A stretch of 64,000 nucleotides of DNA, taken from NCBI RefSeq assembly GCF_012985465.1, contig NZ_JAAQWN010000009.1, forward strand, positions 62,001 to 126,000. The letters are read 5' to 3'. Shown here piece by piece: positions 1 to 64,000 of the stretch; within the stretch, counting starts at the first letter, position 1, and each line of letters opens with the position of its first letter. Position numbers and translations under genes: made by a program. The stretch comes from Pseudomonas sp. WS 5079. Its GTDB lineage: Bacteria > Pseudomonadota > Gammaproteobacteria > Pseudomonadales > Pseudomonadaceae. Under the pieces are notes generated by a model. It saw nothing but the letters and a program-made list of their open reading frames with translations. It did no database searches and had not been told where the DNA came from.

Positions 1-255
1 CTGGAAGCCCAGAGTTGGCTGGGTCTCGCGGTCCTCGTCATGCACGGGGATCAGTGGCGTGGTGGAGTCGATAAACTCCTGCAAATCATGCTTGAGCTTG
101 TCGAGGTTGGCGCCGCACGCACGCAGGACCGTGGCGGCAGCTTCGTTATCCAAAAGTGCCAGCAGCAGGTGTTCGACGGTCATGAATTCATGACGCTTCG
201 AACGGGCCTCCTTGAAGGCAAGATTGAGGGTGACTTCGAGCTCGCGGTTTAACAT
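1..255 (-). CDS. clpA: ClpA, ATP-dependent Clp protease ATP-binding subunit (5' part only)
   Basis: Only the first 85 codons are in the window; the gene runs off the left edge. The protein begins MLNRELEVTLNLAFKEA and continues with the HEFMTVEHLLLALL segment of the Clp N-terminal domain, which docks the adaptor ClpS. ClpA is the AAA+ unfoldase that feeds substrates to ClpP. The ATG at 255 is chosen because the whole conserved N-terminus starts there. clpS lies 29 bp upstream in the same direction, the usual clpS-clpA order. The ATPase modules are outside the window and cannot be judged. Confidence 0.96.
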   Translation of the reverse strand, partial: MLNRELEVTLNLAFKEARSKRHEFMTVEHLLLALLDNEAAATVLRACGANLDKLKHDLQEFIDSTTPLIPVHDEDRETQPTLGFQ

Positions 256-284
256 AGCTTCACCTCATACCCAAGTGGTCGGAG

Positions 285-653
285 TTAACCGTCCTTCTCG
301 ATTTCACAGAGTAGCGGATGCTGGCTTTCCCTGGCGTACTGGTTGACCTGCATGGCCTTGGTCTCGGCGATGTCGCGGGTAAACACTCCACATACTGCCC
401 GTCCTTCTGTGTGAACGGCCAGCATTACCTTGGTCGCCAACTCGCGGTTCAGATTAAAAAACACCTCGAGCACTTCGACGACGAAATCCATCGGCGTGTA
501 GTCATCATTGAACAAAACCACCTTGTACATCGGCGGCGCCTGTAAAGCAGGCTTGGCCTCCTGAACAGCGATGCCTGCAGAACCGTCATCGTCTTCTAGA
601 TGATCCGGGCGATCCTGATTGAATGTTAGTCGAATCTGGCTGAATGCATGCAT
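285..653 (-). CDS. clpS: ClpS, adaptor of the ClpAP protease
   Basis: A 122-residue protein. ClpS binds the ClpA N-domain and delivers N-degron substrates. After a variable acidic N-terminal tail (residues 15-35) comes the ClpS core, with the [20 protein letters not shown] motif that forms the N-degron pocket, then [17 protein letters not shown] start at the ATG at 653 ([11 protein letters not shown]), which matches the usual Pseudomonas N-terminus; an ATG at 680 would add nine unconserved residues, and neither start has a good Shine-Dalgarno. It sits just upstream of clpA and is divergent from cspD. Confidence 0.95.
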
Positions 654-733
654 GGAAAGAAAGGTTCGTCTGTTGTGCATTTACAGTGATGGGGGCGACC
701 TGTCAGAAATTCAACTCCGACCGACTGGTCACC

Positions 734-761
734 TTGACTATCGGCAAAACGGTGTTACAAC
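734..761 (+). promoter_or_regulatory. candidate sigma70 promoter of cspD
   Basis: TTGACT at 734-739 and TACAAC at 756-761 are separated by 16 bp, about 115 bp upstream of the cspD start. The leader that follows holds two small palindromes (CCCACAGTGGG near 770, CTGGA/TCCAG near 833-848), which would suit a structured cold-shock-family leader. Sequence match only. Confidence 0.35.
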
Positions 762-877
762 CAATAGAACCCACAGTGGGTAAAAAAGGTCCGCGCAGTC
801 AACCTTATTTATTCGGGTTAGGACGGATAAACTGGATGATACTCCAGTGATGGAGTCTGGTGCAGAGGGATATGGGT

Positions 878-1177
878 ATGTCTGGCGTCAAGATCAGTGG
901 CAAGGTCAAATGGTTCAACAATGCCAAGGGGTACGGCTTCATTAATGAAGACGGCAAGGAAGAAGACCTTTTTGCGCATTATTCGGCAATTGCCATGGAG
1001 GGCTATAAAACGCTGAAAGCAGGTCAATTGGTGTCCTTTGAAATCATCCAGGGGCCCAAGGGCCTGCATGCTGTAGCTATCAGTGCAGCAGGCGCGACCG
1101 CACCCGGGAAACAGCACGAAGACAAGCACAACAATAAAGGTAAACCCGCTCATTCCAAAGAGCAGCAAACGGCCTGA
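878..1177 (+). CDS. cspD: CspD-like cold-shock-domain protein
   Basis: A 99-residue protein whose first 70 residues are a complete cold-shock domain: GKVKWFNNAKGYGFI carries the RNP1 motif (KGYGFI) and DLFAHYSAI carries RNP2. These OB-fold proteins bind single-stranded DNA or RNA; CspD of E. coli inhibits replication in stationary phase. The ATG at 878 is preferred because AGAGGGA at 864-870 sits 7 bp upstream; the upstream GTG (860) and ATG (872) have poor spacing. Beyond the domain is a tail of about 28 residues rich in Lys, His, Gln and Asn, longer than the compact Csp proteins. The location next to clpSA is conserved for cspD. Confidence 0.9.
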   Translation: MSGVKISGKVKWFNNAKGYGFINEDGKEEDLFAHYSAIAMEGYKTLKAGQLVSFEIIQGPKGLHAVAISAAGATAPGKQHEDKHNNKGKPAHSKEQQTA

Positions 1178-1193
1178 TCAGCCACTGCGCATT

Positions 1194-1233
1194 AAAAAAC
1201 GGCCACCCTGAGCTATCAGGATGGCCGTTTTTT
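1194..1233. terminator. bidirectional terminator between cspD and icd
   Basis: A stem CGGCCA-C-CCTGA / TCAGG-A-TGGCCG around a GCTA loop is flanked by six A on the left and six T on the right. It can therefore end both the rightward cspD and the leftward icd transcripts; the genes converge here. Confidence 0.9.
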
Positions 1234-1245
1234 ATAGCCTTCGAC

Positions 1246-2502
1246 TTACATATGTGAAATCAGCGCATCACCGAAACCCGACGACGACACCAACTTGGCG
1301 CCGTCCATCAGACGCTCGAAGTCATAGGTCACGGTCTTGGCCGAAATCGCCCCGTTGGTGCCCTTGATGATCAGGTCGGCCGCCTCGGTCCAGCCCATGT
1401 GGCGCAGCATCATTTCCGCCGACAGAATCAGCGAACCCGGGTTGACCTGGTCCTTGCCGGCGTATTTTGGCGCAGTACCGTGGGTGGCTTCGAACATTGC
1501 CACGGTGTCGGACAGGTTGGCGCCCGGCGCAATACCGATGCCGCCCACTTCTGCCGCCAGGGCGTCGGAGAGATAGTCACCGTTGAGGTTGAGGGTGGCG
1601 ATCACGTCGTATTCGGCCGGGCGCAGCAGGATCTGCTGGAGCATGGCGTCGGCAATCGCATCCTTGACCACTACATTGCGGCCAGTGCGCGGGTTCTTGA
1701 ACTGCATCCACGGCCCGCCATCAAGCAGGGTTGCGCCGAACTCTTCGGCCGCCACTTCGTAGGCCCATTCCTTGAAGGCACCTTCGGTGAACTTCATAAT
1801 GTTGCCTTTGTGCACGATGGTCAGCGACTCACGGTCGTTATCCACTACATATTGCAGGGCCTTGCGCGCCAGGCGCTTGGTGCCCTCTTTGGAAACCGGC
1901 TTGATGCCAATCCCGCAATCCTGGTCGAAACGAATCTTGGTAACACCCATCTCTTCCTTGAGGAACTTGATGACCTTGATGGCCTCAGGCGAACCGGCCT
2001 TCCACTCGATGCCGGCGTAAATATCCTCGGAGTTCTCACGGAAGATGGTCATGTCCACATCGCCAGGCTTCTTGACCGGGCTTGGCACACCTTCGAACCA
2101 ACGCACCGGACGCAGACATACATACAGGTCCAGTTGCTGGCGCAGGGCCACGTTCAGCGAGCGGATACCACCACCGACCGGCGTGGTCAGCGGGCCCTTG
2201 ATGGAAACTACGTAGTCCTTGACCGCGTCCAGGGTTTCCTGGGGCAGCCAGGTGTCCTGGTCGTAAACTTGAGTCGCCTTCTCGCCGGCATACACCTCCA
2301 TCCAGGAGATTTTGCGCTTGCCGCCGTAAGCCTTGTTAACAGCTGCATCGACCACCTTAATCATCACCGGGCTGATGTCGACGCCAATACCGTCACCTTC
2401 GATGAAGGGAATGATCGGGTTGTCAGGAACATTGAGAGAATGGTCTGCGTTGACGGTGATTTTGTCGCCGACTGCCGGAACCTGAATCTTCTTGTATCCC
2501 AT
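1246..2502 (-). CDS. icd: NADP-dependent isocitrate dehydrogenase, dimeric type
   Basis: A 418-residue enzyme converting isocitrate to 2-oxoglutarate and CO2 with NADP, in the TCA cycle. The start [13 protein letters not shown] has GGAG six bases upstream; the reading frame stays open further 5' but without conserved residues. [20 protein letters not shown] contains the serine that AceK phosphorylates in enteric Icd, plus substrate-binding arginines. The segment [19 protein letters not shown] carries the Lys-Tyr pair that selects NADP. Length and motifs match E. coli Icd. A second, unrelated isozyme (idh) is divergent from it, so flux at the glyoxylate branch point is likely shared between the two. 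Confidence 0.97.
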
Positions 2503-5223
<2,721 letters not shown>

Positions 5224-5231
5224 TGCGCTGA

Positions 5232-5301
5232 TGTGACGATGCTTGATTGATCGTCACACCACAGGAAAATCCGGAACCCGAAGGGGTTCCGGATTTTTTT
5301 T
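5232..5301 (+). terminator. tandem hairpins ending idh
   Basis: The first hairpin is TGTGACGAT/ATCGTCACA (5232-5258). The second is AATCCGGAACC/GGTTCCGGATT (5268-5294) followed by eight T. The second is a textbook intrinsic terminator; the first has no U tract and may protect the 3' end. Confidence 0.9.
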
Positions 5302-5385
5302 GCGCTTTTTTCCGCAAGTGGGCGCAGGACTTGCTTTGTGTTTTTGCTCAAGCCATTTCAGAAAACAACAAATAAGGAAGTCTTT

Positions 5386-6603
5386 ATGCAAAGAGCTCAC
5401 TTCCAGGCGCTGGCCTGGGCCTCGGCAATCGTCCTGCTGACCGCCTGCGCGAGCCACTCGCCACCCTACCCGCATGCACAGGAGCCGATTGGCGACGTGC
5501 ATACCATGTACGATGGCAAACTCAGCCCCGACGCCGCCGTCAGCACCTTTCGCAATATCGACCGCTTGTTTCCGGTGCGCACCATCAAGGCCGGCGGCCA
5601 CCCTTTCCCACTGCCGCACAGCAGCCGGGCGCTGGGACCGGTTGCGTTCGATTACGAAGGCAAACGCTATAGCCTTGATGACTACGTCACCCTCAACCGG
5701 GTAACAGGCCTGCTGGTGATCAAGGACGGCCAAGTCGTTACTGAACGCTACGAAAAAGGTAATACCGCCGAAACCCGCTGGATGTCGATGTCGGTGGCCA
5801 AGTCGATTACATCCACCCTCGTCGGCGCGGCCTTGCAGGACGGTTCGATCAAGAGCCTGGATGACAAAGTGACCCAGTATTTGCCTGCACTGGCCGGCAG
5901 CGGCTACGACCAGGCCACCGTACGCCAGGTGCTGGCGATGCGTTCGGGGGTCAAATGGAGTGAGAAATACGCCGACCCGACGTCGGATCGACGCATGATG
6001 CTCAAGCTGCAGACCGAACAAGTGCCCGGCTCCGCCCTCAAGTTCATGGCGAGCCTGCCCAGCGCCGCGCCGCCTGGCACCCGCACCAACTACAGCACTG
6101 GCGAGACACAAGTGCTCGGCCAACTGGTCAGCGCCGCCGTGGGCAAGCCCCTGGCGAACTACCTCAGCGAGAAAATCTGGGCGCCCTATGGCATGCAGAC
6201 CGATGCGAACTGGTGGCTCGACGGTCCGAACGGCAACGAAGTGGGCGGCAGCGGCATCAGCGCAACACTGGAAGATTACGGGCGCTTCGGACAGTTCGTA
6301 CTCAGTGGCGGAAAAGCCGGCGACAAGCAAGTACTGCCCAAAGGCTGGATGAGCTTTGCCAGCGCCACTACCGGCACCGATGCCGCCTACGGTGACTTTG
6401 CCTCCATGTGGTGGCCGGCCTGGACTGCCGCGTCAAAAGCCGACAAAGCCTTCACAGCTGCCGGCATTTTCGGCCAGTTCATCTACATAAACCCTACGCA
6501 AAACGTGGTGATCGTCGTGTGGCAAGCGCAGACCAAAGCCACCGGCGGCGAAGTCATTGACGACATGGTCGCCTTCGACGCCATCACCAAGGCCGCCCGG
6601 TAA
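5386..6603 (+). CDS. lipoprotein serine hydrolase, class C beta-lactamase family
   Basis: A 405-residue protein. The ATG at 5386 has AAGGAAG five bases upstream. Residues 1-21 are a lipoprotein signal with lipobox LTAC, Cys21 being the lipidated residue, so the enzyme is probably anchored in the cell envelope facing the periplasm. The beta-lactamase-type motifs are S136-V-A-K139 (catalytic Ser and Lys) and Y236-S-T in place of Y-x-N. The spacing resembles 6-aminohexanoate-dimer hydrolase-like and esterase-like members rather than true AmpC, so antibiotic resistance should not be assumed. Substrate unknown. It is flanked by housekeeping genes and seems monocistronic. Confidence 0.85.
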   Translation: MQRAHFQALAWASAIVLLTACASHSPPYPHAQEPIGDVHTMYDGKLSPDAAVSTFRNIDRLFPVRTIKAGGHPFPLPHSSRALGPVAFDYEGKRYSLDDYVTLNRVTGLLVIKDGQVVTERYEKGNTAETRWMSMSVAKSITSTLVGAALQDGSIKSLDDKVTQYLPALAGSGYDQATVRQVLAMRSGVKWSEKYADPTSDRRMMLKLQTEQVPGSALKFMASLPSAAPPGTRTNYSTGETQVLGQLVSAAVGKPLANYLSEKIWAPYGMQTDANWWLDGPNGNEVGGSGISATLEDYGRFGQFVLSGGKAGDKQVLPKGWMSFASATTGTDAAYGDFASMWWPAWTAASKADKAFTAAGIFGQFIYINPTQNVVIVVWQAQTKATGGEVIDDMVAFDAITKAAR

Positions 6604-6673
6604 CCAAGCGCAACACCCGGCGGGCGCGCCTGTATGATGGGCGCCTGCCCCACTGATCGCTTGAGAGCCCTCC

Positions 6674-7120
6674 ATGACCTGGCAACCCCACATCACTGTC
6701 GCCACCATCGTCGAAGACAATGGCCGCTTCCTCATGGTCGAAGAGCTCAAGGGTGGCCGCGCCGTGCTCAACCAGCCTGCCGGCCATCTCGACCCTCACG
6801 AAACCCTGACCGAAGCCGCCGTGCGCGAAACCCTCGAAGAAACCGGCTGGGACGTCGAAGCCACCGGCATCGTCGGCATCTACCTGTACGCCGCCCCCAG
6901 CAATGGCGTGACCTACCAACGGGTGTGCTTCATCGCCAAGGCCCTGCGACACCACCCGGACTATCAACTGGACGAAGGTATCGTGCGCGCCCGCTGGCTG
7001 AGCCGTGACGAGCTGATAGCCTTGCGCGACGACTGGCGCAGCGAGTTGATCATCCGCTGTATCGATGACTATTTGGCCGGTCAGCGCCATAGTCTCGAGC
7101 TGATCCGCCCTTCTCTTTAG
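6674..7120 (+). CDS. nudJ: NUDIX hydrolase, NudJ-like phosphatase
   Basis: A 148-residue protein with a perfect NUDIX box at residues 37-59 (G-x5-E-x7-RE-x2-EE-x-G), the metal-binding site that hydrolyses nucleoside diphosphate derivatives. The N-terminal WQPHITVATIVEDNGRFLMVEE and the location directly upstream of mnmA match NudJ, which removes phosphate from nucleoside di- and triphosphates and from HMP-pyrophosphate in E. coli. The gap to mnmA is 59 bp. The family is certain; the exact substrate is by homology. Confidence 0.88.
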   Translation: MTWQPHITVATIVEDNGRFLMVEELKGGRAVLNQPAGHLDPHETLTEAAVRETLEETGWDVEATGIVGIYLYAAPSNGVTYQRVCFIAKALRHHPDYQLDEGIVRARWLSRDELIALRDDWRSELIIRCIDDYLAGQRHSLELIRPSL

Positions 7121-7179
7121 CCTTGCGGGCTCGGGCCTGCTAGAATCGCGTCCTTTTTCAAGACACCCGTTGAAATCCT

Positions 7180-8304
7180 ATGCGTGATCCAGCCCCTTCT
7201 GACACACAAAAGAAGCGCGTCATCGTCGGCATGTCCGGCGGCGTGGATTCTTCCGTTTCCGCCGTTCTGCTCATGGAGCAGGGTTATGAGGTGGAAGGCC
7301 TGTTCATGAAGAACTGGGAAGAAGACGATGGAACGGAATACTGCACCGCCATGGACGACCTGGCGGACGCCCAGGCCGTGTGCGACAAGATTGGCATCAA
7401 GCTGCACACCGCCAACTTTGCCGCCGAGTACTGGGACAACGTGTTCGAACATTTCCTGGCCGAATACAAGGCCGGTCGTACGCCGAACCCGGACATCCTG
7501 TGCAACCGCGAAATCAAGTTCAAGGCGTTCCTCGATTACGCCATGATCCTCGGCGCCGACCTGATTGCCACTGGCCACTACGTGCGCCGTCGCGATATCG
7601 ATGGCCGCACCGAATTGCTCAAGGGCCTGGACCCGAACAAGGACCAGAGTTACTTCCTGCACGCCGTGGGCGGTGAACAGATCGCCAAGACCCTGTTCCC
7701 GGTGGGCGAACTGGAAAAGCCCGAAGTGCGCAAGATCGCCGAGAAACATGGCCTGGCCACCGCCAAGAAAAAGGATTCCACCGGGATCTGCTTTATCGGC
7801 GAGCGCCGCTTCAGCGACTTCCTCAAGCAATACCTGCCAGCCCAGCCGGGCGAGATCAAGACCACCGAAGGCGAAGTCATCGGCCGTCACCACGGCCTGA
7901 TGTACCACACCATCGGCCAGCGCCAGGGCCTGGGTATCGGCGGCCTGAAAGACGCGGGGGAAGAGCCGTGGTACGTGCTGGTCAAGGATCTGGAACACAA
8001 CGTACTGATCGTCGGCCAGGGCAACGAGCATCCCCTGCTGTTCTCCGGCGCGCTGCTGGCTTCAGAGATTTATTGGGTCAACCCGATCGACCTGAGCAGC
8101 CCACGCCGCTTGACCGCCAAGGTGCGCTATCGCCAGAGCGACCAGCCCTGCACCCTGGAAAAAACCGCCAATGGCTACCGTGCCACGTTCGATGACCCGC
8201 AACGCGCGGTCACGCCCGGCCAGTCCGTGGTGTTCTACGACGGTGAGATCTGCCTGGGGGGCGGCGTGATTGAAGTCGCCGAACCCTGGAGCACCCCGGC
8301 ATGA
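7180..8304 (+). CDS. mnmA: tRNA-specific 2-thiouridylase MnmA
   Basis: A 374-residue enzyme that puts sulfur on U34 of the Lys, Glu and Gln tRNAs, receiving sulfur from the Tus relay. The PP-loop ATP-binding motif SGGVDSS is at residues 19-25; the catalytic cysteines are Cys108 (NPDILCN) and Cys204 (STGICFIG). Length is normal. Its stop overlaps the hflD start by four bases (ATGA), so the two are translationally coupled, the arrangement seen in most gammaproteobacteria. Confidence 0.97.
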
Positions 8305-8924
8305 GCCCGACCCAGGAGCAATTGACAGCACTGGGCGGGGTGTTTCTCGCCGCCGTGCTGGTGGACAAGATCGCAAAGACCGGCCAGGTGACCGAGGCAG
8401 GCCTGACCTGCATGCTCGGCAGCCTGCTGGTGGTCGACCCGAAGGACACCCTGGATGTGTACGGTGGCGATGACCTGAGCCTGCGCGAAGGTTATCGCGC
8501 GCTGATCGGCGCCCTCGAGCGCGACCCCAGCACCCTGCAGCGCGAGCCGCTGCGCTATGCGTTGTCGATGCTCGGCCTTGAGCGGCAACTGGCCAAGCGC
8601 GACGACCTGCTGGAAACCATCGGCAAGCGCCTGCCGCAGATCCAGTCCCAGGTAGAGCACTTCGGCCCGGCCCACGAGAACGTGATCGCGGCCTGTGGCG
8701 CCTTGTACCAGGACACCTTGAGCACCTTGCGCCAGCGGATCCAGGTCCACGGCGACATGCGCAACCTGCAACAACCCAACAACGCCTCGAAAATCCGCGC
8801 CCTGCTCTTGGCCGGTATCCGTTCAGCGCGGTTGTGGCGGCAGTTGGGCGGTCATCGTTGGCAGTTGGTCATCAGCCGACGCAAATTGCTCAAAGAGCTT
8901 TACCCGTTGATGCGCAACGAATAA
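8301..8924 (+). CDS. hflD: HflD, lysogenization regulator homologue
   Basis: A 207-residue, mostly helical protein of the HflD family (E. coli: peripheral inner-membrane protein that sequesters phage lambda CII). Recognised from the N-terminal [21 protein letters not shown] segment, length and position between mnmA and purB. It overlaps mnmA by four bases. The cellular role outside lambda biology is not settled; there is no phage gene in the window. Confidence 0.9.
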
Positions 8925-8962
8925 GTCGCAGCCGCGGGCTATTTTCAAGCCGCTACGCGTAA

Positions 8963-10420
<1,458 letters not shown>

Positions 10421-10440
10421 TTGCGGCTTGATCCCTTGAG

Positions 10441-10467
10441 ACGCCCGGCAGCGCCGGGCGTTTTTAT
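10441..10467 (+). terminator. purB terminator
   Basis: ACGCCCGGC/GCCGGGCGT stem with a 2-base AG loop followed by TTTTTATT, 20 bp after the purB stop. Confidence 0.92.
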
Positions 10468-10504
10468 TCCCGTCTGAAAAGTGCTTTTTTTCAATAGGTT
10501 ACAC

Positions 10505-11674
10505 ATGAATCCTGATATTCCTCTTCAACTTCTGGGCGGCATCACGGCACGGGAATTCCTGCGCGACTACTGGCAGAAAAAACCGCTGCTGATCCGCCAG
10601 GCCATCCCTGATTTCGAAAGCCCGATCGACGCCGACGAACTGGCCGGCCTGGCGCTGGAAGAAGAAGTCGAGTCACGCCTGGTGATCGAGCACGGCGAGC
10701 GCCCATGGGAACTGCGCCGCGGCCCGTTTGCCGAAGACGCCTTCAGCACCCTGCCAGAGCGCGAGTGGACCCTGCTGGTGCAGGCGGTCGACCAGTTCGT
10801 ACCAGAAGTGGCCGAGTTGCTGGAGCAGTTCCGCTTCCTGCCAAGCTGGCGCATCGACGACGTGATGATCAGCTTTGCCGCCCCCGGTGGCAGCGTAGGC
10901 CCACACTTCGATAACTACGATGTGTTCCTGCTGCAAGCCCAGGGCAAGCGCAACTGGAAGATCGGCCAGATGTGCAGCTCGGAAAGCCCGCTGCTGCAAC
11001 ACGCCGACCTGCGCATCCTCGCCGAATTCGAAGAGAGCGCCGAATGGGTGCTGGAGCCGGGCGACATGCTCTACCTGCCGCCGCGCCTGGCGCACTTTGG
11101 CATCGCTGAAGATGACTGCATGACCTACTCGGTAGGCTTCCGCGCACCGAGCGCCGCTGAAGTGCTGACCCATTTCACCGACTTCCTCAGCCAGTACCTG
11201 ACAGATGAGGAGCGCTACACCGACGCCGACGCCCAGCCTGTCAGCGACCCGCACCAAATCCAGAGCGACGCCCTCGACCGCCTGAAAAGCCTGCTGGCCG
11301 AGCACATGAGCGACGAACGCATGCTGCTGACCTGGTTCGGCCAATTCATGACCGAGCCACGCTACCCGGAACTGGTCGCCGGCCCTGAAGAGCTGGCGCA
11401 GGATGAAGTCATCAGCAGCCTGGAAGACGGTGCAGTCCTGATCCGCAATCCGAGCGCACGTCTGGCCTGGTCGGAAGTGGACGACGATGTACTGCTGTTC
11501 GCCAGTGGCCAGAGCCGTTACCTGCCGGGCAAACTGCGCGAGCTGCTGAAGCTGATCTGCGCGGCCGACGCCCTGCACGTCGACAACCTGGGTCCGTGGC
11601 TGGCCGATGAAGATGGCCGCGACCTGCTGTGCGAACTGGTCAAGCAAGGAAGCCTGGGGTTTGCCGATGAATAA
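10505..11674 (+). CDS. roxA: 50S ribosomal protein L16 arginine hydroxylase RoxA (YcfD)
   Basis: A 389-residue JmjC-type Fe(II)/2-oxoglutarate oxygenase. RoxA/YcfD hydroxylates an arginine of ribosomal protein L16. The metal triad is visible: H134-F-D136 in GPHFDNYDVF and His197 in PPRLAHFGI. The C-terminal half carries the dimerisation and winged-helix segments typical of ribosomal oxygenases. I start at the ATG at 10505 (MNPDIPLQLLGG), with ATAGG upstream; a GTG at 10481 lies in the purB terminator tail. It overlaps the next gene by 8 bp. Confidence 0.93.
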   Translation: MNPDIPLQLLGGITAREFLRDYWQKKPLLIRQAIPDFESPIDADELAGLALEEEVESRLVIEHGERPWELRRGPFAEDAFSTLPEREWTLLVQAVDQFVPEVAELLEQFRFLPSWRIDDVMISFAAPGGSVGPHFDNYDVFLLQAQGKRNWKIGQMCSSESPLLQHADLRILAEFEESAEWVLEPGDMLYLPPRLAHFGIAEDDCMTYSVGFRAPSAAEVLTHFTDFLSQYLTDEERYTDADAQPVSDPHQIQSDALDRLKSLLAEHMSDERMLLTWFGQFMTEPRYPELVAGPEELAQDEVISSLEDGAVLIRNPSARLAWSEVDDDVLLFASGQSRYLPGKLRELLKLICAADALHVDNLGPWLADEDGRDLLCELVKQGSLGFADE

Positions 11675-12089
11675 AATTCACGTAAGTGTCGCAGACTGGC
11701 AAAAGGATATCGCCGAGATCCGGCGCATTCGTGAAGCGGTATTTATCGCTGAGCAATCGGTTCCACCTGAGCTGGAATGGGACGCAGACGACGCCGGGGC
11801 CATGCATTTCCTCGCATTCGAAGGCGACTTTCCGATTGGCACTGCGCGCCTGCTACCCAGCGGCGAGATCGGTCGCGTGTCGGTCCTCAAGGACTGGCGC
11901 GGGCTGAAAGTCGGCGACAAGCTGATGGAAGCAGTGATCGGCCAGGCCGAAAAACGCGGCCAGACCCGGCAGTTCCTCAGCGCACAGGTGTATGCCGCGC
12001 CGTTCTATGAGCGGCTGGGGTTCAAGATCGTCAGCGGGGAATTCCTGGAAGTCGGGATTCCCCATGTTGATATGGAGCGCGAAGGCTGA
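11667..12089 (+). CDS. GNAT family N-acetyltransferase
   Basis: A 140-residue single-domain GNAT protein. The ElaA/YjcF-like N-terminus (IRRIREAVFIAEQSVPPELEWD) precedes the acetyl-CoA-binding motif A region (EIGRVSVLKDWRGLKVGDKLMEAVI) and the FYERLGFKIVSGEFLEVGIPHVDM tail. Substrate not predictable. The ATG lies inside the roxA stop region (8-bp overlap), so it is translated from the roxA message. Confidence 0.88.
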   Translation: MNKIHVSVADWQKDIAEIRRIREAVFIAEQSVPPELEWDADDAGAMHFLAFEGDFPIGTARLLPSGEIGRVSVLKDWRGLKVGDKLMEAVIGQAEKRGQTRQFLSAQVYAAPFYERLGFKIVSGEFLEVGIPHVDMEREG

Positions 12090-12107
12090 CTTTAGACCCA
12101 GTCGCGC

Positions 12108-12193
12108 CCTTCGCGAGCAAGCCCGCTCCCACACTTGATCGAGCTCGACCTCTGAAATGTGGTCAAAAGTGGGAGCGGGCTTGCTCGCGAAGG
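12108..12193. repeat. REPIN, CGGGCTTGCTCGCGA class
   Basis: Two inverted 25-bp arms (12108-12132 and 12169-12193), perfectly complementary, around a 36-bp spacer. The arms carry the Pseudomonas REP core GTGGGAGCGGGCTTGCTCGCGAA. Confidence 0.93.
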
Positions 12194-12212
12194 CGTCATT
12201 AGCAGCCCCCCC

Positions 12213-12250
12213 AAAAAAAGGCCCTGCCATCCCCGATGCCAGGGCCTTTT
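12213..12250. terminator. terminator after roxA-GNAT
   Basis: AAAGGCCCTG-C-CATC / GATG-C-CAGGGCCTTT hairpin with one C/C mismatch, A-rich on the left and TTTT on the right, so it may work in both directions. Confidence 0.8.
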
Positions 12251-12331
12251 GCCGTCTACGATTCAACTCGCGCCCCTCCGGGCCGATAAACTGGCACCAT
12301 CAAGCCCAAATGACTTGCAGAGATAACGGAC

Positions 12332-13057
12332 ATGTCCCTACGCACCCTAGTCGCCAGCCTGCTCATGGCCGCCAGCTTTTCAGCAATGGCAGCCACTGAA
12401 GTCGTACCCCTGAACAACCGCACCAGCGCCGACCTGTTACCCGTGGCGCAGAATTTCATTGGCAAGGACGGCACGGTCAGCGCCTACGGCAATCAACTGA
12501 TCGTGAATGCCGAACCCGACAAGATCCAGGGCCTGCGCGCCCTGCTCACACAGCTGGACACCCCGTCCAAGCGCCTGCTGATCACCGTCGACATTAATGA
12601 GAACAATCAGCAGGCCAACCGCCAGGTCATTACCTACAGCACCGAAAGCCGAGAGGGCGGGATCCAGCAGATCCAGGCCAGCGAAGGTGTGCCCGCGCTG
12701 ATCCAGGTCGGCCAGAGCGTCCCCCTGACCACCACCCAGCCCGACGCCTACGGCCGCCCGCAAAACCAGACCCAGTACCGCAACGTCACCCAGGGCTTCT
12801 ACGTGACCGCCAGCGTCACCGGCGAGACCGTGCACCTGAGCATCAGCACCAATCGTGACCGCATGAGCCAGGAACGTCCCGATGTAGTGAACGTGCAAAG
12901 TACCGACACAACCGTCAGCGGGCGCCTGGGCGAGTGGATCACCCTGGCCGGCATCAATCGCCAGACCCAGGCCGACAAACAGGGCACAACCCGCACCTAC
13001 TCGACCCAGGGCCGGGATGACCTGACAGTGCGGGTCAAAGTCGAGACCTTGAACTGA
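12332..13057 (+). CDS. exported secretin/TonB short N-terminal-domain-like protein
   Basis: A 241-residue protein with a Sec signal peptide (residues 1-20, cleavage after SAMA). Residues 22-90 (VVPLNNRTSADLLPVAQNFIGKDGTVSAYGNQLIVNA) resemble the N1/Nolw-type ring-building domain of secretins. The C-terminal part (GQSVPL, then GEWITLAGINRQ) resembles the edge of the secretin core but is far too short to form a pore. I see no type II/III secretion or pilus gene nearby. A stand-alone periplasmic protein of unknown role. Confidence 0.7.
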   Translation: MSLRTLVASLLMAASFSAMAATEVVPLNNRTSADLLPVAQNFIGKDGTVSAYGNQLIVNAEPDKIQGLRALLTQLDTPSKRLLITVDINENNQQANRQVITYSTESREGGIQQIQASEGVPALIQVGQSVPLTTTQPDAYGRPQNQTQYRNVTQGFYVTASVTGETVHLSISTNRDRMSQERPDVVNVQSTDTTVSGRLGEWITLAGINRQTQADKQGTTRTYSTQGRDDLTVRVKVETLN

Positions 13058-13565
13058 AGCACCAAAAACTGACTGATTAGTCGTATTAGACCAAAGATGT
13101 AGTGCCATAAAAAAAGCACTACAAAACATTTGACGATCCAAAAAAGCATGGGCATGATGGCCTCGCTCCCGCTAATCAGGGGCCCTGGCAAGGGCCTTCG
13201 GATCGTCGCTCCAAGTTACCCACCTGAGCCGATTCGTGTCTGTACCGCCCACAAGGCGTGTTTGACGAGGTTGCGACTGGAACGAAGTTGTCCCGAGGGA
13301 CGGAAGCTAACCAGGTAACCCGGCAACACACTGATGGATCGTACCAAGGCCCACGACGCCCGAAGACTGTTCTCGGTTCGCCTCTACCTGCTCACTTTCT
13401 CCCTTGAGCCTATCGTTCATCCCGTCGCCTTCCCCGCCAAGCCCAACTTGACCGCCTAAGCTTCTGGTCAGCGAGCAGCCATAACCACGCACTGAATACG
13501 TGGCTGGCAAACGGAATTTTCAACCCAGTAGTTTTTCCACAAAAGACGCGACGAGGTTTTTCCCC
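13058..13565 (+). other. aceA upstream region, possible long leader or small RNA
   Basis: 508 bp with no credible ORF. A candidate promoter lies at 13130-13158. Hairpins seen: GTAGTGC/GCACTAC (13101-13124) and GGCCCT-GGCA-AGGGCC (around 13181-13196). The 8-mer GACGATCC at 13132 has its complement GGATCGTC at 13200. GAGG lies 9 bases before the aceA start. Confidence 0.45.
13130..13158 (+). promoter_or_regulatory. candidate sigma70 promoter upstream of aceA
   Basis: TTGACG (13130-13135), a 17-bp spacer, then CATGAT (13153-13158). If used, transcription would start near 13165, leaving about 400 nt of leader before aceA. Confidence 0.4.
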
Positions 13566-14891
13566 ATGGCACTGACACGCGAACAGCAAATTGCAGCCCT
13601 TGAAAAAGACTGGGCTGAAAACCCACGCTGGAAAGGCGTGACTCGCGCTTACTCCGCTGCTGACGTCGTCCGCCTGCGCGGCTCGGTTCAACCTGAGCAC
13701 ACCTTTGCAAAACTGGGCGCCGAGAAGCTGTGGAAGCTGGTTACCCAGGGCGCCAAGCCGTCCTTCCGCCCCGAGAAAGATTTCGTCAACTGCATGGGTG
13801 CCCTGACCGGCGGCCAGGCTGTGCAACAAGTCAAGGCCGGCATCCAGGCGATCTACCTGTCCGGCTGGCAAGTGGCTGCGGACAACAACTCCGCCGAGTC
13901 CATGTACCCTGACCAATCGCTGTACCCGGTGGACTCCGTGCCAACCGTGGTCAAGCGCATCAACAACTCGTTCCGCCGCGCCGACCAGATCCAGTGGAAA
14001 GCCGGTAAAGGTCCGGGCGACGAAGGCTACATCGACTACTTCGCGCCAATCGTGGCGGACGCCGAAGCCGGTTTCGGTGGCGTACTGAACGCCTACGAGC
14101 TGATGAAAAGCATGATCGAGGCAGGCGCCGCCGGCGTGCACTTCGAAGACCAACTGGCTTCCGTGAAAAAATGCGGCCACATGGGCGGCAAGGTCCTGGT
14201 TCCAACCCAGGAAGCCGTACAGAAGCTGACCGCTGCCCGCCTGGCAGCTGACGTAGCCGGCACGCCGACCATCATCCTGGCCCGTACCGACGCCAACGCC
14301 GCTGACCTGCTGACTTCGGACTGCGACCCGTACGACCAGCCGTTCGTGACTGGCGAGCGCACCCAGGAAGGTTTCTACAAGGTGCGTGCAGGCCTGGATC
14401 AAGCCATTGCCCGTGGCCTGGCCTACGCGCCGTACGCCGACCTGATCTGGTGCGAAACCGCCAAGCCAGACCTGGACGAAGCCCGTCGCTTCGCCGAGGC
14501 GATCAAGAAGGAATACCCGGACCAACTGCTGTCCTACAACTGCTCGCCTTCCTTCAACTGGAAGAAGAACCTGGACGACGCGACCATCGCCAAGTTCCAG
14601 CGCGAACTGTCCGCCATGGGCTACAAGCACCAGTTCATCACCCTGGCCGGCATTCACAACATGTGGCACAGCATGTTCAACCTGGCGCACGACTACGCCC
14701 GCAACGACATGACTGCCTACGTGAAGCTGCAGGAGCAGGAGTTCGCTGACGCCGCCAAAGGCTACACCTTCGTGGCGCACCAGCAGGAAGTGGGCACTGG
14801 CTACTTCGACGACATGACCACCGTGATCCAGGGCGGCACCTCGTCCGTGACCGCGCTGACCGGTTCGACCGAAGAAGAACAGTTCCACTGA
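13566..14891 (+). CDS. aceA: isocitrate lyase
   Basis: A 441-residue enzyme splitting isocitrate into glyoxylate and succinate, the first step of the glyoxylate bypass needed on acetate, fatty acids and leucine. The active-site motif [16 protein letters not shown] holds the catalytic cysteine; [10 protein letters not shown]-type metal residues appear as [17 protein letters not shown]. Start [16 protein letters not shown], with GAGG upstream; the frame is open further 5' without conservation. It competes with icd/idh, 8-12 kb to the left, for the same substrate. Confidence 0.97.
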
Positions 14892-14954
14892 GTAACCTGA
14901 GTACACGGCCATTGCGGGCCCGATAGAAAGCTAACCGCAGTGCCGCACGATCTG

Positions 14955-14983
14955 ACGCCCCGACTGGTTCGGGGCGTTTTTTT
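14955..14983 (+). terminator. aceA terminator
   Basis: ACGCCCCGA-CTGGT-TCGGGGCGT stem-loop followed by a run of T, about 65 bp after the stop. Confidence 0.93.
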
Positions 14984-15020
14984 GCCTGAAAAATCGCTCC
15001 GGACCCAGTGAAGATCAAAA

Positions 15021-15109
15021 TGTGGGAGCGGGCTTGCTCGCGATAGCGATATGTCAGTCAAGAAAGTGCTGGCTGACACACCGCTATCGCGAGCAAGCCC
15101 GCTCCCACA
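15021..15109. repeat. REPIN, CGGGCTTGCTCGCGA class
   Basis: Arms of 28 bp (15021-15048 and 15082-15109) carry the REP core GTGGGAGCGGGCTTGCTCGCGA in inverted orientation around a 33-bp spacer. It separates aceA from the nuo promoter region. Confidence 0.93.
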
Positions 15110-15271
15110 ATGAAAATGCGCTCAGCCTGGTGTTTTTTGCGCAAAACCTTGATCCAGAGCGGTATTCGCCCAGAAAAAATCAGTTAAAAGTTGCGCGCTG
15201 GCAACTTGCGCCAAACGGGCAAGTAACAACAACTTTCCCTGCGCCCCGCTCATTATCCGCTTAAAACTCTT

Positions 15272-15290
15272 GCAAACAATATTCATTATC
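15272..15290 (+). promoter_or_regulatory. weak Fur-box-like sequence upstream of nuo
   Basis: 14 of 19 positions match GATAATGATAATCATTATC, including an exact TCATTATC half. The surrounding DNA is AT-rich, which raises the chance of a random match. Confidence 0.25.
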
Positions 15291-15333
15291 ATTTAGAGCA
15301 ATAAAACTTCGTTACACCCTAAACAAAACACAA

Positions 15334-15347
15334 TTGATTAAAATCAA
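15334..15347 (+). promoter_or_regulatory. ANR/FNR-type box upstream of the nuo operon
   Basis: TTGATTAAAATCAA is a perfect palindrome and exactly fits TTGAT-N4-ATCAA, the binding site of the oxygen-sensing regulator ANR. It lies about 200 bp before nuoA. The 14892-15548 region around it contains the aceA terminator, a REPIN and no gene. A TSS near 15382 would place the box at -41.5. Confidence 0.7.
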
Positions 15348-15548
15348 GCTAATGCCCGCAGCGTCTGGGCTACAGCCCCATAAAGGTGCACTATGTCCTT
15401 ATTTCAGCGAATAATTTAGCTACAGGAATTTTACTTGCTAGGTGTTTAGCCATAAAATCACCGCGATTGATTGCGCTGCGACATATCGTCACTGCGTCGT
15501 TACTTTTTCGAGCTCAGAGACCTTTGCTCTCTGTTAAGGATTTCCAGC

Positions 15549-15962
15549 ATGACCGAAGCGACAGGACTCATGGCCCACAACTGGGGCTTTGCCATTTTCC
15601 TCCTCGGTGTTGTCGGCCTCTGCGCCTTCATGCTCGGTGTCTCCAGCCTTCTCGGGTCAAAAGCCTGGGGCCGCAGCAAAAACGAACCGTTCGAGTCCGG
15701 CATGCTACCTACAGGTGGCGCCCGCTTGCGGCTCTCAGCCAAATTCTATCTGGTCGCGATGTTGTTCGTGATCTTCGATATCGAAGCCCTCTTTCTCTTT
15801 GCCTGGTCTGTGTCCGTCCGCGAAAGCGGCTGGACCGGATTCGTCGAAGCCCTCGTTTTCATAGCAATTCTGTTGGCAGGCCTTGTCTACCTATTTCGAG
15901 TGGGCGCCCTTGACTGGGCTCCGGAAGCTCGTCGCAAGCGGCAAGCGAAGCTGAAACAATGA
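15549..15962 (+). CDS. nuoA: NADH-quinone oxidoreductase subunit A
   Basis: A 137-residue membrane subunit of complex I with three transmembrane segments (about 12-34, 66-88 and 94-116) and the conserved FESGM and EALFLFAW loops beside the quinone channel. AAGGA lies 8 bases before the ATG at 15549; the open frame upstream is unconserved. First gene of the nuo operon; nuoB begins 10 bp after its stop. Confidence 0.96.
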
Positions 15963-15972
15963 GGCTTTGGCG

Positions 15973-16647
15973 ATGCAATACAATCTCACCAGGATCGACC
16001 CGGATGCTCCTAACGATCAGTACCCCATCGGCGAACGGGAAACCGTCTCCGATCCGTTAGAAGACCAAGTCCACAAAAACATCTACATGGGCAAGCTGGA
16101 AGACGTGCTGAGTGGCGCGGTCAACTGGGGGCGCAAGAATTCCCTGTGGCCGTACAACTTCGGCCTTTCGTGCTGCTACGTGGAAATGACCACTGCCTTC
16201 ACGGCGCCCCACGACATCGCGCGCTTTGGCGCCGAAGTTATCCGGGCATCACCGCGCCAGGCGGATTTCATGGTTATCGCCGGCACCTGCTTTATCAAGA
16301 TGGCGCCGATCATCCAGCGTCTCTACGAGCAAATGCTCGAGCCGAAGTGGGTTATCTCCATGGGTTCGTGCGCCAACTCCGGTGGCATGTACGACATCTA
16401 TTCCGTAGTTCAGGGGGTGGACAAGTTCCTGCCTGTGGACGTTTACGTGCCTGGCTGCCCGCCCCGCCCTGAAGCTTTCCTGCAAGGCCTGATGCTGTTG
16501 CAGGAATCGATTGGCAAGGAGCGTCGCCCACTGTCCTGGGTCGTCGGCGATCAAGGCGTGTACCGCGCCGAGATGCCTTCGCAAAAGGAACAGCGCCGCG
16601 AACAGCGAATCGCAGTCACCAACCTGCGCAGCCCCGACGAAGTCTGA
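15973..16647 (+). CDS. nuoB: NADH-quinone oxidoreductase subunit B
   Basis: A 224-residue peripheral subunit carrying the terminal cluster N2, which passes electrons to quinone. The ligands are visible: the adjacent cysteines of GLSCCYVEM, the Cys of [10 protein letters not shown] and that of [10 protein letters not shown] start at the ATG at 15973 ([14 protein letters not shown]), with GAGG 8 bases upstream; a TTG at 15967 is in frame but too close to the Shine-Dalgarno. A 71-bp gap precedes nuoC. Confidence 0.96.
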
Positions 16648-16718
16648 TCCAGCCCGCTTCTTTTATAGAACGAAAACCTGGCCTCATTCTTTACGTTGAC
16701 CGAAAGCGATAAAAAACC

Positions 16719-18503
16719 ATGACTACAGGCAGTGCTCTGTATATCCCGCCTTATAAGGCAGACGACCAGGATGTGGTCGTCGAACTCAATAACCGTTTTG
16801 GCCCTGACGCCTTCACCGCCCAGGCCACACGCACCGGTATGCCGGTGCTGTGGGTGGCGCGCGCCAAGCTCGTCGAAGTCCTGACCTTCCTGCGCAACCT
16901 GCCCAAGCCGTACGTCATGCTCTATGACCTGCATGGCGTGGACGAGCGTCTGCGCACCAAGCGCCAGGGGCTGCCGAGCGGCGCCGACTTCACCGTGTTC
17001 TATCACCTGATGTCGCTGGAACGTAACAGCGACGTGATGATCAAGGTCGCCCTCTCGGAAAGCGACCTGAGCATCCCGACCGTGACCGGTATCTGGCCGA
17101 ACGCCAGCTGGTACGAGCGTGAAGTCTGGGACATGTTCGGGATCGACTTCCCGGGCCACCCGCACCTGACGCGCATCATGATGCCGCCGACCTGGGAAGG
17201 TCACCCGCTGCGCAAGGACTTCCCTGCCCGCGCCACCGAATTCGATCCGTTCAGCCTCAACCTGGCCAAGCAGCAGCTTGAAGAAGAAGCGGCGCGCTTC
17301 CGTCCGGAAGACTGGGGCATGAAACGCTCCGGCACCAACGAGGACTACATGTTCCTCAACCTGGGTCCGAACCACCCTTCGGCCCACGGTGCCTTCCGTA
17401 TCATCCTGCAACTGGACGGCGAAGAAATCGTCGACTGCGTGCCGGACATCGGCTACCACCACCGTGGTGCCGAGAAGATGGCCGAGCGCCAGTCCTGGCA
17501 CAGCTTCATCCCGTACACCGACCGTATCGACTACCTCGGCGGCGTGATGAACAACCTGCCGTACGTGCTCTCGGTCGAGAAGCTGGCGGGCATCAAGGTG
17601 CCAGACCGCGTCGACACCATCCGCATCATGATGGCCGAGTTCTTCCGGATCACCAGCCACCTGCTGTTCCTGGGTACCTATATCCAGGACGTCGGCGCCA
17701 TGACCCCGGTGTTCTTCACCTTCACCGACCGTCAGCGTGCGTACAAGGTCATCGAAGCCATCACGGGCTTTCGCCTGCACCCGGCCTGGTACCGCATCGG
17801 CGGTGTGGCCCACGACCTGCCGAACGGCTGGGAGCGCCTGGTCAAGGAATTCATCGACTGGATGCCCAAGCGTCTGGACGAGTACCAAAAGGCTGCGCTG
17901 GACAACAGCATCCTCAAGGGCCGGACCATCGGCGTCGCTGCCTACAACACCAAAGAGGCCCTGGAATGGGGCGTCACCGGTGCTGGTCTGCGCTCGACTG
18001 GCTGCGATTTCGACCTGCGCAAGGCGCGCCCGTACTCCGGCTATGAGAACTTCGAGTTCGAAGTTCCGCTGGCAGCCAATGGCGATGCCTACGACCGTTG
18101 CATCGTGCGCGTCGAAGAAATGCGCCAGAGCCTGAAGATCATTGAGCAGTGCATGCGCAACATGCCGGCAGGCCCGTACAAAGCGGATCACCCGCTGACC
18201 ACGCCGCCGCCAAAAGAGCGCACCCTGCAGCACATCGAAACCCTGATCACGCACTTCCTGCAAGTCTCGTGGGGCCCGGTGATGCCGGCCAACGAGTCCT
18301 TCCAGATGATCGAGGCGACCAAGGGTATCAACAGTTATTACCTGACGAGCGATGGCGGCACCATGAGCTACCGCACCCGGATTCGTACCCCAAGCTTCGC
18401 CCACTTGCAGCAGATCCCTTCGGTGATCAAAGGCGAGATGGTCGCGGACTTGATTGCGTACCTGGGTAGTATCGATTTCGTTATGGCCGACGTGGACCGC
18501 TAA
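16719..18503 (+). CDS. nuoC: NADH-quinone oxidoreductase fused subunit C/D
   Basis: A 594-residue fusion. Residues 1 to about 190 are NuoC (30-kDa subunit; [18 protein letters not shown] motif). From about 205 onward is NuoD (49-kDa; [23 protein letters not shown] and [13 protein letters not shown], which line the quinone-reduction site). The fused form is normal in gammaproteobacteria. The last bases before nuoE leave a 2-bp gap. Confidence 0.96.
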
Positions 18504-18505
18504 GC

Positions 18506-19003
18506 ATGAACAGCACGCTTATCCAGACAGACCGTTTCACCTTGAGTGAAACCGAGCGCTCGGCCATCGAGCACGAGCTGCATCACTACGAAGACCCGCG
18601 CGCGGCGTCGATCGAAGCCTTGAAGATCGTCCAGAAGGAACGTGGCTGGGTGCCCGACGGCGCCCTCTACGCCATCGGCGAGATCCTCGGCATCCCGGCC
18701 AGCGATGTGGAAGGCGTGGCGACGTTCTACAGCCAGATCTTCCGCCAGCCGGTCGGCCGCCACATCATTCGCGTGTGCGACAGCATGGTCTGCTACATCG
18801 GTGGCCACGAGTCAGTGGTCGACGCGATCCAGAGCAAGCTGGGCATCGGCCTGGGCCAGACCACTGCAGACGGGCGCTTCACGCTGCTGCCGGTATGCTG
18901 CCTGGGCAACTGCGACAAAGCGCCGGCGTTGATGATCGACGACGACACATTCGGCGACGTGCAGGCCTCTGGCGTCACCCAATTGCTCGAGGGCTACCCA
19001 TGA
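18506..19003 (+). CDS. nuoE: NADH-quinone oxidoreductase subunit E
   Basis: A 165-residue subunit of the NADH-oxidising arm. The thioredoxin-like half binds the [2Fe-2S] cluster N1a through Cys91, Cys96 ([12 protein letters not shown]), Cys132 and Cys136 ([12 protein letters not shown]). Its stop overlaps the nuoF start (ATGA), so the two subunits that form a stable pair are translationally coupled. Confidence 0.95.
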
Positions 19004-20355
19004 CCCTGACTTCCTTTGGCCCGGCCAACCTGATCAAGCGTTCGGCCGAAACCCACCCGCTGACCTGGCGCCTGCGTGACGACGGCGAGCCTGTATGGCT
19101 TGACGAGTACCAGGCCAAGAACGGTTACGCCGCTGCGCGCAAAGCCTTTGCCGACATGGCTCAGGACGATATCGTCCAGACCGTGAAGGACGCTGGTCTC
19201 AAAGGTCGCGGCGGCGCAGGCTTCCCCACGGGTGTGAAGTGGGGACTGATGCCAAAAGATGAATCCATCAACATCCGTTACCTGTTGTGTAACGCCGATG
19301 AAATGGAGCCCAACACCTGGAAAGACCGCATGCTGATGGAGCAACTGCCCCATCTGCTGATCGAAGGCATGCTGATCAGCGCCCGTGCGCTGAAAACCTA
19401 CCGGGGCTACATCTTCCTGCGGGGCGAATACACCACCGCCGCCAAACACCTGAACCGTGCCGTGGCCGAAGCCAAGGCCGCAGGCCTGTTGGGCAAGAAC
19501 ATCCTCGGTTCGGGTTTTGACTTCGAGTTGTTCGTGCACACCGGCGCCGGGCGTTACATCTGCGGTGAAGAAACCGCACTGATCAACTCCCTCGAAGGCC
19601 GCCGCGCCAACCCGCGCTCCAAGCCGCCCTTCCCCGCCGCCGTTGGCGTGTGGGGCAAGCCTACGTGCGTGAACAACGTCGAGACCCTGTGCAACGTGCC
19701 GGCGATCATCGCCGACGGCGTGGACTGGTACAAATCCCTGGCCCGCGAAGGCAGCGAAGACATGGGCACCAAGCTCATGGGCTTCTCCGGTAAGGTCAAG
19801 AACCCTGGCCTGTGGGAACTGCCATTCGGCGTGACCGCCCGCGAGCTGTTCGAGGACTACGCCGGCGGCATGCGCGACGGCTACACCCTCAAGGCCTGGC
19901 AGCCAGGCGGTGCCGGCACCGGTTTCCTGTTGCCCGAGCACCTCGACGCACAGATGTATGCCGGCGGCATCGGCAAGGTGGGCACCCGGATGGGTACCGG
20001 CCTGGCGATGGCGGTGGACAACACCGTGAACATGGTCTCGCTGCTGCGCAACATGGAGCAGTTCTTCGCTCGCGAATCCTGTGGTTTCTGCACCCCTTGC
20101 CGCGATGGCTTGCCATGGAGCGTCAAGCTCCTGATGGCGATCGAGAAAGGCGAAGGCCAGCCGGGGGATATCGAAACCCTGCTGGGCCTGGTCGGTTTCC
20201 TCGGCCCTGGCAAGACCTTCTGTGCTCACGCACCGGGCGCCGTGGAGCCACTGGGCAGTGCAATCAAGTACTTCCGCTCGGAGTTCGAAGCCGGCATCGC
20301 GCCCAAAAGCGCCGCCGTCCCGCCTCTGGCAAAGCCGATCGTAGTCGGCGCGTAA
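19000..20355 (+). CDS. nuoF: NADH-quinone oxidoreductase subunit F
   Basis: A 451-residue subunit that binds NADH and FMN and starts electron flow. [14 protein letters not shown] is the FMN/NADH glycine-rich loop; [17 protein letters not shown] is the second nucleotide contact; [11 protein letters not shown] plus a later Cys (KTFCAHAPG) bind the [4Fe-4S] cluster N3. The start at 19000 follows from the 4-bp overlap with nuoE; the frame extends upstream inside nuoE but without homology. Confidence 0.96.
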
Positions 20356-20365
20356 CGCTTCAATA

Positions 20366-20389
20366 GGCGAAGGGTCCGTGCCCTTCGCC
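20366..20389 (+). promoter_or_regulatory. intra-operon hairpin between nuoF and nuoG
   Basis: A perfect 9-bp stem GGCGAAGGG/CCCTTCGCC with a 6-base loop, followed only by TTGT, in the 135-bp nuoF-nuoG gap, the largest in the operon. It could be a weak attenuator or an RNA-processing barrier. Confidence 0.6.
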
Positions 20390-20490
20390 TTGTCATGTGC
20401 TGACGCCGTGAAGGCTGTGTTGATGCACATGAATAACAAGATTCCATTAGCCACGCCCGCTGACAACGGGCCAACGAAGAACTTTGAACC

Positions 20491-23205
20491 ATGGCCACTA
20501 TCCACGTAGACGGCAAAGCGCTCGAAGTCGATGGGGCGGACAACCTGTTACAGGCGTGTCTGTCACTAGGCCTCGACATCCCTTATTTCTGCTGGCACCC
20601 CGCGCTTGGTAGCGTCGGTGCCTGTCGCCAGTGTGCGGTCAAGCAGTACACCGACGAAAACGACACCCGTGGTCGTATCGTCATGTCCTGCATGACGCCG
20701 GCCACCGACAACACCTGGATTTCCATCGACGATGATGAGTCCAAGGCGTTTCGCGCCAGCGTTGTCGAATGGCTGATGACCAACCACCCCCACGACTGCC
20801 CGGTCTGTGAGGAAGGCGGTCACTGCCACCTGCAAGACATGACGGTGATGACCGGCCACAACGAGCGCCGTTATCGCTTCACCAAGCGTACCCACCAGAA
20901 CCAGGACCTCGGCCCGTTCATTTCCCACGAAATGAACCGCTGCATCGCCTGCTACCGCTGCGTACGCTTCTATAAAGACTACGCCGGCGGCACCGACCTG
21001 GGCGTATTCGGCGCCCACGACAACGTGTACTTCGGGCGCGTTGAAGATGGCGTCCTGGAAAGCGAGTTCTCCGGCAACCTCACCGAGGTCTGCCCGACCG
21101 GTGTGTTCACCGACAAGACTCACTCCGAGCGCTACAACCGTAAGTGGGACATGCAGTTCTCGCCGAGCATCTGCCATGGCTGCTCCAGCGGTTGCAACAT
21201 CTCCCCGGGCGAGCGCTACGGCGAACTGCGTCGCATCGAAAACCGCTTCAACGGTTCGGTCAACCAGTACTTCCTGTGCGACCGTGGCCGCTTCGGCTAT
21301 GGCTACGTCAACCGCGAAGACCGTCCTCGCCAGCCATTGCTGGCCGATGGCGCCAAGCTAAGCCTGGACGAGGCGCTGGACAAAGCCGCCGACCTGCTGC
21401 GCGGGCGCAACATCGTCGGTATCGGTTCGCCACGCGCCAGCCTCGAAAGCAACTACGCGCTGCGTGAACTGGTGGGTGCCGAGCACTTCTACAGCGGTAT
21501 CGAAGCCGGCGAGCTGGAGCGTATCCGCCTGGTCCTGCAGGTGCTCAATGACAGCCCGCTGCCAGTACCGAACATGCGCGACATCGAAGACCACGACGCA
21601 ATCTTCGTGCTCGGTGAAGACCTGACCCAGACCGCCGCGCGTATCGCGCTGTCCCTGCGCCAGTCGGTCAAAGGCAAGGCCGAAGAAATGGCCGACGCCA
21701 TGCGCGTACAGCCTTGGCTCGACGCTGCGGTGAAAAACATCGGCCAGCACGCGCTGAACCCGCTGTTTATCGCAAGCCTTGCCGAAACCAAGCTCGACGA
21801 TATCGCTGAAGAATGCGTGCACGCAGCACCTGACGACCTGGCCCGTATCGGTTTCGCCGTGGCCCACGCCCTCGACGCCAGCGCCCCTGCCGTCGAAGGC
21901 CTGGACGCAGAAGCCGTGGCCCTGGCCCAGCGTATTGCCGACGCCCTGCTCGCGGCCAAGCGTCCTTTGATCATTGCCGGTACCTCGTTGGGTTCCAAGG
22001 CGCTGATCGAAGCCGCCGCCAACATCGCCAAGGCCCTCAAGCTGCGCGAGAAGAACGGCTCCATCAGCCTGATCGTGCCGGAAGCCAACAGCCTTGGCCT
22101 GGCCATGCTCGGTGGCGAGTCCCTGGACAGCGCCCTGCAAACCGTGATCGACGGCAGTGCCGACGCCATTGTGGTGCTGGAAAACGACCTGTACACCCGC
22201 ACCGATGCGGGCAAGGTCGATGCCGCGCTGAGTGCTGCCAAAGTGCTGATCGTCGCCGATCACCAAAAGACCGCGACCAGCGACCGTGCCCATCTGGTCC
22301 TGCCAGCCGCGAGCTTCGCCGAAGGCGACGGGACCCTGGTCAGCCAGGAAGGCCGCGCCCAGCGCTTCTTCCAGGTGTTCGATCCGAAGTACATGGACGC
22401 CAGCATCCTGGTTCACGAAGGCTGGCGCTGGCTGCACGCCCTGCGCGCAACCCTGCTGAACCAGCCGATCGACTGGACCCAGCTCGACCACGTCACCGCA
22501 GCCGTCGCCGCGAGCGCACCGCAACTGGCGCGTATCGTCGACGCCGCACCGTCCGCCGCGTTCCGTATCAAGGGCATGAAGCTGGCCCGTGAACCGCTGC
22601 GTTATTCCGGGCGTACCGCCATGCGTGCTGATATCAGCGTGCACGAACCGCGTACCCCGCAAGACAACGACACCGCGTTCGCCTTCTCTATGGAAGGTTA
22701 CTCGGGTTCGGTCGAGCCCCGTCAGCAGGTGCCGTTTGCCTGGTCGCCGGGCTGGAACTCGCCGCAGGCCTGGAACAAGTTCCAGGACGAAGTCGGTGGT
22801 CATATCCGCGCTGGCGACCCGGGCACCCGCCTGATCGAAAGCACTGGTGATTCGCTGAACTGGTTCGCTGCAGTACCGCGTCCGTTCAACCCGGCCCAGG
22901 GCACCTGGCAGGTTGTGCCGTTCTTCCACCTGTTCGGCAGCGAAGAGACCTCTTCCAAGGCCGCGCCGGTGCAACAGCGCATTCCCGCCGCCTACGTATC
23001 CGTGGCCAAGTCCGAAGCCGATCGCCTGGGCGTCAACGACGGTGCCCTGCTGAGCTTGAACGTAGCCGGCCGGACCCTGCGTCTGCCGCTGCGCATCAAC
23101 GACGAGCTGGGTGCTGGCCTGGTTGCACTGCCAAAAGGCCTCGCCGGGATTCCTCCTGCGATCTTTGGCCAAACCGTTGACGGTCTGCAGGAGGCAGCGC
23201 AATGA
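20491..23205 (+). CDS. nuoG: NADH-quinone oxidoreductase subunit G
   Basis: A 904-residue subunit, the largest of the peripheral arm. The N-terminal ferredoxin-like part holds the ligands of N1b ([17 protein letters not shown]) and of N4/N5 ([32 protein letters not shown]). The CHGCSSGCN...FLCDRG set matches the extra cluster N7 found in E. coli-type NuoG. The long C-terminal molybdopterin-oxidoreductase-like region (from about 220) has no cofactor role. The gene follows a 135-bp gap and overlaps nuoH by four bases. Confidence 0.96.
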
Positions 23206-24209
23206 CCTGGTTCACCCCTGAAGTGATCGACGTGATCATCTCGGTCGTCAAGGCCATCGTGATCCTGTTGGCCGTGGTCGTCGCGGGCGCCCTGCTCAGC
23301 TTCGTCGAACGTCGCCTGCTGGGCTGGTGGCAGGACCGTTACGGTCCGAACCGCGTTGGCCCATTTGGTATGTTCCAGATCGCCGCCGACATGCTGAAAA
23401 TGTTCTTCAAGGAAGACTGGACCCCGCCGTTTGCCGACAAGGTGATCTTCACCCTGGCACCGGTCGTGGCCATGAGCGCCTTGCTGATCGCCTTCGCGAT
23501 CATCCCGATCACCCCGACCTGGGGCGTGGCGGATCTGAACATCGGCTTGCTGTTCTTCTTCGCCATGGCCGGTTTGTCGGTCTACGCGGTGCTGTTCGCC
23601 GGCTGGGCCAGTAACAACAAGTTCGCCCTGCTGGGCAGCTTGCGGGCCTCGGCCCAGACTGTGTCCTACGAAGTGTTCATGGGCCTGGCGCTGATGGGCA
23701 TCGTGGTGCAGGTGGGCTCGTTCAACATGCGCGACATCGTCGAGTACCAGGCTCAGAACCTGTGGTTCATCATTCCGCAGTTCTTCGGCTTCTGTACCTT
23801 CTTCATCGCTGGCGTGGCCGTGACTCACCGTCACCCCTTCGACCAGCCGGAAGCGGAACAGGAACTGGCCGACGGCTACCACATCGAATACGCCGGCATG
23901 AAATGGGGCATGTTCTTCGTCGGTGAGTACATCGGCATCATCTTGATCTCGGCCCTGCTGGTCACGCTGTTCTTCGGCGGCTGGCACGGTCCGTTCGGCA
24001 TCCTGCCGCAGTTGGCGTTCTTCTGGTTCTTCCTCAAGACCGCGTTCTTCATCATGTTGTTTATCCTGCTGCGCGCTTCCATTCCGCGTCCACGATACGA
24101 CCAGGTGATGGATTTCAGCTGGCGCTTCTGCCTGCCGCTGACCCTGATCAATTTGCTGGTGACTGCTGCCGTTGTGTTGTTGAACACGCCAGCGGGCGCG
24201 GTTCAGTGA
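23202..24209 (+). CDS. nuoH: NADH-quinone oxidoreductase subunit H
   Basis: A 335-residue subunit with eight predicted transmembrane helices that forms the quinone-binding chamber with NuoB and NuoD. Conserved loops: [21 protein letters not shown] and [26 protein letters not shown] overlap with nuoG. Length normal. Confidence 0.96.
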
Positions 24210-24220
24210 GGATTTGACCC

Positions 24221-24769
24221 ATGTTCAAATATATTGGCGACATCGTTAAGGGTACCGGTACCCAGTTGCGAAGCCTGGTGATGGTTTTCGGCCATGGCTT
24301 TCGCAAACGCGACACCCTGCAATACCCGGAAGAAGCGGTGTACCTGCCGCCGCGTTATCGCGGCCGTATCGTCCTGACCCGCGACCCCGATGGCGAAGAG
24401 CGTTGCGTAGCCTGCAACCTGTGCGCCGTGGCGTGCCCGGTGGGCTGTATCTCCCTGCAGAAAGCTGAAACCGAAGACGGTCGCTGGTACCCGGACTTCT
24501 TCCGCATCAACTTCTCGCGCTGCATTTTCTGCGGCCTCTGCGAGGAAGCTTGCCCGACCACCGCGATCCAGCTGACACCGGATTTCGAGATGGCCGAGTT
24601 CAAACGTCAGGACCTGGTGTACGAGAAAGAAGATCTGCTGATCTCTGGTCCCGGTAAAAACCCTGATTACAACTTCTATCGTGTTGCAGGTATGGCCGTT
24701 GCCGGTAAGCCGAAAGGCGCCGCACAAAACGAAGCCGAGCCGATCAACGTGAAGAGCTTGCTGCCTTAA
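24221..24769 (+). CDS. nuoI: NADH-quinone oxidoreductase subunit I
   Basis: A 182-residue ferredoxin-like subunit carrying clusters N6a and N6b in two CxxCxxCxxxCP motifs: [15 protein letters not shown] and [15 protein letters not shown]. It bridges NuoG and NuoB. GAGGA lies about 8 bases before the ATG. The 11-bp gap after nuoH suggests reinitiation. Confidence 0.96.
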
Positions 24770-24778
24770 GGAAGAAAG

Positions 24779-25282
24779 ATGGAATTCGCTTTCTATTTCG
24801 CATCGGGTATTGCAGTGGTGTCCACGCTTCGCGTGATCACCAACACCAACCCCGTGCACGCCCTGCTCTACCTGATCATTTCGCTGATCGCCGTGGCCAT
24901 GACCTTTTTCAGCCTCGGCGCACCGTTCGCCGGTGTGCTGGAAGTGATCGCCTACGCTGGCGCCATCATGGTGCTGTTCGTGTTTGTGGTGATGATGCTC
25001 AACCTGGGGCCGGCTTCGGTCGCCCAGGAGCGCGTCTGGCTCAAGCCCGGCATCTGGCTCGGCCCGGTGATCCTGGCAGCGCTGCTGCTGGCTGAACTGC
25101 TGTATGTGCTGTTCGCTCACCAGAGCGGCCAGGCCATCGGCCACACCACCGTAGACGCCAAGGCCGTGGGCATCAGCCTGTTTGGCCCGTACCTGCTGGT
25201 GGTCGAACTGGCTTCGATGCTGCTGCTCGCGGCAGCCATCACCGCCTTCCACTTGGGCCGCAACGAAGCCAAGGAGCAATGA
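24779..25282 (+). CDS. nuoJ: NADH-quinone oxidoreductase subunit J
   Basis: A 167-residue membrane subunit with five predicted helices. The [22 protein letters not shown] helix contains the pi-bulge region implicated in coupling. AAGGAAG precedes the ATG. Its end overlaps the region before nuoK. Confidence 0.95.
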
Positions 25283-25284
25283 CG

Positions 25285-25589
25285 ATGCCTGCTATCCCTT
25301 TGGAGCATGGTCTGGCGGTCGCCGGCATCCTGTTCTGCCTTGGCCTGGTCGGCCTGATGGTTCGCCGCAACATTCTGTTCGTGTTGATGAGCCTGGAAAT
25401 CATGATGAACGCTGCCGCACTGGCCTTCATCGTTGCGGGCAGCCGTTGGGGCCAGCCGGATGGGCAAGTGATGTTCATCCTGGTGATCAGCCTGGCAGCC
25501 GCCGAGGCCAGTATTGGCCTGGCGATCCTGTTGCAGCTGTATCGTCGCTTCCACACGCTTGATATCGACGCTGCCAGTGAGATGCGCGG

Positions 25590-25593
<4 letters not shown>
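25285..25593 (+). CDS. nuoK: NADH-quinone oxidoreductase subunit K
   Basis: A 102-residue subunit with three helices. The conserved Glu in [13 protein letters not shown] and another in the last helix ([13 protein letters not shown]) form part of the proton path. I prefer the ATG at 25285 (MPAIPLEHG), 8 bases after AAGGAG; an in-frame ATG at 25279, overlapping the nuoJ stop, is only 2 bases from the Shine-Dalgarno. Overlaps nuoL by four bases. Confidence 0.93.
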
Positions 25594-27443
<1,850 letters not shown>

Positions 27444-27482
27444 TATGAACTTTGCGAACTTGCGAAAGGAAACGAGCCCGTC

Positions 27483-29015
27483 ATGATTCTGCCCTGGCTA
27501 ATCCTGATCCCCTTTATCGGCGGCCTGCTCTGCTGGATGGGCGAGCGCTTCGGCGCTACCCTGCCCCGCTGGATTGCGTTGCTGACCATGTCCCTGGAAC
27601 TCGCACTCGGCCTCTGGCTGTGGGCCCATGGCGACTATTCATTTGCTCCGGCACCGGGTGTCGATCCAACCTTCGCGCTTGAATTCAAGCACGTCTGGAT
27701 CGAACGCTTCGGCATCAACGTGCACCTGGCCCTCGATGGCCTGTCGCTGTTGATGATCCTGCTGACCGGCCTGCTGGGTATCCTCTCGGTACTCTGCTCC
27801 TGGAAAGAAATCGAGCGTCACGTGGGCTTCTTCCACCTGAACCTGATGTGGATCCTGGGCGGCGTTGTCGGCGTGTTCCTTGCGCTGGACCTGTTCATGT
27901 TCTTCTTCTTCTGGGAAATGATGCTGGTGCCGATGTACTTCCTCATCGCGCTCTGGGGTCACAGTTCTTCGGACGGCAAGAAAACCCGGATCTACGCGGC
28001 GACCAAGTTCTTCATCTTCACCCAGGCTTCCGGCCTGATCATGTTGGTGGCGATCCTGGGCCTGGTCCTGGTCAACTTCAACAACACCGGCGTGATTACC
28101 TTCAACTACGCCGACCTGTTGAAAACCAAGATGTCGATGACCACCGAGTACATCCTCATGCTCGGTTTCTTCATCGCCTTCGCGGTGAAACTGCCGGTGG
28201 TGCCGTTCCACTCCTGGTTGCCTGACGCTCACGCCCAGGCGCCCACCGCAGGTTCCGTGGACCTGGCCGGTATCCTGTTGAAGACGGCGGCCTACGGCCT
28301 GCTGCGTTTCGCCCTGCCGCTGTTCCCGAATGCTTCGGCCGAGTTCGCGCCGATTGCCATGACCCTGGGCCTGATCGGGATCTTCTACGGTGCGTTCCTC
28401 GCCTTCGCACAAACCGACATCAAGCGCCTGATTGCCTTCTCGTCCGTTTCCCACATGGGTTTCGTACTGATCGGCATCTACTCCGGCAGCCAACTGGCGT
28501 TGCAAGGCGCGGTGATCCAGATGCTGGCTCACGGTGTTTCGGCAGCCGCACTGTTTATCCTCAGTGGCCAACTGTACGAGCGCCTGCACACCCGTGACAT
28601 GCGTGAAATGGGCGGCATCTGGTCGCGTATCGCCTACTTGCCGGCGATCAGCCTGTTCTTTGCAGCCGCCTCCCTGGGCTTGCCGGGCACCGGTAACTTT
28701 GTCGGCGAGTTCCTTATCCTGATGGGCAGCTTCGTCAGTGCGCCATGGATCACCGCGATCGCCACCTCCGGCCTGGTGTTCGGTTCGGTGTACTCGCTGA
28801 TCATGATCCACCGTGCCTACTTCGGCCCGACCAAGTCGGACGCCGTCCTCAAAGGGATGGATGCTCGCGAACTGATCATGGTGCTCGGCCTTGCGGTATT
28901 GCTGGTGTATATCGGCGTGTATCCGCAACCGTTCCTCGACACCTCTGCCGCCACGATGCATGGCGTGCAGCAGTGGTTGAGCACCGCCTTCACTCAACTC
29001 GCTTCGGCCCGGTAA
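27483..29015 (+). CDS. nuoM: NADH-quinone oxidoreductase subunit M
   Basis: A 510-residue antiporter-like pump subunit with about 14 helices. [19 protein letters not shown] holds the conserved Glu; [37 protein letters not shown] is the family hallmark. A 39-bp gap separates it from nuoL. Confidence 0.96.
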
Positions 29016-29022
29016 GAGCGCT

Positions 29023-30486
29023 ATGGAATTCACGATCCAACACTTTATCGCGCTTGCGCCGCTGCTGATTACCAGCCTCACCATTGTGGTGGTGATGCTG
29101 GCAATCGCCTGGCGCCGCAATCACTCACAGACGTTCCTGCTGTCCACCGCAGGCCTGAACCTGGCCTTGCTGTCGATTATCCCGGCACTCAAGGTAGCCC
29201 CGCTGGCGGTGACCCCGCTGGTCATGATCGATGACTTCGCGCTGCTGTACACCGCGTTGATCCTGGTTGCGACACTGGCCTGCGTCACCCTCGCCCACGC
29301 CTACCTCGGCGAGGGCGGCACCGGCTACCCGGGCAACCGCGAAGAGCTGTACCTGCTGATCCTGCTGGCTGCGGCCGGCGGTATCGTGCTGGTCAGCGCG
29401 CAGCACCTGGCCGGCTTGTTCATCGGCCTGGAACTGCTGTCGATCCCGACCTACGGCCTGGTGGCCTACGCCTTCTTCAACAAGCGCTCCCTGGAAGCCG
29501 GCATCAAGTACATGGTGCTGTCGGCCGCAGGTTCCGCGTTCCTGTTGTTCGGTATGGCCTTGCTCTACGCCGAAGCCGGCAGCCTGAGCTTCAGCGGTAT
29601 CGGTCACGCCCTGGCCGCCACCAGCATGCCTGCGCCAATCGCCCAACTGGGCCTGGCCATGATGCTGATCGGCCTGGCGTTCAAGCTGTCGCTGGTACCC
29701 TTCCACCTGTGGACCCCGGACGTGTACGAAGGCGCCCCGGCGCCGGTAGCCGCGTTCCTGGCTACCGCGTCGAAGGTTGCAGTGTTTGCGGTGATGGTGC
29801 GTCTGTTCCAGATCTCCCCCGCCGCCAACACCGGTGTGCTGAGCGACGTACTGACCGTGATCGCCATTGCGTCGATCCTGTTCGGTAACCTGCTGGCCCT
29901 GACCCAGAACAACCTCAAGCGTCTGCTGGGTTACTCGTCCATCGCGCACTTCGGCTACCTGCTGATCGCTCTGGTGGCGAGCAAGGGCCTGGCGGTGGAA
30001 GCCATCGGCGTGTACCTGGTCACCTACGTGATCACCAGCCTCGGCGCGTTCGGCGTGATCACCCTGATGTCCTCGCCTTACAAAGGCCGTGACGCCGACG
30101 CCCTGTACGAATACCGCGGCCTGTTCTGGCGCCGTCCGTACCTGACCGCCGTACTGACCGTGATGATGCTGTCCCTGGCTGGCATCCCGCTGACCGCAGG
30201 CTTTATCGGCAAGTTCTACATCGTCGCGACCGGTGTCGAAGCCCACGAATGGTGGCTGGTGGCATCCCTGGTACTGGGTAGCGCCATCGGCGTGTTCTAC
30301 TACCTGCGCGTGATGGTCACCCTGTACCTGATCGAGCCAAACCTGCGCCGTGTGGACGCCGAACTGCACTGGGAACAGAAAGCCGGTGGCGTGATGCTGC
30401 TGGCCATTGCCCTGCTGGCGTTTTTCCTGGGTGTCTACCCACAACCGTTGCTCACCCTGGTGCAGCATGCGGTGATGGCGGGTTGA
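29023..30486 (+). CDS. nuoN: NADH-quinone oxidoreductase subunit N
   Basis: A 487-residue antiporter-like pump subunit and last gene of the operon. [32 protein letters not shown] and [34 protein letters not shown] are diagnostic. It starts 7 bp after nuoM; a terminator follows 25 bp after the stop. Confidence 0.96.
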
Positions 30487-30511
30487 TCGCTTAGGCTCAA
30501 GCAGTAAACAG

Positions 30512-30541
30512 AACGGCACCCTTGGGTGCCGTTTTGCGTTT
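30512..30541 (+). terminator. nuo operon terminator
   Basis: AACGGCACCC-TT-GGGTGCCGTT hairpin followed by TTGCGTTT. The stem sequence is nearly repeated in the opposite-facing terminator at 30678. Confidence 0.85.
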
Positions 30542-30571
30542 CTGGGGGCAGATATGCGGTGCCACTGGCGT

Positions 30572-30660
30572 CGCCATCGCGGGCAAGCCCGCTCCCACAT
30601 TGATCCGGTTTCATCATGAGAATACGGTCAAGTGTGGGAGCGGGCTTGCCCGCGATGGCG
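30572..30660. repeat. REPIN, CGGGCTTGCCCGCGA class
   Basis: 28-bp arms 30572-30599 and 30633-30660, perfectly inverted, in the gap between the convergent nuo and ABC-transporter operons. Confidence 0.93.
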
Positions 30661-30677
30661 GCAGCAGCGACACCACA

Positions 30678-30706
30678 AAAAACGGCACCTCACGGTGCCG
30701 TTGTGC
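30678..30706 (-). terminator. terminator of the ABC importer operon
   Basis: On the minus strand ACGGCACC-GTGA-GGTGCCGT is followed by TTTT, 14 bp after the last gene of the leftward operon. Confidence 0.85.
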
Positions 30707-30719
30707 TATCTGCCCTACC

Positions 30720-32462
30720 TCACTTACGTGCCGCCTCCCAGGACTTGAGCAAGTCGGCATAGTTGACGGTTTCACCCTTGGGCTTTTCGTTCGCCAGTTT
30801 CGGCTTGGGCGCGCCCGGCTGATCGAACCAGTACTGGGCATCACGCTCGGGGTTCATCTTCGGCCCACAGATCGGCTGCACCTTGGAGCGTTCCAGGCGC
30901 GTCATGATGGCGTCCTGGTCCTTGGCCAGGCCATCCAGCGCCTGTTGCGGGGTTTTCTCGCCGCTGGCGGCTTCCGAGATGTGGCTCCACCACAGTTGGG
31001 CCAAGCGTGGATAGTCCGGCACGTTGGTGCCGGTCGGCGTCCATTGCACCCGCGCCGGGCTGCGATAGAACTCCACCAGGCCGCCAAGTTTCGGTGCCAG
31101 GTCGGTCATGGCCTGGGAGTTGATGTCCGATTCGCGGATCGGCGTCAGGCCGACGATGGTTTTCTTCAAGGACACGGTTTTCGACGTAACGAACTGCGCA
31201 TACAGCCAAGCTGCCAGTTTTTGCTTCTCAGGCGTGGACTTGAGGAAGGTCCAGGAGCCCACGTCCTGATACCCCAGCTTCATGCCCTCCTCCCAATACG
31301 GACCGCGGGGCGACGGTGCCATGCGCCACTTCGGCGTGCCATCGGCGTTCATCACTGGCAGGCCGGGTTTGGTCATGTCAGCGGTAAAGGCGGTGTACCA
31401 GAAGATCTGCTGGGCGATGTTGCCTTGGGACGGCACCGGCCCGGATTCGGAGAAGGTCATGCCCGCCGCTTCCGGTGGCGCATAGGCGCGCATCCAGTCG
31501 ACATACTTCTGCGTGGCAAACACCGCGGCCGGGCCGTTGGTGTCGCCGCCACGGGTCACGCTGGAACCCACCGGGTGGCAGTCCTCGACCCGAATCCCCC
31601 ACTCGTCCACCGGCAAGCCATTGGGCAAGCCCTTGTCGCCGCCTCCAGCCATGGAGAACCAGGCATCGGTAAAGCGCCAGCCCAGGGACGGATCCTTCTT
31701 GCCGTAGTCCATATGGCCGTACACGCGCTTGCCGTCGATTTCCTTGACGTCTTCGCTGAAGAACTTGGCGATATCTTCATAGGCCGACCAGTTCACCGGC
31801 ACGCCCAGTTCATAGCCGTATTTCTCCTTGAACTTGGCCTTGAGGTCGGCCCGCTCGAACCAGTCGGCGCGAAACCAGTACAGGTTGGCGAACTGCTGGT
31901 CGGGCAACTGGTAGATCTTGCCGTCCGGCGCAGTGGTAAACGAGATGCCGATAAAGTCCTTGAGGTCCAGGGTCGGCGAGGTGAAGTCCTTGCCTTCATT
32001 GGCCATCAGGTCGGTGATGGATTCGGTCTTGCCATAGCGAAAGTGCGTACCAATCAGGTCGGAATCGTTGACCCAGCCGTCATAGATGTTCTTGTCCGAC
32101 TGCATCTGGGTCTGCAGTTTTTCCACCACGTCACCTTCCTGCAGCAGGTCGTGGGTCAGCTTGATCCCGGTGATTTCACTGAAGGCCTTAGCCAGTACCT
32201 TGGATTCGTACTCGTGGGTGGTGAGGGTTTCCGACACCACATTGATCTTCATCCCACGAAACGGCTCGGCGGCCTTGATAAACCACTTCAACTCTTCAAG
32301 TTGCTGGGCTTCGCTGAGGGTGGACGGTTTGAACTCGCTGCCGATCCACTTTTTCGCGGCATCTTCATAGGCATCGGCCCAGGCTGCAGCACTCAGGCCG
32401 CTGAGTGCCAAGACTGCGGCCAATGAAATGCTATGTCGCAGCTTATTGTTTTTATCGAACAT
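30720..32462 (-). CDS. glpV: ABC transporter substrate-binding protein, GlpV-like
   Basis: A 580-residue periplasmic protein, long for its class. Signal peptide residues 1-29, cleaved after AWA. The body has the extracellular solute-binding family 1 fold (LTHDLLQEGDVVEKLQTQM, GWRFTDAWFSMAGGGDKG). Start MFDKNNKLRHS with AGGAGG close upstream. It is the last gene of a six-gene operon whose order (two ATPases, two permeases, a DUF2160 protein, this protein) matches the glycerol importer glpSTPQUV of Rhizobium. No glycerol kinase or dehydrogenase gene is nearby, so glycerol is a homology guess; related polyols or alcohols are possible. Confidence 0.82.
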   Translation of the reverse strand: MFDKNNKLRHSISLAAVLALSGLSAAAWADAYEDAAKKWIGSEFKPSTLSEAQQLEELKWFIKAAEPFRGMKINVVSETLTTHEYESKVLAKAFSEITGIKLTHDLLQEGDVVEKLQTQMQSDKNIYDGWVNDSDLIGTHFRYGKTESITDLMANEGKDFTSPTLDLKDFIGISFTTAPDGKIYQLPDQQFANLYWFRADWFERADLKAKFKEKYGYELGVPVNWSAYEDIAKFFSEDVKEIDGKRVYGHMDYGKKDPSLGWRFTDAWFSMAGGGDKGLPNGLPVDEWGIRVEDCHPVGSSVTRGGDTNGPAAVFATQKYVDWMRAYAPPEAAGMTFSESGPVPSQGNIAQQIFWYTAFTADMTKPGLPVMNADGTPKWRMAPSPRGPYWEEGMKLGYQDVGSWTFLKSTPEKQKLAAWLYAQFVTSKTVSLKKTIVGLTPIRESDINSQAMTDLAPKLGGLVEFYRSPARVQWTPTGTNVPDYPRLAQLWWSHISEAASGEKTPQQALDGLAKDQDAIMTRLERSKVQPICGPKMNPERDAQYWFDQPGAPKPKLANEKPKGETVNYADLLKSWEAARK

Positions 32463-32500
32463 AGAGACCTCCTGGTTGGGATCAAAAGGGATGCCTGTGG

Positions 32501-32776
32501 CTATCCCCAACGCATCACAGACAACAGCCACACCACAGACAGCGCGGACGCCACCCAGATGCTCCAGCCGGTTACGCCAATCACCAGCAGATGCAGGTAG
32601 GCGCTCCCGAGAAGACCGATAAACAGGCGATCACCACGGGTGGTGCTGATCGGTAACAAACCGCGCCGAGGGATGCTCGGCGAGCGCAATTCCCACGTGG
32701 TCATGCCCGCCAGCAACAGGGCAATCGCCGCAAAAAACAGCGCAGTCGGGGTGGTCCAGGCCATCCATTCCATCAT
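32501..32776 (-). CDS. glpU: small DUF2160 membrane protein, GlpU-like
   Basis: A 91-residue protein with about three hydrophobic segments (residues 8-26, 46-66 and 69-88) and the MEWMAWTTPTALFFAA start typical of DUF2160. It always occurs within this importer operon; its role is unknown. Start at 32776, with GAGG five bases upstream; the ATG at the next codon is equally possible. Confidence 0.78.
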   Translation of the reverse strand: MMEWMAWTTPTALFFAAIALLLAGMTTWELRSPSIPRRGLLPISTTRGDRLFIGLLGSAYLHLLVIGVTGWSIWVASALSVVWLLSVMRWG

Positions 32777-32783
32777 CGTTTCC

Positions 32784-33584
32784 TCAGACCCGGCCGAGGG
32801 CAAAGCCCTTGGCCACATGGTTGCGCACAAACCAGATCACCAGCATGCCCGGCAGGATGGTCAGCACCCCGGCGGCCGCCAGCACACCCCAGTCAATCCC
32901 CGAAGCGGACACGGTGCGGGTCATCACGGCGGCAATCGGCTTGGCATTCACGGACGTCAGGGTGCGCGCCAGCAGCAGCTCGACCCAGGAAAACATAAAG
33001 CAGAAAAACGCCGTGACACCGATCCCCGAGCCAATCAGCGGGATAAAGATCTTCACGAAAAACTTCGGAAAGCTATAGCCATCGATGTAAGCCGTTTCGT
33101 CGATCTCCTTGGGCACCCCGGACATAAAGCCTTCCAGGATCCACACCGCCAGCGGCACGTTGAACAGGCAGTGGGCCAGGGCCACGGCGATATGGGTATC
33201 GAACAGGCCGATGGACGAATACAGCTGGAAAAACGGCAGTAGGAACACCGCCGGCGGCGCCATGCGGTTGGTCAGCAACCAGAAGAACAGGTGCTTGTCG
33301 CCCAGGAAGCGGTAACGCGAAAACGCGTAGGCCGCCGGCAGTGCCACCGTCAGGGAAATCACGGTGTTCAGGCTCACGTAGTACAGCGAGTTCAGATACC
33401 CGGTGTACCAACTGGGGTCGGTGAAGATCACCTTGTAGTTGGCCAGGGTGAAGTCCTGCGGAAACAGCGTCAGGCCGCCGAGGATTTCGGTGTTGCTCTT
33501 GAAGGACATGTTCAGCAGCCAGTAGATCGGCACCAGCAGGAACAGGATGTAGATCAGCAGCGGGATGACCTTGCGCTTGCTCAT
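32784..33584 (-). CDS. glpQ: ABC transporter permease, GlpQ-like (MalG type)
   Basis: A 266-residue inner-membrane permease with six predicted helices. The cytoplasmic EAA loop, which docks the ATPase, reads EIDETAYIDGYSFPKFFVKI. Seven bp separate it from the DUF2160 gene and ten from the partner permease. Confidence 0.88.
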   Translation of the reverse strand: MSKRKVIPLLIYILFLLVPIYWLLNMSFKSNTEILGGLTLFPQDFTLANYKVIFTDPSWYTGYLNSLYYVSLNTVISLTVALPAAYAFSRYRFLGDKHLFFWLLTNRMAPPAVFLLPFFQLYSSIGLFDTHIAVALAHCLFNVPLAVWILEGFMSGVPKEIDETAYIDGYSFPKFFVKIFIPLIGSGIGVTAFFCFMFSWVELLLARTLTSVNAKPIAAVMTRTVSASGIDWGVLAAAGVLTILPGMLVIWFVRNHVAKGFALGRV

Positions 33585-33594
33585 GTTGGCGGCC

Positions 33595-34457
<863 letters not shown>

Positions 34458-34461
<4 letters not shown>

Positions 34462-35555
34462 GGGCGCGCCTCCAGCAGGTAATCATCGGCATACACCATC
34501 AACCACTGCGCCGGGAAGCTGATCGACGCCCGCCCTTCGGGCACCGGTTTGTCTTCGGCCAGGCGCACCTTCAAGGGCGCGCCGTCGAGGTTGAGGGTCA
34601 GGATCTTGTAGGTGCCCAGGTCTTCGACATGCATGACCTCGGCCTGCAACGCGTCGGGATTGGGCTCATCCCACACATGAATGAACTCGGGACGTATGCC
34701 GACCTGGAGTTTCTTGTAGTCCTTTTCCGATATCTGCCGTTGCTGCACTTCGGACAACGCCAGATGTGTCCCGGCAAACCGCACCCCACCGGCATCGGCC
34801 TGCACCTCAATCAGATTCATTCCAGGGCTGCCGATGAAATAGCCGACAAAGGTATGGCTGGGACGCTCGAACAACTCCCGTGGGGTGCCGAACTGCACAA
34901 TCTGCCCGCCGTACATCACCGCGATCTTGTCGGCAAAGGTCGAGGCCTCCAACTGATCGTGGGTGACGTAGACCATGGTGATATTGAACTGCTCATGGAT
35001 CTGCTTGAGCTTGCGCCGCAGTTTCCACTTCAGGTGCGGGTCGATCACCGTCAGCGGTTCGTCGAACAGGATCGCCGACACGTCATCGCGCACCAGGCCA
35101 CGGCCCATTGAGACCTTTTGCTTTTCATCGGCACTGAGGTTGCGGGCTTTTTTACCCAGCAGGTTCTGCAGGTCGAGCACCTCGGCAATTTCCTGCACCT
35201 TGCTGTGCACTTTCGCCTCGGCCATGCCCTGGTTGCGCAGGGGGAATGCCAGGTTATCGAACACCGTCATGGTGTCGTAGACCACCGGGAACTGGAACAC
35301 CTGGGCGATATTGCGCTTTTCCGGGGTCAGGTCATTCACCACCTTGCTGTCGAACAGCACCTGGCCTTCCGAAGGGCTGAGCAGGCCGGAGATGATGTTG
35401 AGCAGGGTTGATTTGCCACACCCCGAAGGACCGAGCAATGCGTAGGCACCGCCCTGCTCCCAGACGTGGTTCATTTCGCGAATGGCGTAGTCTTCAGGCC
35501 CTGTGGGTGTAGGGCTGTAGCTATGCGCCAGGTTCTGCAAATGGATCTCGGCCAT
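34458..35555 (-). CDS. glpT: ABC transporter ATPase with degenerate signature, GlpT-like
   Basis: A 365-residue MalK/UgpC-type ATPase. Walker A GPSGCGKST (residues 42-50), Q-loop Gln in VFQFP, Walker B ILFDEP and H-loop His199 (VTHDQ) are intact. The signature LSGGQ is replaced by LSADE at 140-144, and the D-loop is TVID instead of SNLD. A C-terminal regulatory TOBE domain follows (from about 240). It overlaps the upstream ATPase gene by one base (TGATG). With its partner it would form one complete and one degenerate ATP site. This gene is not the antiporter GlpT of E. coli. Confidence 0.85.
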
Positions 35556-36649
35556 CAGGCAACCCTCGCGACACGGCGCCCGGGAGCCTGGACCAAACGA
35601 CCCTGGCCATCGAACACAAACAGTTTATGGGTCGGTATGTAGATGCGGATCGGCGCATCCACGTCGTACTCGTGTACCCCCGGTAGGTGCAACACCAGCA
35701 AAAAATGCTCGCTGCGCACATGCAGGAAGGTTTCCGAGCCGCTGATCTCCGCAACTTCCACGGTGACCGCCAGTTCCAGGTCATCGTCGTTGCTGGGCAC
35801 CAGGCTGATATGGCTGGGACGCACGCCAAAACGGAACTCGCCCTCGCCAACCGGCCGCAGGTCTACGTTCAATGGGAAGTGCACATCGTTGGCGAAACTC
35901 ACTTCGTTGCCGCTGATGCGCCCCGGCATCAGGTTGATCGGCGGCTCGGAAAACAGCTCGGCGGCCAGCACGGTCTGCGGTTGGTGATAGACCTCGGCGG
36001 CCTTGCCGCTCTGGATCACCCGGCCATCGTGGAGGATGGTGGTGGTGCCACCCAGCGCCAGTGCCTCGTTGGGTTCGGTGGTGGCATAGATGGCAATGGT
36101 GTTGCGGGCCTTGAACAACTCACGCATTTCCTGACGCAGCTCTTCGCGCAGTTTGTAGTCCAGGTTCACCAGGGGCTCGTCGAACAAAATCAGTTCGGCA
36201 TCCTTGACCAGCGCCCGAGCCATGGCCGTGCGTTGTTGCTGGCCACCGGACAGCTCCAGGGGATGACGTTGCAGGAACTTGTCGATGCGCAGCATCTTCG
36301 CGGTTTCCAGCACTTTGCTGTGGATCAGCTCGCTGCTCACCCCGGCCTGGCGCAGCGGCGAGGCGATGTTCTCGAACACGGTCATGGTCGGGTAGTTGAT
36401 GAACTGCTGGTACACCATCGACACATTGCGCAAGCGCACCGGCTTATGGGTGACGTCGACGCCGTTCATCAGGATGCGCCCGGCATCAGGCTTGTCCAGG
36501 CCGGCCATCAGGCGCATCAGGCTGGTCTTGCCGGACAGCGTACGGCCCAGCAACACATTGAAAGAGCCAGCTTCAAAGCGCAGGTTGGCGTCGTCGATCC
36601 AGGTCTGGCCTTCGACGACACGGGTCACATGTTCCAGGGTCAATGACAT
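35555..36649 (-). CDS. glpS: ABC transporter ATPase lacking the H-loop histidine, GlpS-like
   Basis: A 364-residue MalK-type ATPase and first gene of the importer operon. Walker A is the unusual LLGRTLSGKTS (about 33-43); the signature LSGGQ (133-137) and Walker B LILFDEPLVNLD are intact. Where other members have VTHDQxEA this protein has ATTEPNEA, so the switch histidine is Thr191. A TOBE-type C-terminal domain is present. ATG at 36649, with AAGGG 7 bases upstream; a sigma54-type promoter lies about 45 bp upstream. Confidence 0.85.
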   Translation of the reverse strand: MSLTLEHVTRVVEGQTWIDDANLRFEAGSFNVLLGRTLSGKTSLMRLMAGLDKPDAGRILMNGVDVTHKPVRLRNVSMVYQQFINYPTMTVFENIASPLRQAGVSSELIHSKVLETAKMLRIDKFLQRHPLELSGGQQQRTAMARALVKDAELILFDEPLVNLDYKLREELRQEMRELFKARNTIAIYATTEPNEALALGGTTTILHDGRVIQSGKAAEVYHQPQTVLAAELFSEPPINLMPGRISGNEVSFANDVHFPLNVDLRPVGEGEFRFGVRPSHISLVPSNDDDLELAVTVEVAEISGSETFLHVRSEHFLLVLHLPGVHEYDVDAPIRIYIPTHKLFVFDGQGRLVQAPGRRVARVA

Positions 36650-36691
36650 GACACGCCCTTTTTCTTATTGGAATTGTTCTTCCAGGGACAG

Positions 36692-36708
36692 AGCCAGTTT
36701 CGTGCCAA
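36692..36708 (-). promoter_or_regulatory. sigma54 (-24/-12) promoter of the ABC importer operon
   Basis: Read on the minus strand, TTGGCACG-AAAC-TGGCT fits TGGCACG-N4-TTGCW at every position but one, with exact GG-to-GC spacing. Expected transcription start near 36682, about 33 nt before the glpS-like ATG. Confidence 0.75.
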
Positions 36709-36713
36709 TAATA

Positions 36714-36726
36714 AAAAGTGTTGATT
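36714..36726 (-). promoter_or_regulatory. IHF-like site between promoter and enhancer
   Basis: On the minus strand AATCAA-CACT-TTT matches WATCAA-N4-TTR in 12 of 13 positions. Its place between the sigma54 promoter and the repeat array is where IHF bends DNA in such systems. Confidence 0.5.
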
Positions 36727-36752
36727 TACCAGCGACTTGAGCAAAACCAGTC

Positions 36753-36838
36753 CTCAGTGCTGAACAGAAATGAACATTCACAACTGAACAATTGAACAAC
36801 CAGCGGGTTGACAATGAACAGTTCTGAACAACACTGAG
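36753..36838. promoter_or_regulatory. enhancer-like array of six TGTTCA repeats
   Basis: TGAACA (TGTTCA on the minus strand) occurs at 36761, 36771, 36785, 36793, 36815 and 36825, i.e. three pairs spaced 10, 8 and 10 bp. The array is bracketed by the inverted 7-mers CTCAGTG (36753) and CACTGAG (36832). It is placed about 60-140 bp upstream of the sigma54 promoter and also upstream of the activator gene. Probable binding site of the adjacent AcoR-like activator (inference). Confidence 0.65.
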
Positions 36839-36862
36839 TAAGCCCAGTAAAACCGTTCAACC

Positions 36863-36928
36863 TGTGGGAGCTGGCTTGCCTGCGATAGCGATCTCACGGA
36901 CGCCATCGCAGGCAAGCCAGCTCCCACA
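36863..36928. repeat. REPIN, CTGGCTTGCCTGCGA class
   Basis: Arms 36863-36890 and 36901-36928, inverted, with only a 10-bp spacer: a short REPIN between the enhancer array and the activator gene. Confidence 0.92.
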
Positions 36929-36977
36929 AGGTGAGCGGTGCACGGTTCATAACAACAATAAAAAGAAGGTCACCACC

Positions 36978-38798
36978 ATGGCCGCACCTGCCCCGCTTTT
37001 GCCCCACGACACCATCATCCAGGACTCCTGGCGCCGCTGCCGCGCCTTTGGCCTGGATCACCAGAGCACCCCCAGTTTCGACCAACTGCCCGCCGAGGGC
37101 ATCAGCCAGTTGCTGGAGAGCCAGCACGCGCTAGTCCAGACTACTCACCAGGAAGTGCTGCCCTATTACGAGAACATCCTCAGCAATTCCAACTGCCTGA
37201 TCATGCTCGCCGACAATCAGGGCCAGGTCCTGACCTCCTGGGGCACCCAGCGTTTTATCGAACCCAAGCTCGCCCGTGGCTTCAGCGCCGGGGCCAGTTG
37301 GATGGAGCGCGCCACCGGCACCAACGCCATCGGCACCGCGCTGGCCTGCGCCCAGGCAGTGCATATCGAGCATGACGAGCATTTCCTCAAGGCCAACCGG
37401 TTCATGACCGGTTCGGCCGCGCCGATCTTTGATGCCAACCGCGAAATCATTGCGGTACTGGATGTGTCCAGCGACAGCTACCTGCCGCCCTCCCACACCC
37501 TGGGCATGGTCAAGATGATGAGCCAGACCGTGGAAAACCGCCTGATCCTCAACCTGTTTGGCGGCGAACACTTCCAACTGACGTTCAATACCGGCCTGAA
37601 CAACCTCGACAGCCAGTGGGCCGGCCTGCTGATTTTCGATGAAAGTGGCCAGGTGCTGTCGGCCAACCGCCGCGCCGACAATCTGCTGGGCATCAGCCTG
37701 TCACGGGTGATGATCGACAGCCTGTTCAAAGTCTCGCTGCTGGAGCTGCTCAACCAGCCCGAGGGCCTACCCTTTGCCCTGCAAGCCGCCGGGCGCAACC
37801 GTTTCCAATGCCTGCTCAAACGCCCCAGGCAGGCGCCGGTGCAGGCCAGGATCTTTACCGAGCCGGCCCCCACCGTCATCGGCCTCAAGACCCTGCACTT
37901 TGGCGACAGCCGCGTGGAAAAAGCCGTGCGCCAGGCCGAGCGCCTACTGGAAAAAGACATCCCGCTGCTGATCCACGGCGAAACCGGCGTAGGCAAGGAA
38001 GTCTTCGTCAAAGCCCTGCACCAGGCCAGTTCCCGCAGCCAGCAGGCGTTTATCGCGGTCAACTGTGCGGCAATTCCGGCGGAGCTGGTGGAATCGGAAC
38101 TGTTTGGCTACGAAAAAGGCGCGTTCACCGGTGCCAATCAAAAAGGCAGCATCGGCCTGATCCGCAAGGCGGACAAAGGCACACTGTTTCTCGATGAGAT
38201 AGGCGACATGCCCCTGCCTGCCCAGGCCCGGCTGCTGCGGGTGTTGCAGGAGCGTTGCGTACAGCCGGTGGGCAGCAGCGAATTGTTCCCGGTGGACCTG
38301 CGCATTATCTCGGCCACCAACCGCTCGCTGCGCGAACAGGTGCAGCTCGGACGGTTTCGCGAGGATTTGTACTACCGCATCGGCGGCCTGACCCTGGAGC
38401 TGCCGCCCCTGCGCGAGCGCAGTGACAAGCAGGCGCTGTTCAAGCAACTGTGGCAACAGCACCGCGAACCCACGCAGTGGGCCGGGCTCAGCGCCGAAGT
38501 GCTGGAATTGTTCGAGCAACATCCCTGGCCGGGCAACCTGCGCCAGGTCAGCAGCGTGATGCAGGTGGCACTGGCCATGGCCGAAGACCAACCGATCCGC
38601 CTGGAGCATCTACCGGATGATTTTTTTGTCGACCTGGGGCACGCCTCACCCAGCAAGCCGGTGGTGATGGGCGATCTGGACGATAGGCAAAACCTTCAGC
38701 AAAGACTGGCAGCGGTCGGCGGCAATATCTCCCATCTGGCGCGGGAGCTGGGGGTTAGCCGCAATACGCTATACAAGCGGTTGCGCGCCGCTACGTAA
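36978..38798 (+). CDS. sigma54-dependent transcriptional activator, AcoR-like
   Basis: A 606-residue activator. Residues about 60-200 are a GAF-type sensor domain as in AcoR (GASWMERATGTNAIGTAL). A PAS-like stretch follows (about 213-300: WAGLLIFDESGQVLSANRRA), then the AAA+ domain with Walker A GETGVGKE (334-341), the sigma54-contact loop GAFTGA (381-386) and Walker B GTLFLDEIGD. A Fis-type helix-turn-helix ends the protein (GNISHLARELGVSRNTLYKRL). AGAAGG lies 7 bases before the ATG at 36978. It is divergent from the importer, whose promoter is sigma54-type, so it very probably activates it. The inducer is unknown. Confidence 0.92.
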   Translation: MAAPAPLLPHDTIIQDSWRRCRAFGLDHQSTPSFDQLPAEGISQLLESQHALVQTTHQEVLPYYENILSNSNCLIMLADNQGQVLTSWGTQRFIEPKLARGFSAGASWMERATGTNAIGTALACAQAVHIEHDEHFLKANRFMTGSAAPIFDANREIIAVLDVSSDSYLPPSHTLGMVKMMSQTVENRLILNLFGGEHFQLTFNTGLNNLDSQWAGLLIFDESGQVLSANRRADNLLGISLSRVMIDSLFKVSLLELLNQPEGLPFALQAAGRNRFQCLLKRPRQAPVQARIFTEPAPTVIGLKTLHFGDSRVEKAVRQAERLLEKDIPLLIHGETGVGKEVFVKALHQASSRSQQAFIAVNCAAIPAELVESELFGYEKGAFTGANQKGSIGLIRKADKGTLFLDEIGDMPLPAQARLLRVLQERCVQPVGSSELFPVDLRIISATNRSLREQVQLGRFREDLYYRIGGLTLELPPLRERSDKQALFKQLWQQHREPTQWAGLSAEVLELFEQHPWPGNLRQVSSVMQVALAMAEDQPIRLEHLPDDFFVDLGHASPSKPVVMGDLDDRQNLQQRLAAVGGNISHLARELGVSRNTLYKRLRAAT

Positions 38799-38888
38799 CG
38801 GTAACCGCCCCAACATGCATCTACCCTCAGATTTATCCGACAGCGTTTTAGGGTTGCTGCTCGGAAGATGCCCCAATAATCTTCGGTA

Positions 38889-39120
38889 GTCGCTGCAAAT
38901 TCAGCGACCGGGTTTCGCAGCCCGGTTAAACTCTAGACGCACAGCGTCCACCATAAGATAACGGGCGCTTTTTTATGCCTGATGTTATGGCGGCTGTGCG
39001 CGGGATACCTTTGGGTATGCCGGGTTCCTAGAGTCCCGGTCTGCGAACCTGCGTACAGCTGCCACCCGGGTATCGTTTCGCAGCGATGGGTAGCGGCTCC
39101 ATAACTCTGGGAGCTTTACC
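38889..39120 (+). ncRNA. strongly structured RNA leader upstream of the DUF6124-like gene
   Basis: About 230 nt without an ORF but dense with pairing. Local hairpins: GTCGCTG/CAGCGAC (38889-38908); CGCACAGC/GCTGTGCG (38938-39000) enclosing CCATAA/TTATGG; ATACC/GGTAT (39005-39018); and GCTGCCACCC/GGGTAGCGGC (39058-39097) with inner ATCG/CGAT. A long-range helix pairs 38911-38936 with 39028-39049 (TTCGCAG, CCGG and ACTCTAG against CTAGAGT, CCGG and CTGCGAA). GGGAG lies 7 bases before the downstream ATG. No Rfam family that I can name. Confidence 0.55.
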
Positions 39121-39479
39121 ATGATCAAACACAGTCCAAACCCGCCGTTAGACTCAACCTCGCTTCAGGGGCTGCTCAACGAGCGATTGACTACTACCTG
39201 AACCCTCCTGCCGAAACCAAGCGGCCTGCTGAAGATCACCGCCTTTTCACCGTGCGCGAAGGGTTAGATGCAGAGGTGTTGTTGATTAACGCTTCGGAAG
39301 ACCTTGCATCGCTTCAAGTATTAGCAACCCATTTGGCTTTTGAAGTAGACGGCACTGCACGGCGTGTGGCACTAGGAATTTGTCGGATGCTCGAAAGCGT
39401 TGAGCTATTGGTAAACAACGCCGTCGTTCAATATGGAACAGAGCAAGAAAGAGGAAGGCCGACTCACCATCCAGATTAG
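39121..39479 (+). pseudogene. DUF6124-like small protein gene, frameshifted
   Basis: ATG at 39121 with GGGAG upstream gives MIKHSPNPPLDSTSLQ and then runs into a stop at 39199. Shifting frame by one base at the GGGG tract 39168-39171 restores AAQRAIDYYLNPPAETKRP and a further 85 residues (LFTVREGLDAEVLLINASEDLASLQVLATHLAF, GICRMLESVELLVNNA) ending at 39479. The joined product, about 119 residues, resembles the small DUF6124 (DUF3077-type) proteins that are multicopy in Pseudomonas; function unknown. A single missing G accounts for the break, so either a recent mutation, slippage in a G run, or a sequencing error. Confidence 0.7.
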
Positions 39480-39496
39480 TCTGCGATCGCCGGTCC

Positions 39497-39523
39497 GCCA
39501 TCGCTGGCAAGCCAGCTCCTACA
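39497..39523. repeat. single REP arm
   Basis: One unpaired copy of the CCATCGCTGGCAAGCCAGCT class REP, 18 bp after the broken DUF6124-like gene. No inverted partner is found nearby. Confidence 0.8.
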
Positions 39524-39543
39524 GTTGAGCGGTGCTGATTTGC

Positions 39544-39640
39544 AAACCAGCACGCACAAAAACGCTCCGAACCAGGCGGGGCGTTTTTATTCAGTGTGAG
39601 CCATCAGTCGGCCAACCGCCCTGTCGTTGCGCCATCCGCC
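39544..39640. repeat. degenerate second copy of the cysS 3' end and terminator
   Basis: This stretch repeats 40261-40345: ACCAGCAC, the terminator hairpin with TTTTTATTCAG, CCATCAG and GCCAA occur in the same order. On the minus strand it still encodes RLAD-stop, the exact CysS C-terminus, at 39604-39618. The two copies flank the RibD/DHFR-domain gene as direct repeats. Confidence 0.75.
39558..39588. terminator. bidirectional terminator, copy 1
   Basis: AAAAACGCTCCG/CGGGGCGTTTTT hairpin; one T·G wobble compared with copy 2 at 40275. Confidence 0.85.
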
Positions 39641-39706
39641 GCCGTTTGTAGGCGTCAAAGTGATACCTTCCTGATTCCACTTGGTAAAAAAGGAGTGTTA
39701 CCACCC

Positions 39707-40255
39707 ATGAAGATCAAATGTTCCGTCTTTATCGCGGCAAGTATCGACGGTTTTATTGCCCGCCCGGACGGTGATATTGAGTGGTTGCACCGACCGAAAT
39801 ATGAAAGCTCGGGCTTGAACGGCATCACGTATGACAGCTTCATCGCAACGGTTGACGCGTTGGTCATGGGACGCAAAACCCTGGAGAAAGTACTGTCCTT
39901 TCCCGAGTGGCCCTATGAGGGCACGCCGGTCATTGCGCTTTCTCACAAGACCTTGGAGATTCCTGTGCACCTCCAGGGCAAGGTAGAAGTGCTGGCCGTC
40001 GATGTGAGCACACTCGTCGAACAGCTTGCCGAGCGCGGTATGAAGCATCTGTATATCGATGGTGGCCAGACCATCCAGGCATTTCTTGAAGCAGGCCTGC
40101 TCAATGAGTTGATCATCACTCGCATCCCGATCCTGCTGGGCCAGGGGGTTCCCTTGTTCAGTCAAGACGGTCGTGAATATGACCTTCGCCACATCGATAC
40201 CTGCGCCTCGGACAATGGCTTTGTCCAGAGCCGGTATGCAGTTGAGCACCGTTGA
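39707..40255 (+). CDS. RibD C-terminal/dihydrofolate-reductase-fold protein
   Basis: A 182-residue protein of the RibD C-terminal domain family (YyaP/YwjB-like), which shares the DHFR fold and probably reduces a pterin- or flavin-precursor-like substrate with NAD(P)H. Visible motifs: CSVFIAASIDGFIARPDGDIEWL, GRKTLEKVL and HLYIDGGQTIQAFLEAGLLNELIIT. AGGAG lies 11 bases before the ATG at 39707. Base composition is lower in GC than neighbouring genes, and the gene sits between two copies of the cysS 3' end, both signs of acquisition. It is not a classical FolA. Confidence 0.83.
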   Translation: MKIKCSVFIAASIDGFIARPDGDIEWLHRPKYESSGLNGITYDSFIATVDALVMGRKTLEKVLSFPEWPYEGTPVIALSHKTLEIPVHLQGKVEVLAVDVSTLVEQLAERGMKHLYIDGGQTIQAFLEAGLLNELIITRIPILLGQGVPLFSQDGREYDLRHIDTCASDNGFVQSRYAVEHR

Positions 40256-40274
40256 CTGATAAACCAGCACACAC

Positions 40275-40305
40275 AAAAACGCCCCGAACCAGTCGGGGCG
40301 TTTTT
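40275..40305. terminator. bidirectional terminator of cysS and the RibD-domain gene
   Basis: AAAAACGCCCCGA-ACCAG-TCGGGGCGTTTTT, a perfect 13-bp stem with A and T tracts on either side, between convergent genes. Confidence 0.93.
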
Positions 40306-40328
40306 ATTCAGCGTGCAGCCATCAGCCG

Positions 40329-41711
<1,383 letters not shown>

Positions 41712-41752
41712 GATGCTTCCTTTTCTCTCTATGCAAGCCGCTCACGGCTGCA

Positions 41753-43453
41753 TCACTGGCCCCACGAATCACGCAAGGTCACGGTACGGTTGAATACCGG
41801 ATGACCAGGTTTGGAGTCCTTGATATCCGCGCAGAAGTAGCCTTCGCGCTCGAACTGGAAACGGTCTTCCGGCTGTGCGTCGCCAAGCGATGGCTCGGCA
41901 CGACAACCCGTAAGTACTTGCAGGGAGTTAGGGTTGATGTTGTCGAGGAAACTCGCGCTGTCTTCGGCCTTTTCAGGGTTCGGCGAGCGGAACAGGCGAT
42001 CGTACAGGCGCACTTCGCACTCGACGCTGGCAGCCGCCGGCACCCAGTGCACCACGCCCTTGACCTTGCGGCCTTCAGGGTTCTTGCCCAGGGTTTCAGG
42101 ATCGTAGGAACAACGCAGTTCGACGATGTTGCCCTCGGCGTCCTTGATCGCTTCATCGGCACGGATCACGTAGCTGCCGCGCAGACGCACTTCACCGTTC
42201 GGCTCCAGGCGCTTGTAGCCCTTGGGCGGCTCTTCCATGAAGTCGTCACGGTCGATGTAGATTTCACGGGCAAACGGCAGCTTGCGCACGCCCAGTTCTT
42301 CTTTTTGCGGGTGACGCGGCAGTTCGAGGTTCTCGACCTGGTCTTGCGGGTAGTTGGTGATCACCACTTTCAACGGACGCAGCACGCACATGGCGCGCGG
42401 GGCGTTTGCGTCGAGGTCCTGGCGGATGCTGAACTCAAGCATGCCGTAGTCAACCACGCCGTCGGAGCGGTTGGTGCCGACCATCTCGCAGAAGTTGCGG
42501 ATCGATGCCGGGGTGTAGCCGCGACGACGGAAACCCGACAGCGTCGACATGCGTGGGTCGTCCCAGCCGAACACGTGTTTTTCATCGACCAGTTGCTTGA
42601 GCTTGCGCTTGCTGGTGATGGTGTAGTTCAGGTTCAGGCGGCTGAATTCGTACTGACGCGGGTGCGCCGGTACCGGCAGGCTGTCGAGGAACCATTCGTA
42701 CAGCGGGCGATGGCTTTCGAACTCCAGGGTGCAGATGGAGTGGGTGATGCCTTCGATGGCGTCCGACTGACCGTGGGTGAAGTCGTAGTTGGGGTAGATG
42801 CACCACTTGTCACCAGTCTGGTGGTGATGGGCATGACGGATGCGGTACATGATCGGGTCGCGCAGGTTCATGTTCGGCGAGGCCATGTCGATCTTGGCCC
42901 GCAGTACACGGGCGCCGTCCGGGAACTCGCCGTCGCGCATGCGGGTGAACCAGTCCAGGTTCTCTTCTACCGAACGATCGCGAAACGGGCTGTTCTTGCC
43001 AGGCTCGGTCAGGCTGCCACGGTATTCCTTGGCCTGCTCCGGGGTCAGGTCGTCGACGTAGGCCTTGCCGGCCTTGATCAGCTCCACGGCCCAGTCGAAC
43101 AACTGGTCGAAATACTTGGAGGCGTAGCGCACTTCACCGGACCATTCAAAGCCCAGCCACTTGATGTCGCTTTCGATGGCGTCGATGTATTCCTGGTCTT
43201 CCTTGGCCGGGTTGGTGTCGTCGAAACGCAGGTGCGTGACGCCACCGAACTCCTGGGCCAGGCCGAAGTTCACACAGATCGACTTGGCGTGGCCGATGTG
43301 CAGGTAACCGTTGGGCTCAGGCGGGAAACGGGTGACGATCTGCGTGTGCTTGCCCGAATCCAAGTCCGCCTGGATGATCGGGCGCAGGAAATTGACCGGG
43401 ACGGCAGGTCCGGCCTTGGAATTCGAGGTAGGGTCGACAGTGGGCTTGCTCAT
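41753..43453 (-). CDS. glnS: glutaminyl-tRNA synthetase
   Basis: A 566-residue class I synthetase charging tRNA-Gln. HIGH motif [15 protein letters not shown]; the KMSKS equivalent is TSKRKL; the C-terminal anticodon-binding beta barrels follow from about residue 350. Start at 43453 ([13 protein letters not shown]), with AAGGA 5 bases upstream; an upstream start at 43498 adds an unconserved stretch. Divergent from ppiB. Confidence 0.96.
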
Positions 43454-43700
43454 AGGATCCTTGAACAGACAGGTACGTGGCCGGGTCGGGCCAGACAAAC
43501 AAAGGGCTTATCATAGCCGATGCTGTCAAGCACCTGACAGGGCATGGCCAAAAACTGCTGCATTTATTGCATGGGCGGTGAAAAACCACCTCGAAATTCC
43601 TGCAGGGCACGCTAAACTGCGCGCCTTGGCCGCAATTTAGCCAACCCGGTAAGGTGCCCAGGCGGCCGAACCCACGAATTCCCTGAAAAGAGTAATGAAC

Positions 43701-44204
43701 ATGACTCAAGTCAAACTGACCACCAACCACGGTGACATCGTCATCGAGCTGAACGCCGAGAAAGCGCCGACCACCGTCGCCAACTTCATCGAATACGTTA
43801 AAGCCGGCCACTACGAAAACACTGTTTTCCACCGTGTCATCGGCAACTTCATGATCCAGGGCGGCGGTTTCGAGCCAGGCATGAAAGAAAAGAAAGACAA
43901 GCGTCCAAGCATCCAGAACGAAGCGGACAACGGTCTCTCCAACGACAAGTACACCGTCGCCATGGCCCGCACCATGGAGCCGCATTCGGCCTCCGCGCAG
44001 TTCTTCATCAACGTGGCCGACAACAGCTTCCTGAACCACAGCGCCAAGACCGTACAGGGTTGGGGTTACGCGGTATTCGGTAAAGTCACCGAAGGCACCG
44101 ACGTCGTGGACAAGATCAAGGGTGTTTCCACCACCATGAAGTCCGGCCACCAGGACGTACCAGCAGAAGACGTGATCATCGAGAAAGCCGAGATCATTGC
44201 GTGA
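43701..44204 (+). CDS. ppiB: peptidyl-prolyl cis-trans isomerase B (cyclophilin)
   Basis: A 167-residue cytoplasmic cyclophilin without signal peptide. Catalytic residues are in [27 protein letters not shown] forms the proline pocket. I prefer the ATG at 43701 ([13 protein letters not shown]), 8 bases after AAAAGAG; the ATG at 43695 is only 2 bases from it. Overlaps lpxH by four bases (GTGA), as in other Pseudomonas. Confidence 0.95.
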
Positions 44205-44950
44205 TATTGCTGATTTCAGATTTGCATCTGGAAGAGGAGCGCCCGGACATTACCCGGGCGTTTCTGGATTTACTCCACGGCCGCGCCCGTGGCGCGCAAG
44301 CGTTGTACATCCTGGGGGACTTTTTCGAAGCCTGGATTGGCGACGATGGCATGACCCCGTTCCAGCGTTCTATATGCGCGGCTCTACGTGAGCTGAGCGA
44401 CAGCGGCACCCAAATATTCCTGATGCACGGCAACCGCGATTTCCTGATCGGCAAGGCATTCTGCAAAGCAGCAGGCGCGACCTTGCTCAAGGACCCCAGC
44501 GTCGTGCAGATGTATGGCGAGCCCGTGCTGTTGATGCACGGCGACAGCCTGTGTACCCGCGACCTCGGCTATATGAAGCTGCGGCGCATCCTGCGTAACC
44601 CCCTTGTGCTGTTTATCCTGCGCCACCTGCCCTTGCGCACCCGCCATAAGCTGGCGCGCAAGCTGCGCAGTGAAAGCCGCGCGCAGACGCGCATGAAGGC
44701 CAACGATATTGTCGATGTAACGCCCGAGGAAGTGCCACGGGTAATGCAGGCCCATGGCGTGCGCACCCTGGTCCACGGCCACACCCACCGCCCGGCCATT
44801 CACAAATTGCAGATTGGCGAGCAGGCGGCCAAACGCATTGTGCTGGGGGATTGGGACAAGCAGGGTTGGGCGTTGCAGGTGGATGAGCAAGGTTTCCAGT
44901 TGGCGGCATTCGACTTCGTCAATCCGCAGTTGGCGTTGCCTGGCGCATAA
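44201..44950 (+). CDS. lpxH: UDP-2,3-diacylglucosamine diphosphatase
   Basis: A 249-residue calcineurin-like metallophosphoesterase at the inner-membrane face, cleaving UDP-diacylglucosamine to lipid X in lipid A synthesis. Metal-binding motifs in order: SDLHL (D7, H9), [24 protein letters not shown] and HGHTHRP. It starts with GTG at 44201, coupled to the ppiB stop. Confidence 0.95.
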
Positions 44951-44973
44951 CCCAGACACAACACCGATCAATA

Positions 44974-45060
44974 TGTAGGAGCTGGCTTGCCTGCGATGCA
45001 GGCACCTCGGTAAATCAGTCACACCGAGGTGATGCCATCGCAGGCAAGCCAGCTCCTACA
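44974..45060. repeat. REPIN, CTGGCTTGCCTGCGA class (GTAGGAG variant)
   Basis: Inverted arms starting TGTAGGAGCTGGC (44974) and ending GCCAGCTCCTACA (45060), with an inner CACCTCGGT/ACCGAGGTG inverted repeat that lengthens the hairpin. Confidence 0.92.
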
Positions 45061-45083
45061 GTTGACTGCATTGCAATTCAAGA

Positions 45084-46613
45084 TCAGTGACCCGACGCCG
45101 CCGGCCCCGCCTTTGCGGTAAACGGCGGCTTGGCCAGCCACACCAGCAGGATCAAGCCCATGAACATCCACCCCAGCAAGGTGAAGTAGTCCACGGTAGA
45201 CATCATGTATGCCTGGCTGGTGAGGACCTGGTCCAGTTGCGCATAGGCCTTGTGGCCCGCACCGCCCAGGGTGTTCAGGGCATCGCGGGTGGCCGAGTCG
45301 TACACACTCATGCTCTCGCTCATGTAGGCATGATGCTGGTCAGCCCGGCGAATCCAGATCCAGGTGGTCAACGATGCCGCAAAGCTGCCACCCAGGGTCC
45401 GCAGGAAGGTCGCCAGGCCTGCGCCGTCGGCGATCTGGTGCGGCGGCAGGTCGGACATCAGGATGCTCAAGGTCGGCATGAAGAACAGCGCCACGCCGAT
45501 GCCCATGAACAGTTGCACCAGGGCGATGTGCTGGAAGTCCACTTCATTGGTGAAGCCGGCGCGCATAAAGCAGCTCAGGCCAATCGCCAGGAACGCCAGG
45601 CCGGCCAGCAGCCGCAAGTCGAACTTGTGTGCGTACTTGCCGACAAAGGGCGACATCAGCACCGGCAGGATACCGATCGGCGCCACGGCCAGCCCGGCCC
45701 AGGTGGCGGTGTAGGCCATCTGCGTCTGTAACCATTGCGGCAGGATCAGGTTGATACCAAAGAACCCGGCGTAGCCCAGCACCAGCACGATGGTGCCGAT
45801 GCGGAAGTTGCGGTGGGCAAACAGGCGCAGGTTGACCACCGGGTGTTTGTCGGTCATTTCCCAGATCACGAACACCGCCAGGGCGATCACCGAGATGGCC
45901 GCGCCGATGATGATGAAATTGGACTCGAACCAGTCCAGGTCATTGCCCTTGTCGAGGATGATCTGCAAGGCACCGACCCCGACGATCAGGCTCAACAGGC
46001 CAACATAATCCATCGGCTGATGGCTGGTGACCACCGGCCGCTTCTTGAGCTGCGCACGCGCCACCATCACCGCAAAAATCCCGATGGGCACGTTGATAAA
46101 GAAGATCCACGGCCAGCTGTAGCTGTCGGTGATCCAACCGCCAAGAATCGGCCCGGCAATCGGCGCGACCACCGTGACCATCGCCAGCAATGCCAGGGCC
46201 ATGCCCCGCCTGGCAGGCGGATAGACCGCGATCAACAGGGTCTGGGTCATCGGGTACAACGGCCCCGCGACCAAGCCCTGCAGGACCCGGAAGCCGATCA
46301 GCTCGGGCATCGAGGTGGAGATACCACACAGGAACGAGGCCAGCACAAACAAAATGGTGGCCCACAAAAACAGCTTCACCTCGCCAAAGCGCCGGCTCAA
46401 CCAGCCGGTCAACGGCAGCGCAATAGCATTGCTCACGGCAAATGAGGTGATGACCCAGGTGCCCTGCTCCGAACTCACCCCCAGGTTGCCGGAGATGGTC
46501 GGCAGCGCCACGTTGGCGATGGTGGTGTCGAGCACCTGCATAAAGGTCGCCAGGGACAGGCCAATGGTGGCCATCAGCAAGCTGGGCGGCGTGAAGGAGG
46601 CGTTATTGCTCAT
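45084..46613 (-). CDS. emrB: DHA2-family multidrug efflux permease, EmrB-like
   Basis: A 509-residue major-facilitator transporter with 14 predicted helices. Family motif LDTTIANVALP in helix 1; the antiporter motif C region GPILGGWITDSYSWPWIFFINVPIG is intact. It exports hydrophobic toxic compounds by proton antiport and partners with the adjacent membrane-fusion protein. The start overlaps the emrA-like stop by one base (TGATG). No outer-membrane channel gene is adjacent, so it likely uses one encoded elsewhere. Confidence 0.9.
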   Translation of the reverse strand: MSNNASFTPPSLLMATIGLSLATFMQVLDTTIANVALPTISGNLGVSSEQGTWVITSFAVSNAIALPLTGWLSRRFGEVKLFLWATILFVLASFLCGISTSMPELIGFRVLQGLVAGPLYPMTQTLLIAVYPPARRGMALALLAMVTVVAPIAGPILGGWITDSYSWPWIFFINVPIGIFAVMVARAQLKKRPVVTSHQPMDYVGLLSLIVGVGALQIILDKGNDLDWFESNFIIIGAAISVIALAVFVIWEMTDKHPVVNLRLFAHRNFRIGTIVLVLGYAGFFGINLILPQWLQTQMAYTATWAGLAVAPIGILPVLMSPFVGKYAHKFDLRLLAGLAFLAIGLSCFMRAGFTNEVDFQHIALVQLFMGIGVALFFMPTLSILMSDLPPHQIADGAGLATFLRTLGGSFAASLTTWIWIRRADQHHAYMSESMSVYDSATRDALNTLGGAGHKAYAQLDQVLTSQAYMMSTVDYFTLLGWMFMGLILLVWLAKPPFTAKAGPAASGH

Positions 46614-47815
46614 CAGCGTTGCGCAGCCTTCGGCGCGGCCACACTGTTGTCATGGATCAACTGGGTGATCATCGCGTCGGCCTCGGCCAACTGGCGGTCA
46701 TACACAGTGGTGCTGAACGAGGCTTTTTGCGGCGGTTGTTGCGCCAGCACCGGGCCGCTCTGGTCATGCAGGTTGACTTGCACCTGAGTCGACAGCCCCA
46801 CCCGCAATGGGTGCTCAGCCAACTCCTGGGCATTGATGTGAATGCGCACCGGCACCCGCTGCACGATCTTGATCCAGTTGCCGGTGGCGTTCTGCGCCGG
46901 CAGCAAGGCAAAGGCGCTGCCGGTACCGGCGCCAAGGCTGTCGACGGTGCCGCTGTACTTCACGTCGCTGCCGTAGAGATCGGCCTCGATGTCCACCGGC
47001 TGGCCAATGCGCATCTGGCGCAGTTGGGTTTCCTTGAAGTTGGCGTCGATCCACAGTTGGTCCAGGGGAATCACCGCCATCAACGCGGTGCCCGGCTCGA
47101 CCCGCTGCCCCAGTTGCACGGTGCGCTTGGCGACGTAGCCGGTAACCGGTGCGATCAGGGTGCTGCGCGCATTGGCCAGGTAGGCCTGGCGCAGTTGCGC
47201 GGCAGCGGCCTGTACATCCGGATGGGAGGAAATCACCGTGTCATCCACCAATGCGGTAGAGGTATTGAGTTGCTGTTGCAGGTTGGCCAATGAGTTGCTC
47301 GCCGCGCTCAGGGCGTCGCGGGCATGGGACAGTTCTTCCAGGGAAATCGCGCCACCCTGTGCGAGGATTCGGCGGCGGTTGAAGTTGTCCTGGGCGGTCT
47401 GCACTTGGGCTTTTTGCGCCTGTACCTGGGCTTTCATGCCATCCACATTGCTGTACAGGCCGCGCACCTGGCGTACCGTACGCGCCAGGTTGGCCTGGGC
47501 ACTTTGCAGGCCGACGGCTGCGTCGTTGGGGTCGAAGTTGATCAGCACCTGGCCTTCGTGGACCAGGTCGCCATCGTCGGCGCCAATGCTGACCACGGTG
47601 CCGGTGACCAACGGGGTGATTTCCACCACGTTGCCGTTGACGTAGGCATCGTCGGTGCTTTCGCTCCAGCGGCCATACAGTTCGTACCAGCCCCAGACGC
47701 CCACGACGCAGAGCACGACGATCAGCGCCAGGCCCAGCAACATGATTTTGCGTTTGCGCGGGTTGCTGTCGTCGGGTTGGGTTTGAGCGGTGTTGTTTGC
47801 TTGGGCAGTAGCCAT
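46613..47815 (-). CDS. emrA: membrane-fusion (periplasmic adaptor) protein, EmrA-like
   Basis: A 400-residue protein: cytoplasmic tail (1-23), one membrane anchor (about 24-45), biotinyl-lipoyl half-motifs (TDDAYVNGNVVEITPLVTGTV and NARSTLIAPVTGYVAKRTVQLGQ), a coiled-coil hairpin (about 100-195) and a beta-barrel domain with LWIDANFKETQLRQMRIGQPVDI. It links the EmrB-like pump to an outer-membrane channel. AAGG lies 8 bases before the ATG. Confidence 0.92.
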   Translation of the reverse strand: MATAQANNTAQTQPDDSNPRKRKIMLLGLALIVVLCVVGVWGWYELYGRWSESTDDAYVNGNVVEITPLVTGTVVSIGADDGDLVHEGQVLINFDPNDAAVGLQSAQANLARTVRQVRGLYSNVDGMKAQVQAQKAQVQTAQDNFNRRRILAQGGAISLEELSHARDALSAASNSLANLQQQLNTSTALVDDTVISSHPDVQAAAAQLRQAYLANARSTLIAPVTGYVAKRTVQLGQRVEPGTALMAVIPLDQLWIDANFKETQLRQMRIGQPVDIEADLYGSDVKYSGTVDSLGAGTGSAFALLPAQNATGNWIKIVQRVPVRIHINAQELAEHPLRVGLSTQVQVNLHDQSGPVLAQQPPQKASFSTTVYDRQLAEADAMITQLIHDNSVAAPKAAQR

Positions 47816-47856
47816 GACAAGTACCTTGCGTTATTCAGCGCGCGTGACTGGCGTGT

Positions 47857-48330
47857 TCATTGAGTCCCGACCCGCTGCAGCGTGATGGGGTCACCGGCGG
47901 CGATCAGGATTTTCTTCAGGATGTATTCCAGGGTCTGCAACTCCCCCGGCTCCAGCACCCCAGCCAGCTGGTTGAGGGCCTGGGCGCCGATCTGCGGCAA
48001 CATGTCCGCCAGGCGCTGGCCTTCTGCGGTCAGCACCAGTTGCACCTGGCGCCGGTCCTGTTCGGAACGCTTGCGCGCCAGCAGGTCTTTTTGCTCCAGG
48101 CGGTCGAGCATGCGGGTCATCGAGCCGCTATCCAGGGACAGGTTGCGGCATAGCTCCGCCGGGGTATCGACGCCGAACTGGGCCATGATGATCAACACCT
48201 TGAACTGCGCGGCAGTGATGCCGTGGGGTTCCATATGGGTGTCGATGATGCGGTCCTTGAGAATCGCGGCGCGCCCCAGCAACAGGCCGAGATGGCAGTT
48301 GTGGAAGTTTTCCGGGGTGAAGTGTTTCAT
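47857..48330 (-). CDS. MarR-family transcriptional regulator
   Basis: A 157-residue regulator, first in the operon with the pump genes. The winged helix is in residues 40-105: TPAELCRNLSLDSGSMTRMLDRLEQKDLLARKRSEQDRRQVQLVLT, with the DxRxxxxxLT wing. Probably a drug-responsive repressor of its own operon: two palindromes overlap its promoter. AAGGTG lies 7 bases before the ATG. Confidence 0.92.
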   Translation of the reverse strand: MKHFTPENFHNCHLGLLLGRAAILKDRIIDTHMEPHGITAAQFKVLIIMAQFGVDTPAELCRNLSLDSGSMTRMLDRLEQKDLLARKRSEQDRRQVQLVLTAEGQRLADMLPQIGAQALNQLAGVLEPGELQTLEYILKKILIAAGDPITLQRVGTQ

Positions 48331-48346
48331 CGAAAGTCACCTTATT

Positions 48347-48360
48347 ACTGCCTAGGCAGT
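48347..48360. promoter_or_regulatory. MarR operator 1
   Basis: Perfect palindrome ACTGCCTAGGCAGT within a 21-bp direct repeat (ATTACTGCCTAGGCAGTGAAT), 17 bp before the regulator start and thus over the 5' UTR. Confidence 0.75.
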
Positions 48361-48374
48361 GAATATGTGACCAA

Positions 48375-48402
48375 ATATTACTGCCTAGGCAGCGAATGTC
48401 AA
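48375..48402 (-). promoter_or_regulatory. promoter of the marR-emrAB operon, with operator 2 in its spacer
   Basis: On the minus strand a perfect TTGACA (48402-48397), a 16-bp spacer and TAATAT (48380-48375). The second CTGCCTAGGCAG palindrome fills the spacer (48380-48393). Operators 1 and 2 are 33 bp apart, centre to centre. Confidence 0.7.
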
Positions 48403-48440
48403 ACAAATAGTTAGGTTGCTTGGTATACCCCACGACACAA

Positions 48441-48532
48441 CTGTAGGAGCTGGCTTGCCAGCGATAGCGGTAGTTCAGCCACTATTTCCAGTGCCTGACA
48501 GACCGATATCGCTGGCAAGCCAGCTCCTACAG
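48441..48532. repeat. REPIN, CTGGCTTGCCAGCGA class (GTAGGAG variant)
   Basis: Inverted arms from CTGTAGGAGCTGG (48441) to CCAGCTCCTACAG (48532), each extended by a GATA(G/T)CGG segment. Confidence 0.92.
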
Positions 48533-48550
48533 GTTGGTGTGGGCTAAACG

Positions 48551-51500
48551 TCAGAAATCCCGTTTGTAGAAGATATCCAGGGAGCTGGCTACGCCGCTGG
48601 CCACTTCCAGGTACACCCGCTTGCTCAGCAGGTAACGCAAGGCAATGGTACTGGCCGGTTCGAATACCCCGACCCCGTAACGCAGGCTGAGTTTCTCGGT
48701 GATCTTGCCGCTGGCCACCACGGCGGTGTTGTTGCCACTGCCCTGGGTGTCCAGTTCAAAGTCCTGGATCCCCAGGTTCTTGGCAATGTCCGAGGTCACC
48801 CCGGCACTGCCCATCAACCCCAGGCCCAGCGCCGCTTGCGCCAGCATGTTGTTATCTTCGCCAGTAGTGCTCAACGGGCGGCCCAGCACCAGGTAGGACA
48901 ACGCCTGCTCCTGGCTCATGGCCGGTTCCGAAAAGATTTGCGTGGTCGGTTGCTCGGCACTGCCGCTCAGGCGGATACCGGCGATTACGTCGTCTGTCTT
49001 GCGGATGGCTTCGATATCCAGGTACGGCTGGTCGAGCGGCCCGGCGAACAGCAGGCGCGCACGCCGTACATCCAGCCTCTGGCCGTAGGCGCGGTAACGG
49101 CCGTCGTTGAGCCAGAGTTCGCCACGGGTGTCCAGGTTGTCGCCGATGTGCACCCGGCCCTGGACCTTGGCGGTCAGGCCGAAGCCGGCAAAGTTGAGCT
49201 GGTCCTCGCCCACCACCACGTTGATATCCATGGCCATGGCCATCGGCGGCTTGCCCTCTTCGGTCTGGCTGCCAACGATCACTGTGTCATCCGAAACCTT
49301 GACCGTGGACGGCGGCAGTTCGCGCACGGTGATATCGCCGCGCGGGATGTGCACATTGCCGGCAATTGCCAACTTGTCGTCCTTGAGGGTGATCTTCAGG
49401 TCGGGCGCCACTTCCAGCTTGGCGTAGGGTTCGACGGTCACCGGCAACTGGGAACCTTGCAGGCTGAGGTCAACGACCAGCGCCCGCCCCCAGTCGATCT
49501 GCCCCTTGAGGCTGCCCTGCCCGGCCTTGCCACTGCGCCAGCCGCCGTTGAGCTGCACGCTTTCGCCGGCGATCAACGCCTGCACGTTCAGGCCTTCAAG
49601 GCTGATGGGCAGTTCGGGCCCGGAAATCTCGCCGGCGATCAGGTTGATGCTGCCGTTGACCTGCGGCGCCAACAACCCGCCGGAGATACGCCCGCTGCCA
49701 TTGAGCTTGCCATTGAGCTTTTCCACCATCGGCACAAACGGCCGCGCGACCGCCAGGTCCAGGCCGGTGAGGCTGAAGTTGCCGGAGATCGGCTTGTTTT
49801 TCGCCACCGGGTTGATCTGCGCCTGCAACAGCAACTCACCCAGCTTGCCACCGCGAAAATTCAGCTGGGTATCGATGCGCGTGGGGTTGAGCGTGGTTTC
49901 CAGCTTGAGGGTGTCGTAGGGGAAATCCAGCCATTGGTCCTTGTCCTTGACCCGCAGCGTGCCGCCACTGGCATCCACCGCGATCAGACCTTTGGGGCCG
50001 CTGGCCGGCAGGTCGAGTTGGATATCGGCGTTGAGCTTGCCCTGCCAGGCAAAATCCTTGGGCAGCCATTGCGCCAGGCTGTCGATGGGGAACTGCTTGA
50101 GGTGGTAACGCAGCTTGGGATCAGGCATCAGCCGCTGGTCTTCGCCACACAGGCTGGCGGGCCCGGAGACCCAGCAGTGGGCGGCGAACGTGAGCTTGCC
50201 GTCGGCCATGCGCTCGATTTTTGCCGGGGCCTGCAGTTTCCAGTCCTGGCCACCGGCCTGCACATCGCCACTGGCCAGGCGCCCGCGCCAGTTACCCTTG
50301 TCAAGATTGCCGTCCAGGGCCAGGGCCAGCTTGACCAGGGGGCCCATCAGCTCCAGTTGGACTTTCTGGCTTTTGATATCGCCCTGGGCACTGGCGGCCA
50401 GGGTACCGAGCTGGGTGTCACCGGCCTGGATGCCGCTGCCCTTGAGGTCGATCTTCGCCCGCTGTGCGCTATCGAGCGTCGCGTCCAGGCTGAGGGCTTG
50501 CAAGCGGTTTTCTTCAAATACCAGTTGCTGGCCCTTGAGGTCGAGCTTGCCCTGGGGCGCGTTCAACGTACCGGCCACATCGAGCCGACCGTTGACCTGC
50601 CCACGCAACTGCGGCCACAGCTGGGCCAGGCGTGCGAGCTTGATGTCGATCTGCCCGGCCAGGCGTTGTTGCAGGCTGCCACTGCCATTGATGCGGTTGT
50701 CACCCAGGCGGATATCCAGGTTGGCCAGGGTCCATTGCTCGCCCGCGCCTTCGGCCTTGGCCGCCAGCACCGCAGGCTGGCCGCGCAGGCGGCCCTTGAG
50801 GTCGAGGTCGGCGTTGAGCTTGAGTTGTTCGTTCTTCAACTCACCTTTGCTGCGCAGCGGCCCAGCCAGGGTGCCCGGCAGCTCTGCGACCCAGTACGCC
50901 GGGTTCAGGGCCGACAGGTCCAGCGCCGTGTCCCAGGCGATGCCCTCGGCAAATTGCAGGTTCAGGTGGCCTTCGGCCTTGCCCTGGCCAGCGGTCAATT
51001 TCAGCTCGGGCAGGAACACTTGCTTGAGGTCGCCGCTGAACGGCGTGACCAGGCTGAACTTGCCGGCCGGGCCGTCGAGGTCGGCCTTGAGATTGCCCAG
51101 GTAGTTGCCGTCCTTGTAGGAGACTTCGCCGTTGAAGGTGCGCAACACCACTTGCGGCTCGTCAATCAGCGGATACAGGCGATGCCAGGGGAAGTCCAGC
51201 CAGTCGATTTTTGCGTCTGCGCTCAAACCCTGCTGCCAATCCAGCTGGGCACTGAGCTTGAGGCTTTGCTTGTCCCCGGCGTTCAGGTCCAGGCCGGCGA
51301 TCTGCGCGCCCTTGGCATCGACCCGGCCTTGCAGCAACAGGTCAACCGGGCCTTTTTCTGCGGGTAATACAGCCTTGCCCAGCAGCTGATAGCCCGTGCC
51401 CAGGTCGCCCTTGGCAGTCAGGTCAAGTTGGTTGAGTTGCAAGGTGTCCGGCAGGTCGGCGGCGGGTTTGAAACCATCGGCGGTGATGCGCAACTGCGCG

Positions 51501-52225
51501 GGCAGGTTCTCAACCAGGGGTTGCAGTTCGCCGCTGAGTTTGGCGGGCAGGTAGCCCGTGCTGTCGGCGTCGAGCTTGAGGGTCTTGAGCAAATCACCGG
51601 TGACGTTCAGCGCCACCGCCCACGGCGCGCCGCCCGGGGCGTAGGGCAGGCTCAGGTTACCGCTCGCCGTCAGCGGCCAGTCACCGCTGGGTTGCAGCAC
51701 GCCGTTGACGTCCAGCACCAGGCCGTCGCGTTGCAGGTGCACCGCGTCGATCTGCATCCCCGCGGCCGTCCAGTGCGCGGCCAGTTGCAGGCCCTGGAGT
51801 TCTTCGCTGCCGTTGAACAACAGACTGCCGACGCGCACGTCGCCCAGTTCGATGGCCACGGGCAGGTTCAAGTCCGGCAGGGTAATCGGGCCGCTGCTGT
51901 CTTCGGTGCTGGGTGGCAATTGCAGGCTGACCTGCTCCACATCCAGTTGCCGGATGCACAAGGTCATTCGCAACAGGCACGCCGGTGACCAATCGAACTT
52001 CGGCGCGTTGAGCTCCACGCGGCTGCTGTCTTGTTGCCACAGCACCTGGTCGGCGCTCCATTGCCCGCCCAGGCGGCCCTGGAAGTTATCCACGGTCAAC
52101 CCCGGGACTTGGCCGAGGGCCCAGCGACTGCCGACTTGCGTACCCAGTACGCTCCAGACAGCCAGCGGCACCAGGGCTGCAACCGCCACCACACTCAGAC
52201 CCGCTATTTTCAAACCACGCTTCAC
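48551..52225 (-). CDS. tamB: TamB, translocation and assembly module / AsmA-like lipid-transport protein
   Basis: A 1224-residue envelope protein. One N-terminal membrane anchor (about 7-27) is followed by a very long repetitive beta-rich (beta-taco) region and the C-terminal DUF490 domain, ending in LRYLLSKRVYLEVASGVASSLDIFYKRDF. TamB spans the periplasm and works with TamA in outer-membrane protein assembly and, as an AsmA-like protein, in phospholipid transport. The GTG start at 52225 overlaps the tamA stop by four bases (GTGA). Confidence 0.93.
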   Translation of the reverse strand: MKRGLKIAGLSVVAVAALVPLAVWSVLGTQVGSRWALGQVPGLTVDNFQGRLGGQWSADQVLWQQDSSRVELNAPKFDWSPACLLRMTLCIRQLDVEQVSLQLPPSTEDSSGPITLPDLNLPVAIELGDVRVGSLLFNGSEELQGLQLAAHWTAAGMQIDAVHLQRDGLVLDVNGVLQPSGDWPLTASGNLSLPYAPGGAPWAVALNVTGDLLKTLKLDADSTGYLPAKLSGELQPLVENLPAQLRITADGFKPAADLPDTLQLNQLDLTAKGDLGTGYQLLGKAVLPAEKGPVDLLLQGRVDAKGAQIAGLDLNAGDKQSLKLSAQLDWQQGLSADAKIDWLDFPWHRLYPLIDEPQVVLRTFNGEVSYKDGNYLGNLKADLDGPAGKFSLVTPFSGDLKQVFLPELKLTAGQGKAEGHLNLQFAEGIAWDTALDLSALNPAYWVAELPGTLAGPLRSKGELKNEQLKLNADLDLKGRLRGQPAVLAAKAEGAGEQWTLANLDIRLGDNRINGSGSLQQRLAGQIDIKLARLAQLWPQLRGQVNGRLDVAGTLNAPQGKLDLKGQQLVFEENRLQALSLDATLDSAQRAKIDLKGSGIQAGDTQLGTLAASAQGDIKSQKVQLELMGPLVKLALALDGNLDKGNWRGRLASGDVQAGGQDWKLQAPAKIERMADGKLTFAAHCWVSGPASLCGEDQRLMPDPKLRYHLKQFPIDSLAQWLPKDFAWQGKLNADIQLDLPASGPKGLIAVDASGGTLRVKDKDQWLDFPYDTLKLETTLNPTRIDTQLNFRGGKLGELLLQAQINPVAKNKPISGNFSLTGLDLAVARPFVPMVEKLNGKLNGSGRISGGLLAPQVNGSINLIAGEISGPELPISLEGLNVQALIAGESVQLNGGWRSGKAGQGSLKGQIDWGRALVVDLSLQGSQLPVTVEPYAKLEVAPDLKITLKDDKLAIAGNVHIPRGDITVRELPPSTVKVSDDTVIVGSQTEEGKPPMAMAMDINVVVGEDQLNFAGFGLTAKVQGRVHIGDNLDTRGELWLNDGRYRAYGQRLDVRRARLLFAGPLDQPYLDIEAIRKTDDVIAGIRLSGSAEQPTTQIFSEPAMSQEQALSYLVLGRPLSTTGEDNNMLAQAALGLGLMGSAGVTSDIAKNLGIQDFELDTQGSGNNTAVVASGKITEKLSLRYGVGVFEPASTIALRYLLSKRVYLEVASGVASSLDIFYKRDF

Positions 52226-53949
52226 AGCTCAGGCCCCATGGAAAAGTGCAAACGAATGCCGCCCGGATCTTCCAGGGCATGGGCCAGGTCAAGGCGAATC
52301 GGGCCGACCGGCGACACCCAGCGCACGCCGACCCCGACCCCGGTTTTCAGGCTCGGCAATTCCAGGCTGTTAAAGGAGTTGCCCTGGTCGACAAAGGTCG
52401 CGATCCGCCATTTTTCGGCGATGGAATATTGATACTCGGCGCTCAAGGCCACCATGTAGCGGCCACCGATGCGGTCGCCCTTGTTGTTTTCCGGGGACAG
52501 GGTCTGGTACTCGTAGCCACGCACGCTCTGGTCGCCACCTGCAAAAAAGCGCAAGGACGGCGGCACCGACTTGTAGCCATTGGTGGCGCTGCCGCCAAAC
52601 TGCGCACGGCCGAGGAAGCGGTGCTTGTCCCACACCGTGGTCAAACCCTTGATCATCGCCGTGCCGTACAGCAAGTTGGTGTCCGAACCCAGCCCTTCCT
52701 TGGCCACCTTGGTATCGAACTGCAGGCGATAGCCGTTATGGGGGTCGATGCGGTTGTCGCTGCGCAGGTAGGAATAGCTGATTCCGGGCATCAGCAGATT
52801 GCTCAAGCCGGAGTCGTCCCCCAGGCGATATTCTTCGCGCTGCCATTTGAGCGAGATCACCCGTGTCCAACCGCTGGGCAACTTGCTGTGCCATTCCGGG
52901 CCGAGGGTGAGCAACTTGCTGAGGGTGTCGGTGTTGGCCATTTCTTCGTTCTGGTAGCCACCGGCAAAACGCAGCTTGTCAGTCAGCGGCGGATCGAGGG
53001 GAATGTCGTACCACAGGCCGACGTTCTGCCGGGGCGCCGACAACTCGGCCTCCCAGCCATAGCTGTGCCCTTGGGGGTTGACCCAGTGCCGCGTCCAATT
53101 GGCCTTGCCACGCGGGCCGACGTCGGTGGAAAAACCCAGGCCCAGGCCCATGGTTCGCGGTTTGCGGGTTTCCAGCTGGACCGCCACCGGGATCACATCA
53201 TTGGCCGCCGCGGCCGGGGCGGCATCCACCCGCACACCCTCGAAATAGCCACTCGATTGCAGGGCCTGGTTCAGTTCGGCAATCAATTCGGAATCATAGG
53301 GGGTGCCACTTTGGAACGGCACCATGCGCTGCAACAGTTCTTCATCAAACGGGGTATCGCCAGCAAAGTTGACCTTGCCGAGGGTGTAGCGCGGACCGCT
53401 GTCGTAGACCAGTTCGATATCGGCCACGCCCGCCTGGGGGTCGACGGACAGGGTCTGACGCGTGAAGCGGCCACTGAAATAGCCGAAGCGCGAGGCCTGG
53501 TTCTGGATCAGGCGCTTGGCGTCTTCGTAATGGCCATGGTTGAGCACGGCGCCGGACTTGAGGTCTTGGCTGTCAGGTACGCGAAAGGATTTGAGTTCGG
53601 CCGCCGGGCCGTCCACCCGAATCGTGACATTACGCAAATGCACGGGCTCGCCGGGGTCGATACTGAGGATCAGGCGCGGGTTCTTGCCGGGCTTCACCTC
53701 GCTGGCAATCTGCGGCTGATAATAGCCCAGTGCCTGGGCGGCCTTGCGCGCCTGCTCCTCGGCACCGCGGCTAAAGCGCAGCAAGGCCTCCTCGTCACGC
53801 TCGCCAACCCCGCCGATATAGCCTTCGATATTGGCCTTCAGCGCATCGTTTGAAGGTTTGACCCGCACGTCCAACTCGCTTTGCGCCAGGGCGCCGCAGC
53901 TTGTGAACAGCAGAATCAAGCCGCTGGTAAATCTATTTGAAAACTTCAT
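52222..53949 (-). CDS. tamA: TamA, BamA-family outer-membrane protein
   Basis: A 575-residue Omp85 protein. Signal peptide 1-23 (ends GALAQ), three POTRA domains (about 25-260) and a C-terminal 16-strand barrel ending HFSMGPEL. The family motif for barrel lid-lock (VRGY) is seen in GGDQSVRGYEYQTLSP. Start at 53949 (MKFSNRFTSG); the upstream frame extension to 54063 overlaps the neighbouring acetyltransferase and is not conserved. Confidence 0.94.
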   Translation of the reverse strand: MKFSNRFTSGLILLFTSCGALAQSELDVRVKPSNDALKANIEGYIGGVGERDEEALLRFSRGAEEQARKAAQALGYYQPQIASEVKPGKNPRLILSIDPGEPVHLRNVTIRVDGPAAELKSFRVPDSQDLKSGAVLNHGHYEDAKRLIQNQASRFGYFSGRFTRQTLSVDPQAGVADIELVYDSGPRYTLGKVNFAGDTPFDEELLQRMVPFQSGTPYDSELIAELNQALQSSGYFEGVRVDAAPAAAANDVIPVAVQLETRKPRTMGLGLGFSTDVGPRGKANWTRHWVNPQGHSYGWEAELSAPRQNVGLWYDIPLDPPLTDKLRFAGGYQNEEMANTDTLSKLLTLGPEWHSKLPSGWTRVISLKWQREEYRLGDDSGLSNLLMPGISYSYLRSDNRIDPHNGYRLQFDTKVAKEGLGSDTNLLYGTAMIKGLTTVWDKHRFLGRAQFGGSATNGYKSVPPSLRFFAGGDQSVRGYEYQTLSPENNKGDRIGGRYMVALSAEYQYSIAEKWRIATFVDQGNSFNSLELPSLKTGVGVGVRWVSPVGPIRLDLAHALEDPGGIRLHFSMGPEL

Positions 53950-54013
53950 AGGCGCGGATGCTACACGAGCTGGGGAGCACCTTAGAACCGGGAATTGTCT
54001 GAATAATTCTGTG

Positions 54014-54664
54014 TTAAGGCGTTGCAGGTTGTAACACCTGGGGATTCGGGTGAAAAAACACATGCTCCAGGATGGGTCCTACAGCCACCTCTCCGACTTC
54101 GTCATAGCCCTGGCGCTTGTAGAACTCCAGGTAGAGCGGATTGCCAGTGTCCAGCACCACCCCTTGTGAGTGCGGGTCCTGCGCGCACCAGTTATGCACG
54201 GCTTCCAGCAGTTGCTCACCGTAGTGCTTACCCTGGAATTGCGGGTGGATCCCCAGCAGCGGCAACACATGCACCGACTCGGACGGCAGGCAAGCCAACA
54301 CCGCCTGATGATATTCGAGGTAACGCCGGGTGCAGCGCACACCGGTGCTCAGCCACATGCGCAATTGCCAGGCCCAGCTTTCCGTGATGCCCAGGCGCCG
54401 TTGTGGCGGGGCAATCAGGGCGATGCCGATCAGCCGGTCATTGACCAGCAGGCCGATTGCCGGCAGTTCCTGGAGAAAATGCTGCTTGACCAGCTCGCGC
54501 ACGGTGGCCCTGACCCGCTGCTCATAACCGGAGCGTTCGGCTTCGAACAGATAGGCGAAGGTCGGCTCATGGCGATAGGCGTGGTACAGCAGCGAACGCG
54601 CTTCGCGCGAATAGCCGCGGTCGAGCATATGAACCTGGGCAATGGCGGTCGAGGTATCAGGCAT
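54014..54664 (-). CDS. GNAT family N-acetyltransferase
   Basis: A 216-residue GNAT protein. The acetyl-CoA motif is LPLLGIHPQFQGKHYGEQLLEAV and the C-terminal motif B is YLEFYKRQGYDEVGE. The first 60 residues (ARSLLYHAYRHEPTFAYLF) resemble the Pseudomonas GNATs next to tamA. Start at 54664 (MPDTSTA), with GGGGAG about 9 bases upstream. Substrate unknown; 64 bp from tamA and same direction. Confidence 0.85.
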   Translation of the reverse strand: MPDTSTAIAQVHMLDRGYSREARSLLYHAYRHEPTFAYLFEAERSGYEQRVRATVRELVKQHFLQELPAIGLLVNDRLIGIALIAPPQRRLGITESWAWQLRMWLSTGVRCTRRYLEYHQAVLACLPSESVHVLPLLGIHPQFQGKHYGEQLLEAVHNWCAQDPHSQGVVLDTGNPLYLEFYKRQGYDEVGEVAVGPILEHVFFHPNPQVLQPATP

Positions 54665-54851
54665 CCGGTGTATCTCCCCTGGGCGCAACTCAAAAGGCCG
54701 CGCTCTTATTGTTACGAGCCCGGGGCAACTGAGTCGTTCCCTGCCATCGGCTCCTTGAGAGACATTAGCAGTGCATCTGTCCTACCGCCACGCTGGCCCC
54801 CGTCCGACTTGTCGGCTAGCATCGCCCTTTTGCCAGACTGGACTGCCGACC

Positions 54852-55664
54852 ATGAAAATCGTCTCCTTCAATATCAACGGGCTGCGCGCCCGGCCTCATC
54901 AGCTGGCGGCCCTGATCGACAAACATCAACCGGACGTGATCGGCCTGCAGGAAACCAAGGTCCACGACGACCAGTTCCCGCTGGCCGAAGTCCAGGCCCT
55001 GGGTTACCACGTGTACTACCACGGGCAGAAAGGCCACTACGGTGTCGCCCTGCTCTCGCGCCAGGAACCACTGGCCCTGCACAAGGGCTTTGCCAGCGAC
55101 GAAGAAGATGCCCAGCGCCGCTTTATCTGGGGCACCTTTGCCGATGAACACGGCAACCCGATCACCATCATGAACGGCTATTTCCCACAGGGTGAAAGCC
55201 GCGACCACCCAACCAAGTTCCCGGCCAAGCAGCGCTTCTACGAAGACCTGCAAAACCTGCTGCAAACCCAGTTCAGCAATGACCAGGCGCTGGTGGTGAT
55301 GGGCGACGTGAACATCTCCCCCGAGGACTGCGACATCGGCATCGGTGCCGACAACGCCAAGCGCTGGCTGAAGACCGGCAAATGCAGCTTCCTGCCGGAA
55401 GAGCGCGAATGGATGGCGCGCCTAAAGAACTGGGGCCTGACGGACAGCTTCCGGCACCTGAACCCGGATGTGGCCGATCGCTTCAGTTGGTTCGATTACC
55501 GCAGCCGCGGTTTTGAAGATGAACCCAAGCGGGGCCTGCGCATCGACCTGATCATGGCCTCCAATGGCCTGCTGCCACGGGTCAAGGACGCGGGTGTGGA
55601 CTACGAGCTGCGCGGCCTGGAAAAACCATCGGACCATGCGCCGATCTGGCTGGAACTGAGCTGA
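54852..55664 (+). CDS. xthA: exodeoxyribonuclease III
   Basis: A 270-residue AP endonuclease/3'-5' exonuclease of base-excision repair. Catalytic residues: Asn7 (FNINGLRAR), Glu34 (LQETKVHDD), the [13 protein letters not shown] aspartate-asparagine pair and His262 ([10 protein letters not shown]). Start [12 protein letters not shown]; the open frame upstream is unconserved. Confidence 0.96.
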
Positions 55665-55683
55665 TCTTTGCGCCGACACCATA

Positions 55684-55717
55684 AAATGTGGGAGCTGGCT
55701 TGCCAGCTCCCACATTT
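55684..55717. repeat. perfect 16-bp REP hairpin (collapsed REPIN)
   Basis: AAATGTGGGAGCTGGC and its exact complement are separated by only TT. It is the REP core of the CTGGC class with the usual inner parts deleted. It may also act as a terminator for xthA, although no long T run follows. Confidence 0.85.
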
Positions 55718-55800
55718 GGATAGGCTGGGTCTCAGTCATATTTTGGCAACCTTACTGACTTAATCTGCCCGCACTTCCTTTGGCTTGAGAAGGTGGCGGC

Positions 55801-57141
55801 ATGATGCTGCGCGTTCTGTACCTGCTGGCCCTCTGCGGCGCTTTTCCTCTTGCGGCGCTTGCAACGCCCCTACCCTTTCCCGAACATGGCCCGGCCTTGC
55901 GCATCCAGGGTTCCAATACCATTGGCGCGGCGCTGGGCCCGGCGTTGGTCAAGGGCCTGATGGAGCAACAGGGCCTGAAGGCCGTGCACCGTGAACCGGC
56001 CAGCCGTCCCAACGAACAGCGCCTCGTCGGCACCAGCCCCCAGGGCAAGCGAGTGCAGGTAGAAATCGCCGCCCACGGCACCAGCACCGGCTTCGCCGCG
56101 CTGAAAAATGCCGAAGCCGACCTGGCCGCCGCGTCGCGCCCGATCAAGGACCGCGAGCTGGTCGAGCTTGAACCCCTGGGCGACCTGAAAAGCCCCGGCG
56201 CCGAACAGGTGATTGCTATCGATGGCCTGGCGATCATCCTGCATCCAAGCAACCCACTGCAGATGCTGACCACCGACCAACTGGCGAGGATTTTCAGCGG
56301 CGAAATCAGCACCTGGGAAGCCTTGGGCGCCAGCGGCGGGAAGATCCGGCTGTATGCCCGCGATGATCAATCCGGCACCTTCGACACCTTCAAGGAACTG
56401 GTGCTCAGCCGTCGCGGCAAAACCCTCGACAGCACCGCCAAGCGCTTTGAGTCCAGCGAACAATTGTCCGATGCGGTCAGCCAAGACCCGCAAGGCATCG
56501 GCTTTATCGGCCTGCCCTACGTGCGCCAGGCCAAGGCAGCAGCCATCATTGACGGTGACTCCCAAGCCATGTTGCCGCAGAGCAGCCTGATCGCCACCGA
56601 GGACTATCCGCTGTCGCGCCGCTTGTTTTTCTACCTGCCGCCCAATAACAGCAACCCCTGGGCCGAGGCCCTGGTGGACTTTGCCCAAAGCGCCCTGGGC
56701 CAGGCCATCGTGGCCGCCAATGGCTTTATCGCCCAACAGGTCCAGGCCATCACCGTGCAGCCTCGGGCACCAATGCCCGAGGCCTACCAGGCCATCGCCC
56801 GCGAGGCGCAGCGCCTGAGCGTGAACTTTCGCTTCGAAGAAGGCAGTGCCAGCCTGGACAACAAGGCACGCCAGGATCTGGCGCGGGTGGTGGCTTATAT
56901 AGGCAGCCACGACAAACGGGACAAGCGGGTCACGCTGGTGGGGTTTGGTGATGCCAAGGATGACCCGCAGCGCGCCGACCTGCTGTCCAAGCTGCGGGCG
57001 ATGGCAGTGCGCCGGGAGTTGGTCAAGAGTGGCGTGGTGTTGCGCGATATTCGCGGCTTTGGCGCCGAGATGCCGGTAGCGGCCAACACCGTGGATGAGG
57101 GGCGGATCAAGAATCGCCGGGTGGAGGTCTGGGTTTATTGA
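55801..57141 (+). CDS. exported PstS-like phosphate-binding domain fused to OmpA domain
   Basis: A 446-residue protein with signal peptide (1-21, ends ALAT). Residues about 30-315 form a PstS/PBP-like domain (IQGSNTIGAALGPALVKGLM, DLAAASRPIKDRE, DDQSGTFDTFKELVL). Residues about 330-446 are an OmpA-like peptidoglycan-binding domain (VNFRFEEGSASLDNKARQDLARVVAYI, LSKLRAMAVRRELVKSG, GRIKNRRVEVWVY). AGAAGG lies about 7 bases before the ATG. No Pst transport genes are nearby. A wall-tethered binding protein is inferred; the ligand is untested. Confidence 0.87.
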   Translation: MMLRVLYLLALCGAFPLAALATPLPFPEHGPALRIQGSNTIGAALGPALVKGLMEQQGLKAVHREPASRPNEQRLVGTSPQGKRVQVEIAAHGTSTGFAALKNAEADLAAASRPIKDRELVELEPLGDLKSPGAEQVIAIDGLAIILHPSNPLQMLTTDQLARIFSGEISTWEALGASGGKIRLYARDDQSGTFDTFKELVLSRRGKTLDSTAKRFESSEQLSDAVSQDPQGIGFIGLPYVRQAKAAAIIDGDSQAMLPQSSLIATEDYPLSRRLFFYLPPNNSNPWAEALVDFAQSALGQAIVAANGFIAQQVQAITVQPRAPMPEAYQAIAREAQRLSVNFRFEEGSASLDNKARQDLARVVAYIGSHDKRDKRVTLVGFGDAKDDPQRADLLSKLRAMAVRRELVKSGVVLRDIRGFGAEMPVAANTVDEGRIKNRRVEVWVY

Positions 57142-57170
57142 AGCCTGCAGACGGGGGTTGACAGGCCCAC

Positions 57171-57231
57171 CGCTATCGCGGGCAAGCCCGCTCCCACAGA
57201 GGTCAGTGTGGGAGCGGGCTTGCCCGCGATG
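57171..57231. repeat. REPIN, CGGGCTTGCCCGCGA class, short spacer
   Basis: Arms CGCTATCGCGGGCAAGCCCG (from 57171) and CGGGCTTGCCCGCGATG (to 57231), separated by 8 bp, between convergent genes. Confidence 0.92.
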
Positions 57232-57245
57232 CAGGCGACGCGGTC

Positions 57246-58475
57246 CTACTGGCCGCTGCGCATCAGCTCTTTAGGCACATACTTGCCAATCTCGAACTTG
57301 CCAATGGCCGCGCGGTGCACTTCATCCGGGCCGTCGGCCAGGCGCAAGGTGCGCTGCATGGCGTACATATAGGCCAGCGGGAAGTCATTGGAGACCCCGG
57401 CACCGCCATGGATCTGGATCGCCCGGTCAATCACCTTCAAGGCCACATTCGGCGCCACCACCTTGATCTGGGCGATTTCACTTTTCGCCACTTTGTTGCC
57501 GACCGTATCCATCATGTAGGCCGCCTTCAACGTCAGCAGGCGCGCCATGTCGATTTCCATCCGCGAGTCGGCGATTTTGTCGATATTGCCACCCAGGCGT
57601 GCCAACGGCTTGCCGAAGGCGGTGCGGCTGACCGAGCGTTTGCACATCAATTCCAGGGCGCGCTCAGCCATGCCGATGGAGCGCATGCAGTGGTGGATAC
57701 GGCCCGGGCCAAGGCGCCCCTGGGCAATTTCAAAGCCGCGACCTTCACCCAACAGGACGTTTTCGTACGGCACACGCACGTTGTCGAACAGGACTTCGGC
57801 ATGCCCGTGAGGCGCGTCGTCGTAGCCGAACACCGGCAGCGGCCGGACGATTTTCACCCCCGGTGCATCCACCGGCACCAGGATCATCGAGTGCTGCTGG
57901 TGGCGCGGCGCATCCGGGTTGCTCAGGCCCATGAAGATCAGGATCTTGCAACGCGGGTCGCACGCGCCGGAGGTCCACCACTTCTTCCCGTTGATCACCC
58001 ACTCGTCACCCTGGCGCTCGGCGCGGGCGGCCATGTTGGTGGCGTCGGAAGACGCCACATCCGGTTCGGTCATGGCGAATGCCGAGCGGATCTCGCCGCG
58101 CAGCAGCGGCTCCAGCCAACGTTGCTTCTGCTCTTCGTTGGCATAGCGCACCAGCACTTCCATGTTGCCGGTGTCGGGCGCCGAGCAGTTGAAGGGCTCC
58201 GGCCCCAGCAGGGAGCGGCCCATGATTTCGGCGAGCGGCGCGTATTCCAGGTTGGTCAGGCCGGCGCCCAGTTCGGACTCCGGCAGGAACAGGTTCCACA
58301 GGCCTTCGGCCTTGGCCTTGGCCTTGAGCTCTTCCATGATGGCGGTGGGCTGCCAGCGATCACCTTCGCTGACCTGGCGCTCGAACACCGGCTCGGCGGG
58401 GTACACGTAAGCATCCATAAACGCGGTAACGCGTTCACGCAGTTCCTGAACCTTGGGCGAATAGGCAAAATCCAT
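57246..58475 (-). CDS. acyl-CoA dehydrogenase, ACAD10/11-like
   Basis: A 409-residue flavoprotein. FAD/acyl-CoA motifs: [35 protein letters not shown] and [15 protein letters not shown]. At the usual catalytic glutamate (YEGT in short/medium-chain enzymes) it has ADGPDEVHR, the signature of the ACAD10/ACAD11 group, which act on longer or 4-hydroxy/phosphorylated acyl-CoAs. GGGAG lies 7 bases before the ATG. Divergent from a LysR gene, its likely regulator. Confidence 0.88.
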
Positions 58476-58578
58476 GAGCAGCTCCCTTCTTGGAGAGGTT
58501 GTTTAGGTCATGCAATCGATGCTAGAACAGCGTTGATAATTTACCTAGCCTATTCTCGGCGTGTATTAACATTCATCA

Positions 58579-58593
58579 CCGATATATGATCGG
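58579..58593. promoter_or_regulatory. palindrome between LysR and dehydrogenase genes
   Basis: CCGAT-ATATG-ATCGG, a perfect 5-5-5 inverted repeat of the T-N11-A type favoured by LysR regulators, 34 bp before the lysR ATG. Confidence 0.5.
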
Positions 58594-58626
58594 CGCATGA
58601 AAACCTAACAAGAAGAGCGCAACGAA

Positions 58627-59556
58627 ATGAATCTGAGCAAGGTCGACCTCAATCTTTTCATCGTGTTTGACGCGATCTACACCGAAGCCAACCTGACCCG
58701 CGCCGGGCAGATCGTCGGCATCACCCAGCCGGCGGTTTCCAACGCCCTGGCACGCCTGCGCGAGACCTTCAACGACCCGTTGTTCGTGCGCACCGCCCAG
58801 GGCATGGTGCCGACTCCCATGGCCCAGAACATCATTGGCCCGGTGCGCAACGCCTTGTCGTTGCTGCGGGTGTCGGTGCAGGAAAGCCGGATCTTCAACC
58901 CGTTGCAGGCGGCCAAGACCTACCGCATCAGCATGACCGACCTCACTGAAGCGGTGATCCTGCCGCCGCTGTTCCAGCGCCTGCGCCGCCTGGCGCCCAC
59001 GGTGATCATCGAGAGCTTTTTGTCCAAACGTCGGGAAACCACCAAGGAACTGGCCGCCGGCCGCCTGGATTTTGCGGTGGACGCGCCGCTCAACACCGAC
59101 CCGCAAGTGCGCCACGTCAAGCTGATGGAAGACCGCTACGTGTGTGCCATGCGCAAGGGCCACCCGATGGCGGGCAAGGAAAAATTCAGCCTCGATGACT
59201 ACCTGGCGCTGACCCATATCCATATTTCCAGCCGGCGCAATGGCCTGGGCCACGTCGACCTGGCCCTGGGCAAAATGGGGATCCAGCGCAAGATCGCCCT
59301 GCGTTCGCAGCATTACCTGATGGCCTCCCAGGTCCTGCAGCAGACCGATATGGTGATGACCGTGCCCGAGCGCTTTGCACGGCGTAACGATCTGCACTCA
59401 TTCAACCTGCCGGTCAATGATGTGCCGCCGGTGGAAACCCACCTGTACTGGCATGAAAGCACCGACCAGGACCCGGCCAACCGCTGGATGCGCGAGCAGA
59501 TGATCGAGTTGTGCCAGCAGGTCACGGCGCGCGAGAAGAAGTTGGATAACGCGTAG
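58627..59556 (+). CDS. LysR-family transcriptional regulator
   Basis: A 309-residue regulator. The N-terminal winged HTH (residues 6-65) begins VDLNLFIVFDAIYTEANLTRAGQIVGITQPAVSNALARLRETFNDPLFVR, the NodD/LinR-like subgroup form; a PBP2-type effector domain follows (about 95-295). Divergent from the ACAD10/11-like gene across 151 bp. Effector unknown. Confidence 0.92.
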   Translation: MNLSKVDLNLFIVFDAIYTEANLTRAGQIVGITQPAVSNALARLRETFNDPLFVRTAQGMVPTPMAQNIIGPVRNALSLLRVSVQESRIFNPLQAAKTYRISMTDLTEAVILPPLFQRLRRLAPTVIIESFLSKRRETTKELAAGRLDFAVDAPLNTDPQVRHVKLMEDRYVCAMRKGHPMAGKEKFSLDDYLALTHIHISSRRNGLGHVDLALGKMGIQRKIALRSQHYLMASQVLQQTDMVMTVPERFARRNDLHSFNLPVNDVPPVETHLYWHESTDQDPANRWMREQMIELCQQVTAREKKLDNA

Positions 59557-59567
59557 GTGGTGATTTG

Positions 59568-59585
59568 CTTGACGTTTACGTCAAG
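59568..59585. promoter_or_regulatory. LiuR-type operator before liuR
   Basis: CTTGACGTTTACGTCAAG: an inverted repeat closely similar to the two sites near liuA (63352, 63395). It lies about 40 bp before the liuR start and includes a TTGACG that could serve as -35, as in MerR-type promoters. Confidence 0.7.
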
Positions 59586-59626
59586 CAGCCATTAGCGTAG
59601 CGCCAAGACCCTCCTTGAGCGCGACC

Positions 59627-60028
59627 ATGAGCACGACCTACAGCATCTCCGACCTGGCCCGCGAGTTGGACATCACCACCCGGGCCATTCGCTTCTATGA
59701 AGAACAAGGCCTCTTGAGCCCTGAACGCCGAGGCCAGGAGCGTATCTATTCGCCCCGGGACAAAGTCAGCCTCAAGCTGATCCTGCGTGGCAAGCGCATC
59801 GGTTTTTCCCTGGCCGAATGCCGCGAACTGATCGAGCTCTACGACCCCAGCAGCGGCAATCAAAAGCAATTGCACAGCATGCTGGCGAAGATCAGCGAAC
59901 GCCGCGAGCAGTTGGAACAACAGTTGCTGGACATCGAACAGATGAAGCTGGAACTGGACACCGCCGAAGAACGTTGCACCCAGGCCCTGGAACAGACGAT
60001 CCAGAGCCAGGTCGGCCAACCCCAATAA
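59627..60028 (+). CDS. liuR: LiuR, MerR-family regulator of leucine/isovalerate catabolism
   Basis: A 133-residue MerR regulator. The HTH begins YSISDLARELDITTRAIRFYEEQGLLSPERRGQERIY, followed by the LiuR-specific SPRDKVSLKLILRGKRIGFSLAECRELIELYDP, then a dimerisation coiled coil (about 85-125). No metal-binding cysteine cluster is present: only one Cys in the sensor part. Start at the ATG at 59627; a TTG four codons upstream is less likely. 13 bp before the HMG-CoA lyase gene, so one operon. Confidence 0.92.
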   Translation: MSTTYSISDLARELDITTRAIRFYEEQGLLSPERRGQERIYSPRDKVSLKLILRGKRIGFSLAECRELIELYDPSSGNQKQLHSMLAKISERREQLEQQLLDIEQMKLELDTAEERCTQALEQTIQSQVGQPQ

Positions 60029-60041
60029 AAAGGTAGATCCC

Positions 60042-60941
60042 ATGTCTCTCCCCTCTCATGTGCGCCTGGTCGAGGTCGGCCCGCGCGACGGCCTGCAAAA
60101 CGAAGCACAGCCGATCAGCGTGGCCGACAAGGTGCAACTGGTCGATGCCCTCAGTGCGGCAGGCCTGGGTTACATCGAAGTCGGCAGTTTTGTCTCGCCC
60201 AAGTGGGTGCCGCAAATGGCCGGCTCCGCCGAAGTGTTTGCACAGATCCAGCGCAAGCCCGGCGTGATCTACGGCGCGCTGGCGCCGAACCTGCGTGGGT
60301 TCGAGGACGCGCTGGCGGCCGGGGTCAAGGAAGTCGCGGTGTTTGCGGCGGCGTCCGAGGCGTTTTCCCAGCGCAATATCAACTGCTCCATCAGCGAGAG
60401 CCTGGAGCGCTTTGCGCCGATCATGGCGGCGGCGCAGCAGCATGGTGTGAGTGTGCGCGGCTATGTGTCCTGTGTGCTGGGTTGCCCTTACGAAGGCCGG
60501 GTTGCGCCGGAGCAAGTGGCCGCCGTGGCCCGTGAGCTGTATGCCATGGGCTGTTACGAGGTGTCGTTGGGCGACACCATCGGCACCGGCACCGCAGGGG
60601 CTACGCGGCGCATGTTCGAGGTGGTGGGCAAGGACGTGCCACGGGCAAAGCTCGCCGGGCATTTCCATGACACCTACGGCCAGGCCATCGCCAATGTCTA
60701 TGCCAGCCTGCTGGAAGGTATACAGGTGTTCGACAGCTCTATCGCCGGCCTTGGCGGCTGCCCCTATGCCAAGGGCGCCAGCGGTAACGTGGCCACCGAG
60801 GACGTGCTGTACCTGCTCGATGGCCTGGGCATCGAGACCGGTATCGACATGGACCAGTTGATTGTGGCGGGCCAGCAGATCTGTACGGTCCTGGGCCGCC
60901 CTACCGGCTCACGCGTGGCCAGGGCCCGCAATGCCCATTGA
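60042..60941 (+). CDS. liuE: hydroxymethylglutaryl-CoA lyase
   Basis: A 299-residue enzyme splitting HMG-CoA into acetyl-CoA and acetoacetate, the last step of leucine breakdown (also called mvaB). Motifs: VEVGPRDGLQNE, EVGSFVSPKWVPQM, SCVLGCPYEG, SLGDTIGTGTAG, the metal-binding HFHDTYGQA, and the catalytic-cysteine signature GLGGCPYAKGASGNVATED. Co-transcribed with liuR. The other liu genes (carboxylase, hydratase) are not here and may lie past liuA. Confidence 0.96.
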   Translation: MSLPSHVRLVEVGPRDGLQNEAQPISVADKVQLVDALSAAGLGYIEVGSFVSPKWVPQMAGSAEVFAQIQRKPGVIYGALAPNLRGFEDALAAGVKEVAVFAAASEAFSQRNINCSISESLERFAPIMAAAQQHGVSVRGYVSCVLGCPYEGRVAPEQVAAVARELYAMGCYEVSLGDTIGTGTAGATRRMFEVVGKDVPRAKLAGHFHDTYGQAIANVYASLLEGIQVFDSSIAGLGGCPYAKGASGNVATEDVLYLLDGLGIETGIDMDQLIVAGQQICTVLGRPTGSRVARARNAH

Positions 60942-60950
60942 GTAGCGCTT

Positions 60951-60982
60951 GTGTTACCTCGCGGCTACACATCGGGTAACAC
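60951..60982. promoter_or_regulatory. CbrB-like enhancer of the CrcY small RNA
   Basis: GTGTTACC (60951) and its complement GGTAACAC (60975) form an inverted repeat, TGTTAC-N18-GTAACA, 80-110 bp upstream of the sigma54 promoter. Similar TGTTAC/GTAACA pairs are known as CbrB sites, though usually with a shorter spacer. Confidence 0.55.
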
Positions 60983-61028
60983 GGGAACATATCTTGTCGC
61001 ATTTTCTGAAGTAAATTTCCCTCATAAA

Positions 61029-61041
61029 AATCAAGACATTG
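61029..61041 (+). promoter_or_regulatory. IHF consensus site upstream of CrcY
   Basis: AATCAA-GACA-TTG matches WATCAA-N4-TTR at all positions, between the CbrB-like enhancer and the promoter. Confidence 0.6.
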
Positions 61042-61063
61042 ATTTTAAAGGACTTTTAAAAGT

Positions 61064-61079
61064 TGGCACGGCTCCTGCT
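61064..61079 (+). promoter_or_regulatory. sigma54 (-24/-12) promoter of CrcY
   Basis: TGGCACG-GCTC-CTGCT with exact -24/-12 spacing, one mismatch to TTGCW. Predicted start near 61090. Confidence 0.85.
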
Positions 61080-61089
61080 ATCTCTATGG

Positions 61090-61465
61090 CATAACAAGAA
61101 TAAAAAGCACCAAACCTAATAAAAATAAGACGTAACGACTCTGACATAACAAAAACAACACGGCAGAGACGCAGCTAACAGATTTTTTTGGAGAAGATGT
61201 GCTTCGCAGGGTACGGCGCAAGCCGCCACTCGCAACCGGGCAGAGAACAATAAAACTACCTCAAGGTAGCTACCCACTGGTTGGATCGCGTGCGAAGAAG
61301 CAGATCAGCGCTCAAAAAAATACGTTTGCTCTTGACCCCGGATGGGGGTCGCCAAAAACAGCGGTAAAGGGCCACGGTTGCCAAAAACAACAATAGACCG
61401 CCCCTCAATAATAAAAAAAGAGCACGTAACAACAAATTAAAGGGGAGCTTCGGCTCCCCTTTGTG
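61090..61465 (+). ncRNA. crcY: CrcY-type small RNA, antagonist of catabolite repression by Hfq/Crc
   Basis: About 375 nt with no ORF. It carries seven AAnAAnAA motifs (61093, 61118, 61148, 61246, 61386, 61407 and 61428), the A-rich sites through which CrcZ/CrcX/CrcY titrate Hfq with Crc. Small hairpins (CTACCT-CA-AGGTAG near 61255; GACCCC/GGGGTC near 61336) separate them. It ends with the terminator AAAGGGGAGC-TTCG-GCTCCCCTTT (61439-61462). A sigma54 promoter, IHF site and CbrB-like repeat precede it. Position beside the HMG-CoA lyase gene is, from memory, that of crcY in P. putida. Which of CrcX/Y/Z it is rests on that context. Confidence 0.88.
61439..61465 (+). terminator. CrcY terminator
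   Basis: AAAGGGGAGC/GCTCCCCTTT 10-bp stem with a UUCG tetraloop, followed by TGTG. Confidence 0.9.
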
Positions 61466-61507
61466 CTGTCTGGATGAAAACAATACCTACTGACACTCCA
61501 CCGTTAA

Positions 61508-61594
61508 TGTGGGAGCTGGCTTGCCTGCGATACGGTGTGTCAGCTACTTAATTGTTGACTGATAAACCGCAATCGCAGGCAAGCCAGCTCCCAC
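61508..61594. repeat. REPIN, CTGGCTTGCCTGCGA class
   Basis: Arms TGTGGGAGCTGGCTTGCCTG (from 61508) and CAGGCAAGCCAGCTCCCAC (to 61594), between crcY and the convergent ligase gene. Confidence 0.92.
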
Positions 61595-61611
61595 CCTTTA
61601 GATCGGGGCGA

Positions 61612-63297
61612 TCAGGGTTTCAGCGTTCGCAGTTGCTCGATCGTGATCTCACGCATGCGAAACTTCTGGATCTTCCCCGTCACCGTCATCGGAAACTCTT
61701 CGACAAAGCGGAAATGCTTCGGCGTCTTGAAGTGTGCAATGCGCCCCTTGCACCAGGTTTGCAGTTCCAGCTCGTTGGCCACCTGCCCCGGGTGGAACTT
61801 GATCCAGGCCACGATCTCTTCGCCGTAACGCTCGTCGGGAATGCCGATGATCTGCACATCCGCCACCGCCGGGTGGGTGAAGAAGAACTCCTCCAGCTCC
61901 CGTGGGTACACGTTTTCGCCACCGCGAATGATCATGTCTTTGTTACGCCCGGCGATGCACACGTAACCCTGCTCATCCATGGTCGCCAGGTCGCCGGTGT
62001 GCATCCAGCCGGCGTCGTCGATGGCTTCGCGGGTGCCCTCGGGGTTGTTCCAGTAGCCGAGCATCACGCTGTAGCCTCGGGTGCACAACTCGCCGATCTG
62101 CCCACGCGGCACGGTGTTGCCGGCTTCGTCGATGATCTTGCTTTCCAACTGGGGCTGGGTGCGCCCGACCGTGGTCACGCGCCGCTCCAGGTCGTCATCC
62201 GCACCGGTCTGCAACGACACCGGGCTGGTCTCGGTCATGCCGTAGGCAATCTGCACTTCGCTCATGTGCAGGTCGCTGATCACCCGGCGCATCACCTCGA
62301 TCGGGCAGGTGGAGCCGGCCATGACCCCGGTGCGCAGGGTCGACAGGTCGAACGTGCTGCGTTGCGGATGATCGAGCACCGCGATAAACATCGTCGGTAC
62401 GCCGTACAGGCCGGTAGCGCGTTCTTCGGCCACGGCGGCCAGGGTCAGTAGCGGGTCGAAGCCGTCATTGGGATAGATCATGGTGGTGCCATGGGTGATG
62501 CAGCCCAGGTTGCCCATGACCATGCCAAAGCAATGATAGAGCGGCACCGGGATCACCAGGCGATCCTGCGCGGTCAGGCCCAGGCTTTCGCCAACCATGT
62601 AGCCGTTGTTGAGGATGTTGTGGTGGCTGAGGGTGGCGCCCTTGGGGAAGCCCGTGGTACCGGAGGAGTACTGGATGTTGACGGCTTGATCGAAGTGCAG
62701 GCTGGCCTCGCGGTGGTGCAATTGTTCCGGGGGGGTACCCGTCCCCAGAGCCGACAATTGCGACCAGGGCAGGAACCCCGAGGGCGGTCGCGCCTCCAGG
62801 CTGATCACCCCGCGCAGTTGCGGCAACAGATCACAGTGCAACTGGCCGATGCCCTGCTCCGCCAGTTCCGGCACCAGCGCCTGCAGCATCCCGTGGTAGT
62901 CGGAGGACTTGAACGCGCCGGCACAGATCAACCACTGGCAACCCGACTGCTTGAGCACGTATTCCAGTTCGCTGCTGCGGTAGGCCGGGTTGATGTTGAC
63001 CAGGATCACCCCGAGCTTGGCGCTGGCCACCTGGCTGATGCACCACTCGGCGCAGTTCGGCGCCCAGATGCCCAGGCGATCCCCGGCCTGTAACCCCAGG
63101 GCCAGCAGCCCGCGTGCATGCAGGTCCACGGCTTCGGCCAGTTGCCGCCAGGTGTAGCGCAGTTGCTGATGGCGCACCACCAGGGCCTCGCCCTCCGGGT
63201 GCTGCGCCACGGTGCGGTCAAATGCCTGGCCGATGGTCATGGCCAACAGGGCCTTGTCCTGTGGGCCACGGCTGTAGCTCTGATTCGGTTGATCCAT
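61612..63297 (-). CDS. AMP-dependent acyl-CoA synthetase (ANL family)
   Basis: A 561-residue ligase that activates a carboxylic acid to its CoA thioester via an acyl-adenylate. A3 motif [21 protein letters not shown]5 YGMTETSP, A7/A8 [36 protein letters not shown], and the catalytic Lys in [14 protein letters not shown] lies 5 bases before the ATG. It is divergent from liuA across two LiuR-type operators, so it probably feeds isovalerate, acetoacetate or a similar short/branched acid into the pathway. The exact substrate is inference. Confidence 0.9.
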
Positions 63298-63351
63298 GAC
63301 GACCCCTATTGTCTTTTTTGTAGGTGGACGGTGCGCCGGTCAGGCGCGAGC

Positions 63352-63366
63352 TTGACGTTAACGTAA
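63352..63366. promoter_or_regulatory. LiuR-type operator A
   Basis: TTGACGTTAACGTAA, 55 bp before the ligase start. GTTAAC is the palindrome centre. Confidence 0.7.
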
Positions 63367-63394
63367 GCTACGATTGACAGTCATGCAACGCAAG

Positions 63395-63410
63395 TTTACG
63401 TTAACGTAAA
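63395..63410. promoter_or_regulatory. LiuR-type operator B
   Basis: TTTACGTTAACGTAAA, a perfect 16-bp palindrome 58 bp before liuA. A TTGACA at 63374 lies 17 bp from TACGTT inside the site. Confidence 0.8.
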
Positions 63411-63468
63411 GGTGATCGCCCAATGGCGTCGCCAGCCCCACAACAATAATGTTTATAGGTGCCCTCCC

Positions 63469-64000
63469 ATGAGTTACCCGACCCTGAACTTCGCCCTCGG
63501 TGAAACCATCGACATGCTGCGCGACCAGGTGCAGGCCTTCGTGGCCAAGGAGCTGGCGCCACGGGCAGCGCAGATTGATATCGACAACCTGTTCCCCGTG
63601 GATATGTGGCGCAAGTTCGGTGATATGGGCCTATTGGGCATCACCGTGCCGGAAGAATACGGCGGTGCCGGCCTGGGTTACCTGGCCCACGTGGTGGCCA
63701 TGGAAGAAATCAGCCGTGGCTCGGCCTCGGTGGCGCTGTCCTACGGCGCGCACTCCAACCTGTGCGTCAACCAGATCAACCGCAACGGCAACCACGAGCA
63801 AAAACTCAAGTACTTGCCCAAGCTGATCAGCGGCGAGCACATTGGCGCCCTGGCCATGAGCGAGCCGAATGCCGGTTCCGATGTGGTGTCGATGAAGCTG
63901 CGCGCCGACAAGCGTGGCAGCGTATATGTGCTCAACGGCAGCAAGACCTGGATCACCAACGGCCCCGATGCCCACACCTATGTGATCTACGCCAAGACCG
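63469..64000 (+). CDS. liuA: isovaleryl-CoA dehydrogenase (5' part only)
   Basis: 177 codons are present; the gene runs off the right edge. The N-terminal alpha domain ([24 protein letters not shown]) and the FAD/substrate motif [16 protein letters not shown] match isovaleryl-CoA dehydrogenase, which oxidises isovaleryl-CoA in leucine catabolism. AGGTG lies 8 bases before the ATG. The LiuR operator upstream supports the assignment. The catalytic residue lies beyond the window. Confidence 0.93.

Follow-up and report, generated by a model that had tools for sequence, protein, structure and literature searches.

The window, a 64-kb stretch of Pseudomonas sp. WS 5079 DNA, very probably contains a chromosomal C4 antisense module which acts on the DUF6124-family open reading frame (ORF) downstream of it. 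First found in phage P1, C4 is mostly familiar as an RNA of phage immunity. In the window, the parts follow each other in the order a1-b1, C4 with its loops b′ and a′, a2-b2 with b2 lying on the Shine-Dalgarno sequence, and the DUF6124 gene. The unit is flanked by a sigma-54 activator gene and a RibD-like gene; the ORF beyond the latter is presumably cysS, and positions 39497-39526, right after the DUF6124 stop, resemble what we take to be a Pseudomonas REP element.

An earlier note on this DNA had described the leader as a structured RNA switch, and this reading is partly supported. All the segments it named lie where it placed them, as the re-read sequence and the repeat listing confirm: TTTCGCAG is present twice (38913-38920 and 39076-39083), ACTCTAG occupies 38930-38936, CTAGAGT 39028-39034, CTGCGAA 39041-39047 and ACTCTGG 39104-39110. 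The separate repeat listing also gives GTTTCGCAGC as a direct repeat, together with the leader's inverted pairs. The roughly 230 nt were rightly described as free of coding sequence, no ORF of at least 50 amino acids in the window's ORF list overlapping them. The exceptional pairing is equally real: the leader (38880-39130) folds at −108.6 kcal/mol with a z of −4.48, and none of 200 shuffles was as stable. C4 itself carries most of this beyond-chance folding. The C4 part alone (38988-39066) reaches a fold z of −6.57 and the a1-b1 part (38889-38976) −3.18, whereas the part around the ribosome-binding site (RBS; 39060-39126) reaches only −0.72 and is not exceptional by itself. Of the hairpins put forward in the note, the one of 8 bp plus 6 bp, with the arms CGCACAGC starting at 38938 and GCTGTGCG ending at 39000, is found in the fold; that of 39058-39097 is also predicted, but its pairs differ between folds.

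The same note had considered the RNA to belong to no assignable family, which the Rfam 15 covariance models with their curated cut-offs contradict. On the forward strand, the C4 antisense RNA (RF01695) matches at 38983-39069 over positions 1-87 of the 87 of its model (82.8 bits, cut-off 45), and the c4-a1b1 element (RF03163) at 38876-38928 (57.3 bits, cut-off 46.7), with a1 at 38913-38920. Both families are listed in PMC2864571. A third family, isrK (RF01394), is reached only marginally at 38889-38974 on the same strand (50.2 bits against a cut-off of 50). This isrK-like short RNA comprises a1-b1, a predicted 7-bp hairpin with a 13-nt loop and a T6 run (38969-38974); a terminator scan with loops limited to 8 found none. 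None of the five Rfam matches in the 64-kb window belongs to a riboswitch family. The others in the window are CrcZ (61091-61494) and SrbA (13175-13418).

Within C4, the b′ loop occupies 39026-39035 and a′ 39041-39047. The minimum-energy fold of 38988-39066 consists of a long stem around two hairpins and a single-stranded a′ junction, as in the C4 family. On the upstream side, b1 (38930-38936, forward strand) is the exact complement of b′ both in the sequence and in the inverted-pair listing. Downstream, the a2 target (39076-39083, forward strand) is predicted to lie partly in a hairpin loop and carries TTCGCAG, exactly complementary to a′. The b2 target (39104-39113, forward strand), defined by its pairing with the b′ loop, contains the Shine-Dalgarno GGGAG (39109-39113), which ends 7 nt before the ATG at 39121, and sits in the loop and the 3′ arm of a predicted 6-bp hairpin. 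All ten positions of b2 pair with the b′ loop, two of them as G-U, and the segment pairing computation extends this helix over neighbouring bases to 13 uninterrupted bp. Pairing with C4 is therefore exact for a1, b1 and a2 and includes two G-U pairs for b2. The arrangement a-b...b′-a′...a-b, in which two copies compete for a single b′-a′ segment as the note had recognised, is the c4 layout of phages P1 and P7. Its proposal of a conserved structured leader able to mask the RBS of a DUF6124-family gene agrees with the predicted position of b2 over the Shine-Dalgarno sequence. A promoter of the form TTGCTG - 17 nt - TAATCT is proposed by eye at 38854-38882 on the forward strand; it was not found by a consensus promoter scan, and candidates with the same spacing and similar letters, likewise read by eye, precede other C4-DUF6124 copies.

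In P1 and P7, RNase P excises C4 from a longer transcript as a separate antisense RNA, b′ partly covers ribosome-binding sites and a′ provides specificity (PMC5320573). In P1, C4 is needed for full repression of ant, whose operon is shared with icd (PMC8198154). By analogy with these phages, a transcript starting near 38889 would be cut by RNase P, releasing C4. C4 would then bind a2 and b2 and block translation of the downstream ORF, and a1-b1, acting as a free short IsrK-like RNA or in cis, would sequester C4 and lift the block.

Within the C4 family the unit of the window is unremarkable, and its target gene is broken. The DUF6124 domain (PF19619) which the earlier note expected downstream is present at 39243-39422 on the forward strand (79.9 bits, cut-off 27), and a profile search of the genome found the same domain at G000:C35:101243-101422 with 81 bits. 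It is however out of frame with the ATG at 39121, the ORF of which (39121-39201, forward strand) encodes just 26 codons of the N-terminus of the DUF6124 protein. We attribute this early end to a one-base frameshift in the window copy, because the orthologues of P. brenneri (L161) and P. gessardii (L162), its nearest named relatives, are intact at 119 aa from the same ATG; the frameshift could conceivably be a sequencing error instead of a true mutation. Since the gene is frameshifted in WS 5079, this copy has probably decayed within a family that is otherwise live. In both orthologous loci a′ and b′ are letter for letter those of the window. The b2 of P. gessardii has one extra Watson-Crick pair, at a base which differs in the window and in P. 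brenneri and pairs there as G-U. The left flank of the P. gessardii locus differs, its similarity to the window setting in about 50 nt ahead of a1-b1. Another of the C4-linked DUF6124 genes in the own genome (L006, G000:C30:341451, ORF at 1635) also stops early, after 11 codons.

Across the genus, 110 of 119 Pseudomonas genomes contain C4, the own one included (109 over the cut-off), and it seems to serve there as a permanent regulator of a host gene family. The median number of copies per genome is 13, with at least 10 in 72 of the 119 and at least 33 in 16. In a class-wide sample, for which C4 was counted among the best 18 candidates per genome, 12 of 229 genomes contain it; one of these is the own genome and the other 11 (of 228) have 1-4 copies. 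DUF6124 occurs in 95 of the 119 Pseudomonas genomes and in none of the 228 other genomes of the class-wide sample.

Two Pseudomonas genomes searched deeper, G010 and G062, hold 36 and 47 C4s (35 and 47 over the cut-off) and 29 and 43 DUF6124 matches, some of which are fragments. In these two, with linkage defined as DUF6124 on the same strand within 600 nt after C4, the domain follows 27 of 36 and 36 of 47 C4s; 5 of 6 in the own genome bring the total to 68 of 89. Conversely, C4 precedes 27 of 29, 36 of 43 and 5 of 6 DUF6124 matches, respectively. The remaining C4s stand before DUF3077 proteins, a Bro-N protein, small Pfam-less proteins or no clear ORF. Some C4s in G010 and G062 precede proteins of about 90-100 residues instead of DUF6124, and the four of these that were scanned gave no Pfam match over the cut-off. 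The sole DUF6124 gene of the own genome without C4 (L011, 1501-1680) is directly followed by a PrrF sRNA (161 bits, 1765-1914). Conservation of the leader upstream of homologous genes was borne out by DUF6124 loci of named Pseudomonas strains fetched by protein similarity, all ten of which have C4 upstream. The c4-a1b1 element exceeds its cut-off in only two of the six own C4 loci and two of the ten named loci, and isrK in the window alone among the six and in L161 and L162 among the ten.

Within a copy the pairing segments mostly complement each other; from copy to copy they differ. We compared 88 loci (35 of G010, 47 of G062 and six own), leaving out one 45-nt C4 fragment in G010. In most of them C4 is followed after about 45-60 nt by the start codon, with b2 directly before the latter, and a hairpin at the RBS is found in 49 of 88 (22 of 88 when shuffled). 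Homology among many dispersed copies spans about −205 to +500 around the C4 start. The 88 loci use 34 distinct a heptamers. A heptamer complementary to a′ is present in the own a2 region of 68 loci and in the own a1 region of 68, both lower bounds because loci whose 3′ arm is shifted are misread at a fixed offset. Among 7316 non-cognate pairs of different type, such a match occurs in 37 for a2 and 60 for a1. When a must pair at all 7 positions and b over at least 8 bp (G-U counted), cognate pairs match in 26 of 47 (G062), 26 of 35 (G010) and 5 of 6 (own) cases, 57 of 88 in sum, against 14 of 2162, 14 of 1190 and 0 of 30 non-cognate pairs (28 of 3382). On its own, b′ is less discriminating (own target best or tied in 26 of 47, 23 of 35 and 5 of 6). 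The pairing of b1 is weaker than that of b2, and 283 of 5000 permutations reach its observed mean in the own genome. The exact a′b′ combination is unique in all 47 loci of G062 and all six own loci; G010 has 34 codes for 35 loci, the single shared code belonging to a tandem duplicate. Pairing segments change together between loci, in keeping with the covariation asked for in the earlier note.

Because every copy has its own code, each C4 should silence mainly its own gene. Whole-arm duplex energies were discarded as a cognate test in favour of the segment tests. Downstream targets chose their own C4 in only 8 of 47, 8 of 35 and 4 of 6 cases and upstream targets in 11 of 47, 12 of 35 and 4 of 6, a poor ranking probably explained by conserved stem letters which pair everywhere. 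Mean whole-arm binding of the downstream targets in G062 was −25.9 kcal/mol for cognate and −21.4 kcal/mol for non-cognate pairs.

This variability also bears on whether the leader might act purely in cis, as the earlier note had supposed, like a riboswitch or attenuator in which one molecule adopts two folds and no antisense RNA is set free. We hold this to be improbable. The minimum-energy fold of the whole leader does pair a1-b1 with b′-a′ in cis, and the IsrK RNA of the Salmonella prophage Gifsy-1 folds alternatively on its own mRNA (PMC4825925). However, the match covers the full length of the C4 model, the phage members of which are processed antisense RNAs (PMC5320573). A metabolite riboswitch would have a conserved unpaired ligand core, whereas the loops needed for such a pocket are here the most variable part and have complementary targets within the same leader. 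Extra pairing of the leader with the 5′ arm of C4 (at least 6) was seen in 23 of 88 loci and in 17 of 88 shuffled ones, so near to chance that a competing leader segment was rejected as a general feature. The IsrK-orf45-AnrP system of Gifsy-1 resembles the window in having a leader, a short ORF and alternative folds at the RBS, and its stable downstream RNA (STnc1160) has a likeness to the window layout; unlike the window unit, it is a prophage anti-repressor operon (PMC4825925). Furthermore, the isrK score of the window is just 0.2 bits over the cut-off, and a T-run of at least five within 60 nt of C4 is present in 15 of the 88 loci and absent in 73, which indicates that an IsrK-like short RNA is not general.

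Of the antisense codes, b′ diverges most. In 25 pairs of copies from the same genome whose proteins are at least 85% identical, differing positions amount to 167 of 319 in b′ (52%), with gaps counted as differences in loops that align poorly, to 43 of 175 in a′, 129 of 858 in the main stem and 378 of 1449 at fourfold-degenerate sites (26%). In 20 of the 25 pairs, b′ diverges more than the fourfold sites do. These pairs depend in part on each other; among 14 pairs that do not overlap, b′ is ahead in 12 and tied in one. One of the 25 has the same b′ in both copies. In three same-genome pairs the proteins are identical at a dS of 0.22-0.41 and the codes are different. The excess of b′ over fourfold sites suggests diversifying selection on the code, with the caveat that gene conversion could lower synonymous divergence.

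The proteins bear on another interpretation, in which C4 and DUF6124 form a toxin-antitoxin-like pair, C4 being the antitoxin RNA and the released protein doing harm in the manner of P1 Icd, a protein that arrests cell division (PMC8198154). DUF6124 occupies the place of icd in P1, and two of the five C4-linked DUF6124 genes of the own genome end early, after 26 and 11 codons. Nevertheless, many copies are intact and conserved, which makes this interpretation rather unlikely. An intact DUF6124-type ORF of 100-135 aa is present at 60 of 89 C4 loci in the three genomes, and among the listed pairs with dS of at most 0.5, same-genome pairs at least 91% identical have a dN/dS of 0 to 0.14. Over 878 pairs with dS 0.2-1.2 the median dN/dS is 0.50, so that only near copies give a clear sign of selection on the protein. 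Nor does the protein match any characterised family: Pfam returned just DUF6124 itself, PHROGs and PADLOC gave no match to the P. brenneri protein, and the best E-value in a profile search of solved structures was 0.76. An AlphaFold2 model built from 11 sequences, with helices 51-75 and 79-105, was judged too weak (mean pLDDT 65, pTM 0.43).

About half of the modules share an upstream block. TACGCCAGAATCCGCCGGCTTGT with up to five substitutions lies upstream of 43 of the 88 C4 loci, and 40 of the 62 loci classed as DUF6124 by a simple, imperfect N-terminal pattern have it. For TACGCCAGAATCCGCCGGCTTGTGCG with up to three mismatches, the three genomes contain 42 sites, 41 of them just 5′ of C4 according to coordinates read by hand; its reversed form, taken as a control, gave no sites in these genomes. 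By eye, the block overlaps a plausible −35 hexamer. The window copy is without it.

We read the modules as putative private antisense locks on one protein family, the function of which is not assigned by matches. With a little less than even confidence, we propose that a phage antisense RNA has become, genome-wide, a set of locks on DUF6124 paralogues, as many as about 47 per chromosome and orthogonal to one another, with about half of them behind the shared promoter block. After duplication, selection would push the RNA code to change faster than synonymous sites, the protein being conserved meanwhile, and would thereby act against cross-talk between copies or capture by foreign RNAs. To our knowledge, it is rare in nature for a single cell to contain this many paralogous antisense pairs that each have a code of their own. 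As far as the open-access literature searched goes, this genus-wide array of private C4-DUF6124 modules is undescribed: no link between C4 and DUF6124 and no paper naming DUF6124 was found there. For studies of RNA specificity and of orthogonal parts the set is a source of material, and it gives a way into the DUF6124 family.

Given that C4 is a phage immunity RNA, the unit might instead be the relic of a prophage or satellite immunity region which guards the host against incoming phages whose a2-b2 sites fit its codes. Targeting of incoming phages was suggested in the Acinetobacter study (PMC5320573), and one further C4 of the own genome (L001) is of satellite type and comes with a DUF3077 gene. 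In addition, a DUF6124-type gene stands behind 11 of 54 viral-contig C4 loci with matching a2, which implies that predicted prophages do not entirely lack the family, and the b code of the window recurs with another a code in the viral loci L182 and L194. We still regard an immunity relic as very unlikely. The flanking genes, a sigma-54 activator and a RibD-like gene, argue against it. The codes do so as well: with a match defined as a 7 of 7 plus b at least 9, only four of the 88 chromosomal C4s match any of 24 phage-type code targets and none of the four is DUF6124-linked, while shuffled codes average 4.1 matches and 38 of 60 shuffles reach four. The targets derive from 82 viral loci (63 parsed, 54 kept), the second pattern scan covering 80 of 113 stretches. 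A host C4 library serving as anti-phage memory was rejected for this lack of excess over shuffles. Phage-type C4 loci in viral contigs mostly have other a codes, and their b codes recur, that of the window included. Lastly, a relative of the P. brenneri protein is present in one of 50,697 phage records and in none of 72,556 plasmids. In eight predicted viral contigs (L207, L215, L232, L244, L252, L254, L256 and L258) C4-DUF6124 units lie close to an end of the available stretch, at a distance of about 460-520 nt. This position would fit prophages that insert next to the units as well as prophages that have them near a terminus.

The private C4-DUF6124 modules share with C4 of P1 and P7 the full-length model match, the three-stem fold, the loops a′ and b′, the upstream a1-b1 and the downstream a2-b2 with b2 over the RBS of the next ORF. 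They differ in being chromosomal, with neighbours which are not prophage-like, in the predicted control of DUF6124 instead of icd/ant, and in numbering at least 10 copies in 72 of 119 Pseudomonas genomes. The nearest precedent is the multi-copy set of C4-like RNAs of Acinetobacter baumannii, strain AB5075 of which has 21 similar sequences, six of them truncated (PMC5320573). Its Group 1 C4-like sRNAs likewise combine many copies per chromosome with a conserved scaffold and a variable specificity loop (PMC5320573). The variation relative to P1/P7 is reported there in a′ only (PMC5320573), whereas b′ varies most in Pseudomonas. Furthermore, each Pseudomonas copy has its own a2-b2 target and usually a DUF6124 gene, and the A. 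baumannii account, as far as consulted, describes no linked target family (PMC5320573).

As for the origin of the modules, we favour the adoption by the host of a phage or satellite immunity cassette, any anti-phage role of which would have been lost. A distant relationship seems to link DUF6124 to the DUF3077-type proteins encoded at satellite-like C4 loci (hhalign probability 78%, pair E 1.8e-5), and DUF3077 is perhaps related to the unnamed C4-linked family (65%). A relationship between DUF6124 and the unnamed family was rejected at a probability of 0.5%. These comparisons rest on shallow alignments of 11, 5 and 7 sequences. A study of P. putida evolved to tolerate furfural reports that a DUF3077 gene with a pseudogene annotation had acquired a one-base insertion, which is said to make it functional (PMC9630843); DUF3077, the family of that gene, is C4-linked in the genomes analysed here.
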